Origin: Methylocystis sp.
GTDB lineage: Bacteria; Pseudomonadota; Alphaproteobacteria; Rhizobiales; Beijerinckiaceae
Assembly: GCA_021731565.1 (NCBI GenBank)
Contig: JAKFXD010000011.1
Span: forward strand, 1 to 44,377
DNA: 44,377 bases
Direction of reading: 5' to 3'
Position 1 is the stretch's first letter, and each line of letters opens with the position of its first letter. The notes under the pieces were generated by a model. That model saw only the letters and a list, made by a program, of their open reading frames with translations, was not told the DNA's origin and ran no database searches. Positions 1 to 44,377 of this stretch are shown here, in pieces. The position numbers and the translations under genes are program-made.

Positions 1-126
1 CGGGCATCCACGTCTAGGCGCGGACTCCTTCTGCTTAGAAGATTTGACGGCTTCTTTGCGCGAGAGAAGTCGTAATGCTAGCTTTGCTTACTGCGCCGCT
101 GCGTCAGCAAATGCCGAGCTATCGTC
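1..126. other. Left edge, no assignable gene
   Basis: One plus-strand frame stays open from base 2 to a TGA at 128-130 that overlaps the ATG of the next gene by an ATGA junction, which is the layout expected of a toxin gene upstream of its antitoxin. The translated tail does not resemble the C-terminus of any RelE/ParE/HigB toxin I know. I therefore do not call it a gene; it could be the end of a diverged or decayed toxin cut by the window edge. Confidence 0.3.
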
Positions 127-417
127 ATGACCAAGCAACACAACCCGCATGTCGGCTCGACCTTCGAAAGCTGGCTCGATGAGCAGGGCATCCGCGAGGA
201 AATCACCGCCGCCGCCATCAAGGAAGTGATTGCGGAGCAGCTCGCCGCCGAGATGAAGAAGAACGGCATCACCAAGGCGCGGATGGCCGAGATGATGGAA
301 ACCAGCCGCGCGCAAATCGACCGCCTGCTCGACCCAAGGAACAGTAGCGCGACGCTCGAAACGCTTATGCGAGCGGCGAAAGTCGTGGGCCGTCAACTGC
401 GGCTGGAATTGGTGTGA
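127..417 (+). CDS. XRE-family helix-turn-helix protein, probable antitoxin
   Basis: This 96-residue protein has an N-terminal helical segment (FESWLDEQGIREE) and a helix-turn-helix at about residues 46-68 (KARMAEMMETSRAQIDRLLD). Its C-terminus (VVGRQLRLEL) is typical of a small rhizobial family of XRE antitoxins that usually follow a RelE/ParE- or Gp49-like toxin. Such proteins bind the toxin and repress their own operon. The gene begins with an ATGA overlap on an upstream open frame, but that frame is not recognisable as a toxin. The antitoxin role is inferred from family and from the neighbouring ParDE-like pair; an orphan antitoxin is also possible. Confidence 0.75.
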   Translation: MTKQHNPHVGSTFESWLDEQGIREEITAAAIKEVIAEQLAAEMKKNGITKARMAEMMETSRAQIDRLLDPRNSSATLETLMRAAKVVGRQLRLELV

Positions 418-513
418 GCTCGAAACGCTGGCTAAGGCCGCTTCGCGACCACGCCCGCAAGCACATGCGGGAAAACCATCCTACGTTTCCGCCAAGTCAT
501 GAGGATTGGGTCT

Positions 514-741
514 GTGACGAAACTTCTTGAACGAGCCTTCGAGGCGGCCCGCAGCCTCCCGCCTTCCATGCAGGATGAGATGGCGCGCGTGATCATCGCG
601 ATGACCGGCGAAGAGACGCCGGCTGTGCAGCTCACCCCCGAAGAAGAAGCTTCGTTAGAGGAATCCCTGGCGCAGGCCGAGCGCGGCGAATTTGCGACCG
701 ACGATCAAATTCGGGCCATCTGGGCGAAGCATGGGCTGTGA
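514..741 (+). CDS. Antitoxin of a ParD/ParE-like toxin-antitoxin pair
   Basis: This small acidic protein begins VTKLLERAFEAARSLP and ends with a segment (GEFATDDQIRAIWAKHGL) that I associate with antitoxins encoded just upstream of ParE/RelE toxins in alphaproteobacteria. I chose the GTG at 514, giving 75 residues, because GAGG at 501-504 sits nine bases before it. The in-frame ATG at 499 has no ribosome-binding site and would add five residues. Its TGA overlaps the GTG start of the toxin (GTGA), implying translational coupling. The acidic C-terminal half probably wraps the toxin. It should act as toxin neutraliser and autorepressor, by family inference. Confidence 0.75.
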   Translation: MTKLLERAFEAARSLPPSMQDEMARVIIAMTGEETPAVQLTPEEEASLEESLAQAERGEFATDDQIRAIWAKHGL

Positions 742-1376
742 AGCTTCGCTACACGCAACGCGCCGCCGCTGAACTCGAAGAAGTTCTTGCTTTCATTGAT
801 GAACGCTCGCCAAAGGGCGCGCGCAGCATCAAGGCCCGAATTCAGGCGATGACGGCTCTTCTCTTGGAGCATCCGCAAGCTGGCCATGTGACGAGCAAAA
901 GTGGCCTTCGCCGCATGGTCGTCTATCCTTACCCCTATCTGATTTTCTATCGCGCCACGGAAACCGAGGTTATCATTCACGGCATACGCCACGGCGCCCG
1001 CCGCAAAGCCGTCCCCCAAAGCCTTGGTGTGACGCGGGGACGGCGGCCAAGGTCGCGTCGACGCCAGAAACCCAACCGCGGCGAAAGCGATGCTTCGCCC
1101 TTTCAGTCGGAGCCTGCAAAACTGCGAAGCAATTGTGCGCCGGGATCGTCGACCGGCAACCGCTCCGCAAGGCATAGCAATGCCGATTTCACCCAAAGCG
1201 GCAGACGCGCGAGCCTTCGGGCAGAACGCACCGAGGCGGGGGCGGATAAAGAGGCGCGTTTGACGATGATCTCGGCGCAGGGATGCAGGCTGCCCAAGAG
1301 CTGGCTGTTGTCGAATAAGACTGTACGATCGACGATCAGCATCGCGTCGACCAGCGACGACATGGTCCGGGCATAG
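738..1376 (+). CDS. parE: ParE/RelE-like toxin with an abnormal C-terminal extension
   Basis: Residues 1-90 are a standard ParE/RelE-fold toxin: it opens MKLRYTQRAAAELEEVLAFI, has a central SKSGLRRMVVYPYPYLIFYR strand pair, and ends at IHGIRHGARR. ParE-type toxins poison gyrase and RelE types cut mRNA; the sequence does not decide between them. Such toxins normally stop within about ten residues of the RHGARR motif. Here the frame runs on for about 120 residues of Arg/Ser-rich sequence with no domain, and its last 274 nt lie antisense to the zeta toxin gene. A TGA in the +1 frame at 1030-1032 would give a normal length near 98 residues, so a small indel near 1008-1030 has probably removed the stop. 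Whether the elongated protein is active is unknown. Confidence 0.65.
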   Translation: MKLRYTQRAAAELEEVLAFIDERSPKGARSIKARIQAMTALLLEHPQAGHVTSKSGLRRMVVYPYPYLIFYRATETEVIIHGIRHGARRKAVPQSLGVTRGRRPRSRRRQKPNRGESDASPFQSEPAKLRSNCAPGSSTGNRSARHSNADFTQSGRRASLRAERTEAGADKEARLTMISAQGCRLPKSWLLSNKTVRSTISIASTSDDMVRA

Positions 1377-1777
1377 CGAGCGATAATGCGGTCACGCGGA
1401 ACCGAATGACCGCCCCTTCGCACCCGCGCCTCGACGCGCGCGACATTAATGCGTGGATCTTCGGTGGCGACGAAAAACAGCGTTAAGTGAAATCCTGCTT
1501 CGCGCGCATGGCGCATGACCTCAAGTTTACTCTCATGCGACATGACGGTTTCGAAGGCGAAATCTCGTCCTTCTGCAATGAACCGTTCGCGCAATTCGTC
1601 GGCGATTTTCTGCGCTCGACGCACGCGCTCGTCATAGTCGCCGTCAAGCCTCGCGGCGATGTCGTCGGGATTGATGTAATTCCCGAAATCGAAACCGTCG
1701 GCCAGCAATTGGCGCGTGAGAGTGGTCTTGCCCGAGCCATTGGGACCGGCGATGCTCACCAGACGTGGAGCCGACAT
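1103..1777 (-). CDS. Zeta-toxin-family P-loop kinase
   Basis: This 224-residue protein opens with a Walker A motif at residues 11-18 (GPNGSGKT). It continues with an FETVMS segment at 75-80 and the family motif GGHSVP at 122-127 followed by an RY pair at 134-135. These mark the zeta toxin / AAA UDP-N-acetylglucosamine kinase family. Characterised members phosphorylate UDP-sugar precursors of peptidoglycan using ATP. About 55 residues follow the core without recognisable motifs. It starts six bases after the stop of the 95-codon gene upstream, so the two are probably co-transcribed, and that partner is the obvious antitoxin candidate. Its 3' end overlaps the read-through part of the ParE-like frame on the other strand. 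Confidence 0.85.
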   Translation of the reverse strand: MSAPRLVSIAGPNGSGKTTLTRQLLADGFDFGNYINPDDIAARLDGDYDERVRRAQKIADELRERFIAEGRDFAFETVMSHESKLEVMRHAREAGFHLTLFFVATEDPRINVARVEARVRRGGHSVPRDRIIARYARTMSSLVDAMLIVDRTVLFDNSQLLGSLHPCAEIIVKRASLSAPASVRSARRLARLPLWVKSALLCLAERLPVDDPGAQLLRSFAGSD

Positions 1778-1783
1778 CGGCCG

Positions 1784-2071
1784 TCAGCTGGCCAATTTGC
1801 TTCTCGGCGACGGCATGTTTGCCGGCTCTGCCGCCGGCGCCGCTTCGACCAATTCGAGCCATTCGGTTTGGCCGTCCGGCTGTTGACGAACGAGCCAGAC
1901 ATTGCCCGCTTCATCTGAAAGATAGCCGGTGACGGCGACGCCCGCCGCGAGCGCGTCGCTCACGGCCGCATCAGCGGCTTCCGCGCCCGCCTTGGCGAGT
2001 TCCTCGATCGTCAATTCTGAAACGTGCCGTCCCATGGCGTTCAACGTACCACCAAACTGTCGCGCCGCCAA
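1784..2071 (-). CDS. Small protein upstream of zeta toxin, candidate antitoxin
   Basis: The protein has 95 residues from the ATG at 2071, or 83 from the internal ATG at 2035 (MGRHVSELTIEELAKAGAEA), which is the more natural-looking start. It has an alanine-rich helical N-terminal half, then a short predicted beta segment (VTGYLSDEAGNVWLVRQQPDG), then a proline/alanine tail. I do not recognise the family, and it does not look like epsilon or PezA. Its position directly before the zeta-type kinase with a six-base gap, on the same strand, suggests an antitoxin. That role is inferred from context only. Confidence 0.6.
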   Translation of the reverse strand: MAARQFGGTLNAMGRHVSELTIEELAKAGAEAADAAVSDALAAGVAVTGYLSDEAGNVWLVRQQPDGQTEWLELVEAAPAAEPANMPSPRSKLAS

Positions 2072-2120
2072 TTCGCGCAGAGCAAACGCAACTTGTCTCC
2101 GCTGTCGACTGACGCGGCCC

Positions 2121-3404
2121 TCACACCCCCGCGGGCTTCCCCACCACCGTCACCAGCAGCCCGCCGTCGCCCAAGAGCCGCTGCGCGCCGCGCTTGCAAT
2201 CCTCCATCGTCACCGCGGCGATCCTGCCGTTGCGCTCGTCGAGGAAGCTCGGCGCGAATCCGTCGAGCTGCAGATTGACCAGCTGGCTCGCAATCTTCGT
2301 CGAGGTGTCGAAGCGCAGCGCATAGGAGCCGATGAGAAATTTCTTGGCCTTGTCCAATTCGTCTTCGGTCGGCCCGCCTTCCGCGAATTGCCTGAACTCT
2401 TCCTCGATCACGCCGATCGCTTCGCCGGCGCGCTCGTTCTTGGTCGCGGCGGCGCCGATCAGCATCGGGCAATGGTCATATTCGTTGAGATGCGAATAGA
2501 CCGAATAGGCCATGCCGCGCTTCTCGCGCACCTCGCGGAACAGCCGCGAGGTGAAGGTGCCGCCGCCCAAGATGTGATTGGCGACGACGACGGCGTAATA
2601 ATCGGGATCGTGCTTGGTGATCGACGGGCGTCCGAAGCGGAGCGTCGATTGCGGCACGTCGAGTTCGACAATGTTGCGCTGGCCGACATTGGCGACGGAA
2701 ATATCCGCAACCGGCGCTAGATCATTCTGCTGCGCAAGTCCGCCGAATGTCGCGTCGATGAGTTCGGAAAGCGTCGCCGCGTCGATCGCGCCGACGACGC
2801 CGATCTTGAGGTCGCGCCTTGCGAACAGCCGCTCGCGCAGGGCGATGAGGTCTTCGCGCGACAGCGTATCGATCGATGAAAGATCGCCGCGCACCGGGCG
2901 CCCGTAGGGATGGTTCGGGAAGGCGGCTTCGCGAAAAGCTTTCGCCGCGACGGAGTCGGGCTCATTGGCGTCGCGCTTCAGTTCGGCGGCGAGCTGGCTG
3001 CGCACGCGGGCGACGTCGCCGGCCTCGAGCCGCGCGTCGTTGAGCGCGACCTTGAGGAGGCCGAAGGCCTTGTCGACATTGCGCGAGAGACTCTGCATAT
3101 GGCCCGAAATCGCGTCGCGATCGGCGCCGAAGCCGAGATGAATCGCAAGTTCGTCGATCGCGCGATGGAAGCCGCGCGCGTCATAGGGGCCGGCGCCTTC
3201 GTCGAGCGTCGCGGCGAGCAGCGTCGCGAGTCCCGGCTTTTCCGCCGGATCCTGCGCCGCGCCGCCGCGAATCGCGAATTCGAGCGCGACCAGCGGCACG
3301 GCGTGGCTTTCGACGAGCCAGACCTCCAAGCCGCCGGGCGTCATGATCCGCTGCACATGTTCGGCGCGGGAGGCGATGGTGACGGTGGGCGCGTGAGCGG
3401 TCAT
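2121..3404 (-). CDS. M16 family peptidase-like protein, non-catalytic subunit
   Basis: This 427-residue protein has two M16 domains. The position of the zinc motif HxxEH is occupied by LLAATLDEG, so the catalytic ligands are gone. The C-terminal half keeps the family's conserved Arg/Tyr region (SRLFREVREKRGMAYSVYS), which contributes to substrate binding in heterodimeric M16 enzymes such as mitochondrial processing peptidase. It lies directly downstream of a catalytic M16 gene on the same strand, 89 nt away, and the pair probably forms a heterodimer. I chose the ATG at 3404 because AGGAAA lies just upstream; the frame is open further but without support. It probably acts in the periplasm or cytoplasm; no clear signal peptide is seen. 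Confidence 0.9.
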   Translation of the reverse strand: MTAHAPTVTIASRAEHVQRIMTPGGLEVWLVESHAVPLVALEFAIRGGAAQDPAEKPGLATLLAATLDEGAGPYDARGFHRAIDELAIHLGFGADRDAISGHMQSLSRNVDKAFGLLKVALNDARLEAGDVARVRSQLAAELKRDANEPDSVAAKAFREAAFPNHPYGRPVRGDLSSIDTLSREDLIALRERLFARRDLKIGVVGAIDAATLSELIDATFGGLAQQNDLAPVADISVANVGQRNIVELDVPQSTLRFGRPSITKHDPDYYAVVVANHILGGGTFTSRLFREVREKRGMAYSVYSHLNEYDHCPMLIGAAATKNERAGEAIGVIEEEFRQFAEGGPTEDELDKAKKFLIGSYALRFDTSTKIASQLVNLQLDGFAPSFLDERNGRIAAVTMEDCKRGAQRLLGDGGLLVTVVGKPAGV

Positions 3405-3493
3405 TTCTTTTCCTGAATGTGGGGTCGGCAGTCGGCGTTCGGCAGTCGGATCGGGCGGCGGCCGACTGCCGACCGCCTCATGCCGATCGCCGT

Positions 3494-4822
3494 TTAGGCC
3501 GGCAGCAAATAGCCGGTGACGGCTTTGCGCCTGTCGAGCCATTTGCGCGCGGCGTTCTGGACGTCCGCGGCGGTCACCTGCTCCATGCGATCGGGCCAGG
3601 CGACGATGTCCTCGATGGCGAGTCCTGTGGCCAGCGACTCGCCATACCAGCGCGCGAGCGAGGACTGACTGTCCTGGGCGTAGATCGCGTCGGCGATCAG
3701 GCGGGTCTTGGCGCGCTGCAGATGCTCCGCGTCGATCGGCTCTTCTCCAAAGCGCCGCAACACGCGGTCGATGGCGGCGTCAAGCTCTTCGAGCGTCACG
3801 CCCGGCGCAGGGGTCGCATAGACCCAGAAGCGCGTGTCGTCGACGGCGGAGCCCATGTAATAAGCGCCGGCGCCGACCGCGACCTTTTCCTCGACGACGA
3901 GCGTCTCGTAAAGCGCGCTCGTCGGTCCGCCGCCAAGCATATAGGCGAGCGTCTCCAGCGCCTCCGCTTCGCCAGGTTCGGCGGTGGTGTAGGAGGGCAC
4001 GAGAAAGACCTGCTCATGCGCCGGCTGCTCGACCTTCTCGTCGCGCAGCGTCACTAAACGGTGGGCGCGATGCGGCGGCTCCTGCGTGCGGGCGCGGCGC
4101 GGCGGCGCGGACCGGGCCGGGATTTTGCCGTAGCTCTCCCTGGCGAGACCAGCGACCTCGTCCGCCTCGACATCGCCCGCGACGATGAGAATGGCGTTCT
4201 CCGGCGTGTAGAAGCGCTCGTAATAGGCGAGCGCGTGCTGGCGATCGAGCTCTTCGATCTCGTGATTCCAGCCGATAATCGGCGTGCCATAGGGGTGATG
4301 GGCGAAGAGCGCCGCCTGCACGGCCTCGTCGAGCTGCGCCGCCGGGTCGCTATCGGTGCGCATGCGGCGCTCCTCGAGCACCACTTCGCGTTCGGGATCG
4401 ACGACCTCGTCGGTGAGCACAAGATTGCGCATGCGGTCGGCCTCGAAAGCCATCAGCGTCGCGAGATGCTCCTTGCCGATGCGCTGGAAATAGGCCGTGT
4501 AATCATAGCTGGTGAAGGCGTTCTCCTGTCCGCCGAGTTCGGCGACGAGATTGGAGAATTCGCCCTGCGGATGATTTTTCGTGCCCTTGAACATCAGATG
4601 TTCGAGGAAATGCGCGATGCCCGACTGGCCGAGCGGATCGTCGGCGGCGCCGTTCTTGTACCAGACCATATGGGTGACGACGGGCGTTCGGGAGTCGGGA
4701 ATGACGACGACGTCCATGCCGTTGTCGAGCCTAAAGCTCGCAATGCTCGCGCGCGCGGGCGCCGGCGCGGCGGCGCCGGGCGAAAGCGAAGCGACGGCTG
4801 ACGCCTTCGTCTCAAATGACAT
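3494..4822 (-). CDS. M16 family zinc metallopeptidase, catalytic subunit
   Basis: This 442-residue protein carries the inverted zinc motif HFLEH at residues 71-75, with the third-ligand glutamate at about 150-151 (VVLEERRMR). The C-terminal M16 domain includes LGGGPTSALYETLVVEEKVAVG. The family cleaves peptides and small proteins; its mitochondrial relatives are the processing peptidases. The start at 4822 (MSFETKASAV) precedes an Ala/Pro-rich linker and then the domain; the open frame further upstream has no family similarity. The downstream gene is a zinc-site-deficient paralogue, so an active/inactive heterodimer is likely. Upstream lie a secreted protein gene and lspA on the same strand. 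Confidence 0.93.
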   Translation of the reverse strand: MSFETKASAVASLSPGAAAPAPARASIASFRLDNGMDVVVIPDSRTPVVTHMVWYKNGAADDPLGQSGIAHFLEHLMFKGTKNHPQGEFSNLVAELGGQENAFTSYDYTAYFQRIGKEHLATLMAFEADRMRNLVLTDEVVDPEREVVLEERRMRTDSDPAAQLDEAVQAALFAHHPYGTPIIGWNHEIEELDRQHALAYYERFYTPENAILIVAGDVEADEVAGLARESYGKIPARSAPPRRARTQEPPHRAHRLVTLRDEKVEQPAHEQVFLVPSYTTAEPGEAEALETLAYMLGGGPTSALYETLVVEEKVAVGAGAYYMGSAVDDTRFWVYATPAPGVTLEELDAAIDRVLRRFGEEPIDAEHLQRAKTRLIADAIYAQDSQSSLARWYGESLATGLAIEDIVAWPDRMEQVTAADVQNAARKWLDRRKAVTGYLLPA

Positions 4823-4892
4823 AAACGGCCTTTCCCGCGGCCGCGGCCGCGCAATCTGGGAGAGAATGATCTTTCCCAATATAGGCCGAAAA

Positions 4893-5621
4893 TTACTTCC
4901 TGTCGTCGGGCGCCTGAACGAAACGCGGCATCTGGAATCCTGAGCCCGAACCATCGGAAGACTCCGAGCCGGAGCCTGTCGCCGAATCCGACCTGTTCCA
5001 GCCAATCATCTTTCGCAGGCTGGAGAACGCGCCCTGTTCCTCCGGGCGCAGCTTTTCGTCGGCCGCCGCGGTTGCGGCCGTCTTGTCGGCGCCGCCGCGT
5101 CCCCAGGTCATCGGATTCCACCACGAGCTTTTCTTGGCGGCTTCCGCCTCGCCGATTTTATTCAAATCCTGCGTCGGCCGGCGAAAGCCCGGCGGCGGTT
5201 CGGTCAGCATGATGCGATTCGGCTCTTCGACCGCAGGCGCCGCCGGCTCCTGGGAGCCCGATCCGAAAGACATAACGCGCGCAACGATCCCCGGCCGCGG
5301 CGCTTCCGGCGGCGCATTGGGCACGCGGGCGAAGCGATTGACGTTGCGGCGCCGCTCGGCCGAGAGTTCGGCCGGCCAGTCGCCCGTGCGCTCGGCCCGT
5401 TCGCGCGGCGACGGGAGTTCGCCAAGGCTCGGCGGCAGAACGAGCTTCGGCCGTTCGCTGTAATCGATCTTGCCGGCGCCTTCGTCGGAAGACGCGCCGA
5501 CCATCTCCATCATCGCCGTCCACGTGGATTTGTCGTCGCCGGCCAGAGCCGGCGCGGCCTGGATCGCCGCGAATCCGGCGAGAACGTAAAGGGCGCAGCG
5601 CTGCGACTGAGCAAGCTTCAT
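4893..5621 (-). CDS. Secreted low-complexity protein of unknown function
   Basis: The protein has 242 residues from the ATG at 5621. A signal peptide is visible (MKLAQSQRCALYVLAGFAAI, then an APALAG cleavage region near residue 28). The mature part is proline-, serine- and glycine-rich, with short ordered patches (IDYSERPKLVLPPSLGELP, KKSSWWNPMTWGR, FSSLRKMIGWN). It looks like a largely unstructured exported protein. I do not recognise a domain. It sits between lspA and the catalytic M16 peptidase on the same strand, which suggests an envelope role. There is no lipobox cysteine, so despite its neighbour lspA it is not an obvious lipoprotein. Confidence 0.75.
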   Translation of the reverse strand: MKLAQSQRCALYVLAGFAAIQAAPALAGDDKSTWTAMMEMVGASSDEGAGKIDYSERPKLVLPPSLGELPSPRERAERTGDWPAELSAERRRNVNRFARVPNAPPEAPRPGIVARVMSFGSGSQEPAAPAVEEPNRIMLTEPPPGFRRPTQDLNKIGEAEAAKKSSWWNPMTWGRGGADKTAATAAADEKLRPEEQGAFSSLRKMIGWNRSDSATGSGSESSDGSGSGFQMPRFVQAPDDRK

Positions 5622-5719
5622 CGGTCGGACTCCATCGGGTTCCGGTTGTCTGGCGCTACATGGCCGCGACTTATTGGCGATTTGGTGGCGAAGGCCTGAC
5701 ATGAGCGCGACCGCTGCAT

Positions 5720-6244
5720 TCAGCCCTCGGCGCGCCGCTCCCGGGGCAGGAAGAATCCTTCAAAGACCAGAACCGCCACGCCTGCGGTAATGAACACGTC
5801 GGCGAGGTTGAATACGTAATTGGCCAGCGGCCCGACCGGCAGGCTGGTGTGGAGATAGAAGAAGTCGGCGACGGCGCCGCGCGCGATCCGGTCGGCGGCG
5901 TTGCCGAGCGCGCCGCCGATGATGAGCCCGAGCGCCAGCGCCGTCGCACGGCTCCCTGTGCGGACCATCCAGACCGCCAGGCCGGCGATGATCGCGCCCT
6001 GGACAATCAGCAGCGCAAGCCGCGCCGCGGTTTCATGCGCCGGAAACAGGGAATAGGAGACGCCGAAGTTCCAGGACAGGACGATGTCGAGGAAGGGGGT
6101 GAGGCTCAACGGCGGTCGGGCGGCGACGTCGAAAACATGCAGCATCCAGTATTTATGCGCCTGATCGACCGCCAGGGCGGCGAGCGCCGCCGCAAGCCCC
6201 AGGACGCGGGGCGAAAGGGCGGTGAGTTTAAGGTCTAGAGGCAA
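5720..6244 (-). CDS. lspA: Lipoprotein signal peptidase (signal peptidase II)
   Basis: An inner-membrane aspartyl peptidase that removes signal peptides from diacylglyceryl-modified prolipoproteins. From the TTG at 6244 the protein has 175 residues, close to the family norm, with four hydrophobic segments. The catalytic aspartates are D118 in GNAADR and D149 in FNLADV, and the WNFGVSYS motif near residue 60 is also typical. I prefer the TTG because GGAG lies about eight bases upstream. An in-frame ATG at 6322 would add 26 arginine-rich residues. The downstream neighbours on the same strand are the secreted protein and the two M16 peptidases. Confidence 0.92.
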   Translation of the reverse strand: MPLDLKLTALSPRVLGLAAALAALAVDQAHKYWMLHVFDVAARPPLSLTPFLDIVLSWNFGVSYSLFPAHETAARLALLIVQGAIIAGLAVWMVRTGSRATALALGLIIGGALGNAADRIARGAVADFFYLHTSLPVGPLANYVFNLADVFITAGVAVLVFEGFFLPRERRAEG

Positions 6245-6440
6245 GGGGGCGTCTCCAAGGGGGCGCAGCAATAAGGCCGGCCGGAGAAAAAGAAAAGTTC
6301 GCTGCTGCCGTATGCGGTTCATACGCCAGCCCTTGGCCAAGGCTTTTTGCCGCCCCTCCACTTCATCAACGGCCGGGAGTAATCTTTCCCACGCAAGCGC
6401 GCCGGGCAAATCACTCGGCGGGACAATTCGTCTGAACGCC

Positions 6441-6737
6441 ATGACCTTCGACTCTTTTCTCGAAACGCTTTCCGCCGACGAGCCGCCGGCTCGGCCGCCG
6501 CCGCTTCGCGCGCTCTGGTTCGACGCGAAGGGCGACTGGAACGCTGCGCATAAATGCGTCGACCAGCTCTCCGATCCCGCGAGCATGTGGGTCCACGCCT
6601 ATCTTCATCGCAAGGAGGGCGATCTCTCCAACGCCCTTTACTGGTATCGCCGCGCTGAGCGGGAGCCGCATCGAGGCGCGCTCGAAGACGAGTGGCGCGA
6701 GATCGCCGAGGCGCTGCTGCCGCAAGCGGCGCCATGA
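6441..6737 (+). CDS. Small conserved hypothetical protein
   Basis: A 98-residue soluble protein starting at MTFDSFLETLSADEPP. It contains a helical repeat-like core (ALWFDAKGDWNAAHKCVDQL, then MWVHAYLHRKEGDLSNALYWYRRA) that resembles two TPR-like or Sel1-like helical hairpins. It looks like a conserved alphaproteobacterial protein, but I cannot assign a function. Its TGA overlaps the ATG of recQ (ATGA at 6734), so the two are translationally coupled. The frame is open upstream to 6222, but that part is the antisense of lspA and I exclude it. Confidence 0.8.
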   Translation: MTFDSFLETLSADEPPARPPPLRALWFDAKGDWNAAHKCVDQLSDPASMWVHAYLHRKEGDLSNALYWYRRAEREPHRGALEDEWREIAEALLPQAAP

Positions 6738-8329
6738 GCGAGAGGCTGGCCCCCGGACTGGCCGAAGCGCGGGAATTGCTGCGCAGCAAATTCGGCTTTT
6801 CGGACTTTCTGCCGGGCCAGGCGGAGGTTGTCGAGGCGGTCCTCGCCGGCCGCGACGCCCTCGCCATCATGCCGACGGGCTCGGGCAAGTCGCTGCTCTA
6901 TCAATTGCCGGCCGCCGCCCCGGGCCCCGGAATTGTGCTCGTCTGCTCGCCGCTGATCGCGCTGATGCGCGACCAGCTGCGAAATCTCGACGACAAGGGC
7001 GTCGGCGCCGTGGCGCTGCATTCGATGCAGGCGGACGAGGAAGCGGCGGCGGCGATCGACGCCGTCCGTTCGGGCCGGGCAAAGCTTCTCTATGCCGCGC
7101 CCGAGCGTCTCGCCCAGGAGGGAACGCAGCATTTGCTGCGCAGCATTCGCGTCAGACTGTTCGCCATCGACGAGGCGCATTGCGTCTCGCATTGGGGGCA
7201 TGAATTCCGGCCTGAATACCGCCAGCTCGGCGACATTGCGCGAAAACTCGGCGCGCCGCCGACGCTCGCCGTCACCGCGACGGCCGGTCCGCGCACGAGC
7301 GACGACATCGCCCGCACGCTCTTTTCGCGCCCGCCACAGATATTTCAGCGCTCCTTTGCGCGGCCGAATCTCGCTCTCGACTTCGCGCAAAAGCGCGCCG
7401 GACTGCGCCAGATCGTCGATTTCGCGCGCCGCAGCCGCGCGGCCGGCAAGGAAAGCGGGATCATCTATTGCAACTCGCGCAACAGGACCGACGCCCTCGC
7501 CCGCGAACTCTCGCGGCTCGGCTTCGACGCGCTGCCCTATCATGCGGGGCTCGACTCCCACACGCGTTCGGAAAATCAGGACGCCTTCTTCGCCCGCAAG
7601 GGCGCGGCGATGGTCGCGACCATCGCCTTCGGCATGGGCGTCGACAAGCCCGACGTGCGGTTCATCATCCATGCCGATCTGCCGACCTCGGTCGAAGGCT
7701 ATTATCAGGAGATCGGCCGGGCCGGCCGCGACGGCGCCCCGGCTCGGGCGCTGACCCTGTTCTCGCCCGCCGAGCTGGCGCTGCGCTGGCGCATCCCGGC
7801 AGCGGCGCAGGAGAATGAGGCGGCGGCGGGGGATTACGCCAGACGCCAGGCGATGGCCCGGATCGCGGCGGCGCCGGGCTGCCGTTTTCAGCGGCTCCTC
7901 GCCGAATTCGGCGAAGACAGCGCGCCCTGCGGCAAATGCGACCAATGCCGCGGCGGCCCGCTCGCCTGGCCGCGCCGCCTGTCGTCGCTGGCGCTCGGCT
8001 GGCGCGCCGGGCTCGCGAGCGCCTTCGCGGCGCGCGCCGACCTCGCGGACGGCGAGGCGGATGCGCCCGAGGTCGCGCCGGCGCTGGACGTCGTCCAGAT
8101 TCAGCAAGGCGATCCGCCCCTTACCGTCGATGAGGCGCGTCTGTTGCGCGCGCTCGAGGCCGAGCGGCTCGCCATCGCCAGAAGACGCGGCGTCGCGCCG
8201 CGGGCGGTCGCCTCGGAACAGGCGCTGCGCGCCCTCGCACGCGAACGGCCGGACAGGCTCGACGATCCGCTGCTCAGCGGGATCGAAGACGCGGCGGCGT
8301 TGCTGCGGGTGATCCGCGACGCCCGCTAA
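6734..8329 (+). CDS. recQ: RecQ-family ATP-dependent DNA helicase
   Basis: A 531-residue superfamily 2 helicase that unwinds DNA 3' to 5' in recombination and fork repair. It shows a Q-like motif (FGFSDFLPGQ), Walker A PTGSGKS at 47-53, DEAH at 146-149, the aromatic-rich loop AHCVSHWGHEFRPEY, and motif VI (YYQEIGRAGRDG). The zinc-binding region has CGKCDQC with an upstream GCRFQRL. An HRDC-like C-terminal segment (EARLLRALEAERLAIARRRG) follows. The winged-helix part between zinc site and HRDC is short and poorly conserved, so the enzyme is smaller than E. coli RecQ (about 610 residues). It is coupled to the small gene upstream. Confidence 0.93.
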   Translation: MSERLAPGLAEARELLRSKFGFSDFLPGQAEVVEAVLAGRDALAIMPTGSGKSLLYQLPAAAPGPGIVLVCSPLIALMRDQLRNLDDKGVGAVALHSMQADEEAAAAIDAVRSGRAKLLYAAPERLAQEGTQHLLRSIRVRLFAIDEAHCVSHWGHEFRPEYRQLGDIARKLGAPPTLAVTATAGPRTSDDIARTLFSRPPQIFQRSFARPNLALDFAQKRAGLRQIVDFARRSRAAGKESGIIYCNSRNRTDALARELSRLGFDALPYHAGLDSHTRSENQDAFFARKGAAMVATIAFGMGVDKPDVRFIIHADLPTSVEGYYQEIGRAGRDGAPARALTLFSPAELALRWRIPAAAQENEAAAGDYARRQAMARIAAAPGCRFQRLLAEFGEDSAPCGKCDQCRGGPLAWPRRLSSLALGWRAGLASAFAARADLADGEADAPEVAPALDVVQIQQGDPPLTVDEARLLRALEAERLAIARRRGVAPRAVASEQALRALARERPDRLDDPLLSGIEDAAALLRVIRDAR

Positions 8330-8404
8330 CGCCCGCGCAAGGGTTTCGTTTGGCGTCGCAACACTGTAGTTAGGGCTCGCATCCCCCTCCCCTGCTCCAA
8401 GGTC

Positions 8405-9847
8405 ATGTCCGCCAACTCGCCGCCAAACGCCGCCGAACTGCGACAGGTCATGTTCGGACTCGGCCTTGCGATGCTGCTCTCGGCGCTCGACCAGACGATT
8501 GTGGTCACCGCCATGCCGACCATTGCGGCGGACCTCGGCGACCCTCAGGATCTGCCCTGGATCGTGACGGCCTATCTCATCGCCGCGACGGTGGTGACGC
8601 CGCTCTATGGCAAATTCGCCGACGTCCATGGGCGCAGGCGCGTCATTCTTGTCGGCGTCGCCACTTTCGTGATCGGCTCGGTCGCCTGCGCCTTGGCGCC
8701 GAGCATGGCGGCGCTCGCCGGGGCGCGGGTGATCCAGGGACTGGGCGGCGGCGGCCTGATTTCGCTTGGCCAGACGATCGTCGCCGATCTGGTTTCCCCC
8801 CGCGAGCGCGGCCGATACCAATCCTATTTTGCCGCGGTGTTCATCACGTCGAGCATCGCCGGCCCGGCGCTCGGCGGATTTTTTGCGCAATATTGGCATT
8901 GGTCGCTGATCTTCTGGATCAATCTGCCGCTCGGCGTCGCGGCGTTGCTGATCGTCAATTCCCGGTTGAAACGCCTGCCGGAGCGGCGACATCCGCATCG
9001 CGTCGATTATTTGGGGGCCGCGCTGCTGATCGCCGGCTCGGGGCTGCTGGTTCTGGCGCTCGGCTGGGGCGGCGTTCGCTATCCTTGGGGCTCGGCGCCG
9101 ATTCTTGGCCTCCTCGGCGCCTCGGCGCTCGCCTGGTCGCTCTTCGCCTGGCGCACCGCGCGCGCCGACGAGCCGCTGATTCCCTTGCGCATTCTCGGGC
9201 TGCGGATCGTTCGCGACGCCATCCTGTCAAGCTCTTTTGGGCTAGGGGGCTTTGTCGGCCTCTCGGTGGTGATGCCGATCTTTTATGAAGTCTGCGCCGG
9301 CATGAACGCCAGCGATTCCGGGCTGACGCTCATCCCGTTGATGGTCGCCACCGTCGCCGGCGCCACTTTGTCGGGTCGATTAATGGCGCATCTGAAGCAT
9401 TATAAGGCGGCGGCGCTGCTGGGGCTCGGCGCCGGCTTTCTTGCCGCGCTCGGCGCGGCCTTCATGATGAAGGGGGGCGCGGGCCGATCGCTGCTGTCGC
9501 TCAACGCCCTGCTTGCCGTCACGACCTTCGGGATTGGCGCGATGCTGCCGATCGCCACCGTTTCGGTGCAGAACGCGGTCGATTCGCGCGACCTCGGCAC
9601 GGCGACGGCGTCGATGCAATTCTTCCGGCAGCTCGCGGCGGCCGCGATCGTCGCGCTGTTCGCCGCTTTGGCGATTGGCGGCGGCCGCGCCCAATTGCTC
9701 GAAGATCTGAAGACCAGCGCCGACGGCGGCGCCTTGCTATCCAGCTTTCGCCTGGTTTTTCTCGCGCTGGCGGTCTGTGTCGGCTTGTCCTTTGTTTTCC
9801 TGGCGCGCATGGAGGAGCGACCGCTGCGCGGCGAGCGACGCGCCTGA
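8405..9847 (+). CDS. MFS multidrug exporter, DHA2 (EmrB/QacA) type
   Basis: A 480-residue inner-membrane protein with about 14 hydrophobic segments, which fits the DHA2 family of proton-drug antiporters. Diagnostic motifs include the first-helix motif LDQTIVVTAMPTIA, motif A as YGKFADVHGRRRVILVG, and motif C as SSIAGPALGGFFA. AAGG is appropriately placed before the ATG. No regulator or HlyD-family partner is adjacent, so substrate and control cannot be inferred. It starts 75 nt after recQ and could be read from the same transcript. Confidence 0.9.
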   Translation: MSANSPPNAAELRQVMFGLGLAMLLSALDQTIVVTAMPTIAADLGDPQDLPWIVTAYLIAATVVTPLYGKFADVHGRRRVILVGVATFVIGSVACALAPSMAALAGARVIQGLGGGGLISLGQTIVADLVSPRERGRYQSYFAAVFITSSIAGPALGGFFAQYWHWSLIFWINLPLGVAALLIVNSRLKRLPERRHPHRVDYLGAALLIAGSGLLVLALGWGGVRYPWGSAPILGLLGASALAWSLFAWRTARADEPLIPLRILGLRIVRDAILSSSFGLGGFVGLSVVMPIFYEVCAGMNASDSGLTLIPLMVATVAGATLSGRLMAHLKHYKAAALLGLGAGFLAALGAAFMMKGGAGRSLLSLNALLAVTTFGIGAMLPIATVSVQNAVDSRDLGTATASMQFFRQLAAAAIVALFAALAIGGGRAQLLEDLKTSADGGALLSSFRLVFLALAVCVGLSFVFLARMEERPLRGERRA

Positions 9848-9940
9848 TAGGCTCGATTTTCGACGCGCCTTTTCTATTTGCCCCCTTGGCATGGAATTTT
9901 CTAGAAAGAGCGCGCCTTCCCGCGCCGCAAGGACCCTTCC

Positions 9941-12652
9941 ATGGCTTCTCTCGATAGTTTCAACGCCGGTCAGGCGCTCGTCGTCGGCGACCGGTCCTAT
10001 CAATATTTCTCGCTCAAGGCGGCGCAGGAGAACGGGCTTCGAGACGTCTCCCGCCTGCCCTATTCGCTCAAAGTCGTTCTCGAAAATCTGCTGCGCAACG
10101 AAGACGGCCGTTCGGTCACCAGGGAGTCGATCGAAGACTTCGCCAATTGGCTCGACGAAAAAGGCAAGACCGAGCGCGAAATCGCCTTCAGGCCGGCGCG
10201 CGTGCTGATGCAGGATTTCACCGGCGTGCCGGCGGTCGTCGATCTCGCGGCGATGCGCGACGCCGTGGTCGCGCTCGGCGGGGATGCGCAGAAGATCAAT
10301 CCGCTGGTGCCGGTCGATCTCGTCATCGATCATTCGGTGATCGTCGACAGTTTCGGCACGCCGCTGTCGTTCGCCCGCAACGTCGAACTGGAATATGAGC
10401 GCAACGGCGAGCGCTATCGCTTCCTGAAATGGGGCCAGTCGGCCTTCGACAATTTCCGCGTCGTGCCGCCGGGCACCGGCATCTGCCATCAGGTCAATCT
10501 CGAATATCTCGGGCAGACCGTCTGGACGCGCGCCGAACAGATCGACGGCAAAACGGTCGAATACGCCTATCCCGACACGCTGGTCGGCACAGATTCGCAT
10601 ACGACCATGATCAACGGCCTCGCCGTTCTCGGCTGGGGCGTCGGCGGCATCGAGGCCGAAGCCGCGATGCTCGGCCAGCCGCTGTCGATGCTCGCCCCCG
10701 AAGTGATCGGCTTCAAGCTCACCGGCGCGCCGAAGGAGGGCGTGACCGCGACCGACCTTGTTCTGACCGTCACCCAGATGCTGCGCAAAAAAGGCGTGGT
10801 CGGAAAATTCGTGGAATTCTTCGGCGACGGCCTCGATCATCTGAGCCTCGCCGATCGCGCGACGATCGCCAATATGGCGCCTGAATATGGCGCGACCTGC
10901 GGCTTCTTCCCGATCGACCGGGAGACGCTCTCCTATCTGCACATGTCGGGGCGCAGCGACCAACGTATCGAGTTGATCGAGGCCTATGCCCGCGCGCAAG
11001 GCATGATGCGCGAGCCGGGGGCGCCTGATCCGGAATTCACCGATACGCTGAGCCTCGACCTCGCAGAAGTGACGCCCTCGCTCGCCGGTCCGAAACGCCC
11101 GGAGAGCCGCGCGTCGCTTTCGGAAGTCGGCTCGGCCTTCCTCGGCGCGCTCGCCACCGAATATAAGAAAGAGGACGGGGTCGGGCCGCGCTACAAGGTC
11201 GAGGACGAGAGTTTCGATCTCGGCCATGGCGACGTGGTCATCGCCGCCATCACCTCCTGCACCAACACCTCCAACCCCAGCGTGCTGATCGGCGCCGGGC
11301 TGCTGGCCCGCAACGCCGTGGCCCGCGGATTGATGACGAAGCCCTGGGTGAAGACCTCGCTCGCCCCTGGCAGTCAGGTCGTCGCGCAATATCTCGCGAA
11401 GTCCGGGCTGCAGAAATATCTCGACGATCTCGGCTTCAATCTCGTCGGCTTCGGCTGCACGACCTGCATCGGCAATTCCGGGCCGTTGCCGCCGGCGATT
11501 TCGAAAACCATCAATGCGCATGACCTCGTCGCGGCGTCGGTTTTGTCGGGAAATCGCAATTTCGAGGGGCGCGTCAATCCTGACGTCCAGGCGAATTACC
11601 TCGCCTCGCCGCCGCTCGTCGTCGCCTATGCGCTCGCGGGAACCATCGCCATCGACCTGACGAAAGAGCCGCTCGGACATGACGGCGCCGGCGCGCCGGT
11701 CTATCTGCGCGACATCTGGCCGGCGAACGCCGAGATCGCCGCCTTCGTGCGCGATCAGGTGACGCGCGATCTGTTTCGTCAAACCTACGCCAACGTCTTT
11801 TCAGGCGACGAACACTGGCGCGCGGTCGAGGCGCCAAGCAGCGAGACTTACGGGTGGGACGATCAGTCCACCTATGTGCGCGATCCGCCCTATTTCGTTG
11901 GACTTGAGCGCGAGCCCAAACCGGTCGAGGACATCGTCGGCGCGCGCATCCTCGCGCTCTTTGGCGATAAGATCACCACCGATCACATCTCGCCCGCCGG
12001 TTCGATCAAGGCGGCGTCGCCCGCCGGCAAATGGCTGATCGAACATGACGTCCTGCCCGCCGACTTCAATCAATACGGCACGCGGCGCGGCAATCATGAA
12101 GTGATGATGCGCGGGACTTTCGCCAATATCCGCATCAAGAATCACATCATGCGCGACGAGAGCGGGCAAACGCCGGAAGGCGGATTGACCAGGCATTATC
12201 CGGGCGGCGAGATCATGTCGATCTATGACGCCGCCATGCGTTACGGCGCCGAGGGCGCGCCGCTTGTCGTTTTCGCCGGCGCCGAATATGGCAATGGCTC
12301 GTCGCGCGATTGGGCCGCGAAGGGCGCCATGCTGCTTGGCGTTCGCGCCGTGATCGCCAAGAGTTTCGAGCGCATCCACCGGTCCAATCTGGTCGGCATG
12401 GGGGTGCTGCCGCTCACCTTCGCGGAAGGAACCGGCTGGGATACGCTTGGCCTCAAGGGCGACGAGACGGTGACGATACTCGGACTGCGCGAAGGACTAG
12501 CCCCGCGCAAGACCTTGGTCGCTTCGATTGCTTTTCCGGATGGGTCCACTACCTCCGCGCCGCTGCTGGCGCGCATCGATACGCTCGACGAGTTAGAATA
12601 CTTCAAAAACGGCGGCATTCTTCCTTACGTGTTGCGACAACTCGCCCCTTAA
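9941..12652 (+). CDS. acnA: Aconitate hydratase A
   Basis: A 903-residue monomeric aconitase of the AcnA/IRP1 type that interconverts citrate and isocitrate in the TCA cycle with a [4Fe-4S] cluster. Cluster cysteines are visible in SCTNTSNP and in GCTTCIGNSGPL. Substrate-site motifs include GTDSHTTMINGLAVLGWGVG, DHISPAGSI and GNGSSRDWAAKG in the swivel domain. Length and domain order match the family. AAGGA precedes the ATG at 9941. It appears to be a stand-alone gene; the next gene is a small secreted protein in an unrelated class. Confidence 0.97.
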   Translation: MASLDSFNAGQALVVGDRSYQYFSLKAAQENGLRDVSRLPYSLKVVLENLLRNEDGRSVTRESIEDFANWLDEKGKTEREIAFRPARVLMQDFTGVPAVVDLAAMRDAVVALGGDAQKINPLVPVDLVIDHSVIVDSFGTPLSFARNVELEYERNGERYRFLKWGQSAFDNFRVVPPGTGICHQVNLEYLGQTVWTRAEQIDGKTVEYAYPDTLVGTDSHTTMINGLAVLGWGVGGIEAEAAMLGQPLSMLAPEVIGFKLTGAPKEGVTATDLVLTVTQMLRKKGVVGKFVEFFGDGLDHLSLADRATIANMAPEYGATCGFFPIDRETLSYLHMSGRSDQRIELIEAYARAQGMMREPGAPDPEFTDTLSLDLAEVTPSLAGPKRPESRASLSEVGSAFLGALATEYKKEDGVGPRYKVEDESFDLGHGDVVIAAITSCTNTSNPSVLIGAGLLARNAVARGLMTKPWVKTSLAPGSQVVAQYLAKSGLQKYLDDLGFNLVGFGCTTCIGNSGPLPPAISKTINAHDLVAASVLSGNRNFEGRVNPDVQANYLASPPLVVAYALAGTIAIDLTKEPLGHDGAGAPVYLRDIWPANAEIAAFVRDQVTRDLFRQTYANVFSGDEHWRAVEAPSSETYGWDDQSTYVRDPPYFVGLEREPKPVEDIVGARILALFGDKITTDHISPAGSIKAASPAGKWLIEHDVLPADFNQYGTRRGNHEVMMRGTFANIRIKNHIMRDESGQTPEGGLTRHYPGGEIMSIYDAAMRYGAEGAPLVVFAGAEYGNGSSRDWAAKGAMLLGVRAVIAKSFERIHRSNLVGMGVLPLTFAEGTGWDTLGLKGDETVTILGLREGLAPRKTLVASIAFPDGSTTSAPLLARIDTLDELEYFKNGGILPYVLRQLAP

Positions 12653-12802
12653 TTCTCACGAAAAAAACGATTGACTTGCTCATTGACCTCGGACAGCGTG
12701 ATTGAGCTTTGCGTTGCATTCGGGCCGTTGCGGCTGGAATGCGTTCGGCGCAGCGCTTTACAAAAACAAAAAGTCACGACGCGAAGAAGAGGAAATCTGC
12801 AT

Positions 12803-13084
12803 ATGAACAAATACGCCCTTACGGCGGCCGCCGCCCTGTTCCTTGCGGCGACGGCGCCGTCGTTCGCTTTCGACGCCGCCGTCGGTCAGCGCGCGCCGAG
12901 CCAGGCGACGCGCGTCAGCTGCGACACGCATGCCGAGGACGATCAGGCTATGTGCGCCAGCAAGTGCGAGGACGCCTATCTCAAGGACCAGCAGGGCTGG
13001 ACGGCGGACATGAGCAAGATCAAGGCCGCCAAGAAGTCTTGCGACGAGAAATGCGGCTGCCCGCAGAACTCAAGCAACCTGTAA
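12803..13084 (+). CDS. Small secreted twin-CX3C cysteine protein (paralogue 1)
   Basis: The protein has 93 residues, with a signal peptide (MNKYALTAAAALFLAATAPS, cleavage near residue 22). The mature part has six cysteines: C40 in CDTH, then C51-x3-C55, a 24-residue spacer, and C80-x3-C84-x-C86 followed by PQN. The spacer is charged and helical in character (EDAYLKDQQGW). Two CX3C motifs on helices suggest a disulfide-linked helical hairpin; metal binding through the C/H residues is an alternative. The gene at 13402 encodes a paralogue with identical cysteine spacing in the twin motif. AGAGGAAA precedes the ATG. I know no named family with this pattern in bacteria; function unknown. Confidence 0.85.
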   Translation: MNKYALTAAAALFLAATAPSFAFDAAVGQRAPSQATRVSCDTHAEDDQAMCASKCEDAYLKDQQGWTADMSKIKAAKKSCDEKCGCPQNSSNL

Positions 13085-13401
13085 AAAATCGCTTCGATCT
13101 GAACCCAAGGAGCGCGCGAGCCATCGCGCGCTCCATTTGGGCCGCGCCGGCGGGTCAGCGAGACGCCGGCGCCGATTTCGTGTAAGGAACAGGAAATAAA
13201 AGATATTTTCCCCGACGTCGCCGTCCCGTGGCGCAGCGGCGCGACCTCTCGCGCAAGCGACGCGCAATTGACATGTACGGCCACTTACGACATCGTCCCG
13301 CCGCTCGTTGCGTTATGTGAGGCCGTTGCTGTTACAAGGCGGGAGGGGTCGAACGCAGGCGCAGTCTAGACGCCCGAAGGGCAAGTTAAGGAAACGACCA
13401 A
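13085..13401. other. Intergenic region between the two paralogues
   Basis: These 317 nt contain no convincing gene. They hold a GC-rich hairpin at 13109-13134 just after the first paralogue and a TTGACA hexamer at 13268-13273, which could be a -35 element, although the -10 match 17 nt downstream is poor. The region suggests that the second paralogue has its own promoter and a leader of around 100 nt. Confidence 0.4.
13109..13134 (+). terminator. GC-rich hairpin after paralogue 1
   Basis: A perfect 11-bp stem (GGAGCGCGCGA / TCGCGCGCTCC) with loop GCCA begins 24 nt after the stop codon. A short outer extension (CCCAA / TTGGG) can also pair. No T-run follows, so this may be a weak terminator or an mRNA-stabilising hairpin. 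Confidence 0.5.
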
Positions 13402-13638
13402 ATGATGAAATTCGCCATTATGACGGCGGCTCTCCTTGTCGCCGGCATGATCAGCCCGGCGTTCGCGGATTGCGACGTCCACAAAGCCGACGAAGACAAG
13501 CAAGCCAAATGCGCTGAAAAATGCGACGACGAGTATCTCTCCCGTAAGATGAATTACGGCGCCAATCAAGCGGAGGTCATCGCCAATAAGAAGGCCTGTG
13601 ACGCCGCCTGCGGCTGCCCGCAGAACACGAAGGAATAA
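13402..13638 (+). CDS. Small secreted twin-CX3C cysteine protein (paralogue 2)
   Basis: The protein has 78 residues, with a signal peptide (MMKFAIMTAALLVAGMISPA, cleavage near AFA-D). The cysteines are C24 (CDVH), C37-x3-C41, a 24-residue spacer, and C66-x3-C70-x-C72 followed by PQN. This matches the upstream paralogue residue for residue in spacing from the first CX3C onward. Other shared positions are the YL after the first CX3C, KK before the second, and the CGCPQN end. AAGGAAACGACC precedes the ATG pair. It ends just before a strong intrinsic terminator. Likely periplasmic; function unknown. Confidence 0.85.
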   Translation: MMKFAIMTAALLVAGMISPAFADCDVHKADEDKQAKCAEKCDDEYLSRKMNYGANQAEVIANKKACDAACGCPQNTKE

Positions 13639-13672
13639 AACTCCGAACCCTCGCGAGCGAGGCCGGGTTAGA

Positions 13673-13706
13673 CGCGGCGCGCATTCGTTGCGCGCCGCGC
13701 CTTTTT
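13673..13706 (+). terminator. Rho-independent terminator
   Basis: A perfect 11-bp stem (CGCGGCGCGCA / TGCGCGCCGCG) with loop TTCGT is followed by CCTTTTT. It lies 35 nt after the stop of the second cysteine-rich gene, directly before the 3' end of the convergent gene. Confidence 0.88.
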
Positions 13707-13707
13707 G

Positions 13708-14190
13708 TCACTCCGTTGTATAGACGTTGCCGTCCGGGCCTTTCCAGCCGCTGCCGGATTCATAAAATCGATATTCCTCGTCGAACTGAACCGTCGATCC
13801 GGGCGCGATATATTGCTTGCCGGGGGGATCGGCGCTGCGCGGCGCAGTCACATAATGATTGCTCGGCGAACAGCCTTCGGGAAATTTTCGAGCCTCGTCA
13901 GGCTTGCACTCAAGATTGGCGCCTTCCGGAAATTCGACCCGGGCATTGAAGAAAATCTCATAGCCCTTTTCTCCGGTGGCATGCATCTCGAGACGCTCGG
14001 CCATGGTCTGCTTGAATTCGCCGATCTTGAACGGCTTGTCGAAGCGCTGCTTCAGCAAGTTCTCGAAAATCTTCCTTGCATGCGCTTCGGTCGGATCGCA
14101 CCCCCCGAAAATGCAAAAAGCATTTGCCGGAATCGCCGAAAGCGACGCCAGCAACGCCGCAACGACAAGTTTGATGAAAGCGCCACGCAT
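13708..14190 (-). CDS. Secreted hypothetical protein
   Basis: A 160-residue protein with a clear signal peptide (MRGAFIKLVVAALLASLSAI, cleavage after ANA at residue 24). The mature chain begins with a CIFGGC motif and has two further cysteines (LECKPDE and EGCSP), so two disulfides are possible. An aromatic C-terminal segment (FDEEYRFYESGSGWKG) closes it. I recognise no family. A strong ribosome-binding site (GGAGGG) sits seven bases before the ATG. It is monocistronic as far as can be seen and convergent with the cysteine-rich gene at 13402. Confidence 0.8.
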   Translation of the reverse strand: MRGAFIKLVVAALLASLSAIPANAFCIFGGCDPTEAHARKIFENLLKQRFDKPFKIGEFKQTMAERLEMHATGEKGYEIFFNARVEFPEGANLECKPDEARKFPEGCSPSNHYVTAPRSADPPGKQYIAPGSTVQFDEEYRFYESGSGWKGPDGNVYTTE

Positions 14191-14291
14191 GATTCCACTC
14201 CCTCCGCCTATGTGAATTCGCCGCCCAGCGCGCGGCTTTTGTATTCTTATAGCATCTTATCGCAGCATCGCGGCGCGTCGAAAATCTGGTC

Positions 14292-14362
14292 CGCGGCGCG
14301 CGAAAAAGTGGATCCCGGCCGGGTTTTCGCATAGAGCCCGCACTATGCTTTTGAGATGATCT
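14292..14362 (+). repeat. Partial copy of a dispersed intergenic repeat (copy C)
   Basis: The segment GCGCGCGAAAAAGTGGATCC and the following GGGTTTTCGC...TTTTGAGATGATC match the first half of the longer repeats at 25784 and 29128. It lies between the 3' end of the tolC-like gene and the start of the secreted protein gene. The palindromic second half of the repeat is missing. Confidence 0.55.
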
Positions 14363-14396
14363 GCCGTTGCACGATTGCGCCCAAATACGGCGCGAT

Positions 14397-15806
14397 TTAA
14401 CGCCCTTCGGGCGTCATCGGGTTGCTCCAGAGATCCTTGACCTGCTCGAAATGCAGCGCGGGATCATAGCCCTCCGCCGTCAGGCCGAGCCAGTCCGAAG
14501 ACAGCCGTCCCAGCGAAGAAAGCACGGCGTAGGAGGCGACGACGCGGTCGCGCTGCGCCAGGATGAGTCCAAGGCGCGCATTGAGCAGCTCCTGCTGGGC
14601 ATTCAGGATTTCGAGCGTGGTTCGCTGGCCGGCCTTGGCTTCTTCCCGCACGCCATAGAGCGCGCGCTCGGCGGCGGCGATCTGGATTTGCGCCGCGGCG
14701 ATCTGGGTTTTCGCCGCCTGCAGCGCGCCCCAATAGGCGCGCACCAGCGAGAGAACTTCGGCGCGGGCGACATCGGCGCTGAACCGGCGCTGGCCGGCGG
14801 TCTCCTTGGCTTGCCGCACGCGGGAGGACGTCAGGCCACCCTCGTAAATCGGCACGTTGAGACGCCCGCCGACGCTGGCCCCGATGTTGCGGTTGCCGAC
14901 GCCGACGGTGTCGGTCTGCGTGAAGACGTCGCCGACGATCGACAATTTGGGCATGAAGTCCGCTTCGAGCGCCTTGATGTCGAGATCGGCGGCGTCGGCG
15001 TCGTGCTGCGCGGCAAGAATGAGGGGATTTTCGGCTTGCGCGATACGCTCCGCATCTTCGCGCGACTTCGGCAGCAGCCGGTCGATCGGCGCGCCGGCCG
15101 ACAGTTTCGACGGCTCGACGCCGACGATTTTGCGATAGACGCCTATGCTGGCGTCGAGCGCCGCACGCGCCGCGCTCGCGAGAGACTTTCCGCCGGCGAG
15201 CCGCGCCTCGGCCTGGGCGATGTCGGTGAGCGTGATCTGTCCGTAGTCATAGCGCTCGCGCGTCTGGCGCAATTGCTCCTTGAGGACGGCGACATTGCTG
15301 TTCTGAAGTTTGAGGGTCGCGGTGTCGCGCAGCACGTCCATATAGGCGGCGACGGCGTCGAATAAGACGCGCTGCTCGGTCAGGCGCAAACGCTCGCGTC
15401 CGGCGAAGACGCTGGACTCCGCGGCGCGGGTTTCGCTTTGCGTCTTGAACCCGTCGAAGATCGGCTGCTCGATGGTCAAAGCGCCGGAGCGAGGCATGCT
15501 GCCGCCGTTCTGGATGCTCTTCGTGCGAGCTCTAAGCGCGGGATCGTCGAGATCGACGTCGCGCTGTTGCGTGATGTAGCGGTTCCGCTGCACGCCGATG
15601 TAGCCGTCGGCGGAAACGCGCGGCCGCATGCCGGCCTGCGCCTGCGGAACGCCTTCGTCGATGGCGCGCAGTTCGGCTCTGCCGGCGTTGAGCTGCGGAT
15701 TGGCGTTATAGGCGCGGCGCATCGCGCCCGTCAGAGTTTCCGCGCGCGCCGTCGCTCCCGCTGCGAGGAGGCAGATCGTGACCGAGGCGACGCCGCGCAG
15801 GATCAC
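14397..15806 (-). CDS. TolC-family outer membrane efflux protein
   Basis: A 469-residue outer-membrane factor with a signal peptide (cleavage near ARA-ETL). It has the duplicated TolC helical repeats, seen as ETLTGAMRRAYNANPQLNAG in repeat one and ENPLILAAQHDADAADLDI in repeat two. Family hallmarks include QPIFDGFKTQSETRAAE and NVPIYEGGLTSSRVRQAKE. TolC trimers form the trans-periplasmic exit duct. Its sequence is nearer the type I secretion TolC group than CzcC. However, it starts three bases after the stop of the czcA-like gene on the same strand, so it most likely serves that metal pump. It may also serve other systems. Confidence 0.9.
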   Translation of the reverse strand: MILRGVASVTICLLAAGATARAETLTGAMRRAYNANPQLNAGRAELRAIDEGVPQAQAGMRPRVSADGYIGVQRNRYITQQRDVDLDDPALRARTKSIQNGGSMPRSGALTIEQPIFDGFKTQSETRAAESSVFAGRERLRLTEQRVLFDAVAAYMDVLRDTATLKLQNSNVAVLKEQLRQTRERYDYGQITLTDIAQAEARLAGGKSLASAARAALDASIGVYRKIVGVEPSKLSAGAPIDRLLPKSREDAERIAQAENPLILAAQHDADAADLDIKALEADFMPKLSIVGDVFTQTDTVGVGNRNIGASVGGRLNVPIYEGGLTSSRVRQAKETAGQRRFSADVARAEVLSLVRAYWGALQAAKTQIAAAQIQIAAAERALYGVREEAKAGQRTTLEILNAQQELLNARLGLILAQRDRVVASYAVLSSLGRLSSDWLGLTAEGYDPALHFEQVKDLWSNPMTPEGR

Positions 15807-15809
15807 CGG

Positions 15810-18800
15810 TCAGCCTCCGCTTTGTGGCAGGGAAGCTGACTCCGGCGAACGACAGAAGAACGCATAGAGCGCCGGCAGCACGACAAGGGTGAGAAGCGTC
15901 GCGCTGATCAGGCCGCCGATGACCACCGTCGCGATCGGCTTTTGCACTTCCGCGCCGGTCCCGGTCGCAAGCGCCATCGGCAGGAAGCCGAGCGACGCGA
16001 CCAGAGCCGTCATCACCACCGGCCGCAGTCGCGTCATCGCGCCTTTGAAGATCGCCGGCAGCTCAGGCATGCCGCCTGCGATCAATTGCGAAATATAGGT
16101 GCGCATCACCAGGCCGTTGAGCACCGCGACGCCGGAGAGCGCGATAAAGCCGACGGCGGCCGAAACCGACATCGGCATCCCGCGCAGCCACAGCGCGGCG
16201 ACGCCGCCGGACAGCGCGAGCGGCACGGCGGTGAACACCAGCAGCGCGTCGCGCACCGAGCCGAGCGCGGAATAGAGCAGGAGAAAGATCAGGAAAAAGC
16301 AGACCGGCACGACGATCGTCAGGCGCGCGCGCGCCGCCTCGAGATTTTCGAACTGGCCGCCCCAGGCGATCCAGTAGCCGGGCGGCAATTTCACTTTTGA
16401 CTCGATCTTCGCGCGCGCCTCCTCGACCACCGAAGCGATGTCGCGCCCGCGCACATTCGCCGAGACCACCACCCGGCGATGACCGTTCTCGCGCGAAATC
16501 TGGTTCTGCCCGTCAACGATGGAGAATTTCGCCACCTGCTTGAGCAGCACGACCGGCGCACGGTCGGCGACCGCGGGAAGTGCGATGGGAATCGACTCCA
16601 GCGCCTGCGCGTCTTCCCGCAGATTGTCCTGCAGACGAACGACGATGGGGAAACGGCGGTCGCCCTCGAACACGACTCCCGCCCGCTGTCCGCCAATCGC
16701 CGCGCCGATCACATCCTGCACGGCGGCGACGCTGAGGCCAAGGCGGGCGATCGCGCGCTTGTCGACCGCGACGTCCAGGACCGGCAAGCCGCCGACCTGT
16801 TCGACCTTTACGTCGCTCGCGCCTTTGACCGATTTGAGAATGCCCGCGATCTGATTGGCGGCCTTCAACATGACATCGAAATCCTCGCCGAACACTTTCA
16901 CGGCGATGTCGCCGCGCACGCCGGCGAGCAGTTCGTTGAAGCGCAGCTGAATGGGCTGCGAGAATTCATAGACGTTGCCCGGCAGCTGCGCGAGCCGCTT
17001 TTGCATTTTCTCAATGAGCGCCGACTTGTCGAGACCCGGATCGGGCCATTCCTTCCGCGGTTTCAACATAATGAAAGTATCGGTCAGGTTCGGCGGCATC
17101 GGATCTGTCGCGATTTCCGCCGTGCCTGTCTTCGAGAAGACATAGTCGACCTCGGGGAACCCCCGCAGCGCGCTCTCGACCTCGAATTGCATCCCCTGCG
17201 CCTGGGTCAGCGACGCGCTCGGAATTCGATTCGCCTGCATGGCGAGGTTCTGCTCATCGAGAGTCGGAACGAATTCTTCGCCGAGCGTCAGATAGAGCAG
17301 CGCCGCAAGGACGAAAGCGCCGGCGCCGATCGCTATGGGCTTGAACGGCGCAGCCATCGCCCATTCCAGGATCGGCGCATAGGCGCGTTTCAGCGCGCTG
17401 ACGAACGCATTTTCAGATTCGCGCACGCGTCCCGAAAGCGCGATCGCGATCATCGCCGGAAAGAAGGTCAGCGAAAGAACGAATTCGCAGGCAAGCGCCA
17501 TGATGACGGTCATCGCCATCGGATGGAACATTTTCCCTTCGACCCCGGAAAAGGTCAGGATCGGCACATAGACGAGAATGATGATCGCCTGTCCGTAGAC
17601 GGTCGGCCGCCGCATTTCTACCGCCGAGTCGATGACTGTCGTCAGCCGCTCCTCGAGCGTCAGCGCGCGGCCCAAGGCGTTCTGACGCTGCGACAGCCGG
17701 CGCAGGCAGTTCTCGGTGACGATGATCGCGCCGTCGGCGATCAATCCGAAATCGAGCGCGCCGAGACTCATCAGATTGGCGCTGATCTTGCCGGCATACA
17801 TGCCGACGCCGAGCAGGAGCATGGTCAACGGTATGACCATCGCCGTCACCAGCGCCGCGCGGAAATTGTCGAGCATGACAAAGAGCACGAGAATGACGAG
17901 CGCGGCTCCCTCGACGAGATTCAACGCGACCGTCTTGATGGTGGCGTTGACGAGAATCGTGCGATTCAAAATCGTGCGCACTTCGACGCCCGGCGGCAGA
18001 ATTCGGCGGATCTCCTTCATCCTCGCATCGACGGCGCTCGACACTTCGCGGCTGTTGGCGCCGATCAGCATCAACGCGGTGCCGATCACCACCTCTTCGC
18101 CGTTCATGCTGGCGCTGCCCACCCGCAACTCGCGCCCGACGCCGACCTCCGCAATGTCCTCGACCCGCACCGGCGTGCCGCCGCGCGTCGACACGACGAC
18201 CTTGGCGATATCGTCGATCGATTCCAGTCGACCGGAGCTGCGGACGACGAGTCCTTCGCCATTCCGCTCGACATAACCGGCGCCGCGGCTGATGTTGTTG
18301 CGTTCGATAATGCCGGCGAGATCGGCGAAAGAGAGCCCGAGCGCGAAGATTTTCGCAGGGTCGGGCTGCACATGATATTCCTTGACAAAGCCGCCGAGCG
18401 AATCGACGCCGGCGACGCCCGGCACGGTGCGCAACAACGGCCGGATGATCCAATCCTGCACGGTTCGCAGATAGGCGGTCATTTCGACCAAATTGCGCAG
18501 TCTCTGGCCTTCGGGCGTCAGATAATCGCCATTGCTCTGCCAGCCCGGCTTTCCGTCCGGCGCCGGCTCGTCGCCGCCTCTCGGCGCATAATTGACCGAC
18601 CACATGTAGATTTCGGACAGGCCGGTCGCGACGGGGCCCATATGCGAATCGACGCCGGGCGGAAAATTCTCCCTGGCGCGCATCAGCCGTTCGGCGACCT
18701 GCTGGCGCGCGAAATAAATGTCGACGCCGTCGGCGAATACGGCCGTCACCTGGCCGAAGCCGTTGCGCGAGAGCGAGCGGGTATATTCCAGTCCGGGTAT

Positions 18801-19025
18801 TCCCGCGATAGCGTTCTCGATCGGATAGGTGACCTGCTTTTCGATCTCGAAGGCGGAAAGCGCGGGCGCGAAGGCGTTGATCTGCACCTGATTGTTGGTG
18901 ATGTCGGGAACCGCGTCGATCGGCAGTCGCATCAGCGACCAGACGCCGAGCGGCACGGTGAGCGCCGTCAGCAAGACGACGAGCCAACGGCTGCGGACCG
19001 AGAGGGCGATGAGATTCTTGATCAT
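15810..19025 (-). CDS. czcA: Heavy-metal efflux RND transporter, CzcA type
   Basis: A 1071-residue inner-membrane RND pump driven by the proton gradient. The TM4 signature DFGLIADGAIIVTEN matches the HME pattern DFGxIxDGxxxxxEN, which points to divalent ions (Co, Zn, Cd, Ni) rather than Cu/Ag pumps of CusA type. Other hallmarks are PIDAVPDITNNQVQI at the N-terminus, TYPIENAIAGIPGL, and the paired large periplasmic loops. I chose the ATG at 19025 (MIKNLIALSVRSRWLV), where the first membrane helix starts. It lies 88 nt downstream of the adaptor gene and 3 nt upstream of the outer-membrane gene. No metal-responsive regulator is adjacent, so the metal is inferred from the signature only. Confidence 0.93.
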   Translation of the reverse strand: MIKNLIALSVRSRWLVVLLTALTVPLGVWSLMRLPIDAVPDITNNQVQINAFAPALSAFEIEKQVTYPIENAIAGIPGLEYTRSLSRNGFGQVTAVFADGVDIYFARQQVAERLMRARENFPPGVDSHMGPVATGLSEIYMWSVNYAPRGGDEPAPDGKPGWQSNGDYLTPEGQRLRNLVEMTAYLRTVQDWIIRPLLRTVPGVAGVDSLGGFVKEYHVQPDPAKIFALGLSFADLAGIIERNNISRGAGYVERNGEGLVVRSSGRLESIDDIAKVVVSTRGGTPVRVEDIAEVGVGRELRVGSASMNGEEVVIGTALMLIGANSREVSSAVDARMKEIRRILPPGVEVRTILNRTILVNATIKTVALNLVEGAALVILVLFVMLDNFRAALVTAMVIPLTMLLLGVGMYAGKISANLMSLGALDFGLIADGAIIVTENCLRRLSQRQNALGRALTLEERLTTVIDSAVEMRRPTVYGQAIIILVYVPILTFSGVEGKMFHPMAMTVIMALACEFVLSLTFFPAMIAIALSGRVRESENAFVSALKRAYAPILEWAMAAPFKPIAIGAGAFVLAALLYLTLGEEFVPTLDEQNLAMQANRIPSASLTQAQGMQFEVESALRGFPEVDYVFSKTGTAEIATDPMPPNLTDTFIMLKPRKEWPDPGLDKSALIEKMQKRLAQLPGNVYEFSQPIQLRFNELLAGVRGDIAVKVFGEDFDVMLKAANQIAGILKSVKGASDVKVEQVGGLPVLDVAVDKRAIARLGLSVAAVQDVIGAAIGGQRAGVVFEGDRRFPIVVRLQDNLREDAQALESIPIALPAVADRAPVVLLKQVAKFSIVDGQNQISRENGHRRVVVSANVRGRDIASVVEEARAKIESKVKLPPGYWIAWGGQFENLEAARARLTIVVPVCFFLIFLLLYSALGSVRDALLVFTAVPLALSGGVAALWLRGMPMSVSAAVGFIALSGVAVLNGLVMRTYISQLIAGGMPELPAIFKGAMTRLRPVVMTALVASLGFLPMALATGTGAEVQKPIATVVIGGLISATLLTLVVLPALYAFFCRSPESASLPQSGG

Positions 19026-19113
19026 CGACGACCGCCGGCGTTCGATGCGCCGCGCGCGGCGCATGGCGCGAGCGCCGGCCAGAGCGTCGAGCAAGCGAAG
19101 CCGTCGGCGCGCA

Positions 19114-20313
19114 TCATTCCTCCGGAATGCTCTGCTTGCCGAGCTCCGCCTTCAACAGAAAGACGTTGGAGACGGCGATCTCTTCGCCTGGCGTCAAACC
19201 GGAGACGACTTCGACCGAACCGTCGTCGCCCCGCCCCAGCTCGACTTCGCGCTTGGCGAATCCGTCGGCCGTGCGAACGAAGACGTTCGGCTTGCCGTCG
19301 ATGATCATCACCGCCGAGCGCGGAACCTCAACCTTCACCCGAGCTTGCTTGAGGGAGATTTCCGCTTCGAGAAGGCTGCCGGGCCGTAGCGCGAAATCCG
19401 GATTGGCGAAGCGCGCCAGAACTTGCCCCGAGCGCGTCTCCCGCGTGATCATCGCGTTGACGTAAGTGATCTTGCCTTCAAATCCGCGGCCTTCGGCGTT
19501 TTGCAGCCGAACCTCCTGACCCTCGCGCAACAGGCCGAGATCGGCGGCGGGCACCGCGAGTTCGACTTCGACCACCGAGAGATCGGAAATGACGTAGAGT
19601 TCCTTCGCCTGACCCTCGCCCCCGACCGGCTGGCCGACGCTGACCAGACGCTCGATGACGCGCCCGGAGATCGGGGCGCGAATCTCCTTGCGGCGAAGAT
19701 CGGCGATCGGCTGGGACGGCAGGGCGGCGATTTCCTGCTCGCTCATGTCGAGCGCGGCGAGTTTCTGCCGCGCGAGATCGAGCTTGACTTTCGCTTCCAT
19801 GAAGACCGCCTTGGCTTTCAGGAACAGCTGTTCGGCGGTGATCTTCTTTTCGAACAGTCCTTTTTCGCGCTGAAAGAGCACGTTCTGAAGTTCGAAATTC
19901 GCCAGCGCGGCGAGATATTCGCTCTTCGCCTCCGCCACTTCCCGCGAGTCGATGATCGCGATGGTTTCGCCGCGCGCGACATTGTCGCCAAGCCGCTTGC
20001 GCAGTTCTTCGACGACGCCCGCGACCTTCGCGGCGACCCGCGCGAGCCTGTCGGGATCGGGCTTGACCGCGCCGGGCGCGGTGAGCTGACGCGCAATGTC
20101 GCCCGGGCCGACCGCCGCCACCGAGATTTTCGACGTTTCGATCTGAGCCGGAGAAAGGCGGACTTCCCCTTCCGCGGGCGCCGGCTCGGTCGCCTCGCTT
20201 TGTCGATCGGGCGCGATCCGAACCCAGATCGCGTTGAAGACCGACGGCAGCGCCGCGCCGATCGCAAGGCTCGCGAGGAGCGCGAGCGCGAGAACGGACC
20301 GTTTACGGATCAT
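19114..20313 (-). CDS. czcB: RND efflux periplasmic adaptor, CzcB type
   Basis: A 399-residue membrane fusion protein with a single N-terminal membrane anchor (ALALLASLAIGAALP). It has barrel-sandwich halves (VAAKVAGVVEELRKRLGDNV and EIRAPISGRVIERLVSVGQPV), a helical hairpin between them, and a C-terminal beta domain (GLTPGEEIAVSNVFLLKAEL). It links the inner-membrane pump to the outer-membrane channel. I chose the ATG at 20313 (MIRKRSVLALALL); the open frame further upstream lacks similarity. There is no histidine-rich N-terminus of the kind seen in some CzcB proteins. It is the first gene of the efflux operon. Confidence 0.9.
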   Translation of the reverse strand: MIRKRSVLALALLASLAIGAALPSVFNAIWVRIAPDRQSEATEPAPAEGEVRLSPAQIETSKISVAAVGPGDIARQLTAPGAVKPDPDRLARVAAKVAGVVEELRKRLGDNVARGETIAIIDSREVAEAKSEYLAALANFELQNVLFQREKGLFEKKITAEQLFLKAKAVFMEAKVKLDLARQKLAALDMSEQEIAALPSQPIADLRRKEIRAPISGRVIERLVSVGQPVGGEGQAKELYVISDLSVVEVELAVPAADLGLLREGQEVRLQNAEGRGFEGKITYVNAMITRETRSGQVLARFANPDFALRPGSLLEAEISLKQARVKVEVPRSAVMIIDGKPNVFVRTADGFAKREVELGRGDDGSVEVVSGLTPGEEIAVSNVFLLKAELGKQSIPEE

Positions 20314-20603
20314 GGTCGACGTGAATCGGCTCCCTGGCGAATAATCTTCATGGGGTAGCATTGGCGCGCCGCTTGAGCTATTGGCCGGCGCGGCGAATAT
20401 GGGGGATATCGCGCGTCCGGCGTTCTTTCCTTAGAGGAGTTGCCGCGCGCGGTCCATGCGAGCGCTCGCGGCTCGTTTGCGCATAGCAAGGTTTTTAAAA
20501 AGGAAAACACGGCCAAAACGCCGGGCTTCGCAAGCGCTTTTACGTGACGGTTCGGCGACAGCGGACAGGCCCGAATCGCCTTCGCTTTCCGGGCGCGGAC
20601 GTA
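20314..20603. other. Gene-free region upstream of the czc operon
   Basis: These 290 nt separate the 5' end of czcB from the 3' end of rarA, both on the minus strand. They should contain the czc promoter. I see no gene, no convincing -35/-10 pair, and no inverted repeat that would suggest a MerR- or CsoR-type operator. Confidence 0.5.
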
Positions 20604-21917
20604 TCAATCGCCGCGCTCCTTGCGCAAGCGCTCCCAATAGTCGAGGCGCTTGGCGATCTCGCGCTCGAATCCGCGCTCGACCGGCCGGTAGAATTTCTGT
20701 CGCGGCAGCGAATCGGGCCAGTAGTTCTGGCCCGAGAAGGCCTCGGGCGAATCATGGTCATATTCGTAGTCCGCGCCATATCCCTCGTCGCGCATCAATT
20801 TCGTCGGCGCGTTGAGTATGATTTTCGGCGGCGTCAGCGAGCCCTTCTCCTCGGCGATCCGCTGCGCGCGCTTATAGGCGACATAGGCGGCGTTGGATTT
20901 GGGCGCGGTCGCCACATAGATCAAGGCCTGCGCCAGAGCGAGCTCGCCCTCGGGACTGCCAAGAAAGTCATAGGCGTCCTTTGCGGCGTTGGCGACGACG
21001 AGCGCCTGCGGATCGGCGAGGCCGATGTCTTCGACCGCCATCCGCACGATGCGCCGTGCGAGGAACAACGGGGCTTCGCCGGCGGCGAGCATGCGCGCGA
21101 GATAATAGAGGGCGGCGTCGGGGTCGCTGCCGCGCACGCATTTGTGCAGCGCGCTGATGAGATTGTAGTGGCCTTCCTGCGCCTTGTCGTAAATCGGCGC
21201 GCGTCGCTGCACGACCTCGACCAGGCCCGACCGATCGAAGATTTCATCAGGCCTTGCGGCGCGCCAGATTTCCTCGGCCAGCGTCAACGCCGCGCGGCCG
21301 TCGCCGTCCGCCATGCCGACGAGCGCGGCGCGCGCGTCCGCGTCGAGCGGCAGCGGCCTGCCCTCCGCCTGTTCGGCGCGTTTGAGCATTTGTTCGATCG
21401 CCGCTTCGTCGAGCGCCCTGAAGATCATCACCCGCGCGCGCGACAGCAGCGCCGCGTTGAGTTCGAAGGAGGGGTTTTCGGTCGTCGCGCCGATGAGCGT
21501 GATCGTGCCGTCCTCCATCACCGGCAGAAAGGAATCCTGCTGGGCGCGGTTGAAGCGATGAATCTCGTCGACGAACAGCAAGGTCCCCTGGCCGGCGGCG
21601 CGGCGGGCGCGCGCAGCTTCGAACGTCTTCTTCAACTCGGCGACGCCGGAGAAAATCGCCGAAATCTGCACGAAGGCGAGCCTGGTTTCATGCGCCAGCA
21701 GCCGCGCGACCGTGGTCTTGCCGGTGCCGGGCGGTCCCCAGAAAATCAGCGAACCGAGCGCGCCGGCGCGGATCAGCCGCGTCAGTGCGCCGTCGGGGCC
21801 GAGCAGATGATCCTGGCCCGCAACTTCATCGAGACGGGTCGGCCGCAACCGGTCGGCGAGCGGACGCGGCGCGTCGTCTTCGAGCTTTGCGGCCTGGAAC
21901 AGATCGGACATCGTCAT
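20604..21917 (-). CDS. rarA: Replication-associated recombination protein A (AAA+ ATPase)
   Basis: A 437-residue AAA+ ATPase of the RarA/MgsA/WRNIP1 family, acting at stalled replication forks. It has Walker A GPPGTGKT at 61-68, Walker B FVDEIHRF at about 116-122, sensor 1 in GATTENPSFELN, and the C-terminal tetramerisation domain (KSNAAYVAYKRA, KFYRPVERGFE). Length matches the family. ATG at 21917; MSDLF two codons later is an alternative start. It is transcribed alone; the gene upstream on the same strand starts more than 100 nt away. Confidence 0.96.
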   Translation of the reverse strand: MTMSDLFQAAKLEDDAPRPLADRLRPTRLDEVAGQDHLLGPDGALTRLIRAGALGSLIFWGPPGTGKTTVARLLAHETRLAFVQISAIFSGVAELKKTFEAARARRAAGQGTLLFVDEIHRFNRAQQDSFLPVMEDGTITLIGATTENPSFELNAALLSRARVMIFRALDEAAIEQMLKRAEQAEGRPLPLDADARAALVGMADGDGRAALTLAEEIWRAARPDEIFDRSGLVEVVQRRAPIYDKAQEGHYNLISALHKCVRGSDPDAALYYLARMLAAGEAPLFLARRIVRMAVEDIGLADPQALVVANAAKDAYDFLGSPEGELALAQALIYVATAPKSNAAYVAYKRAQRIAEEKGSLTPPKIILNAPTKLMRDEGYGADYEYDHDSPEAFSGQNYWPDSLPRQKFYRPVERGFEREIAKRLDYWERLRKERGD

Positions 21918-22022
21918 TGACTAACATAGCGAGGCGGCGCGCCTTAGAGAATTTCAGGCGTAGCGCCCTGCCGCAAGCATGACGATTGCATGAGTGAATT
22001 TTGCCCGGGGAGTTTGATCGCC

Positions 22023-22496
22023 CTAGCCGATCTCCACGATTCGCGCGCTGTGGTGGATGACCTCCACCCTGTCGCCGACGGACTTGCCCATCAGCGCCGT
22101 TGCGAGCGGGGCGACATAGGGAATGAGCCCCTTCGCCGGGTCGGCTTCGTCTTCGCCGACCAGTCGGAAGCTGCGGCGTTCGCCGCCATCGAGTTCGACG
22201 ACGACGCGGTGGCCGAAGCGAACCGCCGAATGATCGGCGATCGGCCGGATGACCTCGGCGCTCGCCCGGCGCGCGGTCCAATAGCGCAGATCGCGCTGCG
22301 CCAGCGCGAGGGCGTGATTGTCTTCGGCCGCCGTGGCGCGTTCGATCTCTTTTTGCAGACGCGCCAGCTCGCCTTCGATCTGCTGAAGGCCTTCGACCGT
22401 CACCAGATTGCGGTGCGGGCTGATCGGCCGGTCAGGCAGATCCTCGCGCGGATTGTCGTCGTCCTGTTCCTTGGTGAAAGCCGAACTCATGCGCAT
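22023..22496 (-). CDS. GreA/GreB-family transcription elongation factor
   Basis: A 157-residue protein with the Gre layout: an N-terminal coiled coil (LQQIEGELARLQKEIERATA, about 37-60) and a C-terminal FKBP-like domain (RVVVELDGGERRSFRLVGED, then GKSVGDRVEV). Gre factors insert their coiled coil into the RNA polymerase secondary channel and stimulate cleavage of backtracked RNA. The coiled-coil tip is not the canonical acidic pair of GreA, and it carries an unusual aromatic WTARRASAEV segment. It may therefore be an accessory Gre-like factor rather than the housekeeping GreA. AGAAGG precedes two close ATGs (22496 and 22490). Confidence 0.85.
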   Translation of the reverse strand: MRMSSAFTKEQDDDNPREDLPDRPISPHRNLVTVEGLQQIEGELARLQKEIERATAAEDNHALALAQRDLRYWTARRASAEVIRPIADHSAVRFGHRVVVELDGGERRSFRLVGEDEADPAKGLIPYVAPLATALMGKSVGDRVEVIHHSARIVEIG

Positions 22497-22730
22497 CCAA
22501 CCTTCTGGGCCGCGCCGGCGCGGCGCGCAGCCTCAACAAAAACAATCGGCCCAAGCGGGCCGTGCGCCGGCATTAGAGCCGAGACGCGCCGACTTGTCGA
22601 GAAATTGCCGTTACGATGCGACGATTCGCGCGATTTTGGAAAGGTTTAGCTTCGCCGTTACAGAAACGGAGTTCGGAAAGCCAGAATGATCAGCCTCCGG
22701 GTCGAGCGCTCCTCGTTCGAGCGAACCCTG

Positions 22731-23744
22731 TTATTCTGCATCCCCTGGCGGAAGGTTCAACCCCATGTCGATGACGACGCGGCCCCGAATCTTGCCGTCG
22801 ACGACCGAGCGGGCGCGCTCGAGCGCCGCGTCGAAGGGAATGATTTCGCTCATCGCGTCGATCGCGGCGGGATCGAGAGTCTGCGCGATTCGCGTCCAGG
22901 CCGCGCGCCGCAGCGCGATGCGCGGGCGCACGCTTTCGACTCCGAGCAGCGCAACGCCGCGCAGGATGAAAGGCGCCAGATTGGCCGGAAGCTCCATGCC
23001 GCCGGCATTGCCGCAGGCGGCGACGGCGCCGTCGAAACGCGTCTGCGCGAGAAGATTGGCGAGCGTGACGCCGCCGACCGTATCGACGCCGACGGCGAAG
23101 CGCTGGTGTTGCAGCGGCCTTCCGGGAGCGGCGAATTCTTCGCGGCCGATGATTTCGCTCGCGCCCAGGCGTTTCAGATAATCCGTTTCGCTTCCGCGTC
23201 CCGTGACCGCGGCGACGCGCCAGCCGGATTTGGCCAGCAGCGCGACGGCGAAGGAGCCGACGCCGCCCGCCGCGCCCGTAACCGCCGCGAGCCCCTCCTC
23301 CGGCCGCGCGCCGTGACGCTCGAGCGCCATGACGCAGAACATGGCGGTCAGTCCGGCGGTGCCGACCGCCATCGCCCGCGCCGGCGTGAGCGGCGGCGGC
23401 AGCTTCACCAGCCAATCTCCGGACAGGCGCGCCTTTTGCGCAAATCCCCCGTAATGCGCTTCGCCCAGACCGCAGGCGGTCGCGACCGCGATGTCGCCGC
23501 ACGCAAATTCCGGATGCGCCGAACGCGTTACCCGGCCGACGAGGTCGACGCCCGGAATCATCGGGAAGCGGCGCACCACCTTTCCCCTGCCGGCGACCGC
23601 GAGACCATCCTTGTAGTTGATCGCCGAGAAGGCGACGTCCATGTCGACGTCGCCCTCCATTAGGTCGCGCGCGCGCATGACGACGTATTCGGCGCATTGG
23701 CCGTGGTCGCCTTTGTCGATACGAATGGCCCTGAACTCGGTCAA
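22731..23744 (-). CDS. acuI: Acrylyl-CoA reductase-like MDR oxidoreductase (AcuI/YhdH)
   Basis: A 337-residue medium-chain dehydrogenase/reductase without the structural zinc site. It opens TEFRAIRIDKGDHGQ and shows INYKDGLAVAGRGKVVRRFP, the nucleotide motif TGAAGGVGSFAVALLAKSGW, and the C-terminal IRGRVVIDM. These mark the AcuI/YhdH/YhfP family, whose members reduce acryloyl-CoA with NADPH. I chose the TTG at 23744 because GGGAGAGG sits just upstream and the family starts there. A longer open frame reaches 23861 but is not conserved. It is divergent from mucR across a 286-nt AT-rich gap. Confidence 0.88.
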   Translation of the reverse strand: MTEFRAIRIDKGDHGQCAEYVVMRARDLMEGDVDMDVAFSAINYKDGLAVAGRGKVVRRFPMIPGVDLVGRVTRSAHPEFACGDIAVATACGLGEAHYGGFAQKARLSGDWLVKLPPPLTPARAMAVGTAGLTAMFCVMALERHGARPEEGLAAVTGAAGGVGSFAVALLAKSGWRVAAVTGRGSETDYLKRLGASEIIGREEFAAPGRPLQHQRFAVGVDTVGGVTLANLLAQTRFDGAVAACGNAGGMELPANLAPFILRGVALLGVESVRPRIALRRAAWTRIAQTLDPAAIDAMSEIIPFDAALERARSVVDGKIRGRVVIDMGLNLPPGDAE

Positions 23745-24030
23745 TCCGGCCTCTCCCAGGCGCACACGCCGTAAGCGACGCCTTCTAACGGAGAAAAAAG
23801 TTAAAAAAAGGAAGACATTTGCCCGCCATGGCCGTAAAGCCCCAAAACTGCCGGCGATCAACTATGGAGAATCAGATCGAGGCAATAGTGCATAATAATT
23901 CTTGATGAAGTCTCAGCATTCTGTTAGGCAATCTCCAAGTAACGTGAGAGCGACGATTCTTATGCAGCGAAGCATTGCCATAGGGCGGCGGGGGCAGCGT
24001 CCATCTCAACAGGAAGTGGTGAGCAATCCA
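23745..24030. promoter_or_regulatory. AT-rich divergent intergenic region, acuI-mucR
   Basis: These 286 nt between divergent genes include A-rich tracts (AAAAAAGTTAAAAAAAGGAAG near 23793) and an AT-rich stretch around 23880-23930. That stands out in a GC-rich window. MucR/Ros proteins bind AT-rich DNA containing T-A steps and typically repress their own genes, so this is the obvious autoregulatory site. Specific promoter hexamers cannot be fixed by eye. Confidence 0.45.
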
Positions 24031-24438
24031 ATGACTCAAACCAACAACATTGAACTCGCAGCCGACATCGTCTCCGCCTATGTGAGCAACAATTCAGTTC
24101 CCGCCGGAGAGTTGCCCGCGCTGATCAGCGAAGTTTACAACGCCCTGTTGCGTGTTGGTTCGGGCTCCCCGGCCGCGCCCGCCGAGCCGCCGAAACCGGC
24201 CATCGCCGTCAAGCGGTCGGTAACCAATGATTTCATCATCTGCCTTGAGGACGGTAAGAAGTTCAAGTCGCTCAAGCGCCACTTGCGCACGCAATATGGG
24301 CTGTCGCCCGAAGACTATCGGGAGAAATGGGGACTTCCCGCCGACTATCCCATGGTTGCGCCCAATTACGCCAAGGCCCGCTCCACTCTCGCCAAACAGA
24401 TGGGACTGGGTCAGCAACGCCGTCGTCGCGGAAAATAG
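24031..24438 (+). CDS. mucR: MucR/Ros-family transcriptional regulator
   Basis: A 135-residue regulator of the prokaryotic zinc-finger type that controls exopolysaccharide, motility and cell-cycle genes in Hyphomicrobiales. It has the conserved N-terminal oligomerisation region ([17 protein letters not shown]) and the finger domain with [20 protein letters not shown] followed by [15 protein letters not shown]. The zinc ligands are incomplete: C71 and H84 are present, but the second Cys position is D74 and the usual second His is Q88. I chose the ATG at 24031; the in-frame GTG at 24019 has its AGGAAG only two bases away. The C-terminus (RRRRGK) is basic. Confidence 0.93.
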
Positions 24439-24544
24439 AGGGCGGCCGAATCGGACGCCCCACGTGGATCGCCCCCCTAGATCGCCCTTCTGAATCCGCC
24501 GCTCGGGCTGTGGCGTCAGCGCGCGCGAACGCGGCGAGTCGAGT

Positions 24545-24910
24545 TCAACTCTCCTCGTCGCTTTCGATGTCGCCGTCGATCAATCCGGAAACGTCGTCGT
24601 CGCCCTCTTCCTCTTCGAGGAAAGTGTCGTCTTCCGCATCGTCCGCTTCGATCTCCACCTCATCCTCGACGTCAAGCGATTCCGCGGCGGCCTCGGTCTC
24701 CTCGACTTCTTCGAGCGACACGGTGTCGGGATTCTCTTTTTCGACTTCGCTCTCTTCTTCCTGCACCGCGCGCGCCGCCGTTCGCGTCAGCGCGACAACC
24801 TGATAGATCGCGCCGCATTTCGGACAGGCGATCGGACTTTTATTCAAGTCATAAAATTTCGTCCCGCAGGACTGACATTGGCGTTTGGCGCCGAGTTCGG
24901 GTTTGGCCAC
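24545..24910 (-). CDS. FYDLN-acid-domain protein (TIGR02300 type)
   Basis: A 121-residue protein with an N-terminal zinc-ribbon-like module containing C12-x2-C15 and C29-x2-C32 around the signature KFYDLNKSPI. A long, almost uninterrupted Glu/Asp tail follows from about residue 50. This is a conserved alphaproteobacterial family of unknown function. In many homologues I recall, the cysteines are lost; here all four are kept, so metal binding is plausible. I chose the GTG at 24910 (VAKPELGAKRQC), where the family starts; the open frame continues upstream to 25006. The acidic tail suggests interaction with basic proteins or nucleic-acid mimicry. Confidence 0.88.
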   Translation of the reverse strand: MAKPELGAKRQCQSCGTKFYDLNKSPIACPKCGAIYQVVALTRTAARAVQEEESEVEKENPDTVSLEEVEETEAAAESLDVEDEVEIEADDAEDDTFLEEEEGDDDVSGLIDGDIESDEES

Positions 24911-25073
24911 GGTCGAATGGTCCTCGAGAAGCGGCGTGGGAACGCCCCGCCTGTATGGAGAGACTATGTGGGCGCTCCGGTTAGTGGCGTCCCGCGCCGC
25001 TGTCAAATGGGAAATGCGTCGCCCGCACGCCCATTGCCAAGCGTCGCGCGGATTGGCATAGAATCGGCGCCAT

Positions 25074-25147
25074 GCGGGTGTAGCTCAATGGTAGAGCAGC
25101 AGCCTTCCAAGCTGAATACGAGGGTTCGATTCCCTTCACCCGCTCCA
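25074..25147 (+). tRNA. tRNA-Gly (anticodon UCC)
   Basis: The cloverleaf is complete. The acceptor stem GCGGGTG pairs with CACCCGC, the D-arm is GCTC...GAGC, and the anticodon loop CTTCCAA carries TCC at 25106-25108. The T-arm contains GGTTCGATTCC, followed by discriminator T and an encoded CCA. It reads GGA and, by wobble, other Gly codons. The anticodon stem has one G-A mismatch at its top. Confidence 0.97.
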
Positions 25148-25783
25148 GCCGCCCTTATTGGCCAAATCGACTTCGGCGCGCCGGCCGGGCGCCTCCGGCT
25201 GCAATGCATGAATCGTCGCGGCAGGCGCGAGGCATTCGCGGCCGACCCGTTTACCATTCGCGCGCGGGCGCCGGGCCGAGGAAGGCGTCGCAACGTTGCG
25301 ATCCAGTCGGCGCGACCGCCGGGCCGATTGGATCGCCCGTCCCAAACAAGGACGCAACATTAAGAATTTCTGTCGGTTAGCGCCGCGACCGCGCCTCGCC
25401 GGCAGGAACGGCGCGCCCAGGGGTCGCGGAAATCGGCCGGAACGCAACGCCAACCGCGATCCAAAGCTGATTCGTGCTTGCTGCGTTCCCGCTTGATCCC
25501 AAAGCTTAACGGCGCCGCCATGAAGCGTCGAATCTTCGCCGTTGACAGAAGCGGTGAAACGAGTCCGTCGGTGGTCTTTTCAAATTGGCCTTCGCCAAGC
25601 CCCCTGGCGCGCCCTTACAGCAATTTCTGGTGTCATCGATCGGGTTAACGTCCATATATTGTCGGAACAGACCATGACTCGGCGAGAGTCAGCGATTCGG
25701 GCGCGATTCGTTCGCAGGCTGTTCAGAAAGTAAATTCGCGCGCCGCGCCAAGTTTCGATATGAAACGAAGGCGCTCTACGCGA
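25148..25783. other. Gene-free stretch between tRNA-Gly and the repeat
   Basis: I find no credible gene in these 636 nt. The open frames are short, arginine-rich and unlike known proteins on either strand. The last 200 nt are less GC-rich than the surroundings. The region may hold the helicase promoter, a small RNA, or decayed sequence; nothing decides between these. Confidence 0.5.
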
Positions 25784-25903
25784 TGGAGCGCGCTGCGAAA
25801 AAGTGGGCGCCGGTTTTTCGCGCAAAGCGCGCTCTAATCTTTTTGGAATCGATCACCTCATCTGCATTTGGGCGATTCCGCCCAAATGCAGATGACGCGA
25901 TCC
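25784..25903 (+). repeat. Dispersed repeat with a perfect palindrome (copy A)
   Basis: A 120-nt element of the form TGGAGCGCGC..GCGAAAAAGTGGG..CGCGCAAAGCGCGCTCTAATC..ATCGATCACCTCATCTGC.. ends in a perfect inverted repeat. The arms are 25858-25874 and 25879-25895 (17 bp each) with loop ATTC. A diverged full-length copy lies at 29128 and a half copy at 14292. It ends 14 nt before the ATG of the Suv3-like helicase gene, so any palindrome in the RNA would form in that gene's leader. Confidence 0.75.
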
Positions 25904-25917
25904 AGGCAGCAAAGAAA

Positions 25918-28900
25918 ATGACAGTCGCGCCGTCCCTCCCGGCGAGCCGCGCCGCCCCTCGCGCAAGACCGTTCGACCGGGGCGTCGCGGCGGTGCTCGG
26001 CCCCACCAATACCGGCAAGACGCATCACGCCATCGAGCGGATGCTGTCCTTTTCGTCCGGCGTCATCGGGCTGCCGCTGCGCCTGCTCGCCCGCGAAGTC
26101 TACAATCGCGTCGCCGAGCGCATTGGCGCCGACAATGTCGCGCTCGTCACCGGCGAGGAAAAGATCAAGCCGCGCGCGCCCGCCTATTGGGTCGCGACGG
26201 TCGAAGCGATGCCGCGCGACGTCGAGGCGGATTTCCTCGCCATCGATGAAATACAGCTCGCCGCCGATCTCGATCGCGGCCATATTTTCACCGACCGGCT
26301 GCTCAATTGGCGCGGACGCCAGGAGACGCTTCTCATCGGCGCGGCGACGATGGCGCCGCTCGTTTCCGAACTCTTTCCCGGCGCGCCGATCTTCACGCGC
26401 CCGCGGCTGTCGGAACTGTCCTTCGCGGGCGAAAAGAAAATCTCGAGGCTGCCGCCGCGCAGCGCCGTCGTCGCCTTTTCCGCCGAAGAGGTCTATGCGA
26501 TCGCCGAACTGATCAAGCGCCAGCTCGGCGGGGCGGCGGTCGTGCTCGGCGCGCTGTCGCCGCGCACGCGCAACGCGCAGGTCGAACTCTATCAGAGCGG
26601 CGACGTCGACTATATCGTCGCGACCGACGCGATCGGCATGGGCCTCAATCTCGACGTGGACCATGTCGCCTTCGCGTCCGATCGCAAATTCGACGGGCTG
26701 CGACACCGGCGGCTGACGCCCGCCGAATTCGGACAGATCGCCGGCCGGGCCGGTCGCCATATGAGCGACGGCTCTTTCGGCGCGACGGGGCGTTGCCCGC
26801 CCTTCGACGAGGAGTTGATCGAATCGCTTGAGGATCATCGTTTTGATCCGGTGAAGACCTTGCAATGGAGAAGCAGCGCGCTCGATTTTTCCTCGATCGA
26901 CGCCTTGACCCACTCTCTCGATAAGGCTCCGACCCATCCCGATCTGGTTCGCGCCCGCCTCGCCGACGATCAACGGGCGCTCGAGGCCGCGAGCCGCGAC
27001 GAAATCGCGCAGCGCAACGCCAAGGCGCCGGCCGACGTCGCCCGGCTCTGGGAGGCGTGTCAGATTCCCGACTACCGCAAGACCTCGCCCGCCGCGCACG
27101 CCGAACTGGCGCTCGCCGTCTTCGCCTTCATCGCCCGGCGCGGCAAAATCCCCGAGGACTGGATGGCGCGGCAGATCGAGGCGGTCGATCGCGTCGACGG
27201 CGACATCGCCACGCTGTCGAATCGCCTGGCGCAAGTGCGCACGGCAAGCTTTATCGCCAACCGTTCCGGCTGGCTCGACGACTGCGAGCATTGGCAGAGC
27301 GTCGCGCGTCGGGTAGAGGACAGCATATCCGACGCGTTGCATGACCGACTGACGCAGCGATTCGTCGATCGCCGCACTAGCGTGCTGATGCGCCGTTTAA
27401 GAGAGAATGCCATGCTCGAAGCCGAAATCAACGCCGCCGGCGACGTTATGGTCGAAGGCCAGCACGTCGGAAGCCTTCAGGGCTTTCGCTTCACGCCCGA
27501 TCCGGGCGCGGCGGGCGAAGCGGCGAAGGCGCTGAACGCGGCGGCGCAGAAGGCGCTCGCGGGCGAATTCGAGGCGCGCGCGACTCGCGTATTCGACGCG
27601 GTCGACGACGCCTTCGCGCTCGGCAATGACGGCCTCATCCGCTGGCTCGGCGAACCCGTCGCGAAAATCGCCGCCGGCGCCGGCGTGCTGTCGCCGACGA
27701 CGCGCGTGCTCGCCGACGAACAGCTCGCCGGCGCGGCGCTGGAGAAGGTCGAGCAGCGCCTCGGTCTCTGGCTGGCGCAGCATGTCAAGAAGCTGCTCGG
27801 GCCGCTCGAACAGCTCGAAAAGGGCGAGGGCCTGGAGGGCGTGACGCGCGGCGTCGCCTTCCAGCTCGCGGAAGAACTCGGCGTGCTGGACCGCGCCCGC
27901 GTCGCCAAGGAGGTGAAGAGCTTCTCGCAGGACGACCGCGGCGCGCTGCGCAAGCTCGGGGTGCGTTTCGGCGCCTATCACATCTATTTGCCGGCGCTGC
28001 TCAAGCCTGCGCCGCGCACGCTGTCGGCGCTGCTCTGGGCGCTGCATCACGGCGGGCTGGAAAATGTGAAGGGTCTCGACGAAGTGCCGCATCTCGCGGC
28101 CTCGGGACGAACGTCCTTCGCCGCCGACGCTTCGATCCACAAGGGATTTTACCGGGCCGCCGGCTTTCGCGTTTGCGGCGAACGCGTCGTCCGGGTCGAT
28201 ATTCTCGAACGTCTCGCCGATCTCATCCGCCCGGCCATCGCCTACCGTCCGGGAGTGACCGCAGGGGCGCCGCCCTCCGGCGCCGCCGATTCCGACGGCT
28301 TCGTCGTCACCGTCGCGATGACCTCGCTGACCGGCTGTTCGGGCGAGGCTTTCTCCTCGATCCTCAAATCTCTGGGCTATGCGTCGACGCAACGTCCCGG
28401 ACCCGCGATCACCGTGCCGCTCCTGCCGGCCGCGCCGATGGAGCCGGTGACGCCCAAAACGGAGGCGGCTGCGTCGGAAATGGCGGGCGAGGCCGCTGCT
28501 TCGGAAGCGCCGGCCGAACCCGTCGCCGAGCCGCCGGTCGCGGCCGTGGAAGCCGCGCTCGAGCCGGAATCCGCTGTCGAGGCTCCGGCCGAGACGACCG
28601 CCGCCGAGGAGGCGCCAACGACCGAGACGCAAACCTCTCTCTCGGCGGAAGAGCCTGCGGCGGCCGAAGCGCAAGCCGAGGACGCGTCGGCCGAAGCCGC
28701 GCCGGCCGCGCCGGAAACCATCGAAGTCTGGCGTCCGCAGCGCCACGCCCATTCGGCGCCGCGCGGCCGCGAAGGCGGCGCGCGCCGCGAGGCGAAAGAA
28801 CAGGGCGAGGAGGCCAAGCAGCGGCCCCCCCGCCGCGACCAGCGGCCGCGCGCCGACGCGCCGGCCAAGGAGGGGCGTCCTGCCGGAAAGCCGCGCTTCG

Positions 28901-29040
28901 AGGGCCGGCCGCCGCGCGACGACGCCCGCCCGCGTCGACCCTTTTCGCCGCCGGAGCGGCGCGAACGCCAGCCCGACCCCGATTCGCCCTTCGCCAAGCT
29001 CGCGGCGCTCAAGGCCGAACTTGAGAAGAAGGGCAAATAG
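25918..29040 (+). CDS. Suv3-like superfamily 2 RNA/DNA helicase
   Basis: A 1040-residue protein. Residues 20-330 form an SF2 helicase core of the Suv3/SUPV3L1 type: Walker A GPTNTGKT at 28-35, DEIQ at 110-113, ATDAIGMGLNLD, and motif VI QIAGRAGRH. A helical middle region follows (about 340-790), with a Suv3-type C-terminal section (ELGVLDRARVAKEVKSFSQD and KLGVRFGAYHIYLP). The last 210 residues are disordered: first Ala/Glu/Pro-rich, then Arg-rich, likely RNA-binding. Mitochondrial Suv3 works with RNA-degrading enzymes; a similar RNA turnover role here is inferred. I chose the ATG at 25918; the frame continues upstream to 25783 but through the dispersed repeat. Confidence 0.88.
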   Translation: MTVAPSLPASRAAPRARPFDRGVAAVLGPTNTGKTHHAIERMLSFSSGVIGLPLRLLAREVYNRVAERIGADNVALVTGEEKIKPRAPAYWVATVEAMPRDVEADFLAIDEIQLAADLDRGHIFTDRLLNWRGRQETLLIGAATMAPLVSELFPGAPIFTRPRLSELSFAGEKKISRLPPRSAVVAFSAEEVYAIAELIKRQLGGAAVVLGALSPRTRNAQVELYQSGDVDYIVATDAIGMGLNLDVDHVAFASDRKFDGLRHRRLTPAEFGQIAGRAGRHMSDGSFGATGRCPPFDEELIESLEDHRFDPVKTLQWRSSALDFSSIDALTHSLDKAPTHPDLVRARLADDQRALEAASRDEIAQRNAKAPADVARLWEACQIPDYRKTSPAAHAELALAVFAFIARRGKIPEDWMARQIEAVDRVDGDIATLSNRLAQVRTASFIANRSGWLDDCEHWQSVARRVEDSISDALHDRLTQRFVDRRTSVLMRRLRENAMLEAEINAAGDVMVEGQHVGSLQGFRFTPDPGAAGEAAKALNAAAQKALAGEFEARATRVFDAVDDAFALGNDGLIRWLGEPVAKIAAGAGVLSPTTRVLADEQLAGAALEKVEQRLGLWLAQHVKKLLGPLEQLEKGEGLEGVTRGVAFQLAEELGVLDRARVAKEVKSFSQDDRGALRKLGVRFGAYHIYLPALLKPAPRTLSALLWALHHGGLENVKGLDEVPHLAASGRTSFAADASIHKGFYRAAGFRVCGERVVRVDILERLADLIRPAIAYRPGVTAGAPPSGAADSDGFVVTVAMTSLTGCSGEAFSSILKSLGYASTQRPGPAITVPLLPAAPMEPVTPKTEAAASEMAGEAAASEAPAEPVAEPPVAAVEAALEPESAVEAPAETTAAEEAPTTETQTSLSAEEPAAAEAQAEDASAEAAPAAPETIEVWRPQRHAHSAPRGREGGARREAKEQGEEAKQRPPRRDQRPRADAPAKEGRPAGKPRFEGRPPRDDARPRRPFSPPERRERQPDPDSPFAKLAALKAELEKKGK

Positions 29041-29127
29041 CGGCGTCTGCGTCTCCGCCGTCGGCTTCGCCATCGTATTGCCAACAGTGAGGCGGACAAC
29101 TATTGCTTCCCGGGGGCTGGCGCGGCC

Positions 29128-29243
29128 TGGAGCGCGCGGCGAAACAGAGTGAACCCGGCTTTCCGCGCAAGCGCGCGCTCTAAGCTTTGAGATCGATCGC
29201 GTCATCCGCCTTTGGCCGATTCCGCCTGAAGGCGCCGCGATCT
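29128..29243 (+). repeat. Dispersed repeat (copy B) upstream of manC
   Basis: A 116-nt diverged copy of the element at 25784, aligning along its whole length (TGGAGCGCGCGGCGAAACAG, CGCGCAAGCGCGCGCTCTAA, ATCGATCGCGTCATCCGCC, CGATTCCGCC). Its terminal palindrome is degenerate. It ends 16 nt before the ATG of manC, the same placement as copy A before the helicase gene. Confidence 0.65.
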
Positions 29244-29259
29244 AGTGCTAGAGGGGCTG

Positions 29260-30672
29260 ATGAAGAAGATTTTGCCCGTAATCATGTGCGGCGGGTCGGG
29301 AACGAGAGTGTGGCCCGAATCGCGCGAGACACTGCCCAAGCAGTTCATTCCGCTGGTCGGAGAGCGATCGACCTTCCAGACGACGATGGCGATGCTGGCG
29401 GACCCGGCCTTCGAGCGGCCGATCGTCATTTCAAATTTCGACTACCGCTTCCTCATCGCCGACCAGCTGCGCGAGATCGGCGCGCAGGCCGACGTCATAT
29501 TGGAGCCTTCGCGGCGCGACTCCGGACCGGCGGTCGCCGTCGCGGCGGGCCTCGCCGTCCGCCGCGCGCCCGACACGGTCGTCGTCGTGCTCGCCGCCGA
29601 CCATGTGGTTCGCGATATGGCGGGCCTCGTTGATCTGTGCAAGCGCGCGAGCGCGGCGGCGGCCGAAGGCTATATCGTGACGCTCGGGGTCAAGCCCGAT
29701 GGTCCGGCGACCGGCTATGGCTATCTGCGCCCCGGCGCGCCGCTCGCTTGCTGCCGCGAGGTCTACAAGCTCGACGCCTTCGTCGAGAAGCCGGACCGCG
29801 GCACGGCGCAGGAATATGTCGACGCCGGCTATTTCTGGAACAGCGGCAACTTCATCTTTCGCGCCGACGTGATGCAGTCGGAGATCGCGCAATTCGAGCC
29901 TGGCATTTTCGCGGCGGCCGAGGCCGCGATCGAAACGTCCCGCCAGGACCTCGGCTTCATGATTCTCAACGCCGAAGCCTTCGCGCACGCGCCGAAGAAG
30001 TCGATCGACTACGCGGTGATGGAGAAAACCGAAAAGGCGGCGCTGATCCCGGCCGACATCGGCTGGTCGGACGTCGGCACCTGGCGCGCCGTGTGGGAAT
30101 TGTCCGAGCGCGACGAACTCGGCAATTCGGTGCGGGGACATGGCGTCGTCATGAACGCCCGCAACGTCCATGTGCGCTCCGAGGATACGCTGACGACGGT
30201 GGTCGGCGTCGACGACATCATCGTCGTGACGACGCAGGACGCCGTGCTGGTGCTCAGCCATGAACACGGCGATCAGGTCAAGCAGCTCGTCGAACAGCTG
30301 CGCAGCGAGAACCGCCGCGAAGCCGGCGAGCACAAGCGCATTTTCCGGCCCTGGGGCTATTATCAGGGGATCGACGAAGGCCAGCGCTATCAGGTGAAGC
30401 GCATCGTCGTGAAGCCGGGCCAGCGCCTGTCGCTGCAAAAGCATTTCCACCGCGCCGAACATTGGATCGTGGTGCGCGGCACGGCGGAGGTCGGCCGCGA
30501 CGAGGAGATGCATCTCGTCCACGAAAACGAATCGATCTATCTGCCGATCGGCTGCCGGCACCGCCTCACCAATCCCGGCAAGATCGATCTGGAGCTGATC
30601 GAAGTGCAGACCGGCTCCTATCTCGGCGAGGACGATATCGTCCGCTTCGAGGACGCGTATAATCGGGGGTGA
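29260..30672 (+). CDS. manC: Mannose-1-phosphate guanylyltransferase / mannose-6-phosphate isomerase
   Basis: A 470-residue bifunctional enzyme supplying GDP-mannose for polysaccharides. Its N-terminal nucleotidyltransferase begins with MCGGSGTRVWPESRETLPKQ (residues 9-28) and includes FVEKPDRGTA and YFWNSGNFIFRA. The C-terminal cupin is a type II phosphomannose isomerase (RPWGYYQGID, QKHFHRAEHWIVVRGTA). I chose the ATG at 29260 because AGAGGGG lies just upstream; an in-frame GTG at 29245 is possible. No other polysaccharide gene is nearby. Confidence 0.94.
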   Translation: MKKILPVIMCGGSGTRVWPESRETLPKQFIPLVGERSTFQTTMAMLADPAFERPIVISNFDYRFLIADQLREIGAQADVILEPSRRDSGPAVAVAAGLAVRRAPDTVVVVLAADHVVRDMAGLVDLCKRASAAAAEGYIVTLGVKPDGPATGYGYLRPGAPLACCREVYKLDAFVEKPDRGTAQEYVDAGYFWNSGNFIFRADVMQSEIAQFEPGIFAAAEAAIETSRQDLGFMILNAEAFAHAPKKSIDYAVMEKTEKAALIPADIGWSDVGTWRAVWELSERDELGNSVRGHGVVMNARNVHVRSEDTLTTVVGVDDIIVVTTQDAVLVLSHEHGDQVKQLVEQLRSENRREAGEHKRIFRPWGYYQGIDEGQRYQVKRIVVKPGQRLSLQKHFHRAEHWIVVRGTAEVGRDEEMHLVHENESIYLPIGCRHRLTNPGKIDLELIEVQTGSYLGEDDIVRFEDAYNRG

Positions 30673-30700
30673 TCGGTTCGTCGCTTTTTGAGAGAGCGGT

Positions 30701-31027
30701 ATGACTGGTTTCGCAAAGACGCCAAGTCCACCCTACTACGCTGTGATTTTTACTTCGCAGCGAAACGAGCCTGAGGCCGCCTATGATGAAATGGCCGCGG
30801 CTCTCACGCGGAAGGTGCGCGCGCATCGCGGGTGTCTGGGCGTGGAAAGCGTGCGTGGCGCCAACGGCTATGGGATTACGGTCGCGTATTTTTCGGATCA
30901 TTCCGCGATCGCGAGTTGGAAAGCAGACGCCGAACACCAGGAAGCCCAGCGTCTTGGCAAGGAGCGCTGGTATGAAAAATACCAGGTGCGCTTTGCGCGG
31001 GTTGAGCGCGACTATGAAGGGCCGTGA
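30701..31027 (+). CDS. ABM-domain (antibiotic biosynthesis monooxygenase-like) protein
   Basis: A 108-residue single-domain protein of the dimeric alpha-beta barrel fold. It shows a first strand YYAVIFTSQRN, a helix with EMAAALTRKVRAHRGCLGVESVRG, then GYGITVAYFSDHSAIASWKADAEHQEAQRLGK. This is the ABM/YqjZ-like pattern; members include heme-degrading and quinone-modifying enzymes as well as uncharacterised ones. Specific catalytic residues are not evident. Its stop overlaps the GTG start of trpF (GTGA), indicating co-translation. A role in tryptophan metabolism is not implied by the family. Confidence 0.88.
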   Translation: MTGFAKTPSPPYYAVIFTSQRNEPEAAYDEMAAALTRKVRAHRGCLGVESVRGANGYGITVAYFSDHSAIASWKADAEHQEAQRLGKERWYEKYQVRFARVERDYEGP

Positions 31028-31674
31028 CGGAAAAGTCCCACGTGATCGTCAAAATCTGCGGCCTGTCTTCGCCTGAGACGCTATCCGCGGCGATCGACGC
31101 CGGCGCGGATATGGCGGGCTTCGTCTTCTACGAGAAAAGCCCGCGCCATATCGATTTTGAAACCGCGCGCACGCTTGGGCGTCTCGCCAGCGGGCGGATC
31201 AGCAAGGTCGCGCTGACCGTCGACGCCGACGATGCCGCGCTTGAGGGCGTCATCGACGCGCTCGCGCCCGACTATCTCCAGCTTCACGGACGTGAGACGC
31301 CGGCGCGGGTCGCGCAGGTGAAGGCGCGCTTCGGCCTGCCGGTCATCAAGGCGGCCGGCGTCGCGACTCCCGGCGATGTCGAGGCGGCGCGCGCTTACGA
31401 AGGCGTCGCCGACGTCATCCTGTTCGACGCCAAGCCAGCGCCGGACGCCGCCGTCCCCGGCGGCGCGGGCGTCGCCTTCGATTGGACTCTGGTGCGCGGC
31501 GTCGCTGCGAAACACTGGATGCTTTCGGGAGGACTCACTCCCGACAATGTCGCCGAAGCCATGCGCCTGACCGGCGCCCGCGCGGTGGACGTCTCTTCCG
31601 GCGTCGAGCGCGAGCGCGGCGTCAAGGATGCCGCGAAAATCGCAGCCTTTGTCAAAGCCGCTCGGCTTTCATAG
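31024..31674 (+). CDS. trpF: Phosphoribosylanthranilate isomerase
   Basis: A 216-residue (beta/alpha)8 barrel that converts N-(5'-phosphoribosyl)anthranilate to CdRP in tryptophan synthesis. It shows the catalytic cysteine in KICGLSSPETL, the family motif AGFVFYEKSPRH, QLHGRETP, the aspartate in ILFDAKP, and the phosphate-binding GGLTPDNV and DVSSGVE. It starts at GTG 31024, overlapping the ABM gene. It precedes trpB by 187 nt, a gap almost filled by a palindromic repeat. Confidence 0.95.
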   Translation: MTEKSHVIVKICGLSSPETLSAAIDAGADMAGFVFYEKSPRHIDFETARTLGRLASGRISKVALTVDADDAALEGVIDALAPDYLQLHGRETPARVAQVKARFGLPVIKAAGVATPGDVEAARAYEGVADVILFDAKPAPDAAVPGGAGVAFDWTLVRGVAAKHWMLSGGLTPDNVAEAMRLTGARAVDVSSGVERERGVKDAAKIAAFVKAARLS

Positions 31675-31712
31675 CGGCGTGCGACAGTTTAAGACTGCGG
31701 CGACGGATCGGC

Positions 31713-31835
31713 CCCCTCCCTGTCCCTCCCCCGCTCCGCGGGAGAGCGGACGCCAATGAGCCGCATTGCGGGAAACCCAATGAAGCGCCGTATCCGACTC
31801 CCTCTCCCGCGTAGCGGGGGAGGGTTGGGGAGGGG
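31713..31835. repeat. Intergenic inverted repeat between trpF and trpB
   Basis: Two 34-nt arms (31713-31746 and 31802-31835), centred on CCCCGCT..GCGGGAGAG and its complement, pair with few mismatches around a 55-nt spacer. It has the look of a dispersed mobile palindrome. Each arm also folds internally (CCCGC..GCGGG). It ends 26 nt before the trpB start, so it sits in the trpB leader. Confidence 0.8.
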
Positions 31836-31861
31836 GTAGCGCCGCAGACCAAGGACGCCCC

Positions 31862-33100
<1,239 letters not shown>

Positions 33101-33106
33101 CCAGAG

Positions 33107-33217
33107 CGCCCTCATCCTGAGGAGGCGGCAAAGCCGCCGTCTCGAAGGACGAGGGCGCGCCGCCATTTTCCTCGCCCTTCGAGACGCGAGCTTCGCTCGC
33201 TCCTCAGGATGAGGGCG
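33107..33217. repeat. Cloverleaf-like dispersed palindrome after trpB
   Basis: Perfect 18-bp outer arms (33107-33124 and 33200-33217, CGCCCTCATCCTGAGGAG and complement) enclose a nearly perfect inner pair (CGTCTCGAAGGACGAG at 33138 with its partner ending at 33185). Two small hairpins also lie inside (GGCGGCAAAGCCGCC and GCGAGCTTCGCTCGC). I recognise this as a common repeat of Hyphomicrobiales genomes. It begins 7 nt after the trpB stop and could act as a bidirectional 3' structure. Confidence 0.85.
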
Positions 33218-33227
33218 ACGCAAAGAC

Positions 33228-34208
33228 TCATTTGCCGTTCGCCACACACCTCTGCGCGATCTCATTCAATCGCCGACCGCGTTCGGCTTCGTCCTTCACG
33301 CCGGCGAGCGCCTTGCTGCGGACCGCCTCCCGCGCGGTGCATTGGCAGGCGTCGTGGCACAGCTTGCCTTCGCCGCCCTCTTCAAAACAGCGCGCCTCGC
33401 ATGAGGCGACGAAATCCGTCGTGTCGACGGCGGGCGGCGCAAGCCAGGCGAGGCCCAGAAAAAGCGCGAAGAGCGCCGGCTGATGCGCGAGATAGATGGG
33501 AAGGCTGTGGCGGCCGAGGAAGCTTAAACCCTCTCCCATCGGGAGAGGGTCGGCGCGGAGCGCCGGGGTGAGGGGTTTTCCTGATGAGGGTAGCAACCCC
33601 TCACCCGGATGCTTCGCATCCACCCTCTCCCTAAGGGAGAGGGTTGCGCGCCCCGCCGCGACGCCAAGGAGCAGCGCGCCCGCCCAGGGAAAGAGCGGAC
33701 GCCAGTCCTGGGTCAGCGGCTCGCTGGTCGAAAGCCCGATCCATTGCAGCCAATCGGCGTTGAAAACCGGAGAGGCGAGAAACGCGCCGCCCGCCAGGAA
33801 AAATGCGCCGCCAGCGAGCGCCGCCGGCCACGGGGCGAGGAGAAAGGGAACGGCGATCAGGCTGGCGAGCGCGATGCAATGCAGAATGCCGAAGAACACA
33901 TAGGACGTGGGAAAGGCGACATAGGTGCCCGCGCTCACCAGCGCCGCCGCCGCGACGATGATCGCGAAACGGCGCCAGAAGGCCGGCCATCGCATGTGAT
34001 CGCGATGCGCAAGGACAAGCGCGACGCCCGCGATAAACAGAAAAGCGAAAGCGATCGCGTGGCCGAATATTTTCACCGGCGGCGTCCAGGGAAGATTGGC
34101 CGGCGCATAGCCGAAATGGGCGAGATCCCAGATGAGGTGAAAAGCGACCATCGCCAGGACGGCGAGGCCGCGCGCAGCGTCGAGCGCCCACCAACGGGTT
34201 TGACTCAT
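33228..34208 (-). CDS. DUF1624-like membrane protein with in-frame palindromic insertion
   Basis: A 326-residue polytopic inner-membrane protein of the DUF1624/heparan-alpha-glucosaminide acetyltransferase-like group. It opens WALDAARGLAVLAMVAFHLI, has IAGVALVLAHRDHMRWPAFW, and later LSFLGRHSLPIYLAHQPALF. Between LLLGVAAGRA and LSFLGRH lie 39 extra residues (189-227, e.g. LSLRERVDAKHPGEG) that are the translation of a 117-nt palindromic element. The last 60 residues form a hydrophilic tail with six cysteines (CX3C at 270, CX3CxC shortly after). It overlaps the upstream gene by an ATGA junction. Acyltransferase function is inferred from distant family similarity; the insertion may or may not be tolerated. 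Confidence 0.8.
   Translation of the reverse strand: MSQTRWWALDAARGLAVLAMVAFHLIWDLAHFGYAPANLPWTPPVKIFGHAIAFAFLFIAGVALVLAHRDHMRWPAFWRRFAIIVAAAALVSAGTYVAFPTSYVFFGILHCIALASLIAVPFLLAPWPAALAGGAFFLAGGAFLASPVFNADWLQWIGLSTSEPLTQDWRPLFPWAGALLLGVAAGRATLSLRERVDAKHPGEGLLPSSGKPLTPALRADPLPMGEGLSFLGRHSLPIYLAHQPALFALFLGLAWLAPPAVDTTDFVASCEARCFEEGGEGKLCHDACQCTAREAVRSKALAGVKDEAERGRRLNEIAQRCVANGK
33528..33644. repeat. Palindromic element inserted in frame in a coding region
   Basis: These 117 nt comprise four hairpins: ACCCTCTCCC/GGGAGAGGGT at 33528-33550, GGTGAGGGGTT/AACCCCTCACC at 33567-33605, GGATGCTTCGCATCC at 33607-33621, and ACCCTCTCCC/GGGAGAGGGT at 33622-33644. The two outer hairpins are near copies. The length is exactly 39 codons and no stop is created in the DUF1624-like frame. 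The pattern parallels Rickettsia palindromic elements. Confidence 0.85.
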
Positions 34209-35185
34209 CGGCGCGCGGACGCCGGCGCCGCGCCCTGAAACTTGCTGAACGCCATGTCCGGCGCCGAGAGATTATGGCGCGACGGCAGATGACGGCCGAC
34301 CCAGACTTCGGTCGCGCTGGCGCCGGGGAAGCGAATGACCGGCGCCTCCTCCCAGCCCTTGCCGCGCTTGCTGCGCCAGGCGACGATGGCCGCGTCGCTC
34401 ATCGTCTCCATGGCGTACATCGACCGCAGCGCCGCGAAGGGCAGCCCGTTCGGCATCGCCTGGTTGAACGAAACATCGAGCGTCAGGCGGTCCTGGTCGA
34501 CGCTCTTGATCGAGACGCGGCCTTCGCCGCCGCGATGGAACTTGAGAACGATGGTGCGGGTCTGCGGCTCGAAGACGATCTCCTCAAGATCGACGATGGG
34601 CCGCTCCTGAGTTTCAACCGGACCAACGAGAAAGGACGAGCCATAGGCGGTCCAGCGCATGTCGTCGAAGGGCAGCGGCCGCGCCCGCCAATAGCCGTCG
34701 GGCGGATAGAGCACCATGATTTCCTCGGCGCGCTCCCGGTGCCACATCCAGAACTGGATGAGGTGGAAGCCCCGCTCGACCGTATCGCCGATTCGGACCG
34801 GCACGTCATTCGGCCGCCAGAAGGAGGGAAAAGTATAGCCGGTCAGCCAAAATTCCGGCGTCTCCCAGAAGGTCTTGCGGCGCGCCTGTGAGAAGGCCTT
34901 CGGATCGACGGTGAGATCGCAGCTCGACCAGTCCGGCGCCCAGCGGTCGGAGGCGATGGTGTTGATATAGGAGGGATGCACCGCCTGGATCTGCAGGCTG
35001 CGCAGGCGCGGCGAGACGAAGTCGAGCTCGATATTGTCCTTTTCGGCGCAGAGTTCCGGCGCCGAATTATTCTCCACGCGCACCTGCAGTTCGTCGGCCG
35101 CTTCGGGAAGCTCCGCCGAGGCCGAGCCGGCCCAAGCCAAGCCGCCGGCGCCCAGAAGGAAGCGGCGTCGATCGAATGCGGTCAT
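34205..35185 (-). CDS. Tat-exported protein of unknown function
   Basis: The protein has 326 residues from the ATG at 35185. The N-terminus has a twin-arginine-type signal (FDRRRFLLGAGGLAWAGSAS, cleavage near AEL). The mature part is beta-rich with many tryptophans (RWAPDWSSCDLTVD, FHLIQFWMWHRERA, VLYPPDGYWRARPLP) and ends with a SKFQGAAPASARR tail. I do not recognise the family; a carbohydrate-related beta-sandwich is a guess from the tryptophan content. It overlaps the DUF1624-like gene downstream (ATGA), so the exported protein and the membrane protein probably work together on an envelope glycan. Confidence 0.75.
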   Translation of the reverse strand: MTAFDRRRFLLGAGGLAWAGSASAELPEAADELQVRVENNSAPELCAEKDNIELDFVSPRLRSLQIQAVHPSYINTIASDRWAPDWSSCDLTVDPKAFSQARRKTFWETPEFWLTGYTFPSFWRPNDVPVRIGDTVERGFHLIQFWMWHRERAEEIMVLYPPDGYWRARPLPFDDMRWTAYGSSFLVGPVETQERPIVDLEEIVFEPQTRTIVLKFHRGGEGRVSIKSVDQDRLTLDVSFNQAMPNGLPFAALRSMYAMETMSDAAIVAWRSKRGKGWEEAPVIRFPGASATEVWVGRHLPSRHNLSAPDMAFSKFQGAAPASARR

Positions 35186-35267
35186 CAAGCGAGATGTCCT
35201 GTCGCCTTTGAGAGATCTATGTCGCGCGAAAGGCGCGCGCTCAAAATCTTTCGCTGTTTCCAAAGGC

Positions 35268-35304
35268 GAAAACAAGGAGCGACGCGCCTTCTTCGGCGCG
35301 CCGC
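35268..35304 (-). terminator. Rho-independent terminator downstream of the L,D-transpeptidase gene
   Basis: On the minus strand GCGGCGCGCC / GGCGCGTCGC form a ten-base stem with one wobble pair and loop GAAGAA, followed by TCCTTGTTTT. It lies 28 nt past the stop of the L,D-transpeptidase gene. Confidence 0.65.
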
Positions 35305-35332
35305 CTCGTCACGATCAACGCGCGTCCCGGCC

Positions 35333-35860
35333 TCAGTCGCCGAAGTCGAAGAGCGAGGGGAGCGGATTGCCATAGGCTTGACGGCGCCGCGGGGCCGAAT
35401 CGGACGCCGCGCCCCGCCGCGCGCTGGCGTAATAATGGCCGCGCGGCGGGGCGCCGCCGATCGAAATCCTGCCGCCTTCGCTCTGCACCATCTGATAGAG
35501 CATCGCCGCATGGCCGGGCGACAGGCGCACGCAGCCATGCGAGGCCGGGCGGCCGAGCATGCCGGTTTCATAGGAGCCGTGAATGGCGTAGCCGCCGCGA
35601 AAGAAGATCGAATGCGGCATCGGCGACATGTGATATTTGCGCGAATAATGCATGGCCTGCAGGCCGGTCGGCGCGAAGGAGCCGCGCGGGGTGGAATAGC
35701 CGGCGCGGGCGGTCGACACCGGCCAGGAATAGCTGCCCGACGACGACTGGACATGCATGGTCTGGGTCGAAAGGTTGATATGAATATGGGTGGTGGCGTT
35801 CGCCGCGCCCAAGGGGGCGAATAGAAAAGCCATTGCGGGGGCGAAGACGGAAAAACGCAT
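35333..35860 (-). CDS. L,D-transpeptidase (YkuD domain)
   Basis: The protein has 175 residues from the ATG at 35860, which has AGGAG eight bases upstream. A signal peptide (cleavage near ANA at residue 22) is followed directly by a YkuD domain with IHGSYE (H94) and the catalytic SHGCVRL (H108, C110, R112). Such enzymes form 3-3 peptidoglycan crosslinks or attach outer-membrane proteins or lipoproteins to the wall. There is no extra LysM or PG-binding domain. The C-terminal 35 residues are Arg/Ala-rich and disordered. It is divergent from mepA, forming a cell-wall remodelling pair. Confidence 0.93.
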   Translation of the reverse strand: MRFSVFAPAMAFLFAPLGAANATTHIHINLSTQTMHVQSSSGSYSWPVSTARAGYSTPRGSFAPTGLQAMHYSRKYHMSPMPHSIFFRGGYAIHGSYETGMLGRPASHGCVRLSPGHAAMLYQMVQSEGGRISIGGAPPRGHYYASARRGAASDSAPRRRQAYGNPLPSLFDFGD

Positions 35861-36005
35861 GACGGACTCCTGACGCAACGCGTAAGCGACTGGGCCGGCA
35901 TTCTTGCTCTGGCTTGGCGCTGCATCAAACTAAATGAAGCGGTAAGGTTTCGCGGCAAGGATAAAGGCGCAAAGCTTCGCGCATTTCGAGATTGGCGAGA
36001 CGCCC

Positions 36006-36932
36006 ATGACAGGTTGGACATTGCGCGGGTTGTGCGCGGCGCTACTGGGCTTGGCGGCGTTTGCCGCGGCCGGCGGCGCTCATGCGCAGGACAAGGGGAC
36101 GCTCGATCCCAAGCCCCTGCCGCCGCTCGCCAATCCGTCCAGTCCCGCAACGCCGGCGAGAGAATTGTTCGGCCGCGCCCAGGAGGCGGCGCCGCTTCAT
36201 CCCGATCCGATCGGCTTTTATTCGCGCGGCTGTCTTGCCGGCGGCGAGCCGCTGCCGGTCAACGGCCCTCACTGGCAGGTCATGCGCCTGTCGCGCAACC
36301 GCAATTGGGGCCATCCCAACCTGATCGCCTTCTTGAAGCATTACACGGCGAAAGCAGCGAAGGAATCGGGCTGGCCCGGCTTGCTCATCGGCGATATGTC
36401 GCAGCCGCGCGGCGGGCCGATGCTCTCGGGCCATGCCTCGCATCAGATCGGCCTCGACGCCGATATCTGGCTTGCGCCGATGCCTAACCGCGAACTCACC
36501 CGCGAAGAGCGCGAAGAGATGATGTCGACCGACGTCGTGCGCGACGATCGCCTCGACATTCGTCCCGATATCTGGAGCGACGGCCATGTCGCCGTGATCC
36601 GCGCGGCGGCGACGGACCCCGGCGTGCAGCGCATTTTCGTCAACGCCGCGATCAAACGCGCGCTCTGCCGCGTCGCCCAGGGCGAGAACTGGATGCGCAA
36701 GGTGCGGCCGATGTGGGGGCACAATTACCACTTCCACATCCGGCTTTTCTGCCCGGACGGCTCGAACTGCCGCGATCAGGACCCGACCCCCGCCGGCGAC
36801 GGCTGCGACGCCTCGCTCGCCTGGTGGTTCCGGGACGAGATTGTGAACGCGAAGAAATCGACGAAAAGCTGGCCGCCGATGTCGATGGCCGGACTGCCCT
36901 CGGCCTGCCGCGAGGTCTTGCGGGCGAAATAG
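36006..36932 (+). CDS. mepA: Penicillin-insensitive murein endopeptidase
   Basis: A 308-residue periplasmic zinc endopeptidase that cleaves D-Ala-mDAP (and LD) crosslinks in peptidoglycan. The signal peptide ends near AHA at residue 27. Metal-site motifs are HASHQIGLDAD (H143, H146, D151/D153) and WGHNYHFHIRLFCPDGSNC near the C-terminal half. Cysteines fit the conserved disulfides of MepA. It is divergent from the L,D-transpeptidase gene, so hydrolysis and synthesis of crosslinks are encoded side by side. It ends 3 nt before the convergent msrA. Confidence 0.95.
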   Translation: MTGWTLRGLCAALLGLAAFAAAGGAHAQDKGTLDPKPLPPLANPSSPATPARELFGRAQEAAPLHPDPIGFYSRGCLAGGEPLPVNGPHWQVMRLSRNRNWGHPNLIAFLKHYTAKAAKESGWPGLLIGDMSQPRGGPMLSGHASHQIGLDADIWLAPMPNRELTREEREEMMSTDVVRDDRLDIRPDIWSDGHVAVIRAAATDPGVQRIFVNAAIKRALCRVAQGENWMRKVRPMWGHNYHFHIRLFCPDGSNCRDQDPTPAGDGCDASLAWWFRDEIVNAKKSTKSWPPMSMAGLPSACREVLRAK

Positions 36933-36935
36933 GCT

Positions 36936-37592
36936 TCAGCCGGCGCGGGCGCCCGTTCCGACCGGGCAGGAAACGCCGGTGCCGCCGAGACCGCAATAGC
37001 CGCCGGGATTCTTGGCGAGATATTGCTGGTGATAGTCCTCGGCGTAATAGAACGGCGGAGAATCGGCGATTTCCGTGGTGATCGCGCCGAGCCCCGCCTG
37101 CGTCAATACGCGTTGATACATGGCGCGCGATTCATTCGCGGCGGCGAGCTGTTCCGGCGTCGAGACGTAAATGGCGGACCGATATTGCGTGCCGAAATCA
37201 TTGCCCTGGCGCATGCCCTGGGTCGGGTCATGGCTCTCCCAGAAGAGCCGCAAAAGCGCTTCGAAGGAGATCGCCGGCGGCTGATAGATGACCCGCACGA
37301 CTTCGGCATGGCCGGTGCGGCCGCTGCAGACGTCCTCATAGGTCGGATTTTTGGTCGCGCCGCCGGCGTAGCCGACCGCGGTCACATAGACGCCGTCGCC
37401 GGCCTGCCAGAATTTGCGCTCGGCGCCCCAGAAGCAGCCCATGCCGAACAGGACCTGTTCCGACCCCAGCGGAAACGGCGGGTCGAGCGGGCGTCCATTG
37501 ACGAAATGGCGCGCGCCATGCGCGACGGGCGTTTCACGGTCGGGAATCGGCCTCAGCAGCCTGGAAAGATCGAATGTGTCGAAGATCGCCAT
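36936..37592 (-). CDS. msrA: Peptide methionine-S-sulfoxide reductase A
   Basis: A 218-residue enzyme repairing oxidised methionine. The catalytic motif GCFWG is at 52-56 (C53), with GYAGG and GHAEVV downstream, and likely resolving cysteines C200 and C209 in [14 protein letters not shown]. The roughly 45-residue N-terminal extension ([20 protein letters not shown]) is normal for the longer bacterial MsrA proteins. No export signal, so cytoplasmic. It is convergent with mepA. Confidence 0.96.
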
Positions 37593-37662
37593 GGCGCCGA
37601 TATAGTGCGGCGGGCCGCGTTACGCCAGATCGCGCCGCCTTTGGGCTTTGGCGCGCCGCGCT

Positions 37663-37980
37663 TTAGCGGCGGGCGTAATAGAGCGGCGTCTGCCGCCGAT
37701 GGCTGAGCAGGATCAGGAGCGCGCCGACGCCGCCGAAGGCGACGCTGACCGGCGCCGTCATCAGCGTGGTCAGCACCGGGTCCCACAGATAGGCCGAGAC
37801 ATGCTCGACGCTCGCCTGCATCGATTGGTAGAGGCCGGGAAACACCGTCGACGTTCCCCGGTTGATGCTTGTCACCATCAGGCGCCCGGCGGCGATCGAG
37901 CGGGTGCCGTCGACGATGAGGGCGATGAAGCCGCCGGCCAGCAGCAGAAGGCCGATCAGTCTGGTGAGGAGTCGCAGCAT
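37663..37980 (-). CDS. Small inner-membrane protein of unknown function
   Basis: A 105-residue protein from the ATG at 37980. It has two hydrophobic segments ([16 protein letters not shown] near 8-23 and [17 protein letters not shown] near 76-92) separated by a soluble loop ([20 protein letters not shown]). The C-terminus is basic. I recognise no named family. It stands alone next to tRNA-Ser, and the open frame further upstream is antisense to the tRNA and is excluded. Confidence 0.7.
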
Positions 37981-38136
37981 GGTCTCTTCGTTCGAATGGA
38001 GAATGGTCGTGAATCGGCGCGAGGAAGAATAGGCGCCGCCGCCGCGCCTGTCCATGCGCCGTTCCTTTGCCGTCCAAATGCCGTCCATGCGCGGCGATTG
38101 CGTTTGAGGCGCGCGTGAATATATTGCGCGCTTCGC

Positions 38137-38226
38137 GGAGGGGTGGCCGAGTGGTTGAAGGCGCACGCCTGGAAAGTGTGTATGCGGGAAACCGTATCGC
38201 GGGTTCGAATCCCGCCCCCTCCGCCA
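38137..38226 (+). tRNA. tRNA-Ser (anticodon GGA)
   Basis: A 90-nt class II tRNA. The acceptor GGAGGGG pairs with CCCCTCC, the D-arm is GCCGAGTGGTTGAAGGC, and the anticodon loop CTGGAAA carries GGA at 38171-38173. A long variable arm follows, then the T-arm GCGGGTTCGAATCCCGC, discriminator G and encoded CCA. Confidence 0.97.
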
Positions 38227-38241
38227 GTTCAGAACTGTCCG

Positions 38242-38286
38242 GTCTGAAGACATAGTGACGGCCTGTTCCCAAGACATGGGCGACAA
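38242..38286 (+). mobile_element. Possible insertion-sequence end remnant (copy A)
   Basis: The 45-nt sequence TCTGAAGACATAGTGAC..CTGTTCCCAAGACATGGGCGACAA is closely repeated at 43591-43636 in the same orientation. Each copy contains two versions of an approximately 20-nt unit ending ATGGGCGACA. The inverted form (TGTCGCCCAT...) resembles IS481-type ends as I remember them. No transposase gene is nearby. It starts 16 nt after tRNA-Ser. Confidence 0.45.
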
Positions 38287-38377
38287 TTTCGGGCCGAACG
38301 GGTTGTCCGGCGCGCCGCATCTTCGCCAAGCTTGACGGCGACGGAAAAGACAACGGCGATAGCGGCGCCTGCGCTTG

Positions 38378-38686
38378 TCATGCCGCGCCGGAGGAAAAGC
38401 GCCATTCGACGCGCCGGGCGAGTTCTTTCGCGGCTGGATGTCTGCGGTTGAGCGCAACGTCGGCGAGCGGCGCGACGAAAGACTGATTGCTCGCATCGCC
38501 CTCGATAATAAAGCGGCACATGAGATCGCCGCGCGGCCCGGCTTGAAAAACGCCGACAAGCTTCAATCTGGGAGAAGCGCTTCCAATGACCCCGCGCGCG
38601 CGTAGAAAATCCAGGAGCGCCGGCCTGCCGTGAGCGGGAAGCGGGAGTTGACGTTGCAAACGCAGAACGATTGCCGATCGGGGCAT
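38378..38686 (-). CDS. Small hypothetical protein downstream of the TonB receptor
   Basis: A 102-residue protein starting MPRSAIVLRLQRQLPLPAHG. It shows a well-mixed composition and plausible secondary structure (ALLDFLRARGVIGS, RLKLVGVFQAGPRGDLMCRF, QSFVAPLADVALNRRHPAAK), unlike the arginine-rich non-coding frames around it. A purine-rich AGAGAAAAAAG precedes the ATG. I recognise no family. It is on the same strand as the siderophore receptor, 151 nt downstream, beyond a hairpin. The call rests on composition, so it is moderate. Confidence 0.5.
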   Translation of the reverse strand: MPRSAIVLRLQRQLPLPAHGRPALLDFLRARGVIGSASPRLKLVGVFQAGPRGDLMCRFIIEGDASNQSFVAPLADVALNRRHPAAKELARRVEWRFSSGAA

Positions 38687-38790
38687 CTTTTTTCTCTTTC
38701 GACAGATGCTTTGCGCAAATTTCGATTTCAATAACTTCGCAAGACAAGCCCTTGCCAAAGCGCGTATGGGGCGCGCCTCCGCACAGGCCG

Positions 38791-38824
38791 GCCGCGGGCG
38801 GGTCATAGAGCGCCCGCCCGCGGC
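38791..38824 (-). terminator. Hairpin after the TonB receptor gene
   Basis: Twelve-base perfect arms (GCCGCGGGCGGG / CCCGCCCGCGGC) with a ten-base loop lie 13 nt past the receptor stop codon. No T-run follows on the minus strand, so termination strength is uncertain. Confidence 0.5.
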
Positions 38825-38837
38825 GCGACTTTCGCGA

Positions 38838-41219
38838 TCAGAATTCGACCCGCAATGACCCCAGGACGCTTCTCGGGGCGCCAAAGGATCCCGCATAGCG
38901 ATTCGGGAAATTTCCCGTTCCGTAGACATAGTTCTGGTTGAGCAGGTTGTCGGCGTTGATCTGCGCCGTCACGAAGGTCGGCCCGAGCTTGAAGCGATAG
39001 GCCGCCATCGTCCGGACAAGCACATAGGCCGGGGCGCGATAGGTGTTGGCGATATCGACCCAGGAGTTCCCCATCCAGGTGAAGCCGCCGCCGGCGCTGA
39101 ATCCCCTGAAGTCGCCGTCGGCGTCGTATTTCAGCCAGACGCTCCCCATGTTGTCCGGCACGGCGCCCAGCCGTTTGCCGGCGACCGGAACCTGGGTGAC
39201 AAAATCGAACGGGTCCGTCGCGGGTGGGGTCGTGCCTTTGGTGACATGCGTGCTGAGGTGGGAAAAATTGGCGATGACGCTCCAATTGTCGTCGATGCTG
39301 CCAGTAATATCCAACTCCACGCCCTGGCTTCTGGCGTTGAGCAGATCGAACACGAAACCGCTCAGCACCCCGGGCAAGATCGGCGGATTTTGCGCCATAT
39401 TGTATTTCTTGATGTCGAAATAGGCGAGCGTCGCCAGCAGGCGCTTGTCGAAGAATTCGGCCTTGACGCCGCCTTCCCACTGTACCGACTGCTGCGGACC
39501 CAGCGGCCGGTTGTCTCGGGTGACGCCATTGTTGACGCCGAAGGCCTGCGTGTAATTGCCGTAGAACGACAGCCATGGATACGGCTGGATGACGAGACCG
39601 ACGCGCGGACTGAAAAAGCGATCCTTCACATAGACGCCGAGGACGTTGGCGCGATCGAGCGCATTGTTGACGAGCGCCGAAGTCGAGTTCTGCGACGAGC
39701 TGAACGCCGAGGCGAAATCATAGCGTCCCCCAAGCAGCAGATGCACGCGGTCGTCGAATCCCGAGACCATGTCCTGGGCATAAAGGCCCTGCCATTCCTG
39801 CTTTCGAAGGAGCGCCGAGCCATTTTGGTTCGTCAGGAACCTCGAAATTCCGACGGGCGTGTAGATCGGCGCGAAAATGTTGAATTGTTGCGCATTCGGC
39901 GCAAAAGTCTGAAAATAGTTCACGGCGTAATTAAAACTCACATGATCGGTTCCGAACAGCACGGCGTGCTGGAATGGACCCGTATAGAGTTTGCCGTTCA
40001 GATCGAGATTGCCGGTGATCGATCTCTGATGGCTGGGTCCCCACTGCAGCCCGTCCCCCGACTGCCCGAAGACGTTTGGCACATTGTTGCTGGTACAGGC
40101 GCCGGGCAAGGGCCGCTGATTGGTGCAGGTCAGGAACATGCTCGACTGAATATAGCGGATGTTGTTGTACAAAAACCGATTGACGATGTTCCAATCCTCG
40201 TTGATTTCATATTTCCAGTCGTAACCGATCGTTCGCCGCATATTGTGAGCGGGATTGGCGGCGGTGATGCTGGGTTCGGCGAGATAGCGGCTGATCGGAA
40301 TGGGCGCGGCGTTATAGCCGATCGCCGGAACATTGGGATTGAGGTTGACGAAAACGCTGTCCTGATATTCCCCATCGACATTGAGCTTGAAGTTCTGAAT
40401 GGGATGGTAGGTGAGCGTCGCCGAGCCGAACCATCTGTCGTCGTTGACGAAATCGACGAAGGACGGATTGTGGAAATATTCGGCGTTCACCCGATAGAGC
40501 CAGCTCTTGTCCTGCGTGAGCGGGCCGGTGGCGTCGAGCGTCGTGCGCGCCACGCCGAACGAGCCGCCCTGTTGCTGGACTGAGTAATAGGCGTTCTCGA
40601 GGGGGCGCTTGATGATCATATCGATCAACCCGCCTGGCTCGATGCGGCCATAGAGCATGGAGGCGGGTCCCTTGACGACCTCCACCGACTGCACATTGGC
40701 GATGCTGGGACAGTTCACATTCGGCGTCAACAATCCGTTGCGATAGAGATGCGACATCGTCGTCGTGCCGGTGGTGAAGCCGCGAATGGTCAGATTCTGG
40801 AACAGCGAACATCCCTGATTCATCAGCGCCACGCTGCTGACATTGCCGAGGACCGCGCCATAGAGCGAAACCGACTGCTGATCGTCCATCGTCTCGCGCG
40901 TCACCGTCTGCACGGCGATGGGAATTTGCAGGATCGGCTTGTTGAGTTTGACCGAGACCGTCCGGTCGGTCTTGTAGCCGGTGATTCGATCGCCCGTATC
41001 GGCGGTGCGAACGTCGGTCGACGGTGCGGCGGGACCTTGTTGGCCGCCCGCCGGTCCGCCCATCGGCGCGCCGCTCGCGGCCGGTCCAGGCGCAGCGCGC
41101 CGCGATCCGCCGATATCGATCGTCGGAAGCGACTGCTGAGCACGCGTAAGGGATACGGAGGACAAGAAGGCAAGAGCGCCGAGCGCCGCGCCGTGCATCA
41201 GTTTCGATCGAGGCCGCAT
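38838..41219 (-). CDS. TonB-dependent siderophore receptor
   Basis: A 793-residue outer-membrane receptor. The signal peptide ends near TRA-QQ, followed by a Pro/Gly/Ala-rich linker. The plug domain includes LNLTIRGF-like FQNLTIRGFTTGTTT and VEVVKGPASMLYGRIEPGGLIDMIIKRPL, typical of ferric-siderophore receptors. A 22-strand barrel ends in the terminal phenylalanine (SLRVEF) recognised by the BAM machinery. There is no N-terminal STN signalling domain, so it does not use a FecI/FecR-type cascade. AGGAAAGAAAAG precedes the ATG. It is divergent from a two-component system that may control it. The ligand cannot be deduced. Confidence 0.93.
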   Translation of the reverse strand: MRPRSKLMHGAALGALAFLSSVSLTRAQQSLPTIDIGGSRRAAPGPAASGAPMGGPAGGQQGPAAPSTDVRTADTGDRITGYKTDRTVSVKLNKPILQIPIAVQTVTRETMDDQQSVSLYGAVLGNVSSVALMNQGCSLFQNLTIRGFTTGTTTMSHLYRNGLLTPNVNCPSIANVQSVEVVKGPASMLYGRIEPGGLIDMIIKRPLENAYYSVQQQGGSFGVARTTLDATGPLTQDKSWLYRVNAEYFHNPSFVDFVNDDRWFGSATLTYHPIQNFKLNVDGEYQDSVFVNLNPNVPAIGYNAAPIPISRYLAEPSITAANPAHNMRRTIGYDWKYEINEDWNIVNRFLYNNIRYIQSSMFLTCTNQRPLPGACTSNNVPNVFGQSGDGLQWGPSHQRSITGNLDLNGKLYTGPFQHAVLFGTDHVSFNYAVNYFQTFAPNAQQFNIFAPIYTPVGISRFLTNQNGSALLRKQEWQGLYAQDMVSGFDDRVHLLLGGRYDFASAFSSSQNSTSALVNNALDRANVLGVYVKDRFFSPRVGLVIQPYPWLSFYGNYTQAFGVNNGVTRDNRPLGPQQSVQWEGGVKAEFFDKRLLATLAYFDIKKYNMAQNPPILPGVLSGFVFDLLNARSQGVELDITGSIDDNWSVIANFSHLSTHVTKGTTPPATDPFDFVTQVPVAGKRLGAVPDNMGSVWLKYDADGDFRGFSAGGGFTWMGNSWVDIANTYRAPAYVLVRTMAAYRFKLGPTFVTAQINADNLLNQNYVYGTGNFPNRYAGSFGAPRSVLGSLRVEF

Positions 41220-41519
41220 CTTCTTTTCTTTCCTAACCGAGTCATCGAAACCAATCGATGCTAAGCTTGCATCTCTGCTTAGACCTCTCTTTTAGCAGCG
41301 GTCGTCTTTCCTGCTTCTGTCGATATCTTACGCCAATCTGTCAGCGCGCTATTTCATTCAGTTGTTGCAATCGCGTCACAGTCGTCAAATTGTAGGCGCT
41401 CGACGTTCGAAGAAAATGCGGTGGAAATCCAGGCAAGAGGCGCGCGTCGACGCGCAAGTGAGGCGTTGCCTTGGGCCGCGCCGCAGCACTGTGATTCCAG
41501 GCCATCGGAGCGACGGGAC
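41220..41519. promoter_or_regulatory. Divergent promoter region, receptor / two-component system
   Basis: This 300-nt gap between divergent genes is less GC-rich than its surroundings. A six-base inverted repeat (CTAAGC at 41261-41266, GCTTAG at 41277-41282) lies 41-63 nt upstream of the receptor ATG and could be a regulator-binding site or part of a Fur-controlled promoter. No convincing -35/-10 pair or classic Fur box can be fixed by eye. Confidence 0.4.
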
Positions 41520-42197
41520 ATGCGCCTATTGATCGTGGAAGACGAACCCGAGATCGCGGCTTTACTCGGCGAACAGCTTCAAGACGCAGGTCTTGAATGC
41601 GATCGCGTCGGCTCCATCGGCGAAGCCGTCGACGCTCTGCGCAACTTTCCATACGAGCTCATTCTGCTCGACCGGCGTCTGCCAGACGGCGACGGCCTCG
41701 CCTCAATTCCGAGCATTCGATCATTGCGACCGCAAACCCGCATCATCATATTGACGGCGCGCGACGCTCCAACCGACAAGGCCAACGGCCTTGACGCGGG
41801 CGCCGACGATTATGTCGCCAAGCCCTATGAGCGCCAGGAGCTGTTGGCGCGCATCAGGGCGCGACTGCGGCAATCGTCCGCCGGCGCTCTCCCGCCCATG
41901 GCGGTCGGCGCGCTCATTTTCGATCCTGCATCGGGACAGATGCTGGTCGGGGGCGTTCCATTCATCGTCAATCGCCGCGAATTCGCCTTGCTCGAGGCGC
42001 TCGTCCGCCGGGTTAATCAGGTCGCGCCGCGGAACATTCTCATTCAAGAGGTTTATGGACTGGACGAACCGGTCCTGCCTGGCGCACTCGACACGCTCGT
42101 CTCGCGGTTGCGCCGGCGGCTCGCCGAGGCAGACGCCAAGGTCGTGATTCATCTTGTTCGCGGACGCGGCTATCTGCTGTCAGAGACGGCGTCGTGA
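41520..42197 (+). CDS. OmpR/PhoB-family response regulator
   Basis: A 225-residue regulator. The receiver domain (1-115) has acidic residues E7-D8-E9, the phosphoacceptor D51 in LILLDRRLPDGDG, T79 and K101. A winged-helix DNA-binding domain (about 128-222) ends with HLVRGRGYLLSE. I chose the ATG at 41520, with GGAG at 41507-41510; the frame is open upstream without similarity. It overlaps the kinase gene (GTGA at 42194). The family subtype is like QseB/TctD-type regulators. Divergent placement suggests control of the TonB receptor. Confidence 0.93.
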   Translation: MRLLIVEDEPEIAALLGEQLQDAGLECDRVGSIGEAVDALRNFPYELILLDRRLPDGDGLASIPSIRSLRPQTRIIILTARDAPTDKANGLDAGADDYVAKPYERQELLARIRARLRQSSAGALPPMAVGALIFDPASGQMLVGGVPFIVNRREFALLEALVRRVNQVAPRNILIQEVYGLDEPVLPGALDTLVSRLRRRLAEADAKVVIHLVRGRGYLLSETAS

Positions 42198-43567
42198 TCA
42201 GGCCCACCTCACTCTCCCTGCGCCTGTCGATCTTCCTGCTCGCCGGTCAGCTTCTGTGCTTTGCGGGCATGTTGATCGGCCATCATCTGCCCGACCTTAT
42301 CGGAGACGAGCAGCATTCTCGCTCGGCCTGGAATTTACTGGCCGAAGTTCGTGCGCGAACGCTTGTGGTTCGATCGCTCGCAATAGGACCGGACGGTTCC
42401 GTCGCCATTGCGCCGACAGACGAACTCCAGGCGCTCGTCGCGAAACATCCGACGCTGCAATTCGCCGCCTTCGCGCCGGAGACGGGCGCGGCGCTGACCG
42501 GGTCGTCGCCGGCGCTGGCCCAAGCTCTCAGCGGTCACGGCGACATTATGACCCGGGAGATGGCTGTGTTTCGAATAAAAGGCGCTTTGAACAAGGAGCT
42601 GATCGGCTCCTATCGTTCCGAGAAAACGCCTTTCGGGCCATTCAGGATCGTGACTTACGGATACACATTCGAATGGTGGGATCTCTTCTATCATCTCTAC
42701 CGCGACTTAATTGACGTCCTCAGGACGTCATGGGCGACGATCGCCATCGCGGTCGCCATCGGGTGGTTCACCCTGCGGCGCGGGCTTGCCCCCATTGATA
42801 GCGCGGTTCTGCAAGCACGCCGGATCGACATGTCGGCGCTCGATCAACGCATATCCTGCGGCGGAATCCCGAGCGAGATCACGCCGCTCATCGAAACCAT
42901 CAATGGCGCCCTCGCGCGTCTCGACGCCGGCGTCGCGCGTCAACGGCGCTTTCTGGCGAACGCCGCGCATGAGTTGCGTACGCCGTTGACGATCATGAAC
43001 GCCCGCATCGAGAGCCCCGAAAAGCCCACCTTCAAGCAAGACCTCGCGCGCGACGTTCGGCGGCTGCGCAATATCGTCGAACAGCTGCTCGTCTACGCGC
43101 GTTTTGGAGGGGAAAAGGATTCGTCGAATGCGGACGTAGATGTCGTTGGCCTCACACAGGCGATGGTGGACGATCACGCCCTTGTCGCGGTCAGGAACGG
43201 GAAGAGCGTCGAGTTTCAATCCGAGCAGGAGTCGATGCCCATACAAGGCGATCGCCGTGCGCTCGAAAGCGTTGTCGGCAATTTGATCGACAATGCCTTG
43301 CGGGCGGAGCCGGAAGGCGGAACGGTGATCGTTCGCGTGGGACCTGGAGCCGCGATCGACGTCCTCGATCATGGCGCGGGCGTCGCCGAATCCGATCGTG
43401 AGGCCATATTCGAGCCGTTCTGGCGCAAGAGCGACCTAACGCCCGGCGCCGGATTGGGCCTCGCGATTGCGAAGGAAATCATCGAGGCGCATCGGGGATC
43501 AATCCGTGTCGAGGAGACGCCCGGCGGCGGCGCGACCTTCAAAATGTCATTCCCGACAAAGAGTTGA
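42194..43567 (+). CDS. Sensor histidine kinase
   Basis: A 457-residue inner-membrane kinase. TM1 is at about 8-30, the periplasmic sensor domain at 31-176, TM2 at 177-195, followed by a short HAMP-like segment. The H-box AAHELRTPL has H259; the N-box VGNLIDNALR has N363 and N367. The D-box is LDHGAGV (392-397), and the G-box GAGLGLAI (418-425) is followed by the C-terminal GGGATFKMSFP. The start is GTG 42194, overlapping the regulator gene. The periplasmic domain of about 145 residues has no familiar fold by eye. As a partner of the adjacent regulator it probably senses an envelope or iron-related cue. Confidence 0.93.
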   Translation: MIRPTSLSLRLSIFLLAGQLLCFAGMLIGHHLPDLIGDEQHSRSAWNLLAEVRARTLVVRSLAIGPDGSVAIAPTDELQALVAKHPTLQFAAFAPETGAALTGSSPALAQALSGHGDIMTREMAVFRIKGALNKELIGSYRSEKTPFGPFRIVTYGYTFEWWDLFYHLYRDLIDVLRTSWATIAIAVAIGWFTLRRGLAPIDSAVLQARRIDMSALDQRISCGGIPSEITPLIETINGALARLDAGVARQRRFLANAAHELRTPLTIMNARIESPEKPTFKQDLARDVRRLRNIVEQLLVYARFGGEKDSSNADVDVVGLTQAMVDDHALVAVRNGKSVEFQSEQESMPIQGDRRALESVVGNLIDNALRAEPEGGTVIVRVGPGAAIDVLDHGAGVAESDREAIFEPFWRKSDLTPGAGLGLAIAKEIIEAHRGSIRVEETPGGGATFKMSFPTKS

Positions 43568-43590
43568 GAAGGATGCCCTCTTTACGTGGT

Positions 43591-43636
43591 GTCTGAAGAC
43601 ATGGGCGACAGTCTGTTCCTAAGAAATGGGCGACAA
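43591..43636 (+). mobile_element. Possible insertion-sequence end remnant (copy B)
   Basis: GTCTGAAGACATGGGCGACA and TCTGTTCCTAAGAAATGGGCGACAA are two tandem versions of the unit seen in copy A at 38242. Both copies point the same way. Multiple repeated units near an end are a feature of some IS termini, where they bind transposase. No transposase coding sequence is present. Confidence 0.5.
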
Positions 43637-43698
43637 CCGCGGCGGCGCTTTTGCGGATGCGGCCATCGTCGGCTGTATCAACTTAGCGCCGGCGCGCC

Positions 43699-44019
43699 TC
43701 ACGCGACGGCCTTCAACGGCTTCGCCCGTTCGATTCGCTTGCGTTCGCGGGGCGCGTGCATCGCCTCCCAAAGATCGCTGCGTCGCTGCACGTTCAGCCA
43801 GAAGTCGGGACTGTTGCCGAACACGCGGGCGAGAATGAGCGCCGTGGCCGCCGTCACATTCCTGCGGTCATTGCACAGTTCATTGACATGCTTGCGCTGG
43901 ACGCCCATCGCCTCGGCAAGCGCGGCTTGGGTCAGCCCCATCGGCGCCATGAACTCCTCGACCAGAATCTCCGCCACGGTCGCCGGCTTGCGCTTGGTCA
44001 TCAACATCGTTCGACTCAC
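43699..44019 (-). CDS. higA: HigA-type antitoxin
   Basis: A 106-residue XRE-family antitoxin with the HigA hallmark segments VAEILVEEFMAPMGLTQAALAEAMG, the helix-turn-helix ending QRKHVNELCNDRRNVT, and RVFGNSPDFWLNVQRRSDLWEA. The frame starts at GTG 44019 (overlapping the toxin stop); ATG 44007 and ATG 44001 are alternative starts. It normally neutralises an mRNA-cleaving HigB encoded just upstream. Here only the toxin's C-terminal stub remains, so it is probably an orphan antitoxin. Confidence 0.9.
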   Translation of the reverse strand: MSRTMLMTKRKPATVAEILVEEFMAPMGLTQAALAEAMGVQRKHVNELCNDRRNVTAATALILARVFGNSPDFWLNVQRRSDLWEAMHAPRERKRIERAKPLKAVA

Positions 44020-44105
44020 TGATAACTGTGGTCGTCCAGATAGACGCCGGATGCTTCACCCTTGGCGCCGTCCCATAGAAAGATAAGTCGCCAACGCTTG
44101 TTCGA
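44016..44105 (-). pseudogene. higB: Truncated HigB-type toxin (3' remnant)
   Basis: In the frame ending at the TGA 44016-44018, the 28 residues NKRWRLIFLWDG..GEASGVYLDDHSYQ are the unmistakable C-terminus of the RelE-superfamily toxin that pairs with this HigA type. Reading further upstream, an in-frame TGA at 44106-44108 interrupts the gene and no part of the N-terminal two thirds can be found. A deletion or rearrangement has removed it. The stop overlaps the GTG of higA, as in intact operons. Confidence 0.8.
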
Positions 44106-44377
44106 TCAATCCTTCAACAGAGATGCCGTGCGCCGCTGGGTAGGCGATTTCTTGCGTCGGAAACCGTTAATGTTTTCTCGCACCCCAGTTAATTATGCGG
44201 TCCCAAATCCGTCTGCCGACCGGCGCTTTCGTTTCCGTCACCTCACTCGTCGAAAATGGCGCATGGCGTCCATCCGGCGCATTGCGCTGCGCGACAACCG
44301 TGAATAGAGGGGGGCGAGAAGCCATCTTTTTTGGCGAATGCCGAGTGATGGTCGTGTGAGGAAAACCGAGCTTTTCA
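44106..44377. other. Right edge, no assignable gene
   Basis: I see no gene in these 272 nt. One minus-strand frame of about 36 codons reads into the higB remnant out of frame and has a protein-like composition (IAYPAAHGISVEGLIEQALA), but it has no start and a stop on both sides. The material is probably rearranged sequence next to the broken toxin gene. Confidence 0.45.

Follow-up and report, generated by a model that had tools for sequence, protein, structure and literature searches.

What are the two short, cysteine-rich proteins encoded side by side at this Methylocystis sp. locus, how do they fold, and what might they do? Within the window, the 44,377-nucleotide stretch analyzed here, gene A and gene B each encode a protein with six cysteines (C1 to C6), at positions 40, 51, 55, 80, 84, and 86 in A and 24, 37, 41, 66, 70, and 72 in B. 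Common to both is the pattern CX3C-x24-CX3C-x-C-PQN, with one further cysteine N-terminal of it. Alignment of A with B covers 55 residues (A residues 37-91) at 47% identity (E 2.5e-10), which shows them to be paralogs. Each N-terminus, judged by eye, is a hydrophobic Sec-like signal peptide with SFA or AFA as its last three residues, and inspection by eye found neither a lipobox nor a twin arginine in the N-termini. The mature proteins have a pI of 5.1 and a GRAVY of -0.82 (A) and a pI of 5.0 and a GRAVY of -1.11 (B). Across the six-frame ORFs of the window, CX3C-x20-28-CX3C-x-C matches twice, in A and B alone, against a mean of 0.02 when residues are shuffled within each ORF (200 rounds). The first-pass annotation had described two exported paralogs of 78-93 residues with six cysteines and x24 spacing, a description that our analysis reproduces at exactly the same coordinates (Table 1). 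Against 239 background pieces, some taken from doubtful ORFs, the codon usage of A ranks in the top 18% and that of B in the top 38%; it was rejected as a sign of high expression and does not indicate that expression is exceptional. The parts of PMC3615186 consulted hold nothing usable on expression of genes of this family.

Table 1. Features of the A/B locus, with positions in the window
Feature	Position	Strand	Description
acnA (aconitase)	9941..12652	+	immediately precedes A in 22 of the 27 loci compared
Conserved upstream element of A	12671..12699	+	TTGAC-N18-CAGCGT, 132 nt before start codon
Gene A	12803..13084	+	exported 93-aa protein, C-x10-CX3C-x24-CX3C-x-C-PQN
Predicted helical hairpin of A	12941..13054	+	residues 47-84, helices 47-63 and 70-84 (AlphaFold2)
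Hairpin after A, terminator-like	13104..13141	+	z -6.1; T run poor at this locus, T-rich in certain aligned orthologs
Conserved upstream element of B	13268..13297	+	TTGAC-N18-CATCGTC, 134 nt before start codon
Gene B	13402..13638	+	78-aa exported paralog, C-x12-CX3C-x24-CX3C-x-C-PQN
Predicted helical hairpin of B	13498..13611	+	residues 33-70, helices 33-49 and 56-70 (AlphaFold2)
Terminator-like hairpin after B	13673..13699	+	with T run
160-aa exported-looking protein	13708..14190	-	convergent to B; no Pfam or NCBIfam match
TolC, CusA/CzcA-type RND, and CzcB-type adaptor genes	14397-20361	-	convergent to A/B, across convergent hairpins

A and B belong to a real, conserved family that is restricted, in the genomes sampled, to related methanotroph genera. 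A single-protein query against 199 genomes of the host's family (E <= 0.01) matched 20, one of them (G180) through a false frame; the match L024 was rejected as a member, being a YHS-like frame by eye. The profile search of this sample places the family in 19 of 199 genomes and 3 of 43 genera, namely Methylocystis, Methylosinus, and a third genus, g40. Plasmid matches place the host in Methylocystis, which bears out the alphaproteobacterial origin named in the first-pass annotation, and a 100% identical plasmid stretch marks G146, one of the Methylosinus genomes, as M. trichosporium OB3b. Full searches of each genus recover it in 37 of 39 genomes of Methylocystis, all 10 of Methylosinus, and 1 of the 15 of g40. 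It is missing from two Methylocystis genomes, G590 (73% complete) and G602 (81% complete), and present in all 30 with completeness of 90% or more and contamination of 5% or less. The order-, class-, and phylum-level samples, each a subset of a larger group, yielded matches in 5 of 397 genomes (two Methylocystis and three weak matches, L036-L038, rejected as devoid of the cysteine pattern), 1 of 385 (the host genome), and 2 of 398 (both Methylocystis), respectively. Thus, at none of the levels sampled, from family to phylum, does a confident member lie outside the three genera. This distribution, regular in Methylocystis and Methylosinus and otherwise limited to one genome of a third pMMO-bearing genus, points to something specific that these methanotrophs require outside the cytoplasm. 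One viral match (L121) was taken as chance, its alignment being confined to what by eye is a 541-aa terminase-like ORF. Methylocystis parvus OBBP carries a divergent copy, annotated as hypothetical, on its plasmid pMpar-2 (L068 8001-8246).

In Methylocystis loci that are long enough, acnA and A are followed by B, the convergent gene for the 160-aa protein, TolC, and the CusA/CzcA-type RND gene. Five of the 27 loci depart from the acnA-A order. One, L063, is a contig limited to B and the genes that follow it; the other four, L056, L065, L066, and L067, are solitary copies at other sites. The L056 protein is the same as that of a Methylosinus genome (L143), and the copies L100-L102 (two Methylosinus, one g40) also lie at other sites, with no TolC or RND match within about 5 kb on each side. 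Just downstream of two solitary copies, the frames L066 3961-5283 and L067 5271-6698 are, by eye, what we take to be purB. The gene for the 160-aa protein is syntenic in Methylocystis, and its product finds a 26% match over 143 aa near a family copy of Methylosinus trichosporium (L102 1924-2304).

The cysteine skeleton was followed through 94 loci, which gave 162 family-like ORFs and 75 distinct proteins, or 72 after removal of the three false ones (L036-L038). C1, C3, C4, and C6 are invariant in all 72. C2 and C5 are both present in 59 and both replaced by Ala in 13, and in none does one occur alone. The C2-x3-C3 and C4-x3-C5-x-C6 spacings are constant throughout, C1 and C2 are separated by x10, x12, or x14, and C3 and C4 by x24 in 64 proteins and by x26 or x27 in 8. 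The 13 four-cysteine proteins, relatives of B, form one side of a single branch (support 89/74), which indicates that the joint loss of C2 and C5 is one event on the tree; the chance that a lost cysteine pair is C2-C5 is 1 in 15 possible pairs. Five further distinct rows, found later, all carry six cysteines in the motif. No Met or His is invariant in the mature part of the family. After codon 22, the median dN/dS is 0.19 for gene A (55 pairs, 11 sequences), 0.096 for six-cysteine B (76 pairs kept, 13 sequences), and 0.091 for four-cysteine B (9 pairs kept, 5 sequences), with single pairs of the A and B sets spanning 0.00 to 0.42. These ratios indicate that A, B, and the four-cysteine variants are all under purifying selection.

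The same skeleton bears on a redox role, in which the CGC end would serve as an active dithiol/disulfide. Gly stands between C5 and C6 in 69 of the 72 proteins, C6 is invariant, and CGC forms the very C-terminus in the distant copies L022, L023, and L034 and in four copies found later, all of which such a role would accommodate. The 13 four-cysteine proteins, however, keep one cysteine of the CxC and are nevertheless constrained (median dN/dS ~0.09, 9 pairs), and we regard a redox function as very unlikely, the least probable of the readings weighed here.

AlphaFold2 models, computed with 46 sequences as input (B from alignment A4, A from A5), predict two helices with one CX3C on each in both proteins, at middling confidence. 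Ten-residue pLDDT blocks range from 64 to 77 in A (mean 58.5, signal peptide included) and from 77 to 85 in B (mean 69.5, signal peptide included). Counted along the DSSP string of B, C37 and C70 lie 12 and 14 residues from the turn-side helix ends, and C41 and C66 lie 8 and 10 residues from them; read from this string rather than from coordinates, the two members of each pair would lie level with each other across the hairpin. That C2 and C5 are lost together fits cross-helix pairing of these two residues. Helix register and joint loss together are consistent with disulfides C2-C5 and C3-C4, and a C1-C6 disulfide, assigned by elimination, would probably tie the ends. The twin-CX3C helical hairpin that the first-pass annotation had proposed is thus supported, with its two helices predicted at middling confidence and the disulfides between them in agreement with the pattern of cysteine loss. 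A helical hairpin locked by disulfides is the probable fold, and we hold it to be likelier than any function assigned to A and B. The natural four-cysteine variant makes this disulfide map testable.

Mitochondrial proteins and some peptides of plants and animals are known to form twin-CX3C hairpins; in the small Tims of mitochondria, 11-16 residues separate the CX3C motifs, a shorter stretch than in A and B. Among the titles and abstract openings of the open-access literature searched, we found no description of a twin-CX3C hairpin family in bacteria. A database match to a characterized family of a different fold, which the first-pass annotation had named as grounds for abandoning the hairpin, was looked for and none was significant: A, B, and the members scanned have no Pfam or NCBIfam match above the curated cut-off, PDB sequences give no significant match to the family, and Foldseek with the predicted structure gives none at E <= 0.001 (best 3.5). 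PepSY_2, DUF2116, and other weak profile matches were rejected, lying under the cut-offs where these are shown.

Small Tims are described as carrying twin CX3C motifs on a pair of helices that two disulfides connect (PMC3759932, PMC6010621). Like these proteins (zf-Tim10_DDP), A and B have one CX3C in each of two predicted antiparallel helices, and both groups belong to an oxidizing compartment, which for A and B would be the periplasm. Unlike small Tims, the A/B family has a Sec-like signal peptide, x24-27 between the motifs, two extra cysteines, and polar helices. Against zf-Tim10_DDP in Pfam, neither A nor B matches at E <= 10, and 1 of 26 members matches at E 0.035 (14.1 bits vs. a cut-off of 22.3) with a single CX3C aligned; with 26 members scanned, about one match to some family near this E value is expected by chance. 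Profile A2 against PDB sequences has Tim9 as its sole match at E <= 10 (E = 1), again with one CX3C aligned, and profile A4 and B alone have none at that threshold. Homology to small Tims was therefore rejected, both matches being sub-threshold, and because the data show no homology, convergence is the sober reading of the likeness. The 13 four-cysteine proteins find a parallel in Tim8 of the alga Ectocarpus, reported to have just one cysteine per motif (PMC3097184). Methylotrophic alphaproteobacteria have been proposed as a model of the mitochondrial ancestor (PMC4013037).

The shared hairpin plan, the two sub-threshold matches, and the one-cysteine motifs of algal Tim8 (PMC3097184) could be read as signs of a small-Tim-like chaperone, whose assembled hairpins would shield hydrophobic periplasmic clients such as pMMO or outer membrane proteins. 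Against this stand the single CX3C in each alignment, the silence of the A4 profile and of B alone against PDB sequences, and the short polar helices of very hydrophilic mature proteins (GRAVY -0.8 and -1.1). A chaperone role, one of the options raised in the first-pass annotation, is not favored, and we give this version of it a very small probability.

Plant alpha-hairpinins are described as having CX3C-xn-CX3C on a helix-loop-helix with Cys1-Cys4/Cys2-Cys3 pairing (PMC7191063, PMC11591084), with CX3C-x4-20-CX3C as the published criterion (PMC11591084). A and B resemble them in their signal peptide, short mature part, CX3C-xn-CX3C motif, and predicted helix-loop-helix, and differ in the x24-27 between the motifs, the flanking C1 and C6, the bacterial origin, and the acidic character of the family. 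Membership was rejected, the spacing being x24 in 64 of 72 proteins and x26-27 in the other 8, all beyond x4-20. A secreted bioactive peptide, antimicrobial or inhibitory, would share motif, fold, and pairing with these plant proteins (PMC7191063, PMC11591084), but the mature proteins are acidic (pI about 5), and the family is present in all 30 good Methylocystis genomes, under purifying selection and in synteny with acnA. Such a peptide seems highly improbable to us.

Copper supplies the main rival, since these bacteria also have Csp proteins, which hold Cu(I) by means of CXXXC helices. Csp3 of M. trichosporium is described as binding Cu(I) via CXXXC on single helices and between helices, the exported Csp1 and Csp2 as implicated in copper storage for methane oxidation, and Csp1 as a tetramer of four-helix bundles with 13 cysteines and a Tat signal (PMC5171941, PMC7558416). 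A and B share with Csp1 and Csp3 of Methylosinus the same bacteria and CXXXC cysteines on helices, and with Csp1 also export; they differ from Csp1 in having six cysteines, two main predicted helices, and a Sec-type signal. Membership in the Csp family fails on these counts, with two main helices against a four-helix bundle and no twin arginine. A periplasmic Cu(I) carrier or store would bind Cu(I) through reduced thiols, as Csp does with its CXXXC motifs, and feed or protect pMMO. Occurrence in the same lineages, co-occurrence with pMMO, the Cu(I) chemistry of Csp3 and the storage role of Csp1 and Csp2 (PMC5171941, PMC7558416), and the adjoining TolC, CusA/CzcA-type RND, and CzcB-type adaptor genes, of which TolC and RND are syntenic in long Methylocystis loci, would all suit it. 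However, a Sec-type rather than Tat signal means that export should be of an unfolded, oxidation-exposed chain, the cysteines number just six, with neither Met nor His invariant in the mature protein, both intra-helix CXXXC pairs are gone in the 13 B relatives without C2 and C5, and the solitary copies L100-L102 have no TolC or RND match in their ~5-kb flanks. By analogy with Csp, a Cu(I) thiolate carrier may be entertained, and we consider it unlikely.

PmoA (PF02461) occurs in 20 of the 199 genomes of the host's family, in the same three genera as the hairpin family. Both occur in 17 genomes and neither in 177; three genomes, all g40 (G126, G172, and G198), have PmoA without the hairpin family, and two, both Methylocystis (G057 and G164), have the hairpin family without a PmoA match. 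This co-occurrence is not independent evidence because the three genera are close kin. A true link to pMMO or copper, if there is one, would supply methane oxidation with a component that has been missing so far.

On balance, we think it likely, with some reservation, that A and B are periplasmic miniproteins of type II methanotrophs, each a hairpin locked by disulfides, and that they would act through a partner. Both would be exported via Sec into the oxidizing periplasm, and each is predicted to fold as two antiparallel helices with one CX3C apiece. Nested disulfides C2-C5 and C3-C4 would lock the hairpin, C1-C6 probably joining its ends, to give a rigid, acidic, soluble product. This hairpin may bind a hypothetical partner, by means other than reactive thiols, either in the periplasm itself or within the lumen of the intracytoplasmic membranes, the site of pMMO. 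A and B would be two versions of one tool, co-regulated. A bolder proposal, which we rate as improbable, is that a private hairpin system convergent with small Tims assembles or guards pMMO in the periplasm and intracytoplasmic-membrane lumen, its paralogs perhaps hetero-oligomerizing like Tim9/Tim10.

The control regions of A and B also resemble each other. Of the 72 rows, 50 have the pattern TTGAC-N17-19-CA[TG]C[GT]T upstream, at a distance from the start codon of 131-148 nt in 49 and of 165 nt in one. The other 22, which include every Methylosinus and g40 row of the 72, lack its strict form; by eye, that form is also absent from the 400 nt before pmoC. The element is among the best conserved blocks in the leader alignments (24 B leaders; 20 of 24 A leaders). 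Both copies are promoter-like, although their second half is unusual, and some 100 nt lie between each and its start codon. The first half is a good -35-like candidate, and the -10-like half departs from the usual sigma-70 form. A and B thus look co-regulated via this common element. The first-pass annotation had suggested that the two genes are used under different conditions; the same kind of element at similar distances argues against this, and the suggestion is not supported. Its separate termination signals were recovered, each gene having its own terminator-like hairpin (that of A with a poor T run), and a strong hairpin after each gene would fit separate transcripts. A general terminator scan gave 5 sites vs. 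2.9 expected, the hairpin at 13104-13141 not among them. RNA structure in the 5' leaders was unconvincing: of 11 and 8 predicted pairs, 1 and 2, respectively, show double changes.

With at most one mismatch, TTGAC-N18-CATCGTC has 42 sites in the host's own genome, against 2 when the pattern is reversed; the window contains 3, against 0.17 expected. All 19 other sites examined of the 42 fall within ORFs of 100 codons or more, unlike B's own, and a wider regulon is therefore unlikely even though the element is commoner than chance. The sole other exact site overlaps a response-regulator frame. Elsewhere in the window lie two tRNA genes, at 25074-25144 and 38137-38223.
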